The notes beneath the pieces are model-generated. The model was not told the DNA's origin, ran no database searches, and worked only from the letters and a program-made list of their open reading frames with translations. A stretch of DNA of 64,000 nucleotides. Origin: an uncultured Subdoligranulum sp. Lineage in GTDB: Bacteria; Bacillota; Clostridia; Oscillospirales; Ruminococcaceae. A program made the translations under genes and the position numbers. Within the stretch, counting starts at the first letter, position 1; each line of letters begins with the position of its first letter. Shown here one piece after another: positions 1 through 64,000 of this stretch. The stretch lies in contig CAJFMB010000002.1 of the NCBI GenBank assembly GCA_904390925.1, positions 1 to 64,000 of the forward strand. Reading direction: 5' to 3'.

Positions 1-149
1 AGGAGTAGCGCCGCTGACGCTGCGCCACTCCTGCTAAAACTGAATATTCCTGCCCAGGGGCTCTTTTTGTGCTGTCTGCACAATCTGGGGCGGTTCATGG
101 CCGGGGGATGGGCTTTTTGTGTGTTCAGATGGCCGGACGGGGCAAGTGA

Positions 150-587
150 TTACCCCAGCAGCCGGGCAAAGGTTTCTTCGGTATAGACCGGGATGCCGTT
201 TGCACGCAGCAGTTCCGCCGTCACGCCGTCGCCGGAAATTTTACGGTGGGAAAAACTGCCGTCATAGATGGTCCCGCAGCCGCAGCTGGGGCTGTTGGCT
301 TTCAGAATGGCTGCCTGGCAGCCGCACAGCCGGTACAGCGCCAGTGCAGCCTCGGCACCCTTGCGGTACTGGGCGGTCACATCGGCGCCGGCCTGGGTCA
401 TAACGCGATCTCCGCACCGTTCGGCAGGGGGCCGGGGTGTGGGCAAACCGCCGTACACTTCCGGGCAGACCGGCACGACCGAATGGCCGCCTGCCTCCAA
501 TGCGGTCAGCAACGCCTGGCAGCGGTTGTCGCCGCCGGAATATTTGCAGCCGATGCCCAGCAGACAGGCACTGACCAGCAGTTTCAT
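150..587 (-). CDS. DUF523 family protein
   Basis: ORF track; N-terminus MKLLVSACLLGIGCKYSGGDN and CPEVYGGLPTPRPPAE are typical of DUF523; start trimmed to the MKLLVS methionine. Confidence 0.85.
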   Translation of the reverse strand: MKLLVSACLLGIGCKYSGGDNRCQALLTALEAGGHSVVPVCPEVYGGLPTPRPPAERCGDRVMTQAGADVTAQYRKGAEAALALYRLCGCQAAILKANSPSCGCGTIYDGSFSHRKISGDGVTAELLRANGIPVYTEETFARLLG

Positions 588-589
588 GG

Positions 590-1372
590 TCAGACACTCC
601 TTTTCAGATACCGGTGCCGGGGTCCGCGGACCCGGCGCCATTTCAGATTCAGCGCCTTGATATAATTGTGCTCCCGGTCCAGCTGCTCCTGTTTCAGGGC
701 GGCATCTGCCCAGAAAACCGTTTCTTCCCGCACCAGCAGGCAGGCTTCCAGCAGTTCCCGGCTGAGGGATTCTCCCGCCGGCTGCAGATGCAGCGCGATG
801 GTGCCCTCAAAACACAGGTCGATGGTGCCGTACTGGTTGGCGTTGTCAAAGCGGGCGGTCAGCTGACGGGTGCCGGTGTTTTCCTTGTAGAACAGCCGTT
901 CCAGCGTGGCGTCGTGAAATCCGCAGAAGTGTTCCATCAGTGTGTCGGCGTCTGCCTGGGTTTTTACATAGTTCCAGGCGTGCAGGTCGGCGGGATGCCG
1001 CAGCGGAATGGCAACCTGTTCCCGGGGAACAAACCCGGTGCTCAGCAAGGTTTTCAGAAAAGCGCGATCTGACACCACTTCGGGGTAGCCCTGCAGCTCT
1101 GCCACCTGCCGCGCCCCGTATTCCCGGGTGGGGGCGGCTTTCAGCTCAGTCAGGCCTTCGGCCGGGACGGAAACCCACCCGGTCCGGTCAGGCTGAATGC
1201 ACTCATACAGCGGGGCGGGCTGTTCCGACTCGTCCAGATGCCGGACCAGCACAAAACTGTCCAGCACCGGGTGATACAATACCGCCTGCTGAAAATATCC
1301 GGTGTCCAGCAGGGCATAAACCATGGATTTGTAATATTCTTTTGTGTGGATGTCGTGCGCGCGGACAAACAT
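590..1372 (-). CDS. conserved hypothetical protein, 260 aa
   Basis: Long ORF directly upstream of the DUF523 gene on the same strand; no family recognised by eye. Confidence 0.7.
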   Translation of the reverse strand: MFVRAHDIHTKEYYKSMVYALLDTGYFQQAVLYHPVLDSFVLVRHLDESEQPAPLYECIQPDRTGWVSVPAEGLTELKAAPTREYGARQVAELQGYPEVVSDRAFLKTLLSTGFVPREQVAIPLRHPADLHAWNYVKTQADADTLMEHFCGFHDATLERLFYKENTGTRQLTARFDNANQYGTIDLCFEGTIALHLQPAGESLSRELLEACLLVREETVFWADAALKQEQLDREHNYIKALNLKWRRVRGPRHRYLKRSV

Positions 1373-1519
1373 GGTGGTTTCCTCTTACTTCTTTCCCCAA
1401 TCCTCTCAAAACAGAATCATTGTATCACACCAGACTTTCCCGGGCAAGGCATAATCCGACCGGTTGCCCCATACAATGCGGTGAAAAATTCTGCAAATGG
1501 GCAGGGCAGGGGTGATGTG

Positions 1520-3043
1520 ATGCAGATCAGGGTATACATGAAAAACGCGGCAATTCTGACCCTGTCCGGGCTGGTGCTCCGGGTGCTGGGCATGGGCTTC
1601 CGGGTCTTTGTGGCAGCCAGCATCGGCAGCGAGGGCATGGGCCTGTATCAGTTGATTCTGTCAGTGTATACAGTGTTCGTTTCGCTGGCCTCGGCTGGCA
1701 TGAATGTGGCAGCCACACGCCTGGCAGCCCAAAGCCTGGCCCGGGGGCGCAGCATGGCCCGCACGGTCCGCCGGCTGGTGTTGGCTGCCGGGGCACTGGG
1801 CGTGGTAGCCATGGTGCTGCAGTTTAGTCTGGCCGAACCATTGGCCCATTATGTATTGCATGATGTGCGGGGAGCACTGAGTTTGAAGATTCTGGCGCCC
1901 AGCCTGCCGGTGATGGCGGTGGCCGGGGCACTGCGGGGCTGCTTTTTGGCCAGGCGCCGGGTGGAACCCAACGCGGTGGCGCAGCTGGTGGAACAGCTGG
2001 TGCGCATGGGTATTGTCTGGCTGGCGCTGCGCCGTTTTGCCCACTGGGGCGCCGGCTATGCCTGTGCGGCGGTGCTGGCCGGAAACACCGTCAGCGAGGT
2101 GGTTTCCTGCCTGCTGATGGTGTTGTTCGCCCGCAAAGATCCGGGGCTGCGCAGCCATGGGGCAGGGCAGGAATCCCGCCGGGCACCTTTCTCCGGTCGG
2201 GAACTGGCGGCTATTGTCCTGCCGGTGGAGGGCAGCCGTATTCTGGCCGGGGTGCTGCAGGCGGCCGAGGCCAGTCTGATCCCGCTCTGCCTGACCCTCT
2301 ATCTGGGGGACCGGGCTGCGGCGGTTTCCCAGTACGGCGCCCTGAAAGGCATGGCACTGCCGCTGCTGTTCTTCCCGTTCTCCATCCTGTCGGCACTGTC
2401 CAGCCTGCTGATGCCGGAGATTGCCCGTGCCCATGCCCGGCGGGATCATGCCGCCGCTGTCCGACTGATCCGCGTCACCCTGCGCAGTGCGGGGCTGTTT
2501 TCCATGCTGGCGGGCTGCTGCTTTGTCTTGTTCGGTGCTCCCGTTGCCCTGCTGCTGTATGGCGACGAACAGGTGGCGGTTTTCATCCGGGTGCTGGGAT
2601 TTGTGGCGCCCTTCATGTATCTGGAAAGCATGGTGGATGGGCTGCTGAAAGGGCTGGGCGAACAGCTGGCCACCTTCCGGTATTCGCTGCTGGATTACGC
2701 GCTGCGCATCCTCTGCATTGTGGTACTTCTGCCGCGGTTTGGCATCACCGCATTTTTGGCCATTATGGCAGGGTCCAATCTGCTCACCTTCGGTCTCAAC
2801 ACCGCCCGCCTGCTGCAAAGGGCACAGATGCCGACGGAGCTTTTCTCCTGGCTGGGGCGGCCGCTTCTCTTCGCTCTGGCATCGGGGACCGCCGGGCAGG
2901 CAGTGCTGCTGGCGGCAGGGACCCGGCTGCCGGGCCTGCTGGCGGCGGGCATCACAGTCTGCGGTGTGTTCGGGCTGCTGGTCGTATTGTTTGGGGGCCT
3001 GCCCCTTCCAGGGAAAGGAAAAAGCCGCAGGATGCCATATTGA
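1520..3043 (+). CDS. polysaccharide/lipid flippase of the SpoVB/MurJ-like (MVF/MOP) type
   Basis: Multi-TM protein; KNAAILTLSGLVLRVLGMGFRVFVAASIGSEGMGLYQL is typical of the SpoVB family; start at ATG 1520. Confidence 0.85.
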   Translation: MQIRVYMKNAAILTLSGLVLRVLGMGFRVFVAASIGSEGMGLYQLILSVYTVFVSLASAGMNVAATRLAAQSLARGRSMARTVRRLVLAAGALGVVAMVLQFSLAEPLAHYVLHDVRGALSLKILAPSLPVMAVAGALRGCFLARRRVEPNAVAQLVEQLVRMGIVWLALRRFAHWGAGYACAAVLAGNTVSEVVSCLLMVLFARKDPGLRSHGAGQESRRAPFSGRELAAIVLPVEGSRILAGVLQAAEASLIPLCLTLYLGDRAAAVSQYGALKGMALPLLFFPFSILSALSSLLMPEIARAHARRDHAAAVRLIRVTLRSAGLFSMLAGCCFVLFGAPVALLLYGDEQVAVFIRVLGFVAPFMYLESMVDGLLKGLGEQLATFRYSLLDYALRILCIVVLLPRFGITAFLAIMAGSNLLTFGLNTARLLQRAQMPTELFSWLGRPLLFALASGTAGQAVLLAAGTRLPGLLAAGITVCGVFGLLVVLFGGLPLPGKGKSRRMPY

Positions 3044-3067
3044 CAAACCCGACCACCGCGGTATAAT
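3040..3067 (+). promoter_or_regulatory. sigma-A-type promoter upstream of marR (TTGACA-16-TATAAT)
   Basis: TTGACA 3040-3045 and TATAAT 3062-3067, consensus hexamers. Confidence 0.8.
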
Positions 3068-3082
3068 AGGGTCGTCCTGAAG

Positions 3083-3105
3083 ATTGACATATCAATCATT
3101 GACAT
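3083..3105. promoter_or_regulatory. putative MarR operator (inverted repeat ATTGACATATCAAT plus a further half-site ATTGACAT)
   Basis: ATTGA-CATA-TCAAT at 3083-3096 and repeated ATTGACAT at 3098-3105, between promoter and marR start. Confidence 0.5.
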
Positions 3106-3128
3106 GGCAAGAAGGGAGAAGGACCTGA

Positions 3129-3611
3129 TTGGAACGACGATTTTATATGCTGCTGTATCGGACATATCATGCCCAGCGCAGTGTGGTGCGCCCCATGGGG
3201 GCGGCCCTGGGGCTGGGGACCGGACAGCCCAAGCTGATGGATTATCTGTCCCGGTACGGCCCCCGCAGCCAGAAACAACTGGCAGACTATTTTGAGATTG
3301 ACCCTTCGGCGGTCTGCCGGATGCTGGATGCGCTGGAAAAGGGCGGCTTTGTCACCCGCAGCGTGGACCAGAACGACCGCCGCACCGGTGTGGTTTCACT
3401 GACCGAGAAGGGAAGCCGTGCTGCCACAGCCTGGCAGCAGGCGGCCGATACGGTGGAGCAGCAGATGCTGGCCGGATTTACCGAGAAGGAAAAGACACAG
3501 TTTGCCGAGTATTTCCGCCGCGCCTACCGGAATCTCAAACCGGACGGCGCTTTTGGCATGCAGCCGGGCGAAGCTGTCCCGGAACCAGAACAACAAAGAG
3601 AGAAGGAATGA
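3129..3611 (+). CDS. MarR family transcriptional regulator (TTG start)
   Basis: wHTH pattern QKQLADYFEIDPSAVCRMLDALEKGGFVTRSVDQNDRRTGVVSLTEKG. Confidence 0.9.
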   Translation: MERRFYMLLYRTYHAQRSVVRPMGAALGLGTGQPKLMDYLSRYGPRSQKQLADYFEIDPSAVCRMLDALEKGGFVTRSVDQNDRRTGVVSLTEKGSRAATAWQQAADTVEQQMLAGFTEKEKTQFAEYFRRAYRNLKPDGAFGMQPGEAVPEPEQQREKE

Positions 3612-3612
3612 C

Positions 3613-5364
3613 ATGAAAGACCTCAAGCGCCTGTTTGGCTATATGGGCCCCTACAAGCGGGACATGGCCCTGGGAATGCTGCTGGTGGTCATCGAGAGCG
3701 CCTTCGAGATGGTGATCCCCATTCTGATGAGTGACATCATCGACGAGGGCGTTGCCAATCAGGACATGCACTGCATTCTGGTCACCGGTGTCAAGATGGC
3801 CATCTGTGCGGTGCTGGCCCTGATCACCGGCCTGCTCTACGCCCGGTATGCGGCCCGTGCCTCCTACGGGTTCGGCGCCCGCATCCGCCAGGCCGAGTAC
3901 AGCAAGCTTCAGAGCTATGCTTTCGGCAATATCGACCACTTTGAAAGTTCCTCGCTGATCACCCGCATGACCACCGACGTCACGGTGTTGCAGAACGCCA
4001 TCAACGGCGGTTTCCGTCCCATGGTGCGCGGCCCCTCCATGCTGGTTCTGGGCATCGGACTTTCCTTCTGGATGAGCCCCCGCCTGGCAGGTGTCTTTTT
4101 CATCTGCGGGCCCATCCTGGCCCTTGTGCTGTTCTTTGTGGTGCGGCGCATCGCCCCCATGTACATCCGGCTGCAGCAGGCCATGGACCATCTGAACAAT
4201 GTGGTGCAGGAATGCCTGACCGCCATCCGCGCCGTCAAGGCCTTTGTCCGCGGCGAGTATGAGGAGGACAAGTTCCGGGATGTCAACACCGAGCTGATGA
4301 CCGTCAGCCGCAATACCTTCCGCACCGCAGTGCTCAACCTGCCCGCCTTCCAGCTGACCATGTACGCGGCCTGCGTGCTGATCCTGTGGATGGGCGGCAA
4401 CATGATCCTCTCCGGCAGCCTGACGGTGGGCCGGCTGACCAGTTTCCTCAGCTATGTCATGCAGGTCATGAACTCGCTGATGATGATCTCCAACGTTTTC
4501 CTGCTCATGACCCGGTCGCTGGCCAGCGCGCACCGCGTGGCCGAGATTCTGGATGAGAAGGTGGAACTGACCAGCCCCGCCCATGCGGTGACCAAGATCC
4601 CCGACGGCGGCATCCGGTTTGAAAATGTCAGCTTCAAGTACCATCCCGATGCTGCCGAGTATGCCCTGGCCGACGTGAACCTGACCATTCAGCCCGGCCA
4701 GACGGTGGGCATCCTGGGCGGCACCGGTTCGGCCAAGTCCACTTTGGTGCAGCTGATCCCCCGCCTGTATGATGCGACGGAAGGCCGCGTCCTGGTGGGC
4801 GGCCGTGATGTGCGGGAGTATGACCTGGTGGCCCTGCGGGATGCTGTGGGCATTGTGCTGCAAAAGAACGTGCTGTTCTCCGGCACGGTGCGGGACAACC
4901 TGCGGTGGGGCGACCCCAACGCCGACGATGAAACCCTGTGGGCAGCCTGCCGCGCCGCCTGCGCCGACGAGTTCTTGCTGCGCATGCCCAAGGGCCTGGA
5001 TACCGACCTGGGGCAGGGGGGCGTCAATGTCTCGGGCGGGCAGAAGCAGCGCCTCTGCATTGCCCGAACCCTGCTGAAGCACCCCAAGGTTCTGATTTTT
5101 GACGATTCCACCAGCGCTGTGGACACCGCCACCGAGGCGAAAATCCGCGCCGCCCTGGGCAAACTGGAAAACGTCACCAAGATCATCATTGCCCAGCGTA
5201 TCACCTCGGTGATGGGCACCGACATGATCGTGGTGCTGGACGATGGCCGTATCCATGCTGTGGGCACCCACAGCCAGCTGCTAGCCAGTGACCCGATCTA
5301 TCAGGAAATCTACCATTCTCAGATGAAGGGAGGCGACGCGGATGGCACGGGCAATCACCGGTAA
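3613..5364 (+). CDS. ABC transporter ATP-binding protein/permease (degenerate-site half of a heterodimeric exporter)
   Basis: TM domain plus NBD; Walker A GGTGSAKST, signature VSGGQ, Walker B LIFDDSTSAVD. Confidence 0.93.
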   Translation: MKDLKRLFGYMGPYKRDMALGMLLVVIESAFEMVIPILMSDIIDEGVANQDMHCILVTGVKMAICAVLALITGLLYARYAARASYGFGARIRQAEYSKLQSYAFGNIDHFESSSLITRMTTDVTVLQNAINGGFRPMVRGPSMLVLGIGLSFWMSPRLAGVFFICGPILALVLFFVVRRIAPMYIRLQQAMDHLNNVVQECLTAIRAVKAFVRGEYEEDKFRDVNTELMTVSRNTFRTAVLNLPAFQLTMYAACVLILWMGGNMILSGSLTVGRLTSFLSYVMQVMNSLMMISNVFLLMTRSLASAHRVAEILDEKVELTSPAHAVTKIPDGGIRFENVSFKYHPDAAEYALADVNLTIQPGQTVGILGGTGSAKSTLVQLIPRLYDATEGRVLVGGRDVREYDLVALRDAVGIVLQKNVLFSGTVRDNLRWGDPNADDETLWAACRAACADEFLLRMPKGLDTDLGQGGVNVSGGQKQRLCIARTLLKHPKVLIFDDSTSAVDTATEAKIRAALGKLENVTKIIIAQRITSVMGTDMIVVLDDGRIHAVGTHSQLLASDPIYQEIYHSQMKGGDADGTGNHR

Positions 5365-7183
5365 AAAACCAAAACATTTCGGCTTTACTCTCCGCACGCT
5401 GCTCTCCTACATGGGACGGCACAAGTTCCTGTTTCTGGCGGTGGCGGTGCTGGTGGCCATCAGCGCGGTGGCAAACCTGCTGGGCACCTACATGATCCGC
5501 CCGGTGGTCAACTGCGTGGGTGATGGGGATATCCCGGGCTTTCTGCGCGGCGTCGTGACCACCGCTGTCATCTACGGCATCGGCGCCCTGGCCGCCTTTG
5601 GCTACACCCAGACCATGGTCTATGCCGCCCAGAAGGTGCTGTTTGACATCCGGCGGGATCTGTTCCATCACATTCAGTCGCTGCCGCTGCGCTTTTTCGA
5701 CACCCAGCGCCACGGCGACATCATGAGCTACTTCACCAACGATGTGGACACGGTATCCGATGCCCTGAACAACAGCTTTGCCATGTCCATCCAGAGCTTT
5801 ATCCAGCTGATGGGCACGCTTGTCATGCTGTTCGTGCTCAACTGGAAGCTGTCGCTGATCGTGGTGCTGGGCTACGCGGCCATGTTCCTTTATATCCGCT
5901 ACAGCGCCAAGCGAAGCACTTCCTACTACACGGTGCAGCAGGCGGCGCTGGGCGACGTGGACGGCTACATCGAGGAGATGGTGGCCGGCCAGAAGGTCAT
6001 CAAGGTATTCAACCACGAGCCGGAAAATCTGCGCATCTTCAATGAAAAGAACGAGACTCTGCGCAAGGCCGGCACCGGCGCCCAGAACTATGCCGCCACC
6101 ATGGTGCCGGCGGTGGTCAGCATCTCCTACATCAACTACGCCGTGGTGGCAGTGCTGGGCGGTATCATGGCATTGAACGGCATGACCGACATCGGCAGCC
6201 TGTCCAGCTATCTGGTTTTTGTCCGTCAGGCTGCACTGCCCATCAACCAGTTCACCCAGCAGAGCAACTTTGTGCTGGCCGCCATGGCCGGTGCCGAGCG
6301 CATCTTCGAGGCCATGAGCATGAAGCCGGAGGTGGACAAGGGCGAGGTCTGCCTGGTGAACGTCCGGGAGGAAAACGGTACCCTGATCCCCTGCACCGAA
6401 AAGACCGGCCGCTGGGCCTGGGAAAAGCCGGACGGCACGCTGGTGCCGCTGCGGGGCGATGTGCGCTTCCATGACGTGAGCTTCGGCTACGACAAGGGCC
6501 ACACCATCCTGAAGCATGTCAGCCTCTACGCCAAACCCGGCCAGAAGATTGCCTTTGTGGGTTCCACCGGCGCTGGCAAGACCACCATCACCAACCTGAT
6601 CAACCGCTTCTACGACATTGACGAGGGTAGCGTCACCTACGACGGCATTGATGTGCGGGAAATCTCCAAGGATTCCCTGCGCCGGTCGCTGGGCATTGTG
6701 CTGCAGGATACCCACCTGTTCACCGGCACCATCGCCGACAACATCCGCTTCGGCAAGCTGGATGCCACCCGGGAGGAGATCGTCCGTGCCGCCAAGATCG
6801 CCAATGCGGACTCCTTCATCCGCCGCCTGCCCCAGGGGTACGACACCCGGATCACCTCGGACGGTGCCAGCCTGAGCCAGGGGCAGCGCCAGCTGCTGGC
6901 CATCGCCCGGGCGGCGGTGGCCGACCCGCCGGTGCTGATCCTGGACGAGGCAACCTCCTCCATCGACACCCGCACCGAGGCCCTGATCGAGAAGGGCATG
7001 GATCAGCTGATGGAAGGCCGCACCGTCTTTGTCATTGCCCATCGGCTTTCCACCGTGCGCAACGCCAACGCCATCATGGTACTGGAACATGGCCAGATTG
7101 TGGAACGCGGCGGGCACGATGAGCTGCTGGCCCAGAAGGGCGAGTACTACCAGCTCTACAACGGTATGTTCGAGCTGTCCTGA
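5342..7183 (+). CDS. ABC transporter ATP-binding protein/permease (canonical half)
   Basis: TM domain plus NBD; Walker A GSTGAGKTT, LSQGQ signature, Walker B LILDEATSSID; overlaps upstream gene by 23 nt. Confidence 0.93.
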   Translation: MARAITGKKPKHFGFTLRTLLSYMGRHKFLFLAVAVLVAISAVANLLGTYMIRPVVNCVGDGDIPGFLRGVVTTAVIYGIGALAAFGYTQTMVYAAQKVLFDIRRDLFHHIQSLPLRFFDTQRHGDIMSYFTNDVDTVSDALNNSFAMSIQSFIQLMGTLVMLFVLNWKLSLIVVLGYAAMFLYIRYSAKRSTSYYTVQQAALGDVDGYIEEMVAGQKVIKVFNHEPENLRIFNEKNETLRKAGTGAQNYAATMVPAVVSISYINYAVVAVLGGIMALNGMTDIGSLSSYLVFVRQAALPINQFTQQSNFVLAAMAGAERIFEAMSMKPEVDKGEVCLVNVREENGTLIPCTEKTGRWAWEKPDGTLVPLRGDVRFHDVSFGYDKGHTILKHVSLYAKPGQKIAFVGSTGAGKTTITNLINRFYDIDEGSVTYDGIDVREISKDSLRRSLGIVLQDTHLFTGTIADNIRFGKLDATREEIVRAAKIANADSFIRRLPQGYDTRITSDGASLSQGQRQLLAIARAAVADPPVLILDEATSSIDTRTEALIEKGMDQLMEGRTVFVIAHRLSTVRNANAIMVLEHGQIVERGGHDELLAQKGEYYQLYNGMFELS

Positions 7184-7196
7184 CAACGCAATACAG

Positions 7197-7240
7197 CAAA
7201 AGGCAGGGCCTGCCGCAACGGACAGGCCCTGCCTTTTTGA
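7197..7240 (+). terminator. intrinsic terminator
   Basis: AAAAGGCAGGGCCTG...CAGGCCCTGCCTTTTT hairpin plus T tract. Confidence 0.85.
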
Positions 7241-7253
7241 TGTTTTTCGGGGC

Positions 7254-7814
7254 TTATACGGAAAGACTGTCTTTGGTGGTTCCCACCGCTTTCAGGTAGC
7301 GTACCAGCAGCCACCAGCAGCCGCGCCCCAGTAAGAACAGGATGCCGCCTGCCGCCAGCGTGCAGACAAAACCAAGCAGCGGCGGGGGTGTATAGGGCCC
7401 CAGCTGTACTGTGAGGTAAGGAATCTGAACACCCAGCAGATACCGGAACAGGCAGTTTGCCAGCCCGGCAAGCGGCATCACCACAGCGCACAGGAAAAAC
7501 GCCGGTGCACAGGTGCCCAGAATGGGAATGACAAACATGCCACTCAGCCCCACCACACTGTAAAAGGCCAGTACGGTCAGCAACTTCTGCCAGCCGCTGC
7601 GCTGCGGCTTGGTCAGCAGGTCGGACAGATAGGCCCGGGCCAGCTGTTCGGGAGCGCCCAGCCGTTTTGTGATGGCATCCGGCGCCAGGCCCTCTGCCTC
7701 CATCTCCTGCATGGTGCTCTTGATCTCCTTGACAATGTCCACCCGCTCGGATACCGGCAGGGGACGAAGCTTGCGGTCAACAGTGTTCAGATACTGCTCC
7801 AGTACATTCTCCAT
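7254..7814 (-). CDS. HAAS/DUF1700 family membrane protein
   Basis: N-terminal VLEQYLNTVDRKLRPLPVSERVDIVKEIKSTMQEM...RLGAPEQLARAYL plus TM segments; next to PadR. Confidence 0.8.
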   Translation of the reverse strand: MENVLEQYLNTVDRKLRPLPVSERVDIVKEIKSTMQEMEAEGLAPDAITKRLGAPEQLARAYLSDLLTKPQRSGWQKLLTVLAFYSVVGLSGMFVIPILGTCAPAFFLCAVVMPLAGLANCLFRYLLGVQIPYLTVQLGPYTPPPLLGFVCTLAAGGILFLLGRGCWWLLVRYLKAVGTTKDSLSV

Positions 7815-7817
7815 GGT

Positions 7818-8153
7818 TTATTCCTCCTCTTTCAGCAGGGCCAACATCTTCAGCAGACTGTCCCAGTCGGCGTTCATGGCCTGCAGAGATTCCTCCCCGG
7901 CGGGAGTCAGAGCGTAGTATTTGCGGGGCGGCAGCCCTTCGGCGGAATCCTGCCAGCTGGCGGAGAGGTATCCGTCTTTCTGCAGCCGCCGCAGCAGGGG
8001 ATAGACGGTGCTCTCGGTGGCGGTGGTGACGGCAGATTGACCAAGGCGCTGCAGAATGCCGTATCCGTAGCAGGGGCCGCGGCGCAAAATCAACAGAATG
8101 CAGTATTCCAGCGTGCCCCGCCGGATCTGACTGCGCCAGTCTTCCAGATTCAT
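7818..8153 (-). CDS. PadR family transcriptional regulator
   Basis: QIRRGTLEYCILLILRRGPCYGYGILQRL...ESTVYPLLRRLQKDGYL. Confidence 0.92.
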   Translation of the reverse strand: MNLEDWRSQIRRGTLEYCILLILRRGPCYGYGILQRLGQSAVTTATESTVYPLLRRLQKDGYLSASWQDSAEGLPPRKYYALTPAGEESLQAMNADWDSLLKMLALLKEEE

Positions 8154-8249
8154 GGCAAGCCCTCCCTGTATCAACAGATGTACTTTGCTAAGCTATATAC
8201 ATCGTACCACACAGTACTGCGGCTGTCAATCCTCTTCCGCCCGTGCATG

Positions 8250-8286
8250 GATAAAAAAATCCCCCGCACCAACCGGTGCGGGGGAA
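8250..8286 (-). terminator. intrinsic terminator of typA
   Basis: Minus strand CCCCCGCACCGGTTGGTGCGGGGGATTTTTTT. Confidence 0.85.
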
Positions 8287-8304
8287 AGGGGCATTGCTTG
8301 CTCC

Positions 8305-10134
8305 TTACTTGTTCTTCTTGCTGGTAGCCTTCATGCGCAGGTCATGGTCGAGAATGCGCTTGCGGATACGCAGGTTTTCAGGGGTGACTTCCAGCAGCTC
8401 ATCGGGAGCCAGGAACTCCAGGCAGGCTTCCAGGCTCAGCTTGGTCACCGGGGTCAGACGCAGGGCGTCGTCGCTGCCGGAGGCACGGGTGTTGGTCAGG
8501 TGCTTGGTCTTGCAGACGTTGACGGTGATGTCCTCGCCGGTGGGGGTGTAACCCACAACCTCGCCCTCGTAGACCTTCTCGCCGGGCAGCACCAGCAAGG
8601 TGCCGCGCTGCTGCGCGTTGAACAGGCCGTAGGTGACGGCCGTGCCGGTGTCAAAGCTGATCAGGGAGCCGGTGGAACGGGTGGAAATATCGCCCTGCCA
8701 CTCGTCGTAGCCGTCGAAAATGGTGTTCAGCACGCCCTCACCGTGGGTATCGGTCAGGAACTGGCTGCGGTAACCGAACAGGCCGCGGCTGGGCATACGG
8801 AACTCCAGACGGGTGCGGCTGTTCATCAGCTGCATGTTCAGCAGCTGTGCCTTGCGGCTGCCCAGAGCAGTCATGACGGCACCCTGATAGGTCTCGGGCA
8901 CGTCGATGACAACGCGCTCCATAGGCTCCATGGTCTTGCCGTTCTCCTCATGGGTCAGAACATGGGGCGGGGAAACCTGCAGCTCATAGCCTTCCCGGCG
9001 CATGGTCTCGATCAGGATGGACAGGTGCATTTCACCACGGCCCATGACACGGAAGGAATCGGTGGTGGCGGAATCCTCCACTTTCAGGGCAACGTCCTTC
9101 AGCAGCTCGCGGAACAGACGGTCGCGGATCTGACGGGAGGTGACGTACTTGCCTTCCTTGCCGGCGAAGGGGCTGTCGTTGACCGAGAAGGTCATCTCGA
9201 CAGTGGGATCGTTGATCTTGACGAAGGGCAGCGGCTGCACCTTGGCGGGATCGCAGACGGTGTTGCCGATGGTGATGTCGGGCAGACCGGCAAAGGCGAC
9301 GATATCGCCGGCCTCAGCCTGCTCGATGGGCTCACGGCCGTTTGCCTTGAAGTCAAACAGCTTGGTGATGCGGCCGGTCATGCGCAGATCAGGGTTGTGC
9401 CAGTCGCAGACCTGCACGTTCTGGCCCACCTTGATGACGCCGTTCTGCACACGGCCCACGCCCATACGGCCGACAAACTCGTTGTAGTCCACACTGGAAA
9501 CCAGCATCTGCATCGGCTCGTCAGGCTCGCCCTCGGGCGGGGTGACGTACTTCAGGATGGTGTCAAACAGCGGCTTCAGGTCGGTGCCGTTCTCGGGGTG
9601 GGTCCAGTCGTAGCTGGCAGTGCCGTTACGGCCGGAGCAGAAGACCATGGGGCTGTCCAGCTGCTCATCGCTGGCACCCAGGTCCATCAGCAGCTCCAGA
9701 ATCTCGTCGATGACTTCCTTGATGCGGGCATCGGGACGGTCAATTTTGTTGACGGCGATGACCAGCGACAGGTTCTGCTGCAGAGCCTTCTGCAGAACAA
9801 AACGGGTCTGGGGCATGCAGCCTTCCGCGGCATCCACCAGCAGCAGAACGCCGTTGACCATCTTCAGCACGCGCTCCACCTCGCCGCCGAAGTCGGCGTG
9901 GCCCGGGGTATCAACGATATTGATCTTGACACCGTTGTACTCGCAGGAGCAGTTCTTGGCCAGAATGGTGATACCGCGCTCCCGCTCGATGGCGCCGGAG
10001 TCCATCACGCGCTCGGCCACCTGCTGGTTGGCACGGAAAGCGCCGGACTGCTTCAGCATCTGATCGACCAGGGTAGTCTTGCCGTGGTCAACGTGGGCAA
10101 TGATCGCAATGTTGCGAAGATTTTCTCTTACCAT
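8305..10134 (-). CDS. typA: translational GTPase TypA/BipA
   Basis: MVRENLRNIAIIAHVDHGKTTLVDQML, NIVDTPGHADFGGEVERVL and the full-length BipA pattern. Confidence 0.97.
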   Translation of the reverse strand: MVRENLRNIAIIAHVDHGKTTLVDQMLKQSGAFRANQQVAERVMDSGAIERERGITILAKNCSCEYNGVKINIVDTPGHADFGGEVERVLKMVNGVLLLVDAAEGCMPQTRFVLQKALQQNLSLVIAVNKIDRPDARIKEVIDEILELLMDLGASDEQLDSPMVFCSGRNGTASYDWTHPENGTDLKPLFDTILKYVTPPEGEPDEPMQMLVSSVDYNEFVGRMGVGRVQNGVIKVGQNVQVCDWHNPDLRMTGRITKLFDFKANGREPIEQAEAGDIVAFAGLPDITIGNTVCDPAKVQPLPFVKINDPTVEMTFSVNDSPFAGKEGKYVTSRQIRDRLFRELLKDVALKVEDSATTDSFRVMGRGEMHLSILIETMRREGYELQVSPPHVLTHEENGKTMEPMERVVIDVPETYQGAVMTALGSRKAQLLNMQLMNSRTRLEFRMPSRGLFGYRSQFLTDTHGEGVLNTIFDGYDEWQGDISTRSTGSLISFDTGTAVTYGLFNAQQRGTLLVLPGEKVYEGEVVGYTPTGEDITVNVCKTKHLTNTRASGSDDALRLTPVTKLSLEACLEFLAPDELLEVTPENLRIRKRILDHDLRMKATSKKNK

Positions 10135-10424
10135 TTCCTTACAGTACCCCTTACTCTTTACTATCTTGGAACCTCTTGTCTTACGTAGACACGAACAACT
10201 TTTCAGCATCCGTCCCCGGCTGGCAAGCTGGATCACAGAAGGTGCAGACAAAAGCCGCATACTAGATAATTTTACGTCACTGCGCCACACTTGTCAAGAA
10301 TCGCAAAACGGTTTTTTCTGTGCTATACTACATTATATAGGTGTATCTTTTGAATTCTGTGCAAATTACCCGTCTGTCCGTGCGGCATCCCGCCACAGTT
10401 ACCGAAAAAGAAGGGAAAAACGTT

Positions 10425-12092
10425 ATGTCAACCATGCCAAAAGCCAAAGTCTGGCGCAAAGTCAATGTGATCGGTCACATCCACCCGGATACCGACTCGA
10501 TCTGTTCGGCCATCGCCTATGCGTATCTGAAAAACCAGGCCAGTGATATGGTCTGCGAGCCCCGCCGCGCAGGGCAGCTCAACCGGGAAACCGAGTTCGT
10601 TCTCAAGCATTTCGGGGTGGAGCCGCCCCGCCTGTGCACCGATGTCAGTCCCCAGATCAAGGACATCGACATCCGCCAGCAGCCCGGCATCGACGGGGAA
10701 ACCAGCCTGAAGGCGGCGTTGTCCCTGATGAAGGATGTGGAGATCGACACACTTTGCATCACCAACGACGAGCAGGACCTTTTGGGGCTGGTCACCGTGC
10801 GTGACATCGCCAACGCCAATATGGAAATGCTGGACACCGGCGTGCTGGCCGATGCAAAAACCAGTTACAAGAATGTGGTTTCCACCCTGGACGGTGAAAT
10901 GATTGTGGGCAACCCCGAGGATGTTGTCACCGGCCGCATCTATATCGGCGGAAGTCCCGATGTGATGGAGGAGGTGCTGCAGCCCGGGGACCTGGTCCTG
11001 GTGCCCAACCGCTATGATATCCAGCTCTGCGCCATCGAGTGCAAGGCGGGCTGTATCGTCATCTGCAACGGCAAGGCGGCACCCCGCACCATTGAGGCGC
11101 TGGCCCGGGAAAAAGGCTGCCGCATCATCCTGACCCCCCACGACACCTACGGCGCCGCCCGCCTGGTCAGCCAGTCTGCACCGGTGCGCCATTTCATGCA
11201 GGTGGACAACCTGCTCAAATTCAATGTGGATACCGCCATTGAGGATGCCCGCCGGGTCATGGCCAGCGTCCGTCACCGGTATTTCCCCATCCTGGACCAC
11301 AACGGCAAATACTGCGGTGTGGTTTCCCGCCGTAACCTGCTGAACCTGCACCGCAAGCAGATCATTCTGGTGGACCACAACGAAAAGACCCAGGCGGTGG
11401 ATGGTCTGAGCCAGGCGGAAATCCTGGAGATCATCGACCATCACCGGATCGGCACGCTGGAAACCAGCGGCCCCGTCTATTTCCGCAATGTGCCGGTGGG
11501 GTGCACCGCCACCATCATCTTCCAGATGTATCTGGAAAATGAGGTGGATATCCCCAAGAAGATTGCGGGTCTGCTGCTGTCGGCCATTCTGTCCGACACG
11601 CTGATGTTCCGCTCTCCCACCTCCACCCCCCAGGACGAGCAGGCTGCCACCGCACTGGCCAAAATTGCCGGGGAGGATATCCCCACCTATGCCGAGCAGA
11701 TGTTTGAGGCCGGCGGCGACCTGACCGGCAAGACGGCCGAGGAGGTTTTCCTCTCCGACTTCAAGATTTTCAGCCGCGGCGACGTGAAGTTCGGCGTGGG
11801 TCAGAGCAGCTATATGACGGCCAGGTCCCGTGCTGCCGCCGAGGCACTGGTGGGACCCTATCTGGAGGAGGCCGCTGCCCATGCAGGGCTGCCGCTGGTG
11901 TTCTATATGTTTACCGACGTGCAGAAGGAAAGCACCGACCTGATGTACACCGGTCACGAGGCCGAGCGGATTCTGAACGCTGCTTTCGGTGTGGAGCCGC
12001 AGGACGGCAAAGTGGTACTGGAAGGGGTAGTCAGCCGCAAAAAGCAGCTGATCCCGCCGCTGATGGCCGCCATGCAGGAGCTGGAACACTGA
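10425..12092 (+). CDS. manganese-dependent inorganic pyrophosphatase with CBS/DRTGG insert (DHH family)
   Basis: NVIGHIHPDTDSICSAIAYAYLKNQ, LVDHNEKTQAVDG, EIIDHHRIGTLET, plus CBS-like insert. Confidence 0.93.
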   Translation: MSTMPKAKVWRKVNVIGHIHPDTDSICSAIAYAYLKNQASDMVCEPRRAGQLNRETEFVLKHFGVEPPRLCTDVSPQIKDIDIRQQPGIDGETSLKAALSLMKDVEIDTLCITNDEQDLLGLVTVRDIANANMEMLDTGVLADAKTSYKNVVSTLDGEMIVGNPEDVVTGRIYIGGSPDVMEEVLQPGDLVLVPNRYDIQLCAIECKAGCIVICNGKAAPRTIEALAREKGCRIILTPHDTYGAARLVSQSAPVRHFMQVDNLLKFNVDTAIEDARRVMASVRHRYFPILDHNGKYCGVVSRRNLLNLHRKQIILVDHNEKTQAVDGLSQAEILEIIDHHRIGTLETSGPVYFRNVPVGCTATIIFQMYLENEVDIPKKIAGLLLSAILSDTLMFRSPTSTPQDEQAATALAKIAGEDIPTYAEQMFEAGGDLTGKTAEEVFLSDFKIFSRGDVKFGVGQSSYMTARSRAAAEALVGPYLEEAAAHAGLPLVFYMFTDVQKESTDLMYTGHEAERILNAAFGVEPQDGKVVLEGVVSRKKQLIPPLMAAMQELEH

Positions 12093-12208
12093 TCAGCCCG
12101 CCCCGATTGTCCTGCCTTCCCTGACCGGCGGTGCTGCATCCGGCGGCAGGGAAGGATTTCTTTATCATGGGTTCAGGAGATCTGAACCAGAGAGGAGTCA
12201 TACCATTC

Positions 12209-13102
12209 ATGCGTTCACCTATTGGCAGAATCGCGGTACTCACCGATTCCAGCTGTGATCTGCCGCAGCAATATTTCAAAAAATATCCGATCTATCGCCT
12301 GCCGTTGATTGTCACCTGCGGGGAAACCGCCTACCGGGACGGTGTGGAGATCACCGCCGATGAGGTATACCGCCGGCAGCCGGACGAAAACTTCAAGACC
12401 AGCCTGCCGCTGCGGGAGGATGCCAACGCGGTGCTGGATACCATTGCCGCAGACGGGTACAAGAAGGTCATTGTGCTGCCGCTGTCCAGTGCACTGTCCA
12501 GCACCTGCAACCACCTGCGTCTGATTGCCGCCGAGCGTACCGACCTGGAAGTCGAGGTCATTGACAGTCGGCGGTGCGCCAGCATCGGACTGGGGATGCT
12601 GGCGGTCCAGACAGCCCAGTATGCCATGGCCGGCATGAACTTTGAAACCCTGAAACAGGTGGTCGTCCAGATGATTGACGACAGCACGGTATTCTTCTGC
12701 ATTGACACGCTGGAATACCTGCGCCGCGGCGGCCGCATCGGGCGGGTCACTGCGGTGGCCGGGTCGCTGTTGCAGATCAAGCCGATTTTGACCATCGGCA
12801 CCGACGGTGTTATCGGGACGGCGGCCAAGGTCCGGGGACGCAACGCTGCCTTTGAGCGGCTTTTGGATCTGGCGGACGGTGTCAGGGCCAACGGCCCCGA
12901 GGCCCCCGCCTTCAATCTGGTGGTCTGCGACGGCGCATGGCCGGAGGAGGGCAAGCGCCTGGAAACCGCACTGAAAAAACGGCTTCCCGGCTGCCATCAG
13001 CTGATTCACGGCAGCATTGATGCCACACTGGCGGTGCATTTGGGACCCCATCTGCTGGGGTGCGGCGTCCAGTTTCTGCGCACCCCGCCGCCATCTGTGT
13101 GA
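12209..13102 (+). CDS. DegV family (fatty-acid-binding) protein
   Basis: IAVLTDSSCDLPQQYF, LPLSSALSSTCNHLRL, DTLEYLRRGGRIGRVTAVAGSLLQIKPIL. Confidence 0.95.
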   Translation: MRSPIGRIAVLTDSSCDLPQQYFKKYPIYRLPLIVTCGETAYRDGVEITADEVYRRQPDENFKTSLPLREDANAVLDTIAADGYKKVIVLPLSSALSSTCNHLRLIAAERTDLEVEVIDSRRCASIGLGMLAVQTAQYAMAGMNFETLKQVVVQMIDDSTVFFCIDTLEYLRRGGRIGRVTAVAGSLLQIKPILTIGTDGVIGTAAKVRGRNAAFERLLDLADGVRANGPEAPAFNLVVCDGAWPEEGKRLETALKKRLPGCHQLIHGSIDATLAVHLGPHLLGCGVQFLRTPPPSV

Positions 13103-13137
13103 TGCGGCATTTTCCACCATTGTGAAAGGAGTTTTTC

Positions 13138-15117
13138 ATGCCTGAGGCATTCCATCCCACCCCGGAACAGCTGCGGTATCTGGCCCTGCTGGCGGAAAAG
13201 TATCCCACCATTGCGGCGGCCTCCAGTGAGATCATCAACCTGGAAGCGCTCTCCCGCCTGCCCAAGGGAACGGAACATTTCATGAGCGACCTGCACGGTG
13301 AGAATGAGGCGTTCATCCATATCCTGAACAGTGCCTCCGGCGTCATCCGGGAAAAGATTGATGTGGTGCTGGGGGAGGGTGTCCCGGCGGCTGAGCGTGC
13401 CGAGCTGGCCACCCTGATCTACTATCCGGTGCAGAAACTGCCGGAACTGAAGGCCAAACAGTCCGACCTGACCGCTTGGTACCGCAAAAATCTGCTGTGG
13501 CTGATCCAGCTGTGCCGGTTTGTGTCCAGCAAGCATACCCGGGACCATGTGCGCAAATGTCTGCCGAAATACTGCGGCCATATCATTGACGAACTGCTCC
13601 ACGCCCATTTTGAGGATCATGACAAGGATTTGTATTATGGGCAGATCATTGACAGCATCATCCGGCATGACCGGGCGGATGCCTATATTACCCGTTTCTG
13701 CGAGGTCATCAAGCGGCTGGCGGTGGACCGGCTGCACATTGTGGGAGACCTGTTTGACCGTGGCCCCCGCCCTGACCAGATTCTGGACCGGCTGATGCTC
13801 CACCATGATGTGGACATTCAGTGGGGCAACCATGACGTGGTCTGGATGGGAGCGGCCGCGGGCAGTCCCATCTGCATCCTGACGGTCCTGAAAACCACCG
13901 TCGCCTACAACAACCTTCCTACCCTGGAAAACGGCTACGGCATCAGTCTGCGGGGCCTGGACCATCTGGCCGAGGCATTCTATGCCGACACCGATGTGGA
14001 GCACTGGAAGCCCCATCTGGACCCCCGGACCAGTCCCGGCGCCGACACCATTGCCCGCGCCGCCCGGATGCACAAGGCCGTCACCATCATGATGCTCAAG
14101 CTGGAAGCCCAGGTCATTGCCCGCAACCCGGATTTCCAGTATCAGGGCAGGGACTATCTCAACCAGATTGACTATGCAGCGGGGACGGTCCGCTGCGGCG
14201 GCAAGAGCTATCCGCTGCTGGACCCGGTCTTTCCCACGGTGGACCCGGCCGACCCCTCCCGCCTGAATCCGCAGGAGGAGCAGGTGCTCAGTGATCTGGT
14301 CCGCTCCTTCACCGAGAGCGAGCGCCTGCAGCGGCACACCCAGTTTTTGTATGCCAAAGGTGCGGTTTACAAGGTCTGCAACGGCAACCTGCTGTTTCAT
14401 GGTGCAGTGCCTATGACCGAGGACGGCGCTTTTGCCGCCGAGACCTTTGAAGGGAAAAGCTATTCCGGCAAGGCACTGTTTGACTACTGTGACCGCCGTG
14501 CCCGGGAGGGATATTTTGCCGCACCGGGCAGCCCGGAACGGCAGGCCGGGCAGGACTTCCTCTGGTATCTCTGGTGCGGACGGCTGTCACCGATTTTTGG
14601 CCGCAGTGCCATGACCACCTTTGAACGGCTGTATATCGCCGACAAATCCACCCATACCGAGGTTAAGAACCCCTATTACCGCCATATCCAGAGCGCTGAA
14701 ACCGCCGACAAGATCCTGCGGGAGTTTGGTCTGGAAGGGGAGGGCTGCCACATCATCAACGGCCATGTGCCGGTGCGTGCGATTGAAGGGGAGAGCCCGG
14801 TCAAGGGCGGCGGCAAGATCATTGTCATTGACGGCGGGTTCTGCCGTGCCTATCACAGCAGGACCGGCATTGCGGGCTATACACTGGTGTACAACAGCCG
14901 GGGCCTGACGCTGCGGACCCACCAGCCCTTTGAGAGCGCCGAGAAGGCCATCCGGGAGGATGAGGACATTGCCTCCCGCAGCGAGTACATCTACACCGCA
15001 CCGCAGCGGGTTCTTGTCCGGGATACCGACGAGGGTGTGGAAAAGCGGGTGCTGATTGCTGACCTGGAGCAGCTGCTGGCAGCCTACCGCGCCGGTCTTC
15101 TGCGGGAACAGCTGTGA
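13138..15117 (+). CDS. fbp: class III fructose-1,6-bisphosphatase
   Basis: LPKGTEHFMSDLHGENEAFIHIL, VGDLFDRGPRPDQILD, WGNHDVVWMGAA, INGHVPV. Confidence 0.96.
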   Translation: MPEAFHPTPEQLRYLALLAEKYPTIAAASSEIINLEALSRLPKGTEHFMSDLHGENEAFIHILNSASGVIREKIDVVLGEGVPAAERAELATLIYYPVQKLPELKAKQSDLTAWYRKNLLWLIQLCRFVSSKHTRDHVRKCLPKYCGHIIDELLHAHFEDHDKDLYYGQIIDSIIRHDRADAYITRFCEVIKRLAVDRLHIVGDLFDRGPRPDQILDRLMLHHDVDIQWGNHDVVWMGAAAGSPICILTVLKTTVAYNNLPTLENGYGISLRGLDHLAEAFYADTDVEHWKPHLDPRTSPGADTIARAARMHKAVTIMMLKLEAQVIARNPDFQYQGRDYLNQIDYAAGTVRCGGKSYPLLDPVFPTVDPADPSRLNPQEEQVLSDLVRSFTESERLQRHTQFLYAKGAVYKVCNGNLLFHGAVPMTEDGAFAAETFEGKSYSGKALFDYCDRRAREGYFAAPGSPERQAGQDFLWYLWCGRLSPIFGRSAMTTFERLYIADKSTHTEVKNPYYRHIQSAETADKILREFGLEGEGCHIINGHVPVRAIEGESPVKGGGKIIVIDGGFCRAYHSRTGIAGYTLVYNSRGLTLRTHQPFESAEKAIREDEDIASRSEYIYTAPQRVLVRDTDEGVEKRVLIADLEQLLAAYRAGLLREQL

Positions 15118-15143
15118 CCGGTACAGGCAAACCGTTTATACAA

Positions 15144-15185
15144 CAAAAAGCCCCGGCAGAGCGTTGCTTGCTCTGCCGGGGCTTG
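15144..15185. terminator. intrinsic terminator between convergent fbp and upp
   Basis: AGCCCCGGCAGAGC-loop-GCTCTGCCGGGGCT; T tract on the minus strand. Confidence 0.8.
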
Positions 15186-15204
15186 ATACTACAATGGGGA
15201 AAAA

Positions 15205-15834
15205 TTACTTGGTGCCGAAGATACGGTCGCCGGCATCGCCCAGACCGGGGACGATGTAGCCCTTCTCGTTCAGCTTCTCATCCAGTGCGGCGACGTAGAT
15301 GTCCACATCGGGATGGGCAGCGTGCAGCACCTTCATGCCTTCCGGCGCTGCAATCAGGCCGATGAATTTGATGTGCTTGGCGCCCCGCTGCTTGATCATG
15401 GTGATGGCATCCGCAGCGCTGCTGCCGGTGGCCAGCATCGGGTCCAGAACAATGACTTCACGCTCGGCAATGTCCTTGGGCAGCTTGCAGTAGTACTCCA
15501 CCGGCTCCAGCGTTTCCTCGTTGCGGTACAGGCCGATGTGGCCCACCTTGGCGGCAGGAATCAGGTTCAGCATGCCATCCACCATGCCCAGACCGGCACG
15601 CAGAATGGGAACCAGTGCCAGCTTGCGGCCGGCCAGAACCTTGGTGCGGGCCAGGGCGATGGGGGTCTCGACCTCAACCTCTTCCAGGGGCAGGTCACGG
15701 GTGGCCTCGTAGCACAGCAGGGTGGAAACCTCGCTGACCATGTCACGGAACTCCTTGGTGCCGGTGCGGCGATCCCGCAGCAGGCTGATCTTGTGCTGAA
15801 TCAGAGGATGATCGACAATCTCAACAACGCTCAT
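15205..15834 (-). CDS. upp: uracil phosphoribosyltransferase
   Basis: [65 protein letters not shown]. Confidence 0.97.
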
Positions 15835-15919
15835 AGTTGGCAACTCCTTACCTTGTTCAAGTTTGCATCTGCCAAGGGCAGACAAGCCCCCAAACGGGGC
15901 GGAATCCAAAATCAAAACA

Positions 15920-16381
15920 TCAGCCGCGGTTGCTGTCCAGGGCATTGACCTTTTCGACGCGGGCCTGATGACGGCCGCCCTCAAAGGGGGTTTCCAGGAA
16001 CAGATCCATCAGCTGGCAGGCCAAGCCGGGGCCCACCACGCGGGCGCCCATGCAAAGCACATTGGCATCGTTGTGGCGGCGGGTAAATTCGGCGCTGAAA
16101 CTGTCACTGCAGCAGCAGGCACGAATGCCCGCAACCTTGTTGGCGCACATGGACATACCCACGCCGGTGCCGCAGCAAAGAATGGCATAGCTGCATTCGC
16201 CACGCACAACAGCCTCACAGGGGGGCACGGCCTTGTCCGGGTAGTCGCAGCGCTCGCCGTCGTAGGAGCCGAAATCCCGGTAGGGAATGCCCTGCTCTTC
16301 CAGATGGCGGCGCAGCTCCTCCTTCAGGGAAAAGCCTGCGTGATCAGCGCCCAGCGCGATGGGTTTCCTCTCGTTAGACAT
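15920..16381 (-). CDS. rpiB: ribose-5-phosphate isomerase B
   Basis: [44 protein letters not shown]. Confidence 0.95.
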
Positions 16382-16405
16382 TTTGTTACCTCTCTTTGAT
16401 ACTTC

Positions 16406-17104
16406 TCACCTTGTTGCATGCTCTGCGGCAGCTTCCCGCTCAGCGCGTTCCCGTTCCGCCTGGCTCAGCCGCAGATAGTTGGGCATCAGCAGGGCGGGGG
16501 CCACACACTGGCCGTTGTGCCACATAGCATGCCCTGCCAGTCCGGCACCCACTGCCCGTGCCACCTGCAAAGCCGGCGGACAGGGCAGAGCCTGCTCATC
16601 CTTATTGTAACACAATGCGGCGCCGTCGCCAATATATATTACAGGCTTTTTGCAGGTTTGCGCATAGGCAACCGCTTCCTCAGCGGGGGCTGCGGCATCG
16701 GGGGTCAGTCGGGTGTGGGTGGCCAGATCAAAGGCGGCCCAGTATACCTGCCCACGGCGGGCGTCCATTGCGCAGACGGCAGTGCCTTCGCCGATATGGC
16801 ACCAGGCCAGTGCCTCCAGGGTGGATACCCCGGCACAGGGCGTCTGGGCGGCAAGTGCCATGCCCTTGACTGCCGCCATACCGATGCGCAGTCCGGTAAA
16901 GCTGCCCGGGCCAGCCGTCACGGCGTACAGGTCCAGGTCGCCTGCACGGATACCGCCCATCTTCAGGGCGGCATCCACCATGGGCATCAGCGTCTCGCTG
17001 TGGGTCAGGCCGCAGTTGCAGACCGTCTCGTACAGCACAGTGTCGTCGCGCAGCAGTGCCACCGAGGCGGACCGCCCGGCGGTGTCGATTGCTAGTATAT
17101 TCAT
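16406..17104 (-). CDS. tsaB: tRNA threonylcarbamoyladenosine biosynthesis protein TsaB
   Basis: MNILAIDTAGRSASVALL, TAGPGSFTGLRIGMAAVKGMALA. Confidence 0.95.
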   Translation of the reverse strand: MNILAIDTAGRSASVALLRDDTVLYETVCNCGLTHSETLMPMVDAALKMGGIRAGDLDLYAVTAGPGSFTGLRIGMAAVKGMALAAQTPCAGVSTLEALAWCHIGEGTAVCAMDARRGQVYWAAFDLATHTRLTPDAAAPAEEAVAYAQTCKKPVIYIGDGAALCYNKDEQALPCPPALQVARAVGAGLAGHAMWHNGQCVAPALLMPNYLRLSQAERERAEREAAAEHATR

Positions 17105-17149
17105 GCAGGATTCTCCTTCAGAACAGGCGGGGGACGCCGCAGCACGGCA

Positions 17150-17569
17150 TCACAGCCCGCAGATCAGAATATGCCGGTCATTTTCTCCGGTGCGCTGAAT
17201 CTCAATGGTAATGGGGTTCTCCCGGGCCAGAATCTCGGCACAGTTTTCGCTCCATTCCACCGCAACCACAGCACCCATGTCCAGATAATCATAGAACCCG
17301 GCGGCGGCCAGATCCGCCTCGGTATGGATGCGGTAAAGATCAAAATGGGCAAACGGCCGGGGACCCCGGTAATAGTTGACAATGGCAAAGGTGGGGCTGG
17401 ACACCGGATCGGTGCAGCCGAGTCCTTCGGCAATGCCCTGACAGAACGCGGTCTTTCCGGCACCCAGGCCGCCCGTAAAGGTGATCAGCGCGCCGGGGGT
17501 CAGACGGGCGGCCAGTTTGCGTCCCAGTTCGACCGTCTCCTCACGGGAGTGGGTGGTATATTCTTCCAT
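17150..17569 (-). CDS. tsaE: tRNA threonylcarbamoyladenosine biosynthesis ATPase TsaE
   Basis: FTGGLGAGKTAFCQGIAEGLG, VSSPTFAIVNYY, FDLYRI; start trimmed to MEEYTTHS. Confidence 0.95.
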   Translation of the reverse strand: MEEYTTHSREETVELGRKLAARLTPGALITFTGGLGAGKTAFCQGIAEGLGCTDPVSSPTFAIVNYYRGPRPFAHFDLYRIHTEADLAAAGFYDYLDMGAVVAVEWSENCAEILARENPITIEIQRTGENDRHILICGL

Positions 17570-17815
17570 ATTGCGCATACTCCTTACTGGGGGCAAAATC
17601 GCCGCCCGATTTTCCTGTCGTTGCCAAATGCAGGGCGGGACAATCGTATCCTGTCTGGCAGGATACAGCAATTATACCGCACCCCGGCCGGTTTGTAAAA
17701 TTTTCAGGCAAAATCTGGTAAATCGGAACACCGGACGGTATAATATCTATTGTGAGATTCTGTCTTTTTGCTGCCTGCAAAGAAGAATGATCCTTTCAGA
17801 AAGGAGGGCGGTCCC

Positions 17816-18982
17816 ATGCTCAAACTGATGCGCCGGTATGCAGCCCGGGCAGATTTGTTGCTTCTGGCACTTTGCGCGGTCTGTTCCGCCCTCAGTGTGG
17901 TGGTACTGGTCAGCGTGGGGCAAAGCCAGCTGGGGGGGTCCAACAACAAGGCATCGGTGCAGCTGATCGCCAGCCTGCTGGGGGTGATGCTGGCAGTGAT
18001 TGCCTCCACGGTGGACTACCGCACGCTTGCCCGCGCCTGGCCGCTGCACGCTGTGACTGCCTGGGGACTGGTGCTGCCAACCCTGTTTCTGCACAATTTC
18101 CGGGCCGGGTTCCTGACCATCGGATATGATGCCGGCGGTACCTCCAACTACAGCTGGTACCGGGTGGGAGGTATGACCTTCCAGCCCACCGAGCTGGCAA
18201 AAATCAGCTTTGTCCTGACGCTGGCACTGCATCTGGAGCGGGTGCGCGGCCGGGTGAACAAACCGCAAAACCTGCTGGCCCTGCTGGTCCATATTCTTTT
18301 GCCGGTGGCGGTCATCCATATTCAGGGGGACGACGGCACGGCGCTGGTTTTTCTGGGCATGGGGCTGGTCATGCTGTTTGCCGGGGGACTTTCCCCCTGG
18401 CTGGTGGGCGGCGCAGCAGGTTGTGCGGTGGCAGGCGGCGCCCTGCTGCTTGTCCTGAAACCCGGCATTCTGAAAGGCTATCAGTTCCAGCGTATTCTGG
18501 CGGTGCTCAACCCGGACGACCCGGCGCTGGCGCAGTTCACCTACCAGCAGAACAAGGGGGCCATGGCCATCGGGACCGGGGGCCTGACCGGACAGGGGCT
18601 TTTCTCCGGCGAGCATATCTTTGTCCCCAATGCCTGGAACGACTTCATCTTCAGTTACCTGGCCAATGTGCTGGGATTTGTGGGCGCAGCAGCGGTGCTG
18701 ATTCTGCTGTTTGCCATCGGGGCACGCATTCTGACCACAGCGTTGCACAGTATGGACGCGCTGGGCCGTTATATCTGCGTGGGAATTTTTGCAGCGCTGT
18801 TTTTGCAGTGTGTCATCAATCTGGGCATGAATTTGCAGGTGTTGCCGGTGATTGGCGTCACGCTGCCGTTTTTCTCGGCGGGCGGGTCCAGTGTGGTGAT
18901 GATGTATCTCTGTATCGGGCTGGTGCTCAGCATTTCGCTGCACAACCGGCGCCGGTTTGGCATTGTGGAAAATCTGGATTAA
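17816..18982 (+). CDS. FtsW/RodA/SpoVE family protein (SEDS)
   Basis: Multi-TM; WYRVGGMTFQPTELAKISFVL, FVPNAWNDFIFSYLANVLGF, LPVIGVTLPFFSAGGSS. Confidence 0.93.
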   Translation: MLKLMRRYAARADLLLLALCAVCSALSVVVLVSVGQSQLGGSNNKASVQLIASLLGVMLAVIASTVDYRTLARAWPLHAVTAWGLVLPTLFLHNFRAGFLTIGYDAGGTSNYSWYRVGGMTFQPTELAKISFVLTLALHLERVRGRVNKPQNLLALLVHILLPVAVIHIQGDDGTALVFLGMGLVMLFAGGLSPWLVGGAAGCAVAGGALLLVLKPGILKGYQFQRILAVLNPDDPALAQFTYQQNKGAMAIGTGGLTGQGLFSGEHIFVPNAWNDFIFSYLANVLGFVGAAAVLILLFAIGARILTTALHSMDALGRYICVGIFAALFLQCVINLGMNLQVLPVIGVTLPFFSAGGSSVVMMYLCIGLVLSISLHNRRRFGIVENLD

Positions 18983-19018
18983 AAAACAGGCCGTTGCAAA
19001 ACAACGGCCTGTTTTTTA
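18981..19018 (+). terminator. intrinsic terminator
   Basis: AAAAAACAGGCCGTTGcaaaaCAACGGCCTGTTTTTT. Confidence 0.88.
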
Positions 19019-19038
19019 TGCGGCAAAAGCGTCGGATG

Positions 19039-20808
19039 TTACAGGGTCTGACCGCTGACCAGGCCGTTCCACAGCCGGTAGTAGATGCCTTTTTTGGCCA
19101 GCAACTGCTCGTGGTTGCCCTCCTCCTCGATGCCGTTTTTGCCCAGCACCAGGATACGGTCGGCATTTTTGATGGTGGTCAGCCGGTGGGCAATGGTCAG
19201 CGTGGTGCGGCCCTTGGCAAGGGCGTCCAGGCTTTGCCCCACCAGCACTTCGCTCTCGTTGTCCAGGGCACTGGTGGCTTCGTCCAGCAGCAAAATTTTC
19301 GGGTTCTTCAAAAACAGGCGGGCGATGGAAATGCGCTGCTTCTGTCCGCCGGACAGCTTGACGCCGCGTTCGCCCACATAGGTGTCATAGCCGTCCTTGA
19401 GTGCCCGGACAAATCCGTCAGCGCCGGCCATCCTGGCGGCCTTCTCAATCTCCTCACGGCAGGCACCGGGCTTGCCGTAGGCGATGTTCTCGGCAACAGT
19501 GCCGCTGAACAGATACACATCCTGCTGCACCACGCCGATGGCGCCGCGCAGGCTTTCCAGCGTGACCTGGCGGATGTCCTGCCCGTCAATGAGAATCCGT
19601 CCGCTGGTCACATCGTAAAAGCGGGGGATCAGGTTGCACAGCGTCGTCTTGCCGCCGCCGGAAGGACCCACCAGAGCCAGATTTTCGCCGGGACGGATGT
19701 TCAGGTTGATGTGCTTGAGCACCTTGTTGTGGTCATCGGGATACTCAAAGCTGACATCCTGGAACTCGATACCGCCCTTGGTGACCTGCAGTTCGGTGGC
19801 GTCGGGCGCGTCGGTGATGTCCACCGGGGTGTCCATGATCTCGTAAAAGCGTTCGATGCCGGTGATACCCCGCTGGAACTGCTCGGCAAATTCCACGATG
19901 CGGCGGATGGTGGCAATCAGGGTGGAGACATACAGGATGTATGCCACCAGATCGCCGGCGTTGACCAGGCCGTAGACCAGGAACAGACCGCCTGCCACAA
20001 TGACCACCAGATACATCAGCCCGTCGAACAGACGGGTGGAGGTGTTGAAGGCCGCCATAAAGTGGTAGGTGGTCTTTTTGATGTTCTGGAAGGTCTGGTT
20101 GCCCTCCTCAAATTTGGCCTTTTCCCGTTCCTCGGCGGCAAAGGCCTTGATGACCCGCTCGCCCAGCAGGCTGTCCTCAATGGCAGCATTCAGCTCGCCG
20201 ATCTGGAACCGCTGACGCCGGAAAGCTGCCCGCAGCTTGTGATTCAGCCGGATGGAGACAACAGCCATCACCGGCACACAGGCAAAGACAATCAGGGTCA
20301 AGGGGATGCTGGCGGTGCAGAGAATCACAAAGGACGCCACAATCTTGATGGCGGCGATGAAAAACTCCTCGGGGCAGTGATGGGCAAATTCGGTCACATC
20401 AAACAGGTCGTTGGTGATGCGGCCCATGATCTGGCCCACCTTGGTGTTGGAATAGTAGGTGTCGCTGAGGCGCTGCAGATGGGCAAAGGCATCCCGGCGC
20501 ATGTCGGTTTCAATGTAGACACCCATGATGTGGCCGTTGGCGGCCATGTAATAGTTGGCCGCACCGTCGATCAGCCGCAGCACCAGATACAGGGCGGCCA
20601 GTTTCAGCACGATGCCTGCCGTCAGGGCAATGGTGGGGTCGGTGGCGGCGTTGGTCAGGTAGCTCATGATCTGGGGCAGCACAATGTCGCACAGGGTAGT
20701 CAGTGCAGCACAGATCAGGTCGAAAATCAGGATGCGCTTGTACCGCATCAGATAGGGCAGAAACCGTACCAACTGGGATTTCTGCCGGGGTTTGGACTGG
20801 TTTGTCAT
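19039..20808 (-). CDS. ABC transporter ATP-binding protein/permease
   Basis: TM domain plus NBD; GPSGGGKTTLCNLIPRFYD, KLSGGQKQRISIAR, ILLLDEATSALD (canonical). Confidence 0.93.
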   Translation of the reverse strand: MTNQSKPRQKSQLVRFLPYLMRYKRILIFDLICAALTTLCDIVLPQIMSYLTNAATDPTIALTAGIVLKLAALYLVLRLIDGAANYYMAANGHIMGVYIETDMRRDAFAHLQRLSDTYYSNTKVGQIMGRITNDLFDVTEFAHHCPEEFFIAAIKIVASFVILCTASIPLTLIVFACVPVMAVVSIRLNHKLRAAFRRQRFQIGELNAAIEDSLLGERVIKAFAAEEREKAKFEEGNQTFQNIKKTTYHFMAAFNTSTRLFDGLMYLVVIVAGGLFLVYGLVNAGDLVAYILYVSTLIATIRRIVEFAEQFQRGITGIERFYEIMDTPVDITDAPDATELQVTKGGIEFQDVSFEYPDDHNKVLKHINLNIRPGENLALVGPSGGGKTTLCNLIPRFYDVTSGRILIDGQDIRQVTLESLRGAIGVVQQDVYLFSGTVAENIAYGKPGACREEIEKAARMAGADGFVRALKDGYDTYVGERGVKLSGGQKQRISIARLFLKNPKILLLDEATSALDNESEVLVGQSLDALAKGRTTLTIAHRLTTIKNADRILVLGKNGIEEEGNHEQLLAKKGIYYRLWNGLVSGQTL

Positions 20809-20898
20809 GATTTCCTCCGTAACTGAGATCGATTTATTCCGCAAAGGGATGCCCCGGGGCTGTGCAAAGCCCCGGGGCGGGGGATACTGTGGGATGGG

Positions 20899-22629
20899 TC
20901 AGGCTTCCGGGGCCGGTACCTGCTGCTGTGCCTGGTCCATGGACTGACCGGTCGGGGCTGGGCTGTCACCGCCCTCCACCGGCGGAACAGGCTCAGGGGT
21001 CACCTCGGCAACCGGTGTGGGACTTGGTGTGGGGGAAGGTGTGGGCGTGGGCGTTGCCGGAACAGGGGTCGGCGTCGGGGTAGGTGTGGCCGGTACCGGC
21101 GTAGGCGTTGCAGGCACCGGGGTCGGTGTCGCCGGCTGGGGTGTGGGCTTGGCAGTGGGTTTGGCTGTAGGTTTGGCCGTGGGTTTCGGTGTGGGGGAGG
21201 CGGTGGGCGCCGGGGTTGCCAGCGCCGCAATGGACTCCGTCTTTGTCTTGCCACAGCGGGTACAGGTGTAGGTGCGCTCGCCTTTGGTACCGGTACCGGG
21301 CTTTTTGGTCACCACACCCTCGTCCCAGTCATGACCCAGGGCCGGCAGGTCCTGCTCGCCGTAAGCGCCGCAGATGCTGCATTTGTATTTTGCGCTGCCG
21401 CCGTAGAGACAGGTGGGCTCCTGACGGCTGTCGGGAAGCTCCACCCAGTCGTGCTCGTGTTCATCGGGGGTAAACTGGGCAGTCAGCACCACGCCGCCCG
21501 CGTCGGCGTTGGTGGGCACTGTGAAGGTCAGGCTGGCGCTGCTGCCTGCCGAACCCAGCGAGGCAGTCCAGCCGGCAAACTTCCAGCCGGCATTGGGAAC
21601 CGCCGTCACAGTGGAGCAGGTCCCGCCTTTTTTGACCAGCTGACTGGTGGTGCCTTTCAGGGTACCGCCGGTGGAAGCCACAAACTCCACCGGAACCTTG
21701 GCGCCACGCACCGCAATGGGGTCCTGACTGATCAGGCCCACCGGTGTGCCGGCCGGCTCTGGAATGGTCCCCAGCGGTTGGGGACGGCGGTCATCGGTGA
21801 CATAGGCATGGGTGCGCACATAGTCAAAAAAGGCAGTGACCGCGGTTTTGGACAGATGTACGCCGTCCGACAGAGTGTAGTCCTTTTTGGCCCAGCCGGT
21901 CTCCGGGTCCCGCAGGACCTCGGCACTGTTGAGAAATTTGAAGCCGTTTTCCTCGCACATTTCTGCCAGAGCCGCGTTGTAGGCATCCACCTGTACCATA
22001 TACAGATTCTGGTTTTCCCGCTGCTTGTCCAACGGCGGAATGGCGTTGACAATGATGTCGGCATAGGGCCAGGCCTCCTGAATTGCCTTTAACCCTTTCA
22101 GGTAGGTCTCGATGAAGCTGTCGGCGTTGGTGGATTGCCCGGACAGGTTGTTGGTGCCGAATCCGATGATGATGCGCCGGGGCTTGAGCATGGCCACCGC
22201 ATCGGGGATGGTGTACATCTGGCTGTATCCCACAAACTGTTCGCATTTCAGCGTGGTGATGGCGCCCACCCCCATGCTGACCACCCCGATGTTGTTGGAC
22301 AGGGAGGTGAACGCCTCTCCGGTCTCGTCAGCGTACATCATATAACGCGCGGTGTTGGAGTCACCGATGAACAGCGTTTCCTCCACGTAGCTGCGTCCGG
22401 CATCGGGGGTCTCGGCCAGAATCGCGCCGGTCTGGGCGGTGACGGCTTCCGCCTCCGTCGTGGGAGCGGATTCCGGTGTGGCCGTGGCCGTGACCGAGGT
22501 TTCCGGGCTGGCGGCCTCCGGTGTGGCGGTGACATCGGCCTGATGCTGGTCGCAACCTGCCAGCATCAGGCAGCCGGCCAAGGCCAGAACAGCCAGGCGA
22601 AAACCCCGGCGAGGTAGGGACGTTGGCAT
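20899..22629 (-). CDS. SGNH/GDSL-type hydrolase lipoprotein with bacterial repeat, CxxC segments and a Pro/Thr-rich C-terminal tail
   Basis: Lipobox [41 protein letters not shown]...GWKFAGW; CSIC and [29 protein letters not shown] tail. Confidence 0.85.
20998..21218 (-). repeat. low-complexity tandem repeats encoding [15 protein letters not shown]
   Basis: Degenerate short direct repeats in the SGNH lipoprotein ORF. Confidence 0.85.
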
Positions 22630-22756
22630 GAAAAGGCCTCCCTTTTGGATGAATTTCCGGGCAACCATGCTGCCCTTACATCAAAAAAAGAATATGTCCT
22701 ATTGTACACCAGACGACGCCAGTTGTAAACCGCATGCAGATCGAGAACTTGTAAAA

Positions 22757-23431
22757 TCAGCGGTCAGACCGGGGGAGGGCATACCGGAGACTCTGCAACA
22801 CGCCGTAGCTGAACAGCACAGCCGCAGCAAACAGAAAAACCAGATGCAGCGCGCCCGGGGAGCAGGCGGCGAGCAATTTGCGCAGCAGATGTGCCGGGCG
22901 CAGAATGTCCCAGCTGTTCAGGCGCAGAAACCTGCCGATATAAATGCCCGCTCCACAGGCCAGGCTGAGAACGGCAATGCCGGTCCAGGCGGCAGCGATG
23001 CCAAAACGATGCCGGAACAAATCAAACAGACAGTCGATGGCCAGACAACCCAGCAGCCAGGCAAAGAACATCCCGCAGCCGATCAGAACAAGCAGCAGCC
23101 AGTGGGAAAACTGTTCGCTGTGCATCACCACGGTTTCGCCGGCTTCCTCACCCAGCCATTCCATGCCGGGCGGAGTGTGCAATAGATCGGTGACGAAATA
23201 GAAGGCGTTGGGCAGAAACAGCAGCCAGCAGATCCACCAGAATCCGGCACAGACCCGGGACCGGCAGCGCAGAGCCAGTCGGCCGAACAATAGTGGCAAG
23301 GCGGCAAGAATCAGATTCCAGCCCAGACCGATGCCCAGCGGGTCGCCGGTCATCCGGGTATAGGCTGCGCAGCCCACCCAGTAGGTGGCAGCCGGCAAAA
23401 GCGGTGCCAGACGGAAAAGCGGGGATTTCAT
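22757..23431 (-). CDS. DUF1361 domain-containing membrane protein
   Basis: LGWNLILAALPLLFG...FWWICWLLFLPNAFYFVTDLLHT is typical of DUF1361. Confidence 0.85.
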   Translation of the reverse strand: MKSPLFRLAPLLPAATYWVGCAAYTRMTGDPLGIGLGWNLILAALPLLFGRLALRCRSRVCAGFWWICWLLFLPNAFYFVTDLLHTPPGMEWLGEEAGETVVMHSEQFSHWLLLVLIGCGMFFAWLLGCLAIDCLFDLFRHRFGIAAAWTGIAVLSLACGAGIYIGRFLRLNSWDILRPAHLLRKLLAACSPGALHLVFLFAAAVLFSYGVLQSLRYALPRSDR

Positions 23432-23453
23432 GAGAGGAACCCTCCTGACTGTC

Positions 23454-23497
23454 AAAAGGCCCGCAGCAGGCAATGCTGTCCGCTGCGGGCCTTTTCA
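23454..23497. terminator. intrinsic terminator
   Basis: AAAAGGCCCGCAGCaggcaatgctgtccGCTGCGGGCCTTTT. Confidence 0.8.
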
Positions 23498-23504
23498 GAT
23501 GACA

Positions 23505-25097
23505 TTACTTTTTGACGGGAGTGAAACCGGCAGCTCTCATGAAGCGCAGGAAAGCCTGCTGTCCGGCCTCGTCCGACTTGAAGACACCGGCGTTCTCCAG
23601 CACATGGCTGAAGACAATACCGATCTCGTCACGCACGGCCTTTTCAGCTTCTTCATGGCTCAGGGAGGTGCCGTATTTGGCAATCAGCTGGTCAATCCAG
23701 TCGGCATGGACTGCCAGCGGGCTGTTTTCCTCCCGGCTGGTATTGGGCGCCTTGCCGGACAGAATGTCGGCAATGGCGGCACCCTGGTCCTTGAGGCGGG
23801 CGGGCAGGATGGCCAGACCCATGACCTCGATCAAGCCGATGTTTTCCTTCTTGATGTTATGGTATTCCTTGTGGGGATGGAAGATGCCGTCGGGATACTG
23901 CTCGGTGGTGCGATTGTTGCGGGGAGCAATGTCCAGGATATATCCCTGCTCATCATCGTAGTGCAGAATGGGGGTGACGGTGTTATGGGGAGTGCCGTCG
24001 GTCTCGGCAAGAATGTCCACACTCTCGTCCGACCAGCTGCGCCAGGTGTCCATGATGTCGTTGGCAGCGTTCTGGACCATCTGGGAGCTGCGGCCGATCA
24101 GCCGGACAGCCGACACCGGCCAGTTCAGAATGCCCGCCTGCAGGCCGGGGTACCGGGGATTGGTCAGTTTGGTGCGGATGGCTGCCTTCTGCATGGGGAA
24201 GACATAGCGCCCACCCTGGAAATGGCTATGGCTCAGGATGCTGCCGCCCACGATGGGCAGGTCGGCATTGGAACCGCAGGTGTAGTGGGGGAACTGGGCC
24301 ACAAAGTCAAAAATCTCGGCCAGCGTCTGGCGGGTCATCTCCATGGGTTTATGCTGGTCATGCAGGATGATGCAGTGCTCATGGAAGTAGGCGTAGGGGC
24401 TGTATTGCAGATAGAACTGCTCCCCGGCCAGATTCAGGGGGACAATGCGGTGGGTCTGCCGGGCCGGGAAGTTGATGCGGCCCGCATAGCCGATGTTTTC
24501 CTTGCAGAGCATGCACTGGGGATACCCGCTCTTGGGCTGCAGCCGCTCCATGGCAATGACCTTGGGATCTTTCTCCGGCTTGGTCAGGTTGATGGTGATT
24601 TCCAGATTCCCGTAAGGTGTGGGGGTATCCCACTGGATATTGCGGGCAATCTGGGCGGTGCGGATGTAGTTGGACACGACGCACAGGTCATAGAACCAAT
24701 CGGTGGCGGCCTGCGGGCCCTTCTTGGCCAGCAGCTTGCGGAACTTTTTGCAGACCTCGCTTTCCCGGGGCATCATGGCACCCATCAGACGGGTCTCGAA
24801 GTTGATGCGGTACTGGGGCACCGAGTTGTCAAACAGACCCTTGTCGGCAGCCAGGTCCAGCGTCTCCTCCAGAATCTCGGTGGGGGTGTCAAAATCCTCC
24901 TTCGGCACCTTGCCCTCATAGGGAGCAGCAAGGCCCAGAAAGTCCAAAAGTGTATTGCGTGCGATGATCACATCCAGATCTTTGATCATCTTGTGTTTCC
25001 GGCCAAAGCGCAGCAGGCGCTCCACATTCAGCGCAAGGGCCTGATCCCGCTGGGCAGGATCCATGGATTGGGCAGATGATACAAATTCATTCGACAT
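23505..25097 (-). CDS. galT: UDP-glucose--hexose-1-phosphate uridylyltransferase (Firmicutes-type GalT)
   Basis: About 530 aa; GGSILSHSHFQGGRYVFPM, CILHDQHKPMEMTRQTLAEIFDFVAQFPHYTCGSNADLP. Confidence 0.93.
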   Translation of the reverse strand: MSNEFVSSAQSMDPAQRDQALALNVERLLRFGRKHKMIKDLDVIIARNTLLDFLGLAAPYEGKVPKEDFDTPTEILEETLDLAADKGLFDNSVPQYRINFETRLMGAMMPRESEVCKKFRKLLAKKGPQAATDWFYDLCVVSNYIRTAQIARNIQWDTPTPYGNLEITINLTKPEKDPKVIAMERLQPKSGYPQCMLCKENIGYAGRINFPARQTHRIVPLNLAGEQFYLQYSPYAYFHEHCIILHDQHKPMEMTRQTLAEIFDFVAQFPHYTCGSNADLPIVGGSILSHSHFQGGRYVFPMQKAAIRTKLTNPRYPGLQAGILNWPVSAVRLIGRSSQMVQNAANDIMDTWRSWSDESVDILAETDGTPHNTVTPILHYDDEQGYILDIAPRNNRTTEQYPDGIFHPHKEYHNIKKENIGLIEVMGLAILPARLKDQGAAIADILSGKAPNTSREENSPLAVHADWIDQLIAKYGTSLSHEEAEKAVRDEIGIVFSHVLENAGVFKSDEAGQQAFLRFMRAAGFTPVKK

Positions 25098-25245
25098 ATT
25101 GGCAACCCTCCTGTTACAATAACGATACCGCATTTTTCCGTCCTTTTCCATGGGGGAAATACCCATGCTTATGTGCATTTGACGCGAACCGCCCCGACCG
25201 GCGACAAAAGTGTGGTGATTTTCCTCTGCCCGCAACAATGGTACA

Positions 25246-25299
25246 AAAAATCCGGGGCTTCCCGGCGGCAGAAAATGCCCCTGGAAATCCCCGGATTGT
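25246..25299 (-). terminator. intrinsic terminator of the nucleotidyltransferase gene
   Basis: AATCCGGGGcTTCC...GGAAaTCCCCGGATT followed by T tract on the minus strand. Confidence 0.7.
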
Positions 25300-25303
25300 G
25301 TTG

Positions 25304-26227
25304 TTATTTCAGATCGCTGAACAGATCCGACGGATAGACACCGTCGGCAATCAGCTGGGCAAAGGCCTGCTGCACGGCAGGCTTGTCCTCCTGATAGGTG
25401 ACACCGAACCACTTGTCGGAAGTCTTGAGCACCTGCACACTGACCTTGCCGGCCTGCAGCAGCTCATCAATGAAGATGGGCAGCAGGTACTCCGACTTGA
25501 GCATATCGCCCTCGGCCTTGTCGAAAAACTCCACAAAGCCATCCTTCAAAAGGCCCATGAACTCAGGCGACAGACCCCACATGTTCATGCTGACCAGGCT
25601 GTCCACGTCCAGCACCTTGCCGCCGGCCTGTGCACCGTCCGCAGTCTTTTCAATGCCCTTGGTCTCGTCCACACCGGTCAGGTATCCGGCGTCATTCATC
25701 CGGCAGATGCCGCGGGTGACTGCGCCGTTGTCGCTCAGGGTGTTCTTCAGCACAAAACCAGCCATGCACAGCTTTTCCGGATGGGCCGGGTCATACTGCT
25801 CCAGGAAATCATGCAGCAGCACATAGGCCTGCTTGCCGTAATAGTCATCAGCGTTGATGACGGCAAACGGTTCGTGCAGGATGTCACGGCAGGCCAGAAC
25901 CGCCTGACCGGTGCCCCAGGGCTTGGAACGGCCTTCGGGCAGCGTTGCGTTGTCGGGCAGATCGTCCAGTGCCTGGTAGGCATAGGCGACTTCCGCACCC
26001 AGGTCGGCGCAGATCTTTTCGATCCGGTTGCCGATGACCTCGCGGAACGCTTCCTCAATGTCATGGCGGATGATGAAGATGATCTTGTTGAAGCCCGCCG
26101 CAATGGCGTCATGGATGGAGTAGTCCATCAGAATTTCGCCGTTGGGACCGACAGCGGCCAGCTGCTTGATGCCGCCGCCGTAGCGCGAGCCGATACCGGC
26201 AGCCATGATAACCAAAGTTGTTTTCAT
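25304..26227 (-). CDS. sugar-phosphate nucleotidyltransferase family protein
   Basis: TTLVIMAAGIGSRYGGGIKQLAAVGPNGEILMDYSIHDAI and AVINADDYYGKQAY. Confidence 0.88.
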   Translation of the reverse strand: MKTTLVIMAAGIGSRYGGGIKQLAAVGPNGEILMDYSIHDAIAAGFNKIIFIIRHDIEEAFREVIGNRIEKICADLGAEVAYAYQALDDLPDNATLPEGRSKPWGTGQAVLACRDILHEPFAVINADDYYGKQAYVLLHDFLEQYDPAHPEKLCMAGFVLKNTLSDNGAVTRGICRMNDAGYLTGVDETKGIEKTADGAQAGGKVLDVDSLVSMNMWGLSPEFMGLLKDGFVEFFDKAEGDMLKSEYLLPIFIDELLQAGKVSVQVLKTSDKWFGVTYQEDKPAVQQAFAQLIADGVYPSDLFSDLK

Positions 26228-26330
26228 TACTGAAATCCTCCTGCAGTTTCCGGCGGAGATGCCCGGCCGGAATCAAATTCAAACTGCCGCAGACAGTCGC
26301 AGAAACCCCAGCGCTGCCAGCCACAGCAGA

Positions 26331-27374
26331 TTACATCATATACGCCTGCATCAGTGCCTGTACTGCCAGATTCCGCCCGGAACCCAGGAACCAGTAGATC
26401 GCCAGCCAGAAGGCCAGAATCACCAGCAGGTACAACACCACTGCCAGCGCACTGGTGCCTCCGCGCAGGACCAGCGCGTCTGAGCGCTCCTGCCCCTCCG
26501 GCAGCTGCTCACAGATGGCGTGAATCCGGCGGGAAGCTTCCTTTTTGTACAGGTAATAGGCAAACAGACTGCGCAGCAAAAGCTGTGCCGTGTCCACAAA
26601 CAGGCAGACCATGCTGGCACCGGACAGCCAGTCCAGATTCAGCCCCGCCACCAGCGGGGAGGAGGCTGCCTCAAACAGAGCCAGAATGGTGGGGATCGTT
26701 ACCACCAGCGACAGGGCGGTCAGTGCTACGCCGACCTTCCACATCTTGCGGTAGAAGAAATAGACCGGACCCAGGAAAAAGGCGGACAGACTGACGCTGG
26801 TCTTGCGCTTGAGCTCCTCCATACGGATGAACTGGGCCAGATAGGTCAGGCTGGACGGACCCAGAAAACTGGCCCAGTCCTTGGCCTTGATGCCGTCGAT
26901 GGTATCGTCCGGGCGCAGTTCCCGGCGGAAAATCCCGGCAAACCCGCCGGGCTGACGGGCTGCACCGGCTGCACTGCCGGTACCGTTGCCCGCCTGCCGC
27001 GCACCGGTGCCGGAATCAGGACCATTGGGACGGGTATAGATAGGCCCCGGATTGGCCGCATTGCTGCGGGCACGGGCGGCATCGGCGCCAAAAGGGGTGC
27101 CGCAGTGGTCACAGAATCTTGCCCCCGGGGCGTTGTGCGCGCCGCAGTTGGGGCAGATGCGCTCTTCCTGGGGGGGATTTGCCTCGCTGTCCGCTGTCTG
27201 CTCCGGTGTCCATTCAAAGCCGGTGCCATGCTTGTCGGCATTGACACAGCCGCCGGCCTGCTGCCAGCAGGCGCGGTGATAGGGGGTGCCGCACTCGGGG
27301 CAGACCACCACGTCATCGGTGTCGGTGAATGCTTTGTTGCAGACAGGGCAATGATTTCCTGTATATAATGCCAT
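26331..27374 (-). CDS. prokaryotic RING-finger/zinc-ribbon membrane protein (Prok-RING plus DUF2628-like)
   Basis: HCPVCNKAFTDTDDVVVCPECGTPYHRACWQQAGGC (C-C-C-C-H-C pattern); CPNCGAHNAPGARFCDHCGTPF; C-terminal TM segments with FFLGPVYFFYRKMWKVG. Confidence 0.82.
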   Translation of the reverse strand: MALYTGNHCPVCNKAFTDTDDVVVCPECGTPYHRACWQQAGGCVNADKHGTGFEWTPEQTADSEANPPQEERICPNCGAHNAPGARFCDHCGTPFGADAARARSNAANPGPIYTRPNGPDSGTGARQAGNGTGSAAGAARQPGGFAGIFRRELRPDDTIDGIKAKDWASFLGPSSLTYLAQFIRMEELKRKTSVSLSAFFLGPVYFFYRKMWKVGVALTALSLVVTIPTILALFEAASSPLVAGLNLDWLSGASMVCLFVDTAQLLLRSLFAYYLYKKEASRRIHAICEQLPEGQERSDALVLRGGTSALAVVLYLLVILAFWLAIYWFLGSGRNLAVQALMQAYMM

Positions 27375-27398
27375 TGAATAGCCTCCATTATCATTCCG

Positions 27399-27442
27399 CA
27401 ACTTCCGCCAAGGCGGAAGACGCCCGGCAGAAGGCCGGGCCA
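27399..27442 (-). other. two adjacent inverted repeats in the 5' leader of the RING-finger gene
   Basis: CTTCCGCCaaGGCGGAAG and GCCCGGCagaaGGCCGGGC (imperfect), seen directly. Confidence 0.6.
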
Positions 27443-27557
27443 TGCCACGAAACGCCGGGCAAAACCCGTCAATTTCGTAGTTTATCGTAATTATACCCCA
27501 GTGCGTCCTAAAAAGCAAAGAATTTTCTGTTAACAAGGCATAACCTGGGAATTTCAG

Positions 27558-27586
27558 TTTACAAAACAGATGTTTTCCGATATACT
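27558..27586 (+). promoter_or_regulatory. putative promoter of prfB (TTTACA-17-TATACT)
   Basis: Hexamers 27558-27563 and 27581-27586. Confidence 0.6.
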
Positions 27587-27689
27587 GATATTGTGTTAGT
27601 TTGTGCCGTGTATCACACGGCTGACGCGCAGAGTGTACCGGGTGCACCTGCCCATAAACCGAACTTTGCAAAAGGGGTATAGGAAAACT

Positions 27690-28811
27690 ATGATCACGCT
27701 CGCCGAACTGAAAACCAAACTGGGCGGTTTTGAGACTGCCATCCAAGACCTGCGCGACGCACTGTCCATCGGAGCCAGCGAGAAGCGCCTGGCGGAGCTG
27801 GAACACCAGATGACGCTGCCCGGCTTTTATGACGATCAGGAAAAGAGCCAGAAGGTCTATACCGAGATGGGCGACCTGAAGGGCAAGCTGGACCGGTTCC
27901 GGAAGCTGACGGCACAGTACGAGGATGCCGTCACCATGCTGGAAATGCTGGAGGAGGAATATGACCCCAGCCTGATCCCCGAAGGGGAGGAGGCTGTCAA
28001 CGGTGTGGAAAAGGCCATTGACGAGCTGCAGCTGATGACCATGCTCAACGGGGAATATGACGCCAACAACGCCATTCTGACCTTCCACGCCGGCACCGGC
28101 GGCACCGAGGCACAGGACTGGGCCGAGATGCTCTACCGTATGTATACCCGCTGGGCGGATGCACACGGCTACAAGGTGGAGGTCATGGATGTGCTGGACG
28201 GCGACGAGGCCGGCATCAAGAGCGCGTCCATGATGGTCAAGGGACCCAACGCCTACGGTATGCTCAAGAGCGAAAACGGCGTCCACCGTCTGGTCCGCAT
28301 CAGCCCCTTTGATGCCAACGCCCGCCGTCAGACCAGCTTTGCCTCACTGGAAGTCATGCCGGAACTGAATGACGACATCAAGGTGGATATCCGCCCCGAG
28401 GATATTGAAATGCAGGTCTACCGTTCCTCCGGCGCCGGCGGCCAGCACATCAACAAGACCTCCTCCGCTGTCCGTCTGATTCACAAGCCCACCGGCATTG
28501 TCACTTCCTGCCAGACCCAGCGCAGCCAGCTGCAGAACCGGGAATACGCCATGGAAATGCTGAAAGCCAAGCTGTATCAGATTGCGCTGCAGCAGCACAA
28601 GGACAAGATCGAGGATATCAAGGGCGTGCAGAACGAGATCGCCTGGGGTCACCAGATCCGCAGCTATGTCTTTATGCCCTATACGCTGGTGAAGGACCAT
28701 CGTACCGGTTATGAAAACGGCAATGTCCAGGCCGTCATGGACGGTGACCTGGACGGCTTCATCTACGCCTACCTGAAGGCCTCCTCCCGCGGGGAGCTGC
28801 AGGACGTGTAA
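27690..28811 (+). CDS. prfB: peptide chain release factor 2, no programmed frameshift
   Basis: RF2-specific SPF (RISPFDANARRQTSF), GGQ motif (SGAGGQHINKTSSAVR); continuous ORF from ATG 27690. Confidence 0.95.
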   Translation: MITLAELKTKLGGFETAIQDLRDALSIGASEKRLAELEHQMTLPGFYDDQEKSQKVYTEMGDLKGKLDRFRKLTAQYEDAVTMLEMLEEEYDPSLIPEGEEAVNGVEKAIDELQLMTMLNGEYDANNAILTFHAGTGGTEAQDWAEMLYRMYTRWADAHGYKVEVMDVLDGDEAGIKSASMMVKGPNAYGMLKSENGVHRLVRISPFDANARRQTSFASLEVMPELNDDIKVDIRPEDIEMQVYRSSGAGGQHINKTSSAVRLIHKPTGIVTSCQTQRSQLQNREYAMEMLKAKLYQIALQQHKDKIEDIKGVQNEIAWGHQIRSYVFMPYTLVKDHRTGYENGNVQAVMDGDLDGFIYAYLKASSRGELQDV

Positions 28812-28825
28812 TCCCAATACCGCCA

Positions 28826-28880
28826 CCGCCCGCAGGGGCTGCCGGACGGACATCTGTCCCGGCCCCTGCGGGCGGTTTTG
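28826..28880 (+). terminator. intrinsic terminator of prfB
   Basis: CCGCCCGCAGGGGC...GCCCCTGCGGGCGGTTTT. Confidence 0.8.
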
Positions 28881-28919
28881 CATTGGTACAGCGGATTTTG
28901 CACTGTACAGGTAGTTTTG
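28876..28919. repeat. short phased direct repeats (TTTTGCAYTG-TACAG, about 20-bp period)
   Basis: TTTTGCATTGGTACAG 28876-28891, TTTTGCACTGTACAG 28896-28910, weaker TTTTG 28915. Confidence 0.5.
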
Positions 28920-29051
28920 TTCATAACTTTCCGTTATAATAGGCATACCATGCGGGCAGCTGCCACGACAGCCGCCCGGGAGAAAAACACCGCCGCCCCG
29001 GCGGTCGGACAGAGGTGGTCCACCTTGGCACAGGAACATAACAGAAGGTCT

Positions 29052-31481
29052 ATGCATCATGCACCGTCAGCCCCGCCGCTGCCGGTGGAGCATCCGGACC
29101 CGGAAACCGGACTGACCGCCGCGCAGGCAGCCCGCCGGATGGAGGCGGGCCTGGACAACTGCGAGGTTGCCAGCCCTACCAAAACCACCTGGCAGATTGT
29201 GCGGGAAAATGTGTTTACCTTTTTCAATCTGGTCTTTGTGGTGCTGGCTGCCTGCCTGTGGTCGGTGGGCAGCTTAGCCAACATGGGATTTCTGGGCGTG
29301 GCAATCTGCAACACCGTCATCGGCATTGTGCAGCAGCTGCGTTCCAAATACGCGGTGGATCGTCTGACGCTGGTGGTCGCCCGCAAGGTTCGCTGCCTGC
29401 GGGACGGCCAGATGCTGGAACTGCCCGCCAACCAGCTGGTGCGGGACGATATTGTGGAATTTACGGCCGGGGAGCAGATCTGTGCCGACGCGGTGGTGCG
29501 CACCGGCACCGCCCAGGCCAACGAGGCGCTGGTCACCGGCGAGGCGGAGCCGGTGTCCAAGCAGCCGGGGGACGGGCTGCGGTCGGGCAGTTTTCTGACC
29601 TCGGGACGGGTACGTGCCCAGCTGACCCGGGTGGGGGCCGAGTCCTATGCCAACCGGCTGATGACCGAGGCAAAAACCGACGTGAAACTGGCCAAAAGCG
29701 AGATGATGCGATCGTTGGACCGGCTGATCCGGTTCATCGGGATTCTGCTGATTCCTTTTGGGATTCTTCTGTTTTTGCAGCAGTATGATGTGCTGGAACT
29801 GACGCTGCGGGACTCGGTGGAAGCCACGGTGGCAGCGCTGATCGGTATGATTCCGGAAGGGCTGTATCTGCTCACCAGCGTGGCGCTGGCGGTCAGCATG
29901 ATCCGGTTGGCACGGCGCCGGGTGCTGGCGCAGGATATGAACTGTATCGAGACGCTGGCCCGGGTGGATGTGCTTTGCGTGGACAAGACCGGCACCATCA
30001 CCGAAGCGGAGATGGAAGCCGGTACCCCGGTACTGCTCCACGAGGCTGTATGGCCGCCGGAACGGGTGGATGCGGTGCTGCGTGCCTTTTACGCCGGGAC
30101 CGAGCCGGAAAACGACACGGCCCGGGCCATGTGCCGCCGCTTTACCGGCGGAAGCGACTGGACGGTGGAGGGCCGGGTGCCCTTCGACTCGGCCTATAAA
30201 TGGAGTGCTGCCGCTTTTGCAGGGCAGGGCAGTTTTGTCATCGGTGCGCCGGAGTTTGTGGCCGGCAGCCGGTACGGGGAACTGACCCATGAGCTGCAGC
30301 GGTATCTGGAACGGGGATACCGGGTATTGCTGCTGGCTGCCTGCACCGGTGGACAGCTGCCCGATCCGCGTCTGGGGCTGAATCCCCGGCAGCTGGAGTT
30401 TGTGGCTCTGGTCCCGGTGAGCAACCGTATCCGGCCCGAAGCCCCCAAAACCTTCCGCTATTTTGCCCAGCAGGGGGTGGCGATCCGGGTCATTTCCGGG
30501 GACAACCCGCTGGCTGTCAGCGAGGTGGCCCGCCAGGCCGGTGTGCAGGGGGCAGAACATTATATTGATGCCTCCACGCTGCGCACCGACGAGCAGATGG
30601 CCGCCGCGGCGGAAAAATACACTGTCTTTGGCCGGGTGACGCCGGACCAGAAACGCAAACTGATCCGCGCCATGCAGGATGCAGGGCATACGGTGGCCAT
30701 GACAGGCGATGGTGTCAACGATGTGCTGGCATTGAAGGATGCCGACTGCGGCATTGCCATGGCGTCGGGGGCCCAGGCCGCCAGCCAGGTGGCACAGCTG
30801 GTTCTTCTGGATTCCGACTTTGCGGGTCTGCCTGCCGTGGTGGCGGAAGGCCGCCGGGTCATCAACAACATTCAGCGGTCGGCGTCGCTGTTTCTGGTCA
30901 AGAATATTTTTTCGTTCCTGCTCAGTCTTGTGTCGCTGTTCGTTGCCATCCCCTACCCGCTGCTGCCGCTGCAGCTGACACTGATCTCCACCACAACCAT
31001 CGGCATTCCGTCCTTCGTGCTGGCGCTGGAGCCCAACCATGAGCGCATCCAGGGACATTTTCTCCGCAATGTGCTGCGCAAGGCGTTGCCCGGCGGCCTG
31101 ACGGATTTTGTGCTGCTGGTGGGGGTGGAACTGTTCGCGCTGGTGTTTGACCTGTCCAACGCCGAGCTGTCCACCATCTGCACGCTGGTGCTGCTGGCGG
31201 TGGGGCTGGCGGTGCTGTGGCGGGTCTGCCGTCCTTTCACACCAGTCCATGTGGCACTCTGGGTTGGCATGCTGGCGCTGGCACTTTCTGCCGCCGCTGT
31301 GTTTGCGCCCTTCCTGGAACTGGTGCTGCTGGACGCCCAAGGGTTCCTGACCCTGGCAGTCTTTGTGCTGCTGGTCAGTCCCGCCCTGAATGCGGCACAA
31401 CTGCTGGTGGAAAAGGGGATTACCCTCTGGAACCGCCTTACCGGGCACCGGCCGGGCAGCAATGACGACCTGCTGTTCTGA
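29052..31481 (+). CDS. cation-translocating P-type ATPase (HAD-IC)
   Basis: VDVLCVDKTGTITEAEMEAG, MTGDGVNDVLALKDADCGIAMASG, MIPEGLYLLTSVALAVSMIRLARR. Confidence 0.93.
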   Translation: MHHAPSAPPLPVEHPDPETGLTAAQAARRMEAGLDNCEVASPTKTTWQIVRENVFTFFNLVFVVLAACLWSVGSLANMGFLGVAICNTVIGIVQQLRSKYAVDRLTLVVARKVRCLRDGQMLELPANQLVRDDIVEFTAGEQICADAVVRTGTAQANEALVTGEAEPVSKQPGDGLRSGSFLTSGRVRAQLTRVGAESYANRLMTEAKTDVKLAKSEMMRSLDRLIRFIGILLIPFGILLFLQQYDVLELTLRDSVEATVAALIGMIPEGLYLLTSVALAVSMIRLARRRVLAQDMNCIETLARVDVLCVDKTGTITEAEMEAGTPVLLHEAVWPPERVDAVLRAFYAGTEPENDTARAMCRRFTGGSDWTVEGRVPFDSAYKWSAAAFAGQGSFVIGAPEFVAGSRYGELTHELQRYLERGYRVLLLAACTGGQLPDPRLGLNPRQLEFVALVPVSNRIRPEAPKTFRYFAQQGVAIRVISGDNPLAVSEVARQAGVQGAEHYIDASTLRTDEQMAAAAEKYTVFGRVTPDQKRKLIRAMQDAGHTVAMTGDGVNDVLALKDADCGIAMASGAQAASQVAQLVLLDSDFAGLPAVVAEGRRVINNIQRSASLFLVKNIFSFLLSLVSLFVAIPYPLLPLQLTLISTTTIGIPSFVLALEPNHERIQGHFLRNVLRKALPGGLTDFVLLVGVELFALVFDLSNAELSTICTLVLLAVGLAVLWRVCRPFTPVHVALWVGMLALALSAAAVFAPFLELVLLDAQGFLTLAVFVLLVSPALNAAQLLVEKGITLWNRLTGHRPGSNDDLLF

Positions 31482-31507
31482 CCTTGTTCTGTGTTTATAA
31501 AAATAAA

Positions 31508-31556
31508 GCCGCCGCAGGGCAGGGGAATATCCCCAAAACCCTGCGGCGGTTTTCTT
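31508..31556. terminator. intrinsic terminator between convergent genes
   Basis: GCCGCCGCAGGG...CCCTGCGGCGGTTTTCTT. Confidence 0.75.
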
Positions 31557-31597
31557 GTAAATCAATTTTGCTGTAAAGGAAGATTGCTGTACAGCAT

Positions 31598-32566
31598 TTA
31601 CCGGAGCCGCTGGTCCGTGCCGAAAAACTTGAACATCCGGCAGTTGCCCAGCATCCGGCTGGAAACCTTTTCGGTGTAGCGGGCTTCAAATACGGCCTGG
31701 TCCACAATGTTGGTGGTGTAGACGGTGGGGCGGCAGCAGAGCATCCGGGTATTGATCAGCTCGTACAGCATGCTGACCGCTAAAGGCGTCATGAACTCGG
31801 TGCCCAGGTCGTCCAGGATCAAAAGATCCGCCTCCTTGCAGGCTTCCAGCCAATCGCCGTCGTTGTCCCGGTCAAAGTGTTCCCGGCTCAGCTGGGCTGC
31901 CAGCGCCGCGGAACTGGTGTAGAGCACGTCATATCCCTTGTTCAGCACCGCATCTGCTGCCGCCAGTGCCAGATGGGTCTTGCCAAGTCCGGCACTACCC
32001 ATAAACAGCAGGTTGGGACTTTTCTTGCTGAAGTTGTCGGCCCACCGGCGGCAGTACGCCAAAATCTTGGCCATGTAGTCCCGTACCGGTCCGCCCAGTT
32101 CCGGGTCAACCTCGGCGGGATAGCGGTTGATGTCGAAGGAATCAAAGCTGCACAGCGCCAGAGGCGATGCGGCATTGATCTCCTCCCGGCGCAGGGTGCG
32201 GGCCAGGTCGGCCACACACTGGCAGGGGCGGCCGTTTGCCACACCGGTATCCTTGCAGACCGGGCAGACGAATTTCGGCTCAAATTCGGCGGGGTCGTAG
32301 CCAGCGGCGCGGATCACATCCTCCACGTCCCGGCCGGCCTGTGCAAAGGCTTGCTGTGCCGCTGCCCGTTTGGCACTGTCTGCCCCCTGGGCCGAGGTCA
32401 TCAGGTAGGCGGCACCCAGACGGGTGCGCCGGGCCTCCGCCTGCTCAATTTCAGGGTGACGGCGGATGGCCTCCCGGCGGATGGTTTCCGCCCGGGTGAC
32501 CGCACGCTGACGGCGGGCTGCCACTTCCCGCTGGGCAGCGCGGAACAGTTCATCGCGGGTGCGCAT
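31598..32566 (-). CDS. DnaC/DnaI-like helicase-loader ATPase
   Basis: LLFMGSAGLGKTHLALAAADAVL, DLLILDDLGTEFMTPLAVSMLYELINTRM. Confidence 0.92.
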   Translation of the reverse strand: MRTRDELFRAAQREVAARRQRAVTRAETIRREAIRRHPEIEQAEARRTRLGAAYLMTSAQGADSAKRAAAQQAFAQAGRDVEDVIRAAGYDPAEFEPKFVCPVCKDTGVANGRPCQCVADLARTLRREEINAASPLALCSFDSFDINRYPAEVDPELGGPVRDYMAKILAYCRRWADNFSKKSPNLLFMGSAGLGKTHLALAAADAVLNKGYDVLYTSSAALAAQLSREHFDRDNDGDWLEACKEADLLILDDLGTEFMTPLAVSMLYELINTRMLCCRPTVYTTNIVDQAVFEARYTEKVSSRMLGNCRMFKFFGTDQRLR

Positions 32567-32569
32567 GGC

Positions 32570-33478
32570 TTAGTCCTCCGTTTCCTCGTCGTCGAATACT
32601 GCGTTCCAGTTGCGGTTGAACAGATCCTTGGCCGGTTGTTTGGCCGGCTGCTTGCCGGTGGCCAGGATGTTGGCAGGGGAAAGGGCTCCCTTGCCGCGGA
32701 CCGCCTTCACGGTGGTCAGACCCTGGGACCGCCAGGACCGCAGAATACCGTCCACATACCGCACCGTCCGGTGAGCATCTGCCCGCAGCAGCGCCTCGTC
32801 AATCATGTCGGCGCCGAAATGCCAGTCCTCGTGCCAGCGGGCGATGGCACGCCGTTCCCAGCTGGTCAGGGTCTGGGGCTCCACGCCAAACAGCAGGGCA
32901 GCCTCGGCACACCATTCCTCCCGCTGCTTGACCTGGCGCAGATAGCGCTCGGCATCCTCGCCGGTTTCCACGCCGGCATCCCGCCAGCGAATCAGTTCCC
33001 GGCTGACGGCACCCACCGTCCGGCGTCCCTGTCGGGCCACTTCGGCGCAGCAGAGCAACAGCACGTCCGGCTGCCAGCCGTCGGTCAGGTAAAGCTCCAC
33101 CAGGCGCTGCAAGTCACTGCGGCTCAATGCCCGGCCAAAGGCGGTCTGGGCCTCCTCGCACAATACCGACACATAGGGATCGTTGACAACGGCCAGATCC
33201 ACATCGGCCTTTTGCTCAGGAACGGCTGCGGCAGGTGCGCCCCGGTCGGGCTCCAGCAACCCGGCGCCGGACCAGTACTGCAAAGCCCGGTTGGCGGCCT
33301 CAATGCTTCTCAGCCCCAGATCCCGGGCAATGGTGCGGGGATCGGTGCAGTTTTTGTCCAGCGCATACAGTGCCACCCGCACGGTGTCGCCGTCCACCCG
33401 GGTCAGATGCGAAAAGAGCACCCTGGGCACGGCTACCGTATCGCCGCCCAGAGCGGAAAGTTTATAGATTGTTCCCAC
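32570..33478 (-). CDS. DnaD-domain replication initiation protein (GTG start)
   Basis: WHTH N-terminus and C-terminal DnaD-like LTSWERRAIARWHEDWHFGADMIDEALLRA; directly upstream of the dnaI-like gene. Confidence 0.82.
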   Translation of the reverse strand: MGTIYKLSALGGDTVAVPRVLFSHLTRVDGDTVRVALYALDKNCTDPRTIARDLGLRSIEAANRALQYWSGAGLLEPDRGAPAAAVPEQKADVDLAVVNDPYVSVLCEEAQTAFGRALSRSDLQRLVELYLTDGWQPDVLLLCCAEVARQGRRTVGAVSRELIRWRDAGVETGEDAERYLRQVKQREEWCAEAALLFGVEPQTLTSWERRAIARWHEDWHFGADMIDEALLRADAHRTVRYVDGILRSWRSQGLTTVKAVRGKGALSPANILATGKQPAKQPAKDLFNRNWNAVFDDEETED

Positions 33479-33659
33479 GGTTTCCTCCTGCGGCAGCGGG
33501 ACAGATCCCGCTGCGATGCCCTTATTATAGCACGAACCGTCCGGTTGGCAAAGGCCTGGCCATGCGCTTTGCCGGCCAAATGGGCGCTTCAATTGGTAAA
33601 AGCGTCAAAATGCCGAAATTTACCTTTGGATTTTGGCTGTTTTACCACCCGTTTTCGGC

Positions 33660-33689
33660 TTGCAGGGAGACCATGAAAAACGGTACAAT
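33660..33689 (+). promoter_or_regulatory. putative promoter (TTGCAG-18-TACAAT)
   Basis: Hexamers 33660-33665 and 33684-33689 upstream of the PRTase gene. Confidence 0.55.
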
Positions 33690-33780
33690 AGATAGTATCA
33701 GATACGGCGCAGCGCAGCGCCGCAGACCCATTCCACTGCCGCGGCTATGCGGGCTGCCGGCGCCGAAAGGAGACAGAAGT

Positions 33781-34419
33781 ATGGCAATTCATCTGGTCAA
33801 GATCCCGACAAAAAAGGCGGATCTGTTTCTGCGTGTGGCAAAGGGACACTTTGCCACCAGCCACAGCCATATCAACTATTATATAGATGTCACTCTGCCC
33901 AAGAGCCGCCTGTCCGAGGCGCGCGCCGTGGCCCGGGAACTGGTTTCTACCTACAAGGCGACCACCATTGTGGATACCGTGCTCTGCCTGGACGGCACCG
34001 AGGTCATTGGCGCCTGCCTGGCCAGTGAGCTGACCCGGGACGGTTTCATCAACATGAACGCCCACCAGACCATCTATGTGGTCACGCCGGAACATACCAC
34101 CGGCAGCCAGCTTCTTTTCCGGGAAAACCTGGCCCCCATGATCACCGGCAAACATGTGCTGATTCTGGCTGCCTCGGTCACCACCGGGTATACCATGAAA
34201 TCCGCCATTGAGGCAGTGCAGTATTACGGCGGCATGGTGGCCGGCCTGACTGCCATTTTCGCCACCGTCAAGGAGTGCGAGGGCTACCCGGTCATGTCGA
34301 TTTTTGACCCCACCGATCTGCCGGATTACCAGAGCTATGACTCCCATGTCTGCCCCTTCTGCAAGGCCGGACAGAAAATCGACGCGCTGGTCAACAGCTA
34401 CGGATATTCCACGCTGTAA
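33781..34419 (+). CDS. phosphoribosyltransferase-domain protein (orotate PRTase-like)
   Basis: HFATSHSHINYYIDVTLPKSRL, GKHVLILAASVTTGYTMKSAIEAVQYYGG (PRPP-loop-like). Confidence 0.8.
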   Translation: MAIHLVKIPTKKADLFLRVAKGHFATSHSHINYYIDVTLPKSRLSEARAVARELVSTYKATTIVDTVLCLDGTEVIGACLASELTRDGFINMNAHQTIYVVTPEHTTGSQLLFRENLAPMITGKHVLILAASVTTGYTMKSAIEAVQYYGGMVAGLTAIFATVKECEGYPVMSIFDPTDLPDYQSYDSHVCPFCKAGQKIDALVNSYGYSTL

Positions 34420-34473
34420 CAAAAAATACCGGTGCTGCTGTTTCGCAGCATAAACTGAATACAGAAAAGGCTG

Positions 34474-34520
34474 CATGTTCCGGGCTGTCTGTCCGGAGCA
34501 TGCGGCCTTGTTGTTTCTGA
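34474..34520 (+). terminator. intrinsic terminator
   Basis: AAGGCtGCATGtTCCGG...CCGGAgCATGCgGCCTTgttgttt. Confidence 0.65.
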
Positions 34521-34661
34521 CCGGTAAAATCTCAGGCGGTCATCCGGAAAAACTTGCAATCCGGCCCGATATGGGGTAATATGAGACCTATATCATGGGA
34601 AAATGTATATGCAACAGGTTCGGCTTTCAGCAAATTCGCGTTTTTGAAAGGTGGCTAATGT

Positions 34662-35579
34662 ATGGCTAAGCAGCACCGGGAACCCGACGAGCAGAACCGG
34701 CAGGCGGCTCCGCTGTTCCATCAGGGAGAACGCACGTTTTACGATCAGGACCGGGATGAAGATTACCGCAGCCGTGCCGGCCGGGGGAAAAAGGCCGGCA
34801 AAAAACGTAAAAAAACGCGCGGAATCGATATCCTGTATAATATCGCCATTGCGCTGTTTGCAGTGGTGTTTCTTGTGTGTGCCGGATTGCTGGGCAAACG
34901 GTTTTTGGATGACCGTCAGCTGGAAAGCAATGTGGCGGAACTGGAATCCCTGATCGAGGAGGAACCCCAGGACAGCGGCAGCACGGAGGAAGAACCTCTG
35001 ACCAATGCGGAAAAGTTTGCCCGCCTGGTGGAGCGTAATTCGGATTTTATCGGTTGGATCACCATTGAAAATACCAATGTGAATTTCCCGGTGATGCAGT
35101 CCTCGCCGGACAACAAGGACTTTTATCTGCGCCACAACTTTGACCGGGAATATGACGATTACGGTGTGCCCTATCTGGACGAGGACTGCACCCTGACCGC
35201 TGATGCCAGAAGCACCAATCTGATTATTTATGGGCACCACATGAAATCCGGCACGGTGTTCGGCAGCCTGACCAACTACAAAAAGGCATCCTATTACGAC
35301 GAGCATCCCACCATTGAATTTGACACCCTGTACGGGGACGGCACCTACGAGGTTTTTGGCGCCTTTGCCATTGACGTGGTCACTGGTGACTTCCCCTACA
35401 ATACCTATATCGATATGGACGAAACAACGTTCAATGAGTTTGTCGACCAGGTCAAGCAGCGCAGCGACGTGGATTCCGGCATCACACCGGTCTACGGGGA
35501 TCAGCTGCTGACCCTTTCCACCTGCGAGTATTCTACGGACAACGGCCGCTATGTGGTCTGTGCCCGCAAGATTTCCTGA
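34662..35579 (+). CDS. srtB: class B sortase
   Basis: N-terminal TM; FIGWITIENTNVNFPVMQS, NLIIYGHHMKSGTVFGSL, LLTLSTCEYSTDNGRYVVCAR. Confidence 0.92.
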   Translation: MAKQHREPDEQNRQAAPLFHQGERTFYDQDRDEDYRSRAGRGKKAGKKRKKTRGIDILYNIAIALFAVVFLVCAGLLGKRFLDDRQLESNVAELESLIEEEPQDSGSTEEEPLTNAEKFARLVERNSDFIGWITIENTNVNFPVMQSSPDNKDFYLRHNFDREYDDYGVPYLDEDCTLTADARSTNLIIYGHHMKSGTVFGSLTNYKKASYYDEHPTIEFDTLYGDGTYEVFGAFAIDVVTGDFPYNTYIDMDETTFNEFVDQVKQRSDVDSGITPVYGDQLLTLSTCEYSTDNGRYVVCARKIS

Positions 35580-35670
35580 GCATATCCGTGCATATATTGT
35601 AGCGGCCCGGTCCGGCTGGGTTCCGGACCTTTGCGGGCACATCGGCATGACATAAAGGAGGGGAAACATT

Positions 35671-37512
35671 ATGTGTGGAATTGTTGGTTTCACCGGCAGG
35701 GACCAGGCAGCACCGATTCTGCTGGACGGCCTTGCCAAACTGGAATACCGCGGCTATGATTCCGCCGGCATCGCGGTGGAAAATGCCGCCGGCAAAATTG
35801 AAATTGTCAAGGCCAAGGGACGGCTGCGGGTTCTGTCGGAAATGACCGACGCCGGCAGCACAGTCAAGGGCAACTGCGGTATCGGCCATACCCGCTGGGC
35901 AACCCATGGCGAACCCTCGGCGGTCAACGCGCATCCCCATTTTTCCCGGGATCAGAAAATTGCAGTGGTGCACAACGGCATCATTGAAAACTTCCAGGAG
36001 CTGAAGGACCGGCTCACCGCCCGCGGGTTTGAATTTGTCTCCCAGACCGACACCGAGGTCATCGCCCAGATGATCGACTTTTATTATACCGGGGAATCCG
36101 CCGGCGACCCGCTGGATGCCATCACCCGCATGATGCTGCATGTCCGCGGCAGCTACGCACTGGGCGTGCTGTTTGCCGACCAGCCCGGCGTGATCTATGC
36201 GGTGCGCAAGGACAGCCCGCTGATTGTCGGCCAGGCGGAAAACGGCAACCTGATTGCCTCCGACGTGCCGGCGCTGCTCAAGTATACCCGTACGGTGTAC
36301 TACATTGACAACCTGGAAATTGCCCGTCTGACGGCGGATTCCATTGATTTCTTCAACATCGACAAGGAACCCATCGAAAAGACTTCTTCCACCATCGAAT
36401 GGGATGCCGAGGCTGCCGAGAAGGGCGGCTTTGAACATTTCATGATGAAGGAAATCCATGAGCAGCCCGCTGCCGTCCGGGAGACACTGTCGCCCCGCAT
36501 CAAGGATGGCCGCATTGATCTGTCGGAAATCGGTCTGGACGAGGAAACCATCCGTTCCATCCGCCGGCTGTACATCATCGGCTGTGGCTCCGCCTACCAT
36601 GTGGGTGTGGCGGCACGCTATGTGTTTGAAAGCCTGGCCCGCCTGCCGGTGGAGGTGGATGTGGCCAGTGAGTTCCGGTACCGTGATCCGGTGCTGGAGG
36701 ACAACGCCCTGGCCATCATCATCAGCCAGAGCGGCGAGACCGCCGACAGCCTGGCTGCCCTGCGGGAATGCAAGGCGCGGGGGGTACACACGCTGGGCAT
36801 TGTCAACGTGGTGGGCAGCTCCATTGCCCGGGAAGCCGACGCAGTGCTGTATACCTGGGCTGGCCCGGAAATTGCCGTTGCAACGACAAAGGCCTATTCC
36901 ACCCAGCTGGCGGCGGTCTATCTGCTGGCCACCGAGTTCGGCCGGGTGCGCGGTGCCCTGAGCGAGGAATCCTACGCCGGCCTGGTGGCAGAGCTGCAGA
37001 CCCTGCCCGACAAGATCGAAAAGACGCTGGCGGACAAGGAGCGCATCCAGTGGTTTGCCAGCAAATATGCGGCGGCCAAGGACGCTTTCTTCATCGGCCG
37101 GGGGCTGGATTATGCCGTGGCTCTGGAAGGCAGCCTGAAGTTCAAGGAAATCAGCTATATTCATTCAGAGGCTTTTGCGGCCGGTGAGATGAAGCACGGT
37201 CCGATTTCGCTGGTGGAGAAGGGAACCCTGGTGGTTGGCGTTCTGACCCAGCCGGATCTGTACGAGAAAACCATCTCCAACATGGTGGAAGCCAAGAGCC
37301 GCGGTGCTTTCCTGATGGGGCTGACCACCTACGGCAACTACAACATCGAGGACACTGCCAACTTCACCGTCTATGTGCCCCGCACCGATCCGCATTTTGC
37401 CACCAGCCTGTCGGTGATTCCGCTGCAGCTGCTGGCCTACTATGTCAGCTGCGCCAAGGGCCTGGATGTGGATAAACCCCGCAACCTGGCCAAGAGCGTC
37501 ACGGTGGAATAA
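35671..37512 (+). CDS. glmS: glutamine--fructose-6-phosphate aminotransferase (isomerizing)
   Basis: MCGIVGFTG, GNCGIGHTRWATHGEPSAVNAHPH, KSVTVE C-terminus. Confidence 0.98.
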   Translation: MCGIVGFTGRDQAAPILLDGLAKLEYRGYDSAGIAVENAAGKIEIVKAKGRLRVLSEMTDAGSTVKGNCGIGHTRWATHGEPSAVNAHPHFSRDQKIAVVHNGIIENFQELKDRLTARGFEFVSQTDTEVIAQMIDFYYTGESAGDPLDAITRMMLHVRGSYALGVLFADQPGVIYAVRKDSPLIVGQAENGNLIASDVPALLKYTRTVYYIDNLEIARLTADSIDFFNIDKEPIEKTSSTIEWDAEAAEKGGFEHFMMKEIHEQPAAVRETLSPRIKDGRIDLSEIGLDEETIRSIRRLYIIGCGSAYHVGVAARYVFESLARLPVEVDVASEFRYRDPVLEDNALAIIISQSGETADSLAALRECKARGVHTLGIVNVVGSSIAREADAVLYTWAGPEIAVATTKAYSTQLAAVYLLATEFGRVRGALSEESYAGLVAELQTLPDKIEKTLADKERIQWFASKYAAAKDAFFIGRGLDYAVALEGSLKFKEISYIHSEAFAAGEMKHGPISLVEKGTLVVGVLTQPDLYEKTISNMVEAKSRGAFLMGLTTYGNYNIEDTANFTVYVPRTDPHFATSLSVIPLQLLAYYVSCAKGLDVDKPRNLAKSVTVE

Positions 37513-37587
37513 GAGGTTCCCCGGAAAAATCACCGGAGACCGCACATCTTTCACAAAAGCTGAATGCAATTTTTGTGCATGTTTTGC

Positions 37588-37622
37588 TCCGCTTGCCTGG
37601 CGGGTTGCCCGGCAAACGGAGC
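37588..37622 (+). terminator. hairpin downstream of glmS, possible terminator
   Basis: GCTCCGcTTGCCtGGCgggttGCCcGGCAAaCGGAGC; poor T tract. Confidence 0.4.
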
Positions 37623-37742
37623 AAACTTGTGTTATAATACAGAACAAAGAAGTCTGTCCATGCCCGGACTGTTTGATGGCGTGGATGGTTCAACCAATGT
37701 CAGAATGATATGACACGCTGGCGACTGCTATGGCAGGGCGCC

Positions 37743-37842
37743 GGGTTGTGATGTCCGGCAGCCGGAACTGACCGGGGACTGCCGGACTGTGGAGCAGAAT
37801 GCGGATTGGCTGTGTGCCCGACAGGGGGCAACGTTCTGCTTC
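37743..37842 (+). ncRNA. structured 5' leader (candidate cis-regulatory RNA) of the PglF/CapD-like gene
   Basis: 9-bp stem GTCCGGCAG (37753-37761)/CTGCCGGAC (37779-37787) and stem AGCAGAA (37793-37799)/TTCTGCT (37834-37840) with inner TGCCC/GGGCA. Confidence 0.4.
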
Positions 37843-37866
37843 ACCAAAAAATGGGGAATTGACGGA

Positions 37867-39870
37867 ATGAAACAAGACAATCGACAAATCATCAAGGGCC
37901 TGCCCCGGCGCATTGCACTGATGTGTCTGGACTGCGGGCTGATCGTGCTGTCCTATCTGATTGCCATACTGCTGCGTTTTGATGCCGAGAATGCCTATAT
38001 GCGGCCCGGCGTTATCCAGACGATGCTGCCCTGGCTGCCCTATATTCTGCTGATCTATATGATCGTTTTCTGGTTCGGCGGCCTGTACGAAATTCTGTGG
38101 GAATATGCCGGTATGCGGGATCTTGCCCAGCTGACACTACTGGCGGGGCTTGCCACCGGTATTGTCATGTTCAGCGATCTGATGCTGCGCGGCGTGCTCT
38201 ACCGTACCGTGCTGGTGATGGGCGCCGTCTTTATTGTGCTGCTGGTGGGCGGCGTGCGGTTTTTGTGGCGCGGCGTCAAAAGTCTGGCAGCGCAGGCACG
38301 CAGCAGCAAAAAAGCCCGGCATCGGGTCGGGCCCCGCTCGGTACCGCTGCTGATTGTCGGTGCCGGCAACGCCGGTGCCTGGGCGGTCAACCTGTGCAAG
38401 AACAAAAACCACAGCTTCGGCGACCCGGTCTGCCTGGTGGACGATGACCTGACCAAGAAAAACCTGCGGGTGCAGGGCGTGCCGGTGCGGGGAACCATCT
38501 CGGATATTCCGGAGCTGGTCCGCAAATATCATATTGTGGAGATTGTCATTGCCATCACCAGCCTGAAGGGTGAGCGTCTGCGGGAGGTCATCAACCTCTG
38601 CAACTCCACCCACTGCCGGGTGCGGATGCTCTCCGACCCCCAGGCTGTGGACGAGAACGGCAACCCCACGGTCCCCGGCTACGGACTGCGCGAGCTGAAT
38701 ACCGCCGACTTTTTGTCCCGTGACGAGGTTCAGCTGAACAACGCCCAGATTTCCGAATACCTGCATGACAAGGTGGTTCTGGTCACCGGCGGCGGTGGCT
38801 CCATCGGCAGCGAGCTCTGCCGTCAGATCATCCGCTACCGCCCCAAGCAGCTGCTGATCTTTGACATTTACGAGAACTGCGCCTACGAGCTGGAGATGGA
38901 ACTGCGCAACAAGTATGGCAGCAAGGTGCCGGTTGCCACGCTGATCGGTTCCATCCGGGACAAAAAGCGGCTGGATGAAGTGTTTGAAATCTACCATCCT
39001 TCGGTGGTGTTCCATGCTGCGGCCCACAAGCATGTGCCGCTGATGGAGGTCAGCCCGGCCGAGGCGGTCAAGAACAATGTGTTCGGCACCAAGAACCTGC
39101 TTACTTCGGCAGCGGAACATGGCGTCGAGCGGTTTGTCCAGCTGTCCACCGACAAGGCGGTCAATCCCACCAATGTCATGGGCTGCACCAAGCGCATCTG
39201 CGAAATGCTGATCCAGACCTTTGCCCAGAACACCTCCATGAAGTGCATGGCGGTGCGGTTCGGCAATGTGCTGGGCAGCCACGGCAGCGTGATCCCGCTG
39301 TTTGAGGAGCAGATCAAACAGGGCGGCCCTGTGACCATCACCCATCCGGATATCGTCCGCTATTTCATGACCATCACCGAGGCGGCCCAGCTGGTTCTGC
39401 AGGCCGGTGCCCTGGCCAAAAGCGGCAGCATCTACGTACTGGATATGGGAGAGCCGGTCAAGATCATGGATCTGGCCACACGCCTGATCCGGTTTTACGG
39501 CTATGAGCCGGGGGTGAATATGGAAATCCGTATCACTGGCCTGCGCCCCGGTGAGAAGCTCTACGAGGAGCTGATGATGGATTCCGAACAGAACAAGATG
39601 GCAAAGACCGCCCATGACAAGATCTTTATTGCGCCACCCATGCAGATTGATCTGGCCACCTTCTACACCCAGCTGCAGGAATTGCAGCAGCATCTGGAAA
39701 ACCGGGATGACGCGGTGGTGGAACAGCTCCAGAAGATGGTGACCAGCTACCATCCCAACCGCCATGTGAACAAGGACCACTCGGTCAGTGCCGCCAGCGG
39801 CAACACGGGAACCATTGACAAGGAAGAACTGTCCCGTGCTTTGAACAAGACACAGGACCCGGCGGTCTGA
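37867..39870 (+). CDS. nucleoside-diphosphate-sugar 4,6-dehydratase, PglF/CapD-like
   Basis: N-terminal TM helices; VLVTGGGGSIGSELCRQI; FVQLSTDKAVNPTNVMGCTKR; GLRPGEKLYEELM. Confidence 0.93.
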   Translation: MKQDNRQIIKGLPRRIALMCLDCGLIVLSYLIAILLRFDAENAYMRPGVIQTMLPWLPYILLIYMIVFWFGGLYEILWEYAGMRDLAQLTLLAGLATGIVMFSDLMLRGVLYRTVLVMGAVFIVLLVGGVRFLWRGVKSLAAQARSSKKARHRVGPRSVPLLIVGAGNAGAWAVNLCKNKNHSFGDPVCLVDDDLTKKNLRVQGVPVRGTISDIPELVRKYHIVEIVIAITSLKGERLREVINLCNSTHCRVRMLSDPQAVDENGNPTVPGYGLRELNTADFLSRDEVQLNNAQISEYLHDKVVLVTGGGGSIGSELCRQIIRYRPKQLLIFDIYENCAYELEMELRNKYGSKVPVATLIGSIRDKKRLDEVFEIYHPSVVFHAAAHKHVPLMEVSPAEAVKNNVFGTKNLLTSAAEHGVERFVQLSTDKAVNPTNVMGCTKRICEMLIQTFAQNTSMKCMAVRFGNVLGSHGSVIPLFEEQIKQGGPVTITHPDIVRYFMTITEAAQLVLQAGALAKSGSIYVLDMGEPVKIMDLATRLIRFYGYEPGVNMEIRITGLRPGEKLYEELMMDSEQNKMAKTAHDKIFIAPPMQIDLATFYTQLQELQQHLENRDDAVVEQLQKMVTSYHPNRHVNKDHSVSAASGNTGTIDKEELSRALNKTQDPAV

Positions 39871-39895
39871 CAAGCCCTGCAAGGAGGAATCCCTC

Positions 39896-40528
39896 ATGTA
39901 CCAAGCCTGTATCAAGCGGGGGCTGGATTTTGTGCTCTCGCTGCTGGCGGTCATTCTTCTGGCCATCCCCATGGGCATCATCGCCCTGTGGATCAAGCTG
40001 GACAGCCCCGGCCCTGTTCTGTTCCGGCAGCGTCGGGTGGGACGTGACCGCACCCATTTCAACATTCTCAAATTCCGTACCATGCGGGGGGACACGCCCC
40101 ATGACGTACCCACCCATCTGCTGAAAAATGCCGATTCCTATATTACCAGAAGCGGCGCCTTCCTGCGCAAGACCAGTCTGGACGAACTGCCCCAGATCTA
40201 TAACATTCTGGCAGGGCAGATGAGCATTGTGGGGCCCCGGCCTGCTTTGTACAATCAGTATGACCTGATCGAGGCCCGGGAAAAGGTCCACGCTAACGAT
40301 GTGCGCCCCGGCCTTACCGGCCTTGCCCAGGTCAACGGGCGGGACGAACTGCCCATCGACGTGAAGGCCCGCTACGACGGCGAATATGCCGCCCATGTGA
40401 CCTTTGGCATGGACCTGTCCATCTTCCTGCGCACCATCGGCTATGTGTTCCAGCGCCGCGGCGTGGTGGAAGGGGGCACCGGCGCCTTGCAGGAACAGGC
40501 GGAAAACCCAGACGATTCCAAATCCTGA
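39896..40528 (+). CDS. undecaprenyl-phosphate sugar transferase (PglC/WcaJ-type)
   Basis: KRGLDFVLSLLAVILLAIPMGIIALWIKLDSPGPVLFRQRRVGRD, GQMSIVGPRPAL, RPGLTGLAQVNGRDEL. Confidence 0.93.
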   Translation: MYQACIKRGLDFVLSLLAVILLAIPMGIIALWIKLDSPGPVLFRQRRVGRDRTHFNILKFRTMRGDTPHDVPTHLLKNADSYITRSGAFLRKTSLDELPQIYNILAGQMSIVGPRPALYNQYDLIEAREKVHANDVRPGLTGLAQVNGRDELPIDVKARYDGEYAAHVTFGMDLSIFLRTIGYVFQRRGVVEGGTGALQEQAENPDDSKS

Positions 40529-40547
40529 CGGTGCTTTTCAGAAAAGA

Positions 40548-40598
40548 TTACGGGCAGCCCGGCGGTATTCCGCTGCCGGACCGCCCGCTTTTTTCTGA
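40548..40598 (+). terminator. intrinsic terminator
   Basis: GGGCAGCCCGGC...GCTGCCGGACCGCCCGCTTTTTTC. Confidence 0.7.
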
Positions 40599-40748
40599 CA
40601 GCAAACATTGTGTACACCGGCCACAAACCGGCATTGCAATGGGCAAAATGACGGATTTGGGCTTGTCAAAAACTTCCGTCGAAACGTCTGCTTTTGTTCC
40701 TTGATAAAATAGTTAACAAGAAAGGGCAAAATAATTCGGTGAAATATG

Positions 40749-40777
40749 TTGCAAAACACCATAGAATTGTGTAAAAT
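40749..40777 (+). promoter_or_regulatory. putative promoter (TTGCAA-17-TAAAAT)
   Basis: Hexamers 40749-40754 and 40772-40777. Confidence 0.55.
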
Positions 40778-40916
40778 ATACAGCAGAGAGTTTCGTATTT
40801 GGCAAATTTCACAACTGTTCAAGCAAGGGCTTGTTGGGCAAAACTGCACAACATCCTTTTCCGGAGTGGCGGCAAAGGCCTGAACTGTACAAATTGCTAG
40901 GTTAGGAGAGGCTGTT

Positions 40917-42002
40917 ATGGCAAACAGGGTATTCCAGAATGTGGTATACCAGATGAAGGACGCAGTGGACCGTGTGGTTGGTGTCGTGGACGAGACCGGT
41001 GCGGTCATTGCCTGTTCCGAGCTGGGCCAGATCGGCGAGGTGCGCGAGGGATTCGCGGCACAGCGTCTGACCTCCGGCGATGCCTTCGTGCGCGATGGCT
41101 GCGCTTACCACCAGTTTTCGGGTGCCAAGCACAACGATTACGCTGTCTTTGTGGAAGGGGCGGACCAGACGGCAGAACAGTTTGCTGCCATGCTGGCCAT
41201 CAGTCTGCAAAGCATCAAGCAGTATCACGATGAAAAGTTCGACAAGACCAATTTCATCAAGAATGTGGTGCTGGACAATATTTTGCCCGGCGATATTTAT
41301 GCCAAGGCCCGGGAACTGCATTTTGTCTCGGACGTGCAGCGGGTGGTGCTTCTGATCCGCGTCACCAGCTCCAACGACATTTCCGCCTACGATGTGGTCA
41401 GCAGTCTGTTCCCGGACAAGCAGAAGGATTTCGTCTTCAATATCAGCGAGACGGATACGGTGCTGGTCAAGGAGATCAAGCCGGACAACAACACCCGCGA
41501 CATGGAAAAGCTGGCCACCTCCATTGTGGATACCCTTTCCGGCGAACATTATATCAAGGCGGTTGTGGGCATCGGTACCCCCATCAACAACATCAAGGAC
41601 CTGGCGGCCAGCTTCAAGGAAGCACAGATCGCCATGGAAGTGGGCAAGGTCTTTGACACCGAGCGCCAGGTCATCTCCTACGATCACCTGGGCATTGCCC
41701 GGCTGATCTATCAGCTGCCCACCACCCTCTGCGAGGCGTTCCTGCGTGAGGTGTTCAAGCAGGACAGCATTGACTCGCTGGATTCCGAGACGCTGTTCAC
41801 CATCCAGCGCTTCTTTGAGAACAACCTCAATGTTTCCGAAACCAGCCGCGGCCTGTTTGTCCACCGCAATACCCTGGTCTACCGTCTGGAAAAGATCAAG
41901 AAACTGACCGGCCTGGATCTGCGCAAGTTTGACGACGCCATCGTTTTCAAGGTGGCTCTGATGGTCAAAAAGTATCTGTCCGCCAATCCTGCCAAGTACT
42001 GA
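40917..42002 (+). CDS. CdaR/PucR-type helix-turn-helix transcriptional regulator
   Basis: C-terminal ENNLNVSETSRGLFVHRNTLVYRLEKIKKLTGLDLRKFDDA (HTH_30-like). Confidence 0.85.
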   Translation: MANRVFQNVVYQMKDAVDRVVGVVDETGAVIACSELGQIGEVREGFAAQRLTSGDAFVRDGCAYHQFSGAKHNDYAVFVEGADQTAEQFAAMLAISLQSIKQYHDEKFDKTNFIKNVVLDNILPGDIYAKARELHFVSDVQRVVLLIRVTSSNDISAYDVVSSLFPDKQKDFVFNISETDTVLVKEIKPDNNTRDMEKLATSIVDTLSGEHYIKAVVGIGTPINNIKDLAASFKEAQIAMEVGKVFDTERQVISYDHLGIARLIYQLPTTLCEAFLREVFKQDSIDSLDSETLFTIQRFFENNLNVSETSRGLFVHRNTLVYRLEKIKKLTGLDLRKFDDAIVFKVALMVKKYLSANPAKY

Positions 42003-42025
42003 TCTGTCGGACCCTGAAAAATCAC

Positions 42026-42075
42026 TTCCGGCGCCCTTCGGCCCCTGCTGGCCGGAGGGCGCTGCTTTGTTTCCG
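42026..42075 (+). terminator. intrinsic terminator
   Basis: GGCGCCCTtCGGCCcctgctGGCCGgAGGGCGCtgctttgttt. Confidence 0.65.
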
Positions 42076-42349
42076 GATGGGTTCCCACAGAAAAAACTGC
42101 ATACTTTGACATCATGTCCAGCAAGATGATAAAAAATTTACAAAGATTCCACAATCCGGATACAGCTGGAAACTTTTTCAATAAATGCGATGTTACGGAA
42201 AAAACAGGCTGCCGGAAGCTGCTGTGCCATCTTGACGCCGGGGCGGGGAACATGGTAAGCTAAAATACGTATAAAAATGTCCCGGACTGTGCCGCGCGCA
42301 GCATGCGCAGCAGGCTGACAGGATGCCATAGAAAAACAGGAGCGGCAGA

Positions 42350-43090
42350 ATGATTGATTTTGAACATGTCACCAAGGTATATGAAACCCAGAACGACGAG
42401 AATGTCGCCCTGGAGGACATCAATCTGCATATCGACGACGGCGAGTTTGTCTTTGTGCTGGGCCATTCCGGTGCCGGTAAATCCACCTTCCTCAAGCTGA
42501 TTCTTCTGGAGGAAAAATGCACCGAAGGCGCCGTCATCATCAACGGTCAGGACATTGGCCGTCTCAAGCGACGCAAGGTGCCCTACATGCGTCGGCAGAT
42601 GGGCGTGGTGTTTCAGGACTTCCGTCTGATCCCCACCATGACCGCCTATGAAAATGTGGCGTTTGCCATGCGTGTCACCAACATTTCCACCCGCCAGATC
42701 CGCAAGCGCGTGCCCTATGTGCTGGGCCTGGTTGGCCTGGGCGACAAGATGGACCGGCTGCCGGATGAACTTTCCGGCGGCGAACAGCAGCGTGTGGCGC
42801 TGGCCCGCGCGCTGGCCCATGGCCCCAAGCTGATCATCGCCGACGAGCCCACCGGCAACATTGACCCGGAAATGAGCTTTGAGATGATGGAGCTGTTGTC
42901 TGCCATCAACAGTGTGGGCATCACCGTGGTGGTGGTTACCCATGAGCATGAGCTGGTTCGCCGGTTCAAAAAGCGTGTGGTCACCCTCTCGCACGGGCGG
43001 ATCGCCTCCGACACGGCCCACCCCGAGGTGGCCAAGGAGTTTGTGGCATCCGGCGGGCAGCTGCCCCACGAGCTTGATTTTTCACACTGA
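42350..43090 (+). CDS. ftsE: cell division ATP-binding protein FtsE
   Basis: MIDFEHVTKVYETQNDENVALEDINLHIDDGEFVFVLGHSGAGKSTFLKLI; LSGGEQQRVALARAL. Confidence 0.96.
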   Translation: MIDFEHVTKVYETQNDENVALEDINLHIDDGEFVFVLGHSGAGKSTFLKLILLEEKCTEGAVIINGQDIGRLKRRKVPYMRRQMGVVFQDFRLIPTMTAYENVAFAMRVTNISTRQIRKRVPYVLGLVGLGDKMDRLPDELSGGEQQRVALARALAHGPKLIIADEPTGNIDPEMSFEMMELLSAINSVGITVVVVTHEHELVRRFKKRVVTLSHGRIASDTAHPEVAKEFVASGGQLPHELDFSH

Positions 43091-43108
43091 GGAGGGGGAC
43101 ACAGCTGT

Positions 43109-44014
43109 ATGCGTTTTTCCAGTTTTACATATCTTGTGCGGCAGGGCCTGCATAACATGTGGGCCAACCGCCTGATGACCTTTGCGTCGATGGGCGTGCT
43201 GACCGTCTGTATGATTCTGATTGGCGTGGCCTATCTGCTGGGCGCCAATGTGGATTCCATTGTGGAGTATATCGGCAACCAGAACGAGACGGTCGTCTAT
43301 CTGGACGACGGCCTGACCGAGGAACAACTGGCGTCGGTGGACAGTGCCATCCGCTCCACCCCGGGTGTGGTTTCCGCCACCTATGTCTCCCCGGAAGATG
43401 TGCTGGCCAATTACAGTTCCATGCTGGATGATTACGCCAACATGTACGAGGCCTTTGAAAACGACAACCCCTTCTCGGCCAACTACCGCGTGGTGGTCAA
43501 TGACATCACCCAGCTGGATCAGATTTCAGAGCAGCTGGATCAGATCGAAGGCGTGGCTGACGTCCATGCTCCGCTGGAACTGTCGGATGCCTTCACCGCC
43601 ATCCAGAAGGTGGTCAATTACGTCAGCTATGGTCTGGTGGCGGTGCTGGCCATCGTCAGTATTGTGGTCATCAACAACACCATCCGCATCACCGTCTATG
43701 CCCGCCGCAAGGAAATTGCCATCATGAAACTGGTGGGTGCCACCAACGGCTTTATCCGGTTTCCCTTCTTTGTGGAAGGCACTACCTCCGGCCTGATTTC
43801 GGCCACCATTGCCTCCGGCGTTGTCTGCGGCGCCTACTATGCGGCATGCCAGTGGTACGTCAACAACCCCACCACCTTCTCGCAGATGTTTGGCGGGCAG
43901 TTGGTTCCTCTGCTGGATGTGTGGTACTATATTGTCATTGGCTTCTTTGCGCTGGGCTTTGTGCTGTGCGGTATCGGTACCGCCACCAGCATCCGCAAGC
44001 ACCTCAACGTCTGA
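43109..44014 (+). CDS. ftsX: permease-like cell division protein FtsX
   Basis: Adjacent to ftsE; MRFSSFTYLVRQGLHNMWANRLMTFASMGVLTVCMIL; C-terminal FtsX TM domain. Confidence 0.95.
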   Translation: MRFSSFTYLVRQGLHNMWANRLMTFASMGVLTVCMILIGVAYLLGANVDSIVEYIGNQNETVVYLDDGLTEEQLASVDSAIRSTPGVVSATYVSPEDVLANYSSMLDDYANMYEAFENDNPFSANYRVVVNDITQLDQISEQLDQIEGVADVHAPLELSDAFTAIQKVVNYVSYGLVAVLAIVSIVVINNTIRITVYARRKEIAIMKLVGATNGFIRFPFFVEGTTSGLISATIASGVVCGAYYAACQWYVNNPTTFSQMFGGQLVPLLDVWYYIVIGFFALGFVLCGIGTATSIRKHLNV

Positions 44015-44056
44015 TCCGGCACAAGGTGCCTGCTGCCCGGGAAGGAGGATTCGGTT

Positions 44057-45283
44057 TTGCATTCCACCCGTGTATCATTGAAAAAATCCATTTCCCTTCT
44101 GCTCAGTCTGGTGATGGCAGCGGCGCTGTGTATCTCCGCTTCGCTGCCGGCAAAGGCCGATGACAAGCTGGACGAACTGCTGGACCAGAAAAATCAGCTG
44201 CAGGATCAGCTGGACTCCATCAATCAGCAGATCAAGGACAACGAAGCCGGCCTGGCGGACGCCAAGGAACAGAGCGAACTGTTGCAGCAACAGCAGGATG
44301 TGATCAAGCAGCAGATTTCCGTGATCCAGTCCCAGCGCAACGACGTGAGCAACCAGATCACCGACAAACAGGCCGAAGTGGTGGCCAAGCAGGAAGAACT
44401 GGACCAGAAACAGGCGGAGATTGACTCCCGCTGGGAGGATTTCAAGCTGCGGATGAAGGCCATGCAGCGGCTGAATGACGGCGGTTCCATCGCCCTGCTG
44501 TCGGCGGTTACCAACCTGTATGAGCTGCTCAGCTTCCAGCAGACGCTGGAGGACATCTACGACAAGGACGAGGAAGTCCTGGCGGAGATGGATGCCCAGT
44601 ATGATGAGCTGAATACCCAGAAGCAGGAACTGGAAAACGAGCAGGCCGAGCTGGAGGCCAGCCTTGCCACGCTGGAAGACCTGGGCAACCAGCTGGACAG
44701 CAAGGAAAGCGAGCTGCAGTCCAACCTGGACCAGACGAACGCCCAGATCACAGCGGCGGAGGCCATGGCGGAAACGCTGAGCGCCGAATACGCCGAGACA
44801 GAAGCGGCCTTCAATGAGGCGGCCGACGCCTATGACTCCTACCTGCAGGAATCGCTGAAACAGTATGACAACAGTGTGCAGATTCACTGCTCGCTGAACT
44901 TCATCAACCCGCTGAACAGCTACAAGTACATTTCCTGCTACTTCGGTGACGGCGGCCACGGCGGTACCGACTTTGCGGCCCCCGGCGGCACCGAGATTCA
45001 TGCCATGGCGGACGGTGTTGTCACCAACGCCACCTACCATTACAGCTATGGCTACTATGTCATGATTACCCACGGCCGGGCTGATGACGGCAACACCTAT
45101 GCCACCCTTTACGCCCACATGAATTCGGCACCGGTGGTCAGCGTTGGCCAGACGGTCACGCAGGGTCAGCTGCTGGGCTATGTGGGCACCACCGGCAATT
45201 CCACCGGCAACCACCTGCACCTGGAGCTGCGCATCAATGGTGTGCGGTCCAACGTGCTGCCCTACATTTCCTACCACAAATAA
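44057..45283 (+). CDS. coiled-coil murein hydrolase activator/M23 peptidase (EnvC-like)
   Basis: Signal peptide, long Gln/Glu-rich coiled coil, LytM domain HGGTDFAAPGGTEIHAMADG...TGNHLHLEL. Confidence 0.93.
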   Translation: MHSTRVSLKKSISLLLSLVMAAALCISASLPAKADDKLDELLDQKNQLQDQLDSINQQIKDNEAGLADAKEQSELLQQQQDVIKQQISVIQSQRNDVSNQITDKQAEVVAKQEELDQKQAEIDSRWEDFKLRMKAMQRLNDGGSIALLSAVTNLYELLSFQQTLEDIYDKDEEVLAEMDAQYDELNTQKQELENEQAELEASLATLEDLGNQLDSKESELQSNLDQTNAQITAAEAMAETLSAEYAETEAAFNEAADAYDSYLQESLKQYDNSVQIHCSLNFINPLNSYKYISCYFGDGGHGGTDFAAPGGTEIHAMADGVVTNATYHYSYGYYVMITHGRADDGNTYATLYAHMNSAPVVSVGQTVTQGQLLGYVGTTGNSTGNHLHLELRINGVRSNVLPYISYHK

Positions 45284-45321
45284 ACTGCTGCCGGGACAGA
45301 ACCGGCAAGGGGGTATCACCC

Positions 45322-45423
45322 ATGAAACACAAACTTGGCGTGCGCATTCTTTGCCTGTGCATTGCTGCGCTGATGTGCCTGACACTGTTTGGCTCTGCCA
45401 TCGCATCACTTTCCATACTGTGA
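45322..45423 (+). CDS. 33-aa putative membrane microprotein (MKHKLGVRILCLCIAALMCLTLFGSAIASLSIL)
   Basis: Translated by hand: ATG 45322 to TGA 45421-45423; AAGGGGG Shine-Dalgarno-like sequence upstream; below the ORF-track cutoff. Confidence 0.5.
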   Translation: MKHKLGVRILCLCIAALMCLTLFGSAIASLSIL

Positions 45424-45454
45424 GCCGGGCCAATGAAGGGGAGAACAACACTAG

Positions 45455-46663
45455 ATGAGTAAGAAAATCAGTCTGAGCGTGGCGCTCACCATTATGCTGA
45501 TCGCCATGGCGGTGACCTTCTCGGTCACCATGGCCTTCTCGCAGAACATGTTCAACAACAGTGTCACCAGCGTCAAAAGCCGGGAACGCATGTACAACAA
45601 GCTCTCGGAAATTGACCGCTATGCACGTGCCAACGAATACTTCGACATTGATGAGGATACCCTCAACGACACCATTGCCTCCGGCTATATGCTGGGCATC
45701 AGCGACCGGTATGCCCGTTACTACTCGGTGCAGCAGTACAGCGAGCTGATGGGCACCCAGTCGGGGCGCCTGATGGGCATCGGTGTGTCGGTGGTCAAGG
45801 ATTCCTCCTCCGGCTATGCCCGGATTCTCCGCGTTTATGAAAACTCTCCGGCTGCCGAGGTGGGCATGCAGGAAGGCGGCTTCCTCACATCCATCGGGGA
45901 TACCAGCCTGCGCAGCCTGAGTGATACCTCGGCGGTGCAGTCGGCCCTGCTGGGCGAGGAGGGCAGCACAGTCTCCATCGGGTATCTGGCCCCCGACCAC
46001 ACTGAACAGACCTACACCATCACCCGCGCCAACTATACCACGGCCACTGTGTTCAGTCAGATGCTTGACGGCAACTGTGCCTATATTGACATTGACGACT
46101 TCTCCGCCACCACCGGCACCGAGTTCCGCAGCGCGGTGGACGACATGCGGGGACAAGGTGCCACCAGCTTTGTGTTTGATCTGCGGGATAATTCCGGCAC
46201 CAATCTGAACGCCGCCCTGGTTGCGGCAGACTACTGTGTGCCTTCCGGCCTGATTGCCCAGAGCCAGGCCAAGGATGGAACCACCACCGATCTTCGTGTC
46301 TCGGATGACACCGAGATCACCCAGCCGATGGTCTGCATTGTCAATGGCAACACCGCCGGCGGCGCCGAACTGTTTGCCAACGCGCTGCGCAAGATGGCCG
46401 ATGTGTCGCTGGTGGGCAGCACCACTGCGGGACAGGGCGTTGTCCTGTCCGAGCCGCAGAGCCTGTCGGACGGCAGTGCCATTGTCATCACGGTGGGGCT
46501 GATTCTGGATAACGAAGACCAGTCCTGGAACGGTACCGGTCTGACGCCGGATGTGGAAGTGACGCTTTCCGCCGATGAGATGAACAACTATTACGATTTC
46601 ACAGTGGATACCGATCCGCAGATCCAGCGTGCCGTCGCAGCCGTGCAGGCGCTGGTCGGCTAA
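45455..46663 (+). CDS. S41-family (CtpA/Tsp-like) PDZ protein lacking the canonical catalytic dyad
   Basis: PDZ-like segment GIGVSVVKDSSSGYARILRVYENSPAAEVGM; FDLRDNSGTNLNAALVAADYCVPSG; catalytic regions read VNGNTAGGAELFA and GSTTAGQGVV. Confidence 0.88.
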   Translation: MSKKISLSVALTIMLIAMAVTFSVTMAFSQNMFNNSVTSVKSRERMYNKLSEIDRYARANEYFDIDEDTLNDTIASGYMLGISDRYARYYSVQQYSELMGTQSGRLMGIGVSVVKDSSSGYARILRVYENSPAAEVGMQEGGFLTSIGDTSLRSLSDTSAVQSALLGEEGSTVSIGYLAPDHTEQTYTITRANYTTATVFSQMLDGNCAYIDIDDFSATTGTEFRSAVDDMRGQGATSFVFDLRDNSGTNLNAALVAADYCVPSGLIAQSQAKDGTTTDLRVSDDTEITQPMVCIVNGNTAGGAELFANALRKMADVSLVGSTTAGQGVVLSEPQSLSDGSAIVITVGLILDNEDQSWNGTGLTPDVEVTLSADEMNNYYDFTVDTDPQIQRAVAAVQALVG

Positions 46664-46751
46664 GTTTCTGCATTTTATGAACCGGCGTGCCGGGCGCAGT
46701 CACGCCTGGCACGTCGATTTTGTGCGTCAAGCCATCAGAAAGGAGAATCCC

Positions 46752-47633
46752 ATGCCCGCATTGACCGACCTGTCCACCATCCGAAGCCTGTGCGACCGGT
46801 ATGGCTTTTCCCTGTCCAAGGGATTCGGTCAGAATTTTATCATCAATCCCGGGGTCTGCCCCCGCATTGCCGAGTCTGCCGGCATTGGCCCCGACTGGGG
46901 GGTGCTGGAGATTGGCCCCGGCATCGGTGTGCTGACCGAACAGCTGGCAAAACGGGCAGCCCGGGTGGTGTCGGTGGAAATTGACCGCCGGCTTTTCCCG
47001 CTGCTGGAGGAAACCCTTTCCGGGTACGACAACATCCGGATTGTGGAGGGGGACGTGCTCAAGGTGGATCTGCGGCAGCTGATCGCCGACGAGTTTGCCG
47101 GGCGTCCGGTGGCGGTCTGCGCCAACCTGCCCTATTACATCACAAGCCCCATCCTGATGCGGCTGCTGGAGGAGCGCCTGCCGGTGGAAAACATCACCGT
47201 CATGGTCCAGCGGGAGGCTGCCCAGCGACTCTGCGCCCCTCCGGGGACCCGGCAGGCGGGGGCCATCAGCTATGCGGTGGCCTATTATGCCCAGCCCCGG
47301 CAGCTGTTTACCGTGCAGCCGGGCAGCTTTTACCCGGCTCCCAAAGTCACCAGTGCGGTGATCCGGCTGGATGTGCGCCGGACCCGGGCGGGAAATCTGG
47401 ACCCCGCTTCCGAGAAGGCACTGTTTGCCATCATCCGGGCAGCGTTTTCCCAGCGCCGCAAGACAGCGGCAAACGGCATCTCGTCGGGCCTGGGGGCGGA
47501 CAAGGCAGAGGTGCTGGCTGCCATGGCAGATGCTGGTCTGGACCAGCGTCTGCGTCCCGAGCAGCTGACACTGGACAATTTCATTGCCCTGCAGGGGGCG
47601 CTGGCTGACCGCGGCATTCCGGTGCGGGGCTGA
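46752..47633 (+). CDS. rsmA: 16S rRNA (adenine1518-N6/adenine1519-N6)-dimethyltransferase
   Basis: LSKGFGQNFIINPGVCPRIAESAGI, VLEIGPGIGVLTEQLAKRA, NLPYYITSPIL. Confidence 0.96.
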   Translation: MPALTDLSTIRSLCDRYGFSLSKGFGQNFIINPGVCPRIAESAGIGPDWGVLEIGPGIGVLTEQLAKRAARVVSVEIDRRLFPLLEETLSGYDNIRIVEGDVLKVDLRQLIADEFAGRPVAVCANLPYYITSPILMRLLEERLPVENITVMVQREAAQRLCAPPGTRQAGAISYAVAYYAQPRQLFTVQPGSFYPAPKVTSAVIRLDVRRTRAGNLDPASEKALFAIIRAAFSQRRKTAANGISSGLGADKAEVLAAMADAGLDQRLRPEQLTLDNFIALQGALADRGIPVRG

Positions 47634-47651
47634 AAAACCGCCCTGCACGCC

Positions 47652-47681
47652 TTGCATATCCCGCTGCGGTTGTGGTACACT
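47652..47681 (+). promoter_or_regulatory. putative promoter of the ACP cassette (TTGCAT-18-TACACT)
   Basis: Hexamers 47652-47657 and 47676-47681. Confidence 0.5.
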
Positions 47682-47750
47682 GTATCTGACAAAATTCGCC
47701 GCTTGCGGCGGGGAACATACAAATTCTATACACATGAGGAGAGTTGCCCA

Positions 47751-47993
47751 ATGACGGAGCAAGCCATTCTGGAAAGCATTCAGGAAATTTTCCGGGATAA
47801 TTTTGACGATGATACCCTGGTCATCACCCGTGACACCTGTGCCGACGATATCGAGGACTGGGACAGCCTGGAGCAGATCAACCTGCTGACGGCCATCGAG
47901 AAAAAGTTCCAGATCAAGTTCAAGCTGGCGGATGTCCGCGGCCTGAAGGACGTGGGCGATCTGCTGGATCTGGTCAAGCGGATGGTGGGCTGA
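47751..47993 (+). CDS. acyl carrier protein
   Basis: 80 aa acidic helical protein with DSL phosphopantetheine site (IEDWDSLEQINLLTAIEKKFQIKF). Confidence 0.92.
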   Translation: MTEQAILESIQEIFRDNFDDDTLVITRDTCADDIEDWDSLEQINLLTAIEKKFQIKFKLADVRGLKDVGDLLDLVKRMVG

Positions 47994-48054
47994 GTCCCCG
48001 CCGCAGGGCAGGGGAGAGTCCCTGCCGGAACTCTTTTACAACGTTACAGCCGGA

Positions 48055-48079
48055 GGGCGGGCCATGCGCCCGCCCTTTT
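48055..48079 (+). terminator. intrinsic terminator/attenuator between acp and maoC
   Basis: Perfect 8-bp stem GGGCGGGC-catgc-GCCCGCCC followed by TTTT. Confidence 0.6.
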
Positions 48080-48132
48080 GGTCTGCCTGCAAGCGGTGCG
48101 GCATGCCCACCGCCGGAAAGAGAGGCTGAACC

Positions 48133-48549
48133 ATGAACCACTACACGCTGGCCGACATGAAACCCGGCCTCACCGAGAGCTTTACCGTCACCGTCACCCA
48201 GCAGATGATGGACCAGTTTCTGGCCATCACCGGCGACTGCTCACCAATCCATGTGGATGCCGATTACGCAAAGGACCGGGGCTATCCCGGCTGTGTGGTC
48301 TACGGCATGCTGGGAGCCAGTTTCTTCTCCACGCTGGCAGGGGTCTATCTGCCGGGGGAGCACTGCCTGCTGCACGGTGTGGAATGCAAATTCGCCAGAC
48401 CCATTTTTGTGGGGGATACCTTGACCATCACCGGCACGGTTGCTGACGTGAGCGAGGCGGTGAGTGAAGCGGAAATCAAGGCAACGATTGTCAATCAGGA
48501 CGGCAAAAAGGTCACCCGCGGCATCATTAAGGCTGGGCTGGCCCGCTGA
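48133..48549 (+). CDS. MaoC-like dehydratase/hotdog protein
   Basis: FLAITGDCSPIHVDADYAKDRGYPGCVVYGMLGASFFSTLAGVYLPG is the MaoC hydratase-2 pattern. Confidence 0.92.
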   Translation: MNHYTLADMKPGLTESFTVTVTQQMMDQFLAITGDCSPIHVDADYAKDRGYPGCVVYGMLGASFFSTLAGVYLPGEHCLLHGVECKFARPIFVGDTLTITGTVADVSEAVSEAEIKATIVNQDGKKVTRGIIKAGLAR

Positions 48550-48575
48550 CCGTACGATCACACAGGAGGCAAATC

Positions 48576-49319
48576 ATGGCGTATACCTATCTGATCACCG
48601 GTGCCACCAGTGATGTGGGCACCACCCTGATCCCCCGGCTGCTGGAAGGCGCCCCGGCGGACACGCTGGTGCTGGCCCAGGGCTGCGGCGACCTGGAAAA
48701 GCTGGCGCCCCTGGTGCAGAAATATCCCGGCCAGGTGCGCCCCTTTGACGTGGACCTGTCCGACCGGCTCAAGGTGGATGCCTTTGTCCGGCTGCTGGAA
48801 CAGTCTGCGTCGGCGCCCACCCATTTTGTCCATTTGCCGGCACTGCCGGTGGTCAACACCCGGTTCAAGAATTTTGACGAGGATCGCTTCGCCAAGGACC
48901 TGCAGATCCAGCTCAACAGCGCCATTGCCATCTGCCGGGTGTTTGTGCCCAAAATGGCAAAGGTGGGCTTTGGCCGTGTGCTGTTCATCCAGACCAGTTA
49001 CACCATCGGCTGCCCGCCCAAAAATACTGCTGCCTATGTCATTGCCAAAAGCGCCATCGGGGGACTGGTCAAGAGCATGGCTGTGGAATATGCACCCCGC
49101 CATGTTACCGTCAACTGCGTCGCGCCCAGCATGATGGAAACCCACTTCCTCAAGGATACCCCCGACCTGATTGTGCAGGCGGCGGCTGCCGACAACCCCA
49201 TGGGCCGCAACGCCACCCCGGCGGATGTGGTGCCCGCCATGGCGTTTCTGCTGTCGGAGGAAGCAGGCTTTATCACCGGCGTGACACTGCCCATCACAGG
49301 AGGTTCGGCCATTGTCTGA
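48576..49319 (+). CDS. short-chain dehydrogenase/reductase
   Basis: LITGATSDVGTTLI (Rossmann), YVIAK (YxxxK), GGLVKSMAVEYAPRHVTVNCVAPSMMET, GVTLPITGGSAIV. Confidence 0.93.
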   Translation: MAYTYLITGATSDVGTTLIPRLLEGAPADTLVLAQGCGDLEKLAPLVQKYPGQVRPFDVDLSDRLKVDAFVRLLEQSASAPTHFVHLPALPVVNTRFKNFDEDRFAKDLQIQLNSAIAICRVFVPKMAKVGFGRVLFIQTSYTIGCPPKNTAAYVIAKSAIGGLVKSMAVEYAPRHVTVNCVAPSMMETHFLKDTPDLIVQAAAADNPMGRNATPADVVPAMAFLLSEEAGFITGVTLPITGGSAIV

Positions 49320-50316
49320 TGTAACCTTCCGGCTGGCACACCTGGGGGAGGATGCCGCCATCAAAGCCTTTATCAACGAGCATTTTGACATGCGCCTGCC
49401 GCTGGTCAACCGGCCAGAGTTCTACCATTATTATTATGCAGGCCGGGGTGGCGTGCCCCAGTTTGCGGTGGCGGAACAGGATGGCCGGTATCTCAGCGCA
49501 GCCGGCTATGTACTGGCCAATACCAGCGCAAACCCCGATGTGTGGGTGTCGGTCTGGGTGGCGGTCAAGGGACACAACGGCGTCGGCCTGGAGCTGATGA
49601 ATGCCCTGCCCGGCCTGACCCATGCCCGGGTGCTGGCCTGCAACAACATCCGTGCTGCCACCTGTGCCATGTACCGGTTCCTGGGCTGGAAGGCCGAGCG
49701 GATGAGCCATTATTACCGGCTGGCAGATCTGCCAGCCTACAGTCTGGCAAGTCCCGGCCCCAAAACCATTCTGCCGGTGATGGGGGCACGGGTGCTAAAA
49801 CGGGTGGCCTCTGCCGCCGACCTGATCCCGCTGGGCATGCCAAAAACAAACCACACGCCTCGCAAGGACATGTGGTATATGATGCGCCGGTATTTCCATT
49901 TCCCGCATTTCCACTATGACGTGTGGGCTGCCATGAACTACGGCCGGGCGGATGCCTATGTGGTCACCCGGCTGGTCACGGCACAGGATACCGGCAGTGC
50001 CGCGGTGCTGCGCCTGGTGGACTACATCGGTCCTGACGAGCTTTTGCCGCAACTGGGCCGCGCCATCGACAATATCCTGCAGGAATCGGGGGCCGAGTAC
50101 ATCGACTGCTATAACGCCGGCATCTCCGAAGAAATCTGGCGTGCTGCCGGTTTTGTGGAACGGGAACCCGGCGACGGCGTTGTCATTCCCAACTATCTGA
50201 CCCCGCCGCTGCTGGAAAACACCGAATATTATTATTTCACCAACGAACCGGAGCACTTTGTCATCTTCCGGGCGGATGGTGACCAGGACCGGCCCAATCT
50301 TCCGCCGGACGCCTGA
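49312..50316 (+). CDS. GNAT-like acyltransferase, probably two domains (TTG start overlapping the SDR stop)
   Basis: VWVSVWVAVKGHNGVGLELMNALPGLTHARVLACNNIRAATCAMYRFLGWKAERMSHYYRL is GNAT-like; a second AGFVE-type motif near the C-terminus. Confidence 0.6.
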   Translation: MSDVTFRLAHLGEDAAIKAFINEHFDMRLPLVNRPEFYHYYYAGRGGVPQFAVAEQDGRYLSAAGYVLANTSANPDVWVSVWVAVKGHNGVGLELMNALPGLTHARVLACNNIRAATCAMYRFLGWKAERMSHYYRLADLPAYSLASPGPKTILPVMGARVLKRVASAADLIPLGMPKTNHTPRKDMWYMMRRYFHFPHFHYDVWAAMNYGRADAYVVTRLVTAQDTGSAAVLRLVDYIGPDELLPQLGRAIDNILQESGAEYIDCYNAGISEEIWRAAGFVEREPGDGVVIPNYLTPPLLENTEYYYFTNEPEHFVIFRADGDQDRPNLPPDA

Positions 50317-50319
50317 GCG

Positions 50320-50637
50320 TTACCACCCGTAATCTTCCAGCCGCTGCTGCAGCTCTGCCTCGTCGGCCACGGCCACACCCTGTTGCAATGCCAGCACGTC
50401 CTGCTCCGGCAGCAGCCGGGTGTAGATGTCGTACTCGGCCAGGGGTCCTGTGCCGTCGGCGGCATACAGGGCCAGATGCCCGCCATTGTCCCGCAGCAGA
50501 TACCCGGTTTTCTGCTCCTTCGGCTGTGCGCTCAGCGCAAACCAGATGGTGGCAGCCAGCAGGCACAAAAGTGCCAGCGCCGCCACAAGCGAACAGCAGA
50601 CAAGCCGTCCGCGGTCCTGCTGTCTGTTCATTTTCAT
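50320..50637 (-). CDS. small membrane-anchored hypothetical protein
   Basis: MKMNRQQDRG plus single TM, then GYLLRDNGGHLALYAADGTGPLAEYDIYTRLLPEQDVLALQQGV. Confidence 0.75.
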   Translation of the reverse strand: MKMNRQQDRGRLVCCSLVAALALLCLLAATIWFALSAQPKEQKTGYLLRDNGGHLALYAADGTGPLAEYDIYTRLLPEQDVLALQQGVAVADEAELQQRLEDYGW

Positions 50638-50780
50638 GACCCCTTTCCCGGCGGGAAAACCAGTTCCCGCAACTTGAAAATAAACGTCTGTACACACAGT
50701 ATGCCCGGGCTGTGGGAATTGCAATCGCCGCGGGCTGTGAATTTTTCATGATTCCCTGTACTTTGGGCCATACTTTGTGC

Positions 50781-50786
50781 TATAAT
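50781..50786 (+). promoter_or_regulatory. extended -10 element (TGCTATAAT) upstream of the PBP gene
   Basis: TG-C-TATAAT with a weak -35. Confidence 0.5.
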
Positions 50787-50881
50787 GCAATCTATGGTAT
50801 CTGCCCACTCGCTGCGGCGGCTTTTTTGCCGCGGCAGCTTGCCCTCATACTTGTTGAACCCTCACAAAGGAGGCGGTCCCC

Positions 50882-53416
50882 ATAGACCCCAGAAAGCAAC
50901 GGCACATTTCGACTGACGGCGCCAGGGTGCCCGATGAACAAAGCGCCGCAATGCCCGGCAAGGGCAGCAAAAAACGGAAAAAGAAAACCCGCAAGCATTT
51001 CAGCGTGTGGGGCTATATCTGGCGTACCTTCGCCTGCCTGTTCTGCCTGGGCATCATGGCGTGCAGTGTGGCCGGCGTCATGCTGGCCATGTATATTGTG
51101 CAGGTCACGGCCGATGACAGCGAGCTGGACCTGGACAACCAGCGTCTGAAGCAGACCACCATCGTGCTGGCCCAGAACAAGGACACCGGCGAGTGGGAAA
51201 ATTACGCCACCTTCTCCGGCAACAACAACCGAATCTGGAAATCGCTGGATGAGATGCCGCTCAACCTGCAGAACGCCGTCATCGCCATCGAGGACAAGGA
51301 CTTCTACAATGAGCCCGGTATCAACATCAAGCGTACCATCGGTGCAGCGCTGAACGAGTTTACCGACAACGCCATCTACGGCCGTACCACCGGTGCATCC
51401 ACCATCGAGCAGCAGCTGGTCAAAAACCTGACCGGCGACGCCGAGGATGACTATATGCGTAAGGTCCGTGAGATCTTCCGTGCCATCGGTCTGTGCAACC
51501 GGTACAGCAAGGCCACCATCCTGGAGGCTTACCTGAACACCATCCCGTTGACGGGTCAGATCTACGGCATGGAGGTGGGCGCCAACACCTACTTCGGCAA
51601 GACGGTTTCTGAGCTGACCCTCAGTGAGTGTGCAGTGCTGGCCTCCATCACCAACAACCCCACCGCTTACAACCCCTTCACCAACCCGGAAAACCTGATC
51701 AGCCGCCGCAACAACGTGCTGTGGGAGATGCTGGATCAGCGGCTGATCACCCAGGAGGAATATGACTCCGCGGTGGCTGAGTCCATCACGGTGGTGGAGG
51801 ATGATGCCTCCACTGAGACCGCTACCGTCACTTCCAACAACTCCTACTTCACCGACGCGCTCTACAACGATCTGGTGGATGCCATTGAGGAGGAGTATGG
51901 CCTGTCCGAGGACGAGGCCGAGTACGAGGTGCTCAACGGTGGTCTGCGTGTCTATTCCACGGTGGATACCGACATCCAGTCCTCGCTGGAACAACTGATG
52001 CTCAATGAGGATGATGCCATCTTCCCGGCCAACTGGGCGGATGAGGAGGTCACCACCACCATTTCTGCGGACAGCGAGATCACCTACAGTGACAGCGGCA
52101 TGCCGCTCCAGCCCAATTCTGACGGCGAGATGGTTGCGGTGTTTGCCGAGGATGACATTCCGGTATACACCGATGATACCAACACCACCTTCAAGACGAC
52201 GGTGGATGAGGATACCAACACCATCACCTTCTACAAGAGTGTCCGGACCCAGGCAGCGGCAGCTGTCGTCGGCTATGACGGCTCGGTGCTGGCTGTCGTG
52301 GGCGGCGTTGGAGAAAAGACCAACGACCTGGTATTCAACCGCGCCACCGAGCCCCACCAGACCGGTTCTACCGCCAAGCCCATCGCGGCTTACTGCCTGG
52401 CCATTGACAACAACCTGCTGACCTATTCCAGCGCCATTCAGGATCTGCCGCTCTACTCGGCAGCCGACAAGAAGGTGCTGAAGTCCCAGTACTCCTGGAT
52501 GGACCCCTATTCCGCCGAGGCCCAGAACCGCAGCGATGTCTGGCGTTCCTGGCCGGAAAACTACGGCGGTTCCGGCGGTGACGGTGCCATGGTGCTGGCC
52601 TGCGATGCACTGCGCAAGTCTTTGAACACCTGTGCGGTCCGCGTTGGTTCCATGGTGGGCGCCGAAATGATGTTCAACTTCGTCCACGACACCCTCCAGT
52701 GCCAGTACCTGAATTCTGAGTACGATAAGGACCTGGCCCCCATGGTCATGGGCTCCCAGTATCAGGGCATCACGTCGGTGGAGCTGGCAGCTGCTTATAC
52801 CATCTTCTATGACGGCACCTTCACCACGCCCCATTACTTCACCGAGGTGGAGGATTACGAGGGCAACCTGTACCTGGACAACAACAAGCGAATTTCCACC
52901 ACCCAGGCCATCAAGCCCACCACTGCCACTATTGTGAACCGGATGCTGCAGAACGTCCTGCACGGTTCGGGAAGTACCGCCAACGGCATGCAGCCCGAAA
53001 CCGCCAATGACATTCCTGCCGCCGCCAAGACCGGTACGACCTCCGACTTCCGCGATTACAACTTCGTCGGTCTGACCCCCTACTTTGTCACTGCTGTCTG
53101 GTGGGGCTACGATCAGCCGCGGGATATGCGCGCGGAAGGTGCCAAGGACGGCAAACCGACCCAGTATCTGTGGAAGTATCTGGTGGAGGATGTGCTGGCA
53201 GATGCTCCCTACGCCGACTTCCCCATGGCAGACGGCGTTGTGACCAAGCAGTATAACACCTCCACCGGTGCCATTGTGTCCAGCGGCGGAGCTACCGGCT
53301 ACTACACCGAGGACAACCTGCCCGAGGACGTGGTGGACCCGGCGGTTGACCCCTATGCACTGGCTACCCAGCAGAGCGTTGCAGGAGCGACCGATACCAC
53401 GACACCGGCAGCCTGA
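50882..53416 (+). CDS. class A penicillin-binding protein (transglycosylase/transpeptidase), probable ATA start
   Basis: AVIAIEDKDFYNEPGINIKRTIGAAL, GASTIEQQLVKNLTG, transpeptidase EPHQTGSTAKPIAAY and AAKTGTTSDFRDYNFVG; AAAGGAGG 8 nt upstream of ATA 50882, next in-frame NTG is GTG 50927. Confidence 0.9.
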   Translation: MDPRKQRHISTDGARVPDEQSAAMPGKGSKKRKKKTRKHFSVWGYIWRTFACLFCLGIMACSVAGVMLAMYIVQVTADDSELDLDNQRLKQTTIVLAQNKDTGEWENYATFSGNNNRIWKSLDEMPLNLQNAVIAIEDKDFYNEPGINIKRTIGAALNEFTDNAIYGRTTGASTIEQQLVKNLTGDAEDDYMRKVREIFRAIGLCNRYSKATILEAYLNTIPLTGQIYGMEVGANTYFGKTVSELTLSECAVLASITNNPTAYNPFTNPENLISRRNNVLWEMLDQRLITQEEYDSAVAESITVVEDDASTETATVTSNNSYFTDALYNDLVDAIEEEYGLSEDEAEYEVLNGGLRVYSTVDTDIQSSLEQLMLNEDDAIFPANWADEEVTTTISADSEITYSDSGMPLQPNSDGEMVAVFAEDDIPVYTDDTNTTFKTTVDEDTNTITFYKSVRTQAAAAVVGYDGSVLAVVGGVGEKTNDLVFNRATEPHQTGSTAKPIAAYCLAIDNNLLTYSSAIQDLPLYSAADKKVLKSQYSWMDPYSAEAQNRSDVWRSWPENYGGSGGDGAMVLACDALRKSLNTCAVRVGSMVGAEMMFNFVHDTLQCQYLNSEYDKDLAPMVMGSQYQGITSVELAAAYTIFYDGTFTTPHYFTEVEDYEGNLYLDNNKRISTTQAIKPTTATIVNRMLQNVLHGSGSTANGMQPETANDIPAAAKTGTTSDFRDYNFVGLTPYFVTAVWWGYDQPRDMRAEGAKDGKPTQYLWKYLVEDVLADAPYADFPMADGVVTKQYNTSTGAIVSSGGATGYYTEDNLPEDVVDPAVDPYALATQQSVAGATDTTTPAA

Positions 53417-53452
53417 TTTCTGCCTGCCGGATCGGACCTGAATCATTGCCAC

Positions 53453-53491
53453 GCAGCGCCGCGCAGACTTGTTTGCGCGGCGCTGCCTTTT
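53453..53491 (+). terminator. intrinsic terminator of the PBP gene
   Basis: GCAGCGCCGCGCA-loop-TGCGCGGCGCTGC then CTTTT. Confidence 0.88.
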
Positions 53492-53645
53492 GGTTTCGGG
53501 GAACATTTTAGGGGACTGTCCAGCATGGAAAAACAAAAATGTGGAAAGTCAATGGCAAATCCGCTGAATTTTGCCCCAATATCACTGTGCCCTTGTGCGA
53601 ATTCACAAAATATGGGCTGTGTGTGCGAAAAAAAGCAAAAACTGC

Positions 53646-53674
53646 TTGCACACCGCACACAGTAGTGGTATCAT
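53646..53674 (+). promoter_or_regulatory. putative promoter of the ACT-hom-thrB-lysC cluster (TTGCAC-17-TATCAT)
   Basis: Hexamers 53646-53651 and 53669-53674. Confidence 0.6.
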
Positions 53675-53718
53675 TATCCATGTCTCAAAAACACTTGTAC
53701 ATGGGGAGGAAACAAAAC

Positions 53719-54147
53719 ATGAGCGAGCGCCGCTTCCTGCTGGTGGATACCTCGGTGCTGCCTGACGTATTTTTGAAAGTGCTGGAGGCCAAGCAGCTGC
53801 TTGCTTCCGGCGAGGTGACCAATATCTCGTCCGCCGCCCGGCGCGCCGGCATTTCGCGCAGTGCATTCTATAAATACAAGGACTGCGTCTTTGATGCCGA
53901 GACCGGCCGCGAGACCATCACCGTCATTGCCACGCTGCTGGACAAAACCGGTGCACTGCAAAGTCTTTTGTCCGGCATTTCGTCTGCGGGGGCATCCATC
54001 GTCACCATCACCCAGTCCCGTCCGGAAAACGGCACCGCCCAGGTGGAGGTCACCGTCCGAACCGGTATGATGCAGATGTCCGTTGACAATCTGCTGACGC
54101 ACCTGTCGCGCCAGCCCAATGTGGTGGAGGTCCATCGCGGCGCCTGA
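53719..54147 (+). CDS. ACT domain-containing protein (UPF0735-like)
   Basis: FLLVDTSVLPDVFLKVLEAKQLLASGEVTNISSAARRAGISRSAFYKYKDCVF and C-terminal ACT domain. Confidence 0.92.
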   Translation: MSERRFLLVDTSVLPDVFLKVLEAKQLLASGEVTNISSAARRAGISRSAFYKYKDCVFDAETGRETITVIATLLDKTGALQSLLSGISSAGASIVTITQSRPENGTAQVEVTVRTGMMQMSVDNLLTHLSRQPNVVEVHRGA

Positions 54148-54192
54148 TGCAGCGAGGGACTCGCCTGGCTATCAAGAGGGGAGAGGAATCTT

Positions 54193-55413
54193 ATGGCTAA
54201 AATTGCAATCCTTGGATTTGGCACGGTCGGCAGCGGTGTGCTGGAAGTCTGCCGCAGAAACGCTGCCTCCATCGCCCGCCGCGCCGGGGAACCGGTGGAA
54301 GTCAAATACATTCTGGATGTGCGGGACTTTTCCGACAGCCCTGATGCGGCGCTGTTTGTCAAGGATCTGGATACCATCCTGGCCGACCCGGAAGTGCGTG
54401 CCGTGGTCGAGACCATCGGCGGCACCAAGTTTGCCTATCCGTATGTGCGTCGCTGCCTGGAAAGCGGCTGCAGCGTCTGCACCAGCAACAAGGAAATGGT
54501 CGCCACCTACGGCGCCGAGCTGCTGGCGCTGGCCAAGGAGCACGGGGTTGCTTTCCTGTTCGAGGCCAGTGTGGGCGGCGGTACGCCCATCATCACGCCG
54601 ATGCATCAGTGCCTGGTTGCCAACCATATCAGCCAGATTCAGGGCATTGTCAACGGCACCACCAACTTCATGCTGACCAAGATGAAGCGGGAGGGCATGA
54701 GCTTTGACGAGGCGCTGAAACTGGCCCAGAAGCTGGGCTATGCCGAAACCCGTGATCCGGGCGACGATGTGGACGGCCGGGACGCCTGCCGCAAGATCGC
54801 TATTCTGGGCAGCCTGGCCTGCGGACACCATCTCTATCCGGACAATATCCCCACCTGGGGCATCCGGAACCTGACCCCGCTGGATGTGAAGGCCGCCGAG
54901 ATGCGTGACTGTGTGGTCAAGCTGATTGCCTGGTACCGCGAGTCGGAGGACGGCACCCTGTCTGCCGGTGTTGAGCCGATGCTGGTGCCGGGCAACAACC
55001 AGCTGGCCGGCGTGGACGACGTTTTCAATGCGGTTCTGGTCCGCGGCGACATGCTGGGCGATGTGGTCTTTTACGGCAAGGGCGCAGGCAAGCTGCCCAC
55101 CGCCAGCGCGGTTGTGGCGGATGTGATCGACGCCCTCAAGGAAGGCTCTGCGGTGCATAACAGCCTGTTCTGGCAGCCGGCAGAAAAGCTGGACCATATG
55201 TTGCCGGACAATGCAGCCTATACCTGGCATCTGCGTGTGCGGGGCGGCGCCTATGGCTTCAAGCTCCCGCTGGAGCCGGTCCGCAGCGAAAACGGCGAGA
55301 CCGTCTGCCGCGTGGACAACGCCACGCCTGCCCAGATCCGCGCGCTGTCCGACGAAATGAAGGCCCGCGGCTGCAAGCTGCTGCTGGCTATGAAGCAGCT
55401 GTCCGACAACTGA
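54193..55413 (+). CDS. hom: homoserine dehydrogenase
   Basis: IAILGFGTVGSGVLEVCRRNA, FLFEASVGGGTPIITPM, GIVNGTTNFMLTKM. Confidence 0.97.
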   Translation: MAKIAILGFGTVGSGVLEVCRRNAASIARRAGEPVEVKYILDVRDFSDSPDAALFVKDLDTILADPEVRAVVETIGGTKFAYPYVRRCLESGCSVCTSNKEMVATYGAELLALAKEHGVAFLFEASVGGGTPIITPMHQCLVANHISQIQGIVNGTTNFMLTKMKREGMSFDEALKLAQKLGYAETRDPGDDVDGRDACRKIAILGSLACGHHLYPDNIPTWGIRNLTPLDVKAAEMRDCVVKLIAWYRESEDGTLSAGVEPMLVPGNNQLAGVDDVFNAVLVRGDMLGDVVFYGKGAGKLPTASAVVADVIDALKEGSAVHNSLFWQPAEKLDHMLPDNAAYTWHLRVRGGAYGFKLPLEPVRSENGETVCRVDNATPAQIRALSDEMKARGCKLLLAMKQLSDN

Positions 55414-55458
55414 GTGGAATCCCGGACAAATTCACGCCGGAAGGAGACACCGCATACC

Positions 55459-56349
55459 ATGATAACAGTCACCGTACCTGCCACCAGCGCCAATGTGGGC
55501 GCCGGATTCGATGCGCTGGGCCTGGCGCTTTCGATGCACAACGTCTTTACCTTTGAGGAATGCGACCACATCGACATTACCTCGGTGGACGGCACCCGGG
55601 TTCCCACCGGCTCCAACAACCTGGTTTACCGCAGCGCCCGTGCCGTATATGACCAGCTGGGCATTCCCCTGGCGGGACTGCGCATCACCCAGGAAAACGA
55701 TATTCCCATGGCCCGGGGTCTGGGTTCCAGCTCCGCCTGCATTGTGGCGGGCATTCTGGGCGCCAACGCGCTGCTGGGCGGGCGTCTGACCCGCCGCCAG
55801 ATGCTTACCCTGGCCACCGCCATTGAGGGCCACCCCGACAACGTGGCGCCTGCCATGCTGGGTGGATTTGTCACCAGCGTCTACGACGAGGGCCAGGTCT
55901 ACATCGTCAAGAAAGACATCGACGAGGCACTGGCGTTTGCGGCCTTTGTGCCGAACTTCCCGCTGCTGACCGCCAAGGCGCGCGCTGCGCTGCCCCAGAT
56001 GGTCAGCCACAAGGATGCGGTCTACAACCTGTCCCGTGCGGCGCTGGCCACAGCGGCCTTCTGTGACGGCGATTATGAGCTGCTGGGCGTGGCCACCAAG
56101 GACGCTTTGCATCAGAGTTACCGCCTGCCGCTGATTCCCGGCGGGGATGAGTTGTTTGATTTTGCTCTTGACCTGGGCGCGCTGGCCGTGTATATTTCTG
56201 GTGCAGGGCCTACCATTATGGCAGTGGTGCGCCGCAGCGACAAGAACTTCTTCGAGCGTGCCGCCGCGGCACTTCCGCAGCATGAAACACTCAAGGCTTT
56301 TACCGTTCACCGCCTGCTGGCCGACAACACCGGTGCCACTGTGCAGTGA
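55459..56349 (+). CDS. thrB: homoserine kinase
   Basis: VTVPATSANVGAGFDALGLAL, PMARGLGSSSACIVAGILGAN. Confidence 0.97.
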   Translation: MITVTVPATSANVGAGFDALGLALSMHNVFTFEECDHIDITSVDGTRVPTGSNNLVYRSARAVYDQLGIPLAGLRITQENDIPMARGLGSSSACIVAGILGANALLGGRLTRRQMLTLATAIEGHPDNVAPAMLGGFVTSVYDEGQVYIVKKDIDEALAFAAFVPNFPLLTAKARAALPQMVSHKDAVYNLSRAALATAAFCDGDYELLGVATKDALHQSYRLPLIPGGDELFDFALDLGALAVYISGAGPTIMAVVRRSDKNFFERAAAALPQHETLKAFTVHRLLADNTGATVQ

Positions 56350-56437
56350 CTGTAAACCATACAACTGCCGCAAGGCAGGTCCGCCCGGACGGAATTGCCG
56401 CCAGGGCAGGCAAACGAAAAGGGGAGGAAATACACGA

Positions 56438-57643
56438 ATGGGACTTATCGTGCAAAAGTTCGGCGGTACTTCCGTCAAGGACCGCAACCGCATTTTTAAT
56501 GTGGCACGCATTGTGGCCAACACCCGCAATGCAGGCAACGATGTGGTTGTCGTTGTCTCGGCCCAGGGCGATACCACCGACGACCTGATCGCGAAGGCGG
56601 CGGAGATCAGCGCCAACCCGTCCGACCGGGAGATGGATATGCTGCTTTCCACCGGCGAGCAGATTTCCATTGCGCTGCTGACCATGGCGCTGCAGGAGCT
56701 GGGCGTCTCAGCCATCAGCTTGACCGGCTGGCAGGCAGGCTTTGCCACCGACCGTGCCTACACCAAGGCACGGATTCGCCGCATCAACACCGAGCGCCTG
56801 GAAAGCGAACTGGCCCGCAACCGCGTGGTGGTTGTGGCAGGCTTCCAGGGACTCAACCGCAACGATGACATCACCACCCTGGGCCGCGGCGGCAGCGATA
56901 CCTCTGCTGTGGCGCTGGCAGCCGCGCTGCATGCCGACCGCTGCCAGATCTTTACCGATGTGGAGGGCGTTTATACCGCCGACCCGCGCAAGATCCCCAA
57001 GGCCACCAAGCTCAAGGAAATCACCTTTGATGAGATGCTGGAGCTGGCCAGCCTGGGTGCCCAGGTGCTGAACAACCGCAGCGTGGAACTTGCCAAGAAA
57101 TACGGCGTTGAGCTGGAGGTGCTTTCCAGCCTGAATCCCATGCCGGGTACTATTGTGAAGGAGGAAACCAAAGTGGAAGGTATGCTGATCAAGGGCGTTG
57201 CCAAGGACGAAAACGTCGCTGTCATTTCGATTCTGGAGGTGCCGGATGTGCCCGGCATGTCCTTCAAGGTTTTCAGCCTGCTGGCGCAGCGCAATATCAA
57301 CGTGGACATCATCCTGCAGAGCTCCGGCCGCGGCACCAACAAGGACCTGACCTTTACCGTGCCCCTCACCGACGCACAGACTGCTGTCAGCGTCCTGGAA
57401 GAGAACAAGAACCGCTTTGGCGGCGGCGAGATCAAGCTCAGCACTGATTTTGCCAAAGTCTCTATTGTGGGTGCTGGTATGCAGAGCCATTCCGGGGTTG
57501 CTTCCACCATGTTTGAGGCACTGTTCAACCAGGGCATCAACATTCACATGATTTCCACCAGCGAGATCAAGATCAGCGTCATCATCGACAAGAACGACGC
57601 CGACCGTGCCGTCTCTGCCATCCACGACGCATTCATCCATTGA
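56438..57643 (+). CDS. lysC: aspartate kinase
   Basis: LIVQKFGGTSVKDRNRIFNVA, TLGRGGSDTSAVALAAAL, C-terminal ACT domains. Confidence 0.97.
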   Translation: MGLIVQKFGGTSVKDRNRIFNVARIVANTRNAGNDVVVVVSAQGDTTDDLIAKAAEISANPSDREMDMLLSTGEQISIALLTMALQELGVSAISLTGWQAGFATDRAYTKARIRRINTERLESELARNRVVVVAGFQGLNRNDDITTLGRGGSDTSAVALAAALHADRCQIFTDVEGVYTADPRKIPKATKLKEITFDEMLELASLGAQVLNNRSVELAKKYGVELEVLSSLNPMPGTIVKEETKVEGMLIKGVAKDENVAVISILEVPDVPGMSFKVFSLLAQRNINVDIILQSSGRGTNKDLTFTVPLTDAQTAVSVLEENKNRFGGGEIKLSTDFAKVSIVGAGMQSHSGVASTMFEALFNQGINIHMISTSEIKISVIIDKNDADRAVSAIHDAFIH

Positions 57644-57707
57644 CAGAAGAGTCCCCGCCGGTCTTTTCCATACAATCAGGAATCCGCTCTCTTATTCCTT
57701 AAAAATA

Positions 57708-57736
57708 TTGACATTTCTTTTTTCGTCAGCCATAAT
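57708..57736 (+). promoter_or_regulatory. putative promoter (TTGACA-17-CATAAT)
   Basis: Hexamers 57708-57713 and 57731-57736. Confidence 0.65.
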
Positions 57737-57820
57737 AGGAATACAGTTCATGAAAACAGGAACGGAGAACGGCCATTGGGCTTACCCTGAGCCGATTTTT
57801 GAAAAAAGGACGGGGTTTGT

Positions 57821-58192
57821 ATGGCAAGGACGCAGCACAATTCATGGGATCGGGAACAGCGGAAGATCCATTCATTGTTGCGCATCAAGGCGATTGATAT
57901 GCTGGTGCTGGCCATGCTCAGCCGGCGCAGCATGTATGCCAGGGAAATGCTGCGGTGTCTTGCCGCAGTGACCGACAATGTCTTGAGCTATGACAAGTTG
58001 CACACGCCGCTTTTGCGGCTGCAGCGGCAGGGTCTGATCTGTCAGACGGAAACGCCGCCGGATGGGTACCCGTCCCGGGTTTACTTTGCCATCACCCAGA
58101 CAGGGCAGATCCGTCTGGCGGAGCTGGTGGAGGAATACCGCCGCTTCAACTGTGCCGTTGAGAAGGTCCTGGGCCTGATCCAGCCGGAATAA
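57821..58192 (+). CDS. PadR/MarR-like winged-helix transcriptional regulator
   Basis: IKAIDMLVLAMLSRRSMYAREMLRCL...YDKLHTPLLRLQRQGLI. Confidence 0.75.
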   Translation: MARTQHNSWDREQRKIHSLLRIKAIDMLVLAMLSRRSMYAREMLRCLAAVTDNVLSYDKLHTPLLRLQRQGLICQTETPPDGYPSRVYFAITQTGQIRLAELVEEYRRFNCAVEKVLGLIQPE

Positions 58193-58235
58193 AAGAAGAA
58201 AACGATGATTTCCCGGAAAAACCGGGAAGTAAGGA

Positions 58236-58859
58236 TCAGGTGTTTTTCATCACAATGCTTTCCACTGCATCTGCCACGTGCTCGCAGGCATCGGCGCATT
58301 TCTCCAGATAGATGTAGATCTCGCGCCAGGTGATGATGGTGATGGGATCGGTGCAGCCGGTGTGCAGCTTGTGCATGCAGGCCACGAACAGCTTGTCAGC
58401 CTGTTCTTCCATGGTGTTGATGTGGATGATATGGTCGCGCAGTTTCTTGGAATGACGGAAATCCGCAAACTCATTGATCAGCATGCGGACTTCCTCACAG
58501 CAGCGGATCAGCACGGCGCCCATCTCGATGGCATCAGGACGGATGGTGCGGATGTTGTTGCAGTAGAGACGCAGCAGAACGTCCTCGATCTTGTCGGTGA
58601 CCTCGTCGATGCTCTGGCTCAGCAGAATGATGTCTTCCCGCTCAATGGGGGTGATGAAGGCATGTGCCAGCACGTTGGACAGCTCGTGCTTTTTGGTGTC
58701 GGCGGTGTGCTCCACCTTGTGCAGTTCGTCCACCATGTCGTGCAGATGGTCGGGGTCAAAGTTCTTGAAGGCTTCCTCCAGATAATGTGCCGCCTCGCAG
58801 GTGTAGGAAGCACAGGCACTGAAATTCTCAAAATAGAAGGCGTCTTGCTTTTTTGACAT
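58236..58859 (-). CDS. DUF47/PhoU-like phosphate transport regulator
   Basis: DDVVDELHKVEHTADTKKHEL-like DUF47 pattern (HDMVDELHKVEHTADTKKHEL...FITPIEREDIILLSQSIDEVTDKIEDVLLRL), paired with PiT. Confidence 0.93.
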   Translation of the reverse strand: MSKKQDAFYFENFSACASYTCEAAHYLEEAFKNFDPDHLHDMVDELHKVEHTADTKKHELSNVLAHAFITPIEREDIILLSQSIDEVTDKIEDVLLRLYCNNIRTIRPDAIEMGAVLIRCCEEVRMLINEFADFRHSKKLRDHIIHINTMEEQADKLFVACMHKLHTGCTDPITIITWREIYIYLEKCADACEHVADAVESIVMKNT

Positions 58860-58978
58860 AAAAGGCCACTCCTTTTGTATATGACGGGACCGCCGGATGG
58901 ATCAGGTCCCGCTTTGCAGCCGACAGGTTTTACATCCTCCGCCGGCCAGATACCAGAAACATTTGCCGGGCAGACGGA

Positions 58979-60031
58979 TCAGAAAATTGCCATAAACAGT
59001 TTTGCCATCACAAAGCTGATCAAGCCACAGCCGGGGAAGGTGAACACCCAGGTCAGCATCATATCCTTGACGATGCCGAAATTGATGGCGCTCAGCCGCT
59101 TGACGGCGCCAACGCCCATGATGGCGCTGGTCTTGGTGTGGGTGGTGGAGACGGGAACACCGAACAGGCTGGAAACCAGCAGGCAGAGCGCGCCGGACAG
59201 GTCCGCGGCAAAGCCCTGGTATTTTTCCAGCTTGACCATGTCCATGCCCACGGCCTTGATGATCTTCTCACCGCCGACGCTGGTGCCCACGCCCATGACG
59301 GCGCTGCACAGAAGCATCAGCCAGACCGGAATGATCACGCCGGCCACGCTGTTCATGCCGTTGCTGAAGGCAACGCCCAGAAACAGCACGCCGATGAATT
59401 TCTGACCATCCTGCGCACCGTGCATGAAGCTCATGGCAGCGGCACCGAATACCTCAGCGCCGGCAAAGAACTTGTTGGTGCGGCGGCGGTCCATCCCGGC
59501 ACAGACAATGGTCAGTGCCTTGCAGACCACCCAGCCGATGGCAAAACCCATGGCCAGACTGGCAACCAGACCATACAGCACCTTGATCCACTCGTTCATG
59601 TTGATGCCGCCGACACCGTTCTGGATGGCGATGGCAGCACCGGACAAGCCGGCGATCAGACTATGGCTCTCACTGGTGGGAATGCCGAACACCGATGCGG
59701 TCACGCTGTACACCACAATGGAGAACAGCGCTGCACACAGCGCAATCAGCGCTTCGTGGGTGTCGCCGCCGAAATCCACCATGTTGCTGATGGTGGATGC
59801 CACCGAGCTGTTGATCTGCGTCATGACCAGCACGCCAAGAAAGTTGAAGAACGCGCTGAGCAGGATGGCTGCCCGGGGTGCCATGCAGCGGGTAGTCACG
59901 CAGGTGGCGATGGCATTGGGCGCGTCGGTCCATCCGTTGACAAAGATGACCCCCAGCGTCAACACCACGGTGATCAGCAGGACGGGGTTTGCCCCCATCG
60001 CACTGACAAAATACGAAAACGATACATCCAT
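58979..60031 (-). CDS. inorganic phosphate transporter, PiT family
   Basis: FVNGWTDAPNAIATCVTTRCMAPRAAILLSAFFNFLGV, AEVFGAAAMSFMHGAQDGQKFIGVL. Confidence 0.95.
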   Translation of the reverse strand: MDVSFSYFVSAMGANPVLLITVVLTLGVIFVNGWTDAPNAIATCVTTRCMAPRAAILLSAFFNFLGVLVMTQINSSVASTISNMVDFGGDTHEALIALCAALFSIVVYSVTASVFGIPTSESHSLIAGLSGAAIAIQNGVGGINMNEWIKVLYGLVASLAMGFAIGWVVCKALTIVCAGMDRRRTNKFFAGAEVFGAAAMSFMHGAQDGQKFIGVLFLGVAFSNGMNSVAGVIIPVWLMLLCSAVMGVGTSVGGEKIIKAVGMDMVKLEKYQGFAADLSGALCLLVSSLFGVPVSTTHTKTSAIMGVGAVKRLSAINFGIVKDMMLTWVFTFPGCGLISFVMAKLFMAIF

Positions 60032-60143
60032 ACAGATACCTGCCTTTGGTCTGTCCGGCACTGTTCCGGACAGGCTTTTACGTGGGTCGGAAAACGCTGT
60101 CCCGACCGGAAACGGTTTCTGCCGCAAGAGCAGGGACCGGTTG

Positions 60144-60186
60144 CATAAAAAACGACCGGCCCTCAGGAAAAGGGGGCCGGCCGGCG
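60144..60186 (-). terminator. intrinsic terminator inside the 5' leader of the PiT gene
   Basis: Minus strand GCCGGCCGGCCCCCTTTTCCTGAGGGCCGGTCGTTTTTT; about 115 nt upstream of the PiT start, with no minus-strand CDS upstream. Confidence 0.7.
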
Positions 60187-60451
60187 GGGTTCAATTGGAA
60201 AATCCCGTCTGCAGCTGTCAACTGGCTGCATGGCAGGCAAATCCGCTTCATCCTGACAAACAAAAGGGTAACACTAAAATCCAACTCCGTCAATAGAAAA
60301 TAAAAATCTAGTCAAAAACATGTAAATTTGGGGGGAGAAAGGCCATGTTTTGTTGAAAAAACGAAGTTAACGAAAACAGTTCTCATATCGCAACTGCACA
60401 GGGAACAAGCTGTAAAAATTGGTGAAATTGCTTGGTTCGTGGTATCTTACA

Positions 60452-60480
60452 TTGACGCAGCGGGCAAAATCGTGTATGAT
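60452..60480 (+). promoter_or_regulatory. putative promoter of marR (TTGACG-17-TATGAT)
   Basis: Hexamers 60452-60457 and 60475-60480. Confidence 0.7.
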
Positions 60481-60524
60481 AAAAGAAAGTTCGTTAGTGA
60501 ACTGATGAATCGGAGGCAGAAATC

Positions 60525-60992
60525 GTGCAGGATGAAGATATGCTGTATGTGGTGAACCGTGCCCGCAGATTGCTGGAACATGCCTGTCAGGACCTGACCA
60601 GGCAAAGCGGACTGCGCAAGGTGGAGCTGGATATCCTGTATTTTCTGTCCCGCAGTGACACCGGGGATACGGCGCGGGATATCATTGAATCCCGCAACAT
60701 GTCCAAGGCACATATTTCCAAATCGGTGGACAACCTGCGCCGTACCGGTTGTGTGACCTTGCGGGAGGATACAGCGGACCGCCGCTGCATGCACCTGTGC
60801 CTGACAGAAAAAGGAAGGGCTTTTGCTGCCGACTATGCCACCGTGGTACGGCGGATTGGCCGTCAGCTGATGGCCGGCATCACCCTTCAGGAAAAGCAGG
60901 CCATCCGCAGTGCCATGGAAAAGATACGCCGCAACATTGCTGCCGCCGACATCACGCTGTCCCATCCGGGGCACACGGAGGAAACACCATGA
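60525..60992 (+). CDS. MarR family transcriptional regulator (GTG start)
   Basis: LDILYFLSRSDTGDTARDIIESRNMSKAHISKSVDNLRRTGCVTLREDTADRRCMHLCLTEKG. Confidence 0.92.
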   Translation: MQDEDMLYVVNRARRLLEHACQDLTRQSGLRKVELDILYFLSRSDTGDTARDIIESRNMSKAHISKSVDNLRRTGCVTLREDTADRRCMHLCLTEKGRAFAADYATVVRRIGRQLMAGITLQEKQAIRSAMEKIRRNIAAADITLSHPGHTEETP

Positions 60993-61597
60993 GATCGATT
61001 GCAATTGAACGAGAGTTCGGCAGCGGTGGCCGGGAAATCGGCCGCATGGCTGCCAAACTGCTGGATGTACCTTTTTATGACGGAGAACTGCTGCTGGATG
61101 CCGCCGAGCACAGCGGCGCAGATCTGAGCCGCCTGCGCAATTTTGACGAGCGCCAGGCGGGCAGTCTGCTGTATGACCTGGCACTGGCCGGAAACCCCAA
61201 CCAGTACAGCGAGCGTACCCGCCTGTATGAAATGTTCGCCACACTGCAGGCAACCATCCGGCGTCTGGCGGGGGATGGCCCGGCGGTATTCATCGGTCGG
61301 TGCTCCACCGACGCGCTTTCCGGCAAAAATGGCAGCCCCCGTGCGCTGCGCGTATTTATTTATGCGTCGGACCTGGAAAAGCGCTGCGCCCATGTGATGC
61401 AGACCGAGCAGGTGGGCGAATCGGAAGCCCGCCGGATGATGCGCCGCAAGGACAAGGAGCGGGAACAGTATTTCCGCTACTTCACCCAGAAGAACTGGGG
61501 CGACCGTGCCAACTACGATCTGCAGCTGAACACTTCTGCCATTTCCGCGCAGCGTTGTGCGGAACTGCTGGCAGAGCTTGCGCGTGCCGGAAACTGA
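60989..61597 (+). CDS. cytidylate kinase-like family protein
   Basis: AIEREFGSGGREIGRMAAKLLDVPFYDGELL; ATGA overlap with upstream marR stop. Confidence 0.9.
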   Translation: MRSIAIEREFGSGGREIGRMAAKLLDVPFYDGELLLDAAEHSGADLSRLRNFDERQAGSLLYDLALAGNPNQYSERTRLYEMFATLQATIRRLAGDGPAVFIGRCSTDALSGKNGSPRALRVFIYASDLEKRCAHVMQTEQVGESEARRMMRRKDKEREQYFRYFTQKNWGDRANYDLQLNTSAISAQRCAELLAELARAGN

Positions 61598-61656
61598 CAC
61601 ATCCGGCCAACCTCATCGAAAAACAGGACCTGTGACAGGGAAAGAAGGAGGCAGTC

Positions 61657-63012
61657 ATGGCAAACTACGCAGAAATTGAAACCGAAGCAAAACGCTACCT
61701 GGATATCTGTGTCGGGCACGACAAAATCGACCCCGCGCTGTTTGACGAATACGGCGTCAAGCGGGGCCTGCGCGACAAGGACGGCAAAGGTGTCCTGACC
61801 GGCATTACCAATATTTCGCGCATTGATGCCTTCCAGATGGTCGATGGCAAAAAGACGCCCTGTGAGGGCAAACTCTGGTACCGCGGCTACAATGTCTATG
61901 ACCTGATCCGGGGACTGCACGGCAAGCGCTTTGGCTTTGAGGAAGCGGCGTATCTTCTTCTTATGGGAGAACTGCCCAACGCGGGACAGCTGGCCGAATT
62001 CAGCAATGTGCTGACCAAGTGCCGTGACCTGCCTTCCAACTTCACCCGCGACGTGATCATGAAGGCGCCTACCAAGGACCTGATGAACTCGCTGACCCGC
62101 AGTGTGCTGACGCTGGCCTCCTACGACGATACCATCACCGACAACAGCCTGCAGACCCAGCTGGAACAGTGCATCAAACTGATCAGTGTTTTCCCCATGC
62201 TGGCAGTCTACGGCTATCATGCCTACAATTATTATGTCAACGGGGACAGCATGTATATCCACCGTCCCCAGCCGGAACTGTCCACCGCAGAAAACCTGCT
62301 GCAGATGCTCCGTCCCGACCGCAGCTACACCCCGCTGGAAGCTCACGTGCTGGACATTGCACTGCTTCTGCACATGGAACACGGCGGCGGCAACAACTCC
62401 ACCTTCACCACCCGCGTGGTCACTTCCTCCGGGTCGGATACCTACTCGGTCATGGCGGCAGCGCTGTGCTCCCTCAAGGGACCCAAGCACGGCGGCGCCA
62501 ACATCAAGGTGGTGGAGATGGTCAACCACATCCGCGGTGCCGTGCATGATGAGACTGACGAGGAGGAGGTCAAGGACTACCTCTGCCGCATCCTGAACAA
62601 GGATGCCTTTGACCACAAGGGCCTGATCTACGGCATGGGCCATGCGGTCTACTCGCTGTCCGACCCCCGTGCAGTTGTCTTCAAGAGCTTTGTGCAGCAG
62701 CTGGCCGAGGCCAAGGGCCGCAAGAAGGACTTCAACTTCTATAATATGATTGAGCGCCTGGCCCCGCAGGTCATCGCCGAAAAGCGCCACATTTACAAGG
62801 GTGTTTCCACCAACGTGGACTTCTATTCCGGTTTTGTCTACAATATGCTGGACATTCCCCTGGAACTGTACACTCCCATCTTTGCCATCGCCCGTATTGT
62901 GGGCTGGAGCGCTCACCGCATGGAAGAGCTGGTCAATGTGGACAAGATCATCCGTCCCGCCTACCAGAGCATTATGGAACCCCGCACCTACATCCCGCTG
63001 GAAAATCGCTGA
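61657..63012 (+). CDS. citrate synthase
   Basis: KLWYRGYNVYDLIRGLHGKRFGFEEAAYLLLMGELPN, HGGGNNSTFTTRVVTSSGSDTYSVMAAALCSLKGPKHGGAN, GMGHAVYSLSDPRA. Confidence 0.96.
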   Translation: MANYAEIETEAKRYLDICVGHDKIDPALFDEYGVKRGLRDKDGKGVLTGITNISRIDAFQMVDGKKTPCEGKLWYRGYNVYDLIRGLHGKRFGFEEAAYLLLMGELPNAGQLAEFSNVLTKCRDLPSNFTRDVIMKAPTKDLMNSLTRSVLTLASYDDTITDNSLQTQLEQCIKLISVFPMLAVYGYHAYNYYVNGDSMYIHRPQPELSTAENLLQMLRPDRSYTPLEAHVLDIALLLHMEHGGGNNSTFTTRVVTSSGSDTYSVMAAALCSLKGPKHGGANIKVVEMVNHIRGAVHDETDEEEVKDYLCRILNKDAFDHKGLIYGMGHAVYSLSDPRAVVFKSFVQQLAEAKGRKKDFNFYNMIERLAPQVIAEKRHIYKGVSTNVDFYSGFVYNMLDIPLELYTPIFAIARIVGWSAHRMEELVNVDKIIRPAYQSIMEPRTYIPLENR

Positions 63013-63039
63013 GGTTTGCCGGAAAAACAGGATTTGTGC

Positions 63040-63068
63040 TTGACATGATGGCGGGTATCTGCTAAAAT
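63040..63068 (+). promoter_or_regulatory. promoter of rpmE (TTGACA-17-TAAAAT)
   Basis: Hexamers 63040-63045 and 63063-63068. Confidence 0.75.
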
Positions 63069-63074
63069 ATTCAG

Positions 63075-63204
63075 GCAATCGTTCACGAGGGCTGCTCCAC
63101 TCGCACAGGATGGCGGGTGCTGGTAGCCGGAATCCGGAGATTGTGATGAGCACATATATCAAAGTATGGCTCCCAAAGTCATGATCGAGAAAGAGGTGAA
63201 AACC
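63075..63204 (+). ncRNA. 5' leader of rpmE, candidate ribosomal-protein L31 autoregulatory leader
   Basis: About 130-nt noncoding leader between a strong promoter and rpmE, containing GGGCTGC...GTAGCC complementarity. Confidence 0.4.
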
Positions 63205-63408
63205 ATGAAGCAGGGCATCCATCCCAATTACGTCGACTGCACCATCACCTGTGCCTGCGGTAACGTGATCCACACCCGTTCCACCAAGCCGGAGATTCAC
63301 GTCGAAGTTTGCAGCAAGTGCCATCCGTTCTACACCGGCAAGCAGAAGCTGGTTGATACCGGCGGCCGTGTCGAGCGCTTCAAGCGCCGCTACAACCTGG
63401 GCAAGTAA
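63205..63408 (+). CDS. rpmE: 50S ribosomal protein L31 (zinc-binding, C+ form)
   Basis: [63 protein letters not shown]. Confidence 0.98.
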
Positions 63409-63419
63409 TCCAAATCAAT

Positions 63420-63466
63420 TCAACGGCGGTGCCGCAGAACACAGGGTCTGCAGCACCGCCGTTTGC
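63420..63466 (+). terminator. intrinsic terminator of rpmE
   Basis: AACGGCGGTGCcGCAG...CTGCaGCACCGCCGTTT. Confidence 0.8.
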
Positions 63467-63505
63467 TGTCCGCCGCTGATTTGTAAAAAAGGGGAGAACG
63501 CCACC

Positions 63506-64000
63506 ATGTCCGACTACCGCACCATTTCCGGCACATCCACCTTTACCTATGAGGAAAAGCGCAGCCGCTTCATTGCCGTTGCCGCCTTCGCCGACACCGA
63601 GGAGAAGGCCCTGGCGGTGCTCAACCGGGTCCGCGCCGCCAACCGCACTGCCCGTCACAATGTCTATGCCTATGTGCTGCGGCAGGATGGCCGCACCCGC
63701 TACTCGGACGACGGGGAGCCGGCCAAGACCGCAGGCACCCCGGTGCTGGAGGCCATCGGCCATGCGGGGCTGTCCGACGTGATCGTGGTGGTCACCCGGT
63801 ATTTCGGCGGGATTTTGCTGGGAACCGGCGGACTGGTGCGCGCCTATACCGCCGCCGCGTCGGGAGCCCTCTCTGCTGCGGAGATTGTCACCATGCGACA
63901 GATTGTCCGCTGCCGTGTCCGGCTGCCCTATGCGCTGTTTGAACAGGCCCAGCGGATGGTGACGGCTGCCGGGGGCAAGCTGGACGAACCCGTCTATGAC
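63506..64000 (+). CDS. yigZ: YigZ/IMPACT family protein, truncated by the window end
   Basis: KRSRFIAVAAFADTEEKALAVLNRVRAANRTARHNVYAYVLR, YSDDGEPAKTAGTPVLEAI, VVVTRYFGGILLGTGGLVRAY; runs off the edge and is absent from the ORF track. Confidence 0.93.
   Translation, partial: MSDYRTISGTSTFTYEEKRSRFIAVAAFADTEEKALAVLNRVRAANRTARHNVYAYVLRQDGRTRYSDDGEPAKTAGTPVLEAIGHAGLSDVIVVVTRYFGGILLGTGGLVRAYTAAASGALSAAEIVTMRQIVRCRVRLPYALFEQAQRMVTAAGGKLDEPVYD

Follow-up and report, generated by a model that had tools for sequence, protein, structure and literature searches.

A likely pseudoprotease of the S41 C-terminal-processing type in the ftsEX operon of Gemmiger-like gut bacteria

The ftsE-ftsX-M23-S41 locus and its S41 protein

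The window analysed here, a 64,000-nucleotide stretch from a Gemmiger-like genome (2.14 Mb, 85% complete), contains a division locus whose genes are all read on the forward strand. It begins with FtsE, the division ATP-binding protein (42350..43090; NCBIfam TIGR02673, 283 bits against a cut-off of 264.85), and FtsX with its extracellular domain (43109..44014; NF038347 FtsX_Gpos, 240 bits against a cut-off of 225; PF18075 FtsX_ECD). These are followed by an EnvC-like hydrolase with a coiled coil and a LytM/M23 domain (44057..45283; PF01551, 6.6e-28), a 33-residue open reading frame (45322..45423) and an S41 protein of the C-terminal processing protease (CTP) type (45455..46663, 402 residues; PF03572, AF2, Foldseek). 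Throughout the family and the order Oscillospirales the operon keeps the conserved layout ftsE-ftsX-M23-S41, and the linkage to ftsEX on which the sequence-only reading had built is real. Its statement that ctpB sits beside ftsEX in Bacillus subtilis is borne out by the literature (PMC5072692).

The AF2 model of the M23 protein (pLDDT 84.8) consists of two long helices and a β domain, corresponding to a coiled-coil hairpin and LytM, and its best PDB matches are the V. cholerae FtsE/FtsX/EnvC structure 8tzl and EnvC-FtsX 6tpi. The metal-binding and catalytic H-D-H-H residues are retained in the window and in 54 loci in which the neighbouring S41 protein has lost its dyad, and degeneration of M23 in step with S41 was thus not seen. 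The window's genome also contains a second full-length coiled-coil M23 paralogue, with 44% identity (G000:C32:4572-5771). The small open reading frame between M23 and S41 encodes a single hydrophobic helix, MKHKLGVRILCLCIAALMCLTLFGSAIASLSIL, is often preceded by a purine-rich ribosome binding site and has a pN/pS of 0.46. Its homologues were recovered from virtually all Gemmiger and from roughly ten related genera, alongside an intact or a dead S41 alike, and we regard it as a candidate for a small membrane protein that partners FtsX or S41.

The S41 protein is composed of an N-terminal membrane helix, a PDZ region (residues 105–187; 45767..46015) and a protease core, and its closest named loci are from Gemmiger species (76–84% protein identity). 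Peptidase_S41 (PF03572) matches residues 208–369 (E 6.5e-32, 110.8 bits, cut-off 24) and PDZ_6 matches residues 124–175 (E 1.3e-6, 28.5 bits, cut-off 27); PDZ_2 and PDZ also match the PDZ region, in which the scaffold glycines are kept. The AF2 model, built from an alignment of 94 orthologues, has a mean pLDDT of 91.4 and a pTM of 0.82 and shows the same arrangement of a long N-terminal helix, PDZ and core. By sequence the closest solved proteins are Pseudomonas aeruginosa CtpA and B. subtilis CtpB, which Foldseek also returned with the model (CtpA 8sxe, E 1.2e-29; CtpB 4c2c, E 2.8e-29), the latter, a crystal of the active state, with a TM score of 0.70. The subfamily models were not reached: the protein scores 153.6 bits with TIGR00225 prc (NCBIfam; cut-off 218.6) and 158.1 bits with NF045589, CtpB proper (cut-off 633). 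It is structurally a CTP, with the PDZ inserted ahead of the core, yet it lies outside the catalytic definition of that group, as its active site reads Gly302, Gln327 and Leu331.

The catalytic site of CtpB is formed by Ser309, Lys334 and Gln338, and the Q338E substitution by itself abolishes activity (PMC3808539). In alignments to solved CTPs, the codon GGC at 46358..46360 places Gly302 at the position of the nucleophile Ser309, and CAG at 46433..46435 places Gln327 at that of the general base Lys334; the open reading frame and motifs quoted in the sequence-only reading are present and were correctly assigned. Two further losses lie beyond the pair noted there. Leu331 (46445..46447) replaces the third triad residue, Gln338 of CtpB, which is glutamine in 100% of the intact f1 orthologues, and Thr249 (46199..46201) replaces the second glycine of the N-x-G-G loop, which is 98–100% conserved in intact orthologues and which we take to be the oxyanion hole position. 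The protein is therefore very likely proteolytically dead, as judged from its sequence. In addition, the position of Arg168, which in CtpB is the substrate sensor linking the binding of a PDZ ligand to activity, is leucine in most Gemmiger S41 proteins. The coupling to PDZ ligands may thus be changed or gone, in line with the loss of a catalytic switch.

Loss of catalytic residues in Gemmiger and across Oscillospirales

The S41 gene was found in 32 of the 35 Gemmiger-group genomes searched, including all 19 that are at least 90% complete. Its 30 distinct sequences, which include those of two single-contig genomes, form one clade with 100% support, and the serine, glutamine and oxyanion glycine are absent from all 30. 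Position 302 is Gly in 27, Ala in two and Gln in one; position 331 is Leu in 22 and Met in eight; and position 249 is never Gly, being occupied by Glu (20 of the 30), Asp, Ser or Thr. Position 327 differs from these in that lysine is kept in 24; it is Gln in the clade to which the window belongs and either Met or Arg in two more. As the serine, glutamine and glycine are lost throughout and the lysine in some only, the lysine was probably lost later. The description of both dyad residues as replaced thus applies to the window, whereas genus-wide only the serine is always lost; correspondingly, of the TAGGA...TAGQG pair the serine replacement holds among all the orthologues and the lysine replacement does not. 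Close relatives with an intact dyad, which would have implied a strain-specific error, were not found within the genus (0/30 retain the serine), and we reject such an error since the loss is genus-wide and present in the single-contig genomes too. Internal stops are absent from the orthologues listed with the exception of one, G034:C229:1393-2595, which is interrupted by a TAG.

Loss of the dyad extends beyond Gemmiger. Counting a dyad as lost when Ser and/or Lys is gone, but not when Ser is changed to Cys with Lys kept, it is lost in 24 of the 126 genera that were sampled with an operon-linked S41 (16 in the window's family, three each in f10 and f24 and one each in f16 and f19), and the replacing residues vary among genera (G, A, Q, R, N, Y, D, F). 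On an S41 tree computed with the catalytic columns excluded, at least 17 changes are needed, only four of which are forced by the best-supported branches. As judged from this tree, the dyad has been lost repeatedly, in Gemmiger separately from over twenty related genera. Elsewhere in Clostridia it was lost in 0 of 70 S41 proteins (0/62 genera), 33 of which are ftsX- or ftsE-linked, in a sample that preferred the strongest matches per genome and in which weak dead copies could be hidden. The difference is significant against all of these genera (24/126 versus 0/62, Fisher p = 3.8e-5) and against the ftsX/E-linked ones (24/126 versus 0/31, p = 0.0045). Unlinked S41 paralogues of about 500 residues have an intact dyad in 19/19 genera (p = 0.043), an earlier and smaller version of this control having been non-significant (0/13 genera, p = 0.12); as the unlinked control is marginal, the weight rests on the wider Clostridia comparison.

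Family f10 carries two S41 genes in tandem after M23, the first dead and the second intact (L233, L239, L242). In the first copy the nucleophile is replaced by Asp or Gly and, in most cases, the lysine by Ile, Leu or Asn, an arrangement that looks as if binding and cutting had been shared out between the two genes. Two individual cases differ in their route. In L144 (genus g52) Cys takes the place of the nucleophile Ser while Lys, Gln and the oxyanion loop are intact, and this protein is possibly an active cysteine version. Genus g111 (L157, L159, L018) shows the opposite route, with Gln in place of Lys in 3/3, the serine kept alongside a changed loop glycine in two and absent from the third.

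We also considered whether another live CTP has taken over. No second recognisable S41 gene was found in the window's genome (85% complete assembly), including the intact CtpA whose possible presence the sequence-only reading had raised, and nearly all dyad-lost genomes likewise have a lone S41. The extra S41-like frames of five Gemmiger genomes are distant (26–41 bits) and lack the CTP lysine motif. Such replacement, absent from the window's own genome and rare in dyad-lost genomes, was rejected.

A proposed binding role and its alternatives

The reading that we lean towards, with modest confidence, is that the S41 protein is a natural pseudoprotease kept by selection for binding and not for cutting, an adaptor or holdase for an FtsEX-linked wall hydrolase. 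It would bind its partner at the C-terminus or at an unfolded tail and would hold it without degrading it, so that a degrader of wall hydrolases would have turned into a binder of them. The likeliest partner would be the adjacent EnvC-like M23 hydrolase and/or FtsX; this partner and the direction of control we infer, around a degenerate site, a conservation and an operon that are observed directly. Two precedents bear on the proposal. A CtpA Ser-to-Ala mutant used as a trap brought down MepM, an M23 enzyme and CtpA substrate (PMC6050968), and a triad triple mutant of Helicobacter pylori CtpA still forms its hexamer and holds peptide so firmly that denaturation is needed to strip the substrate (PMC12749690). 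In the light of these, a triad-less CTP beside FtsEX is best read as a binder of the hydrolase or of FtsX. The recurrence of dyad loss suggests, moreover, that binding is the side of its function that selection retains at the ftsEX locus. More tentatively, and with somewhat less than even confidence, the S41 protein can be viewed as a structural third component of an Oscillospirales FtsEX-M23 machine, in which the role would be binding and proteolysis would be dispensable and hence repeatedly disabled, f10 having divided the two tasks between a dead and a live copy.

A variant of this proposal, which we consider rather unlikely, is that S41 partners FtsX or the small membrane protein and not M23, for instance as a structural arm of the FtsEX assembly. 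S41 lies right after ftsX, with no M23 between them, in g19, g49 and a single Gemmiger genome, M23 homologues being located elsewhere in these genomes, and the 33-residue frame stays with S41 in the M23-less loci of g19 and of the Gemmiger genome. As S41 stays beside ftsX in these loci too, the partner may be FtsX or the small protein, either in place of M23 or in addition to it; the N-terminal membrane-helix region, the best conserved part of the Gemmiger proteins, points the same way. Against this, M23 does lie between ftsX and S41 in most genomes, and M23 enzymes are among the known CTP substrates (PMC6050968).

A second alternative is decay, in which proteolysis is unneeded in gut bacteria and the gene drifts to loss with no non-proteolytic function selected. 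Dyad-lost lineages do evolve faster (root-to-tip 1.37 versus 0.94, and 1.72 in Gemmiger), which also fits partial relaxation, and 17 of the 157 genomes of the order have no S41 at all. However, intact relatives share about 85 columns with a conservation of at least 85%, and among these the strong departures of Gemmiger are confined to 249, 261, 302, 331, 337 and 348, with a weaker one at 368; the remaining ones are essentially fixed (about 100% retained). Some 19 additional positions are invariant in Gemmiger alone. Reading frames are intact and synteny is kept throughout the genus. Likewise dN/dS, estimated by a counting method and not a codon model and thus rough on GC-rich genes, some with N-terminal extensions, is 0.04–0.38 in close Gemmiger pairs, well below 1 and overlapping the values of intact genera (0.09–0.49) and of the M23 neighbour. 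We therefore judge decay improbable: as far as these substitution patterns tell, the Gemmiger S41 is a constrained protein and not a decaying one. The pseudoprotease assignment that the sequence-only reading had proposed is thereby strongly supported, with four catalytic positions changed, a loss shared by the whole genus, purifying selection and no second S41 in the assembly.

It is still less probable, to a degree that leaves it little credence, that catalysis was kept or regained through other residues, such as Cys261/Cys294 or an acidic residue 249 with the remaining lysine. The new invariant residues do cluster at 255–358 and Glu249 is the prevalent residue in Gemmiger, but in the clade of the window residue 249 is Thr or Ser and residue 327 is Gln, a salt bridge between Glu249 and Lys327 was sought by covariation with no clean pattern, no new invariant Ser/Lys pair stands in for the dyad, and the substitutions in other dyad-lost genera are unrelated (Y, R, D, F, N, A). 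Cys261 and Cys294 themselves (46235..46237 and 46334..46336) are invariant in 30/30 Gemmiger, the former being found in no intact relative of the window's family, and could form a disulfide or buried pair. Finally, we reject the idea that dyad loss followed a loss of sporulation, suggested by the role of CtpB in the B. subtilis sigma-K pathway as an auxiliary sporulation signalling protease (PMC6242693), as almost without merit, since both Spo0A and SpoIVB are encoded by the window's genome (on G000:C92), by every other Gemmiger tested and by almost all dyad-lost genomes.

The conserved operon brings together FtsEX, known for activating a wall hydrolase, and a member of the CTP proteases, which are known for degrading such enzymes. 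A protease silenced many times with its gene kept separates a binding role from a cutting role and makes it testable. The interest lies in the recurrence and the operon and not in a single sequence, and little study has been devoted to cell division in Gemmiger and its relatives, which are gut commensals. Full-text searches of part of the open-access literature returned no paper on a functional link between FtsEX and a CTP or on a bacterial CTP-type S41 pseudoprotease.

Comparison with known systems

EnvC, the LytM factor linked to FtsEX, is a catalytically dead activator. The M23 neighbour shares its coiled-coil and LytM layout, and FtsEX-EnvC structures are its best fold matches; the roles are reversed in that the LytM domain of the present locus is intact and it is the S41 neighbour that is dead. 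S41-fold modules used for binding and not for proteolysis are found in IRBP (retinol binding protein 3), which thus shares with our proposal a binding role on this fold and gives a weak sequence match to the S41 protein (9frx). IRBP differs in being a vertebrate retinoid carrier that lacks the PDZ, membrane and ftsEX context. B. subtilis CtpB (S41A) shares the fold, the PDZ insertion, the membrane anchoring and the place beside ftsEX (PMC5072692). It retains Ser309, Lys334 and Gln338 where the Gemmiger-like protein has Gly, Gln and Leu and has also lost the oxyanion glycine, and its locus is unlike the present one, in which M23 separates ftsX from S41. P. aeruginosa CtpA, which acts with LbcA, is the best match in both sequence and fold, but it is an active protease that degrades hydrolases, its substrates including M23 wall hydrolases (PMC6050968). 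The H. pylori CtpA S300A/K325A/Q329A mutant (9ku3), in which the same three positions are gone, folds, oligomerises and retains peptide (PMC12749690). That mutant was engineered, whereas the Gemmiger S41 is natural and has also lost the oxyanion glycine and, mostly, the PDZ sensor arginine.
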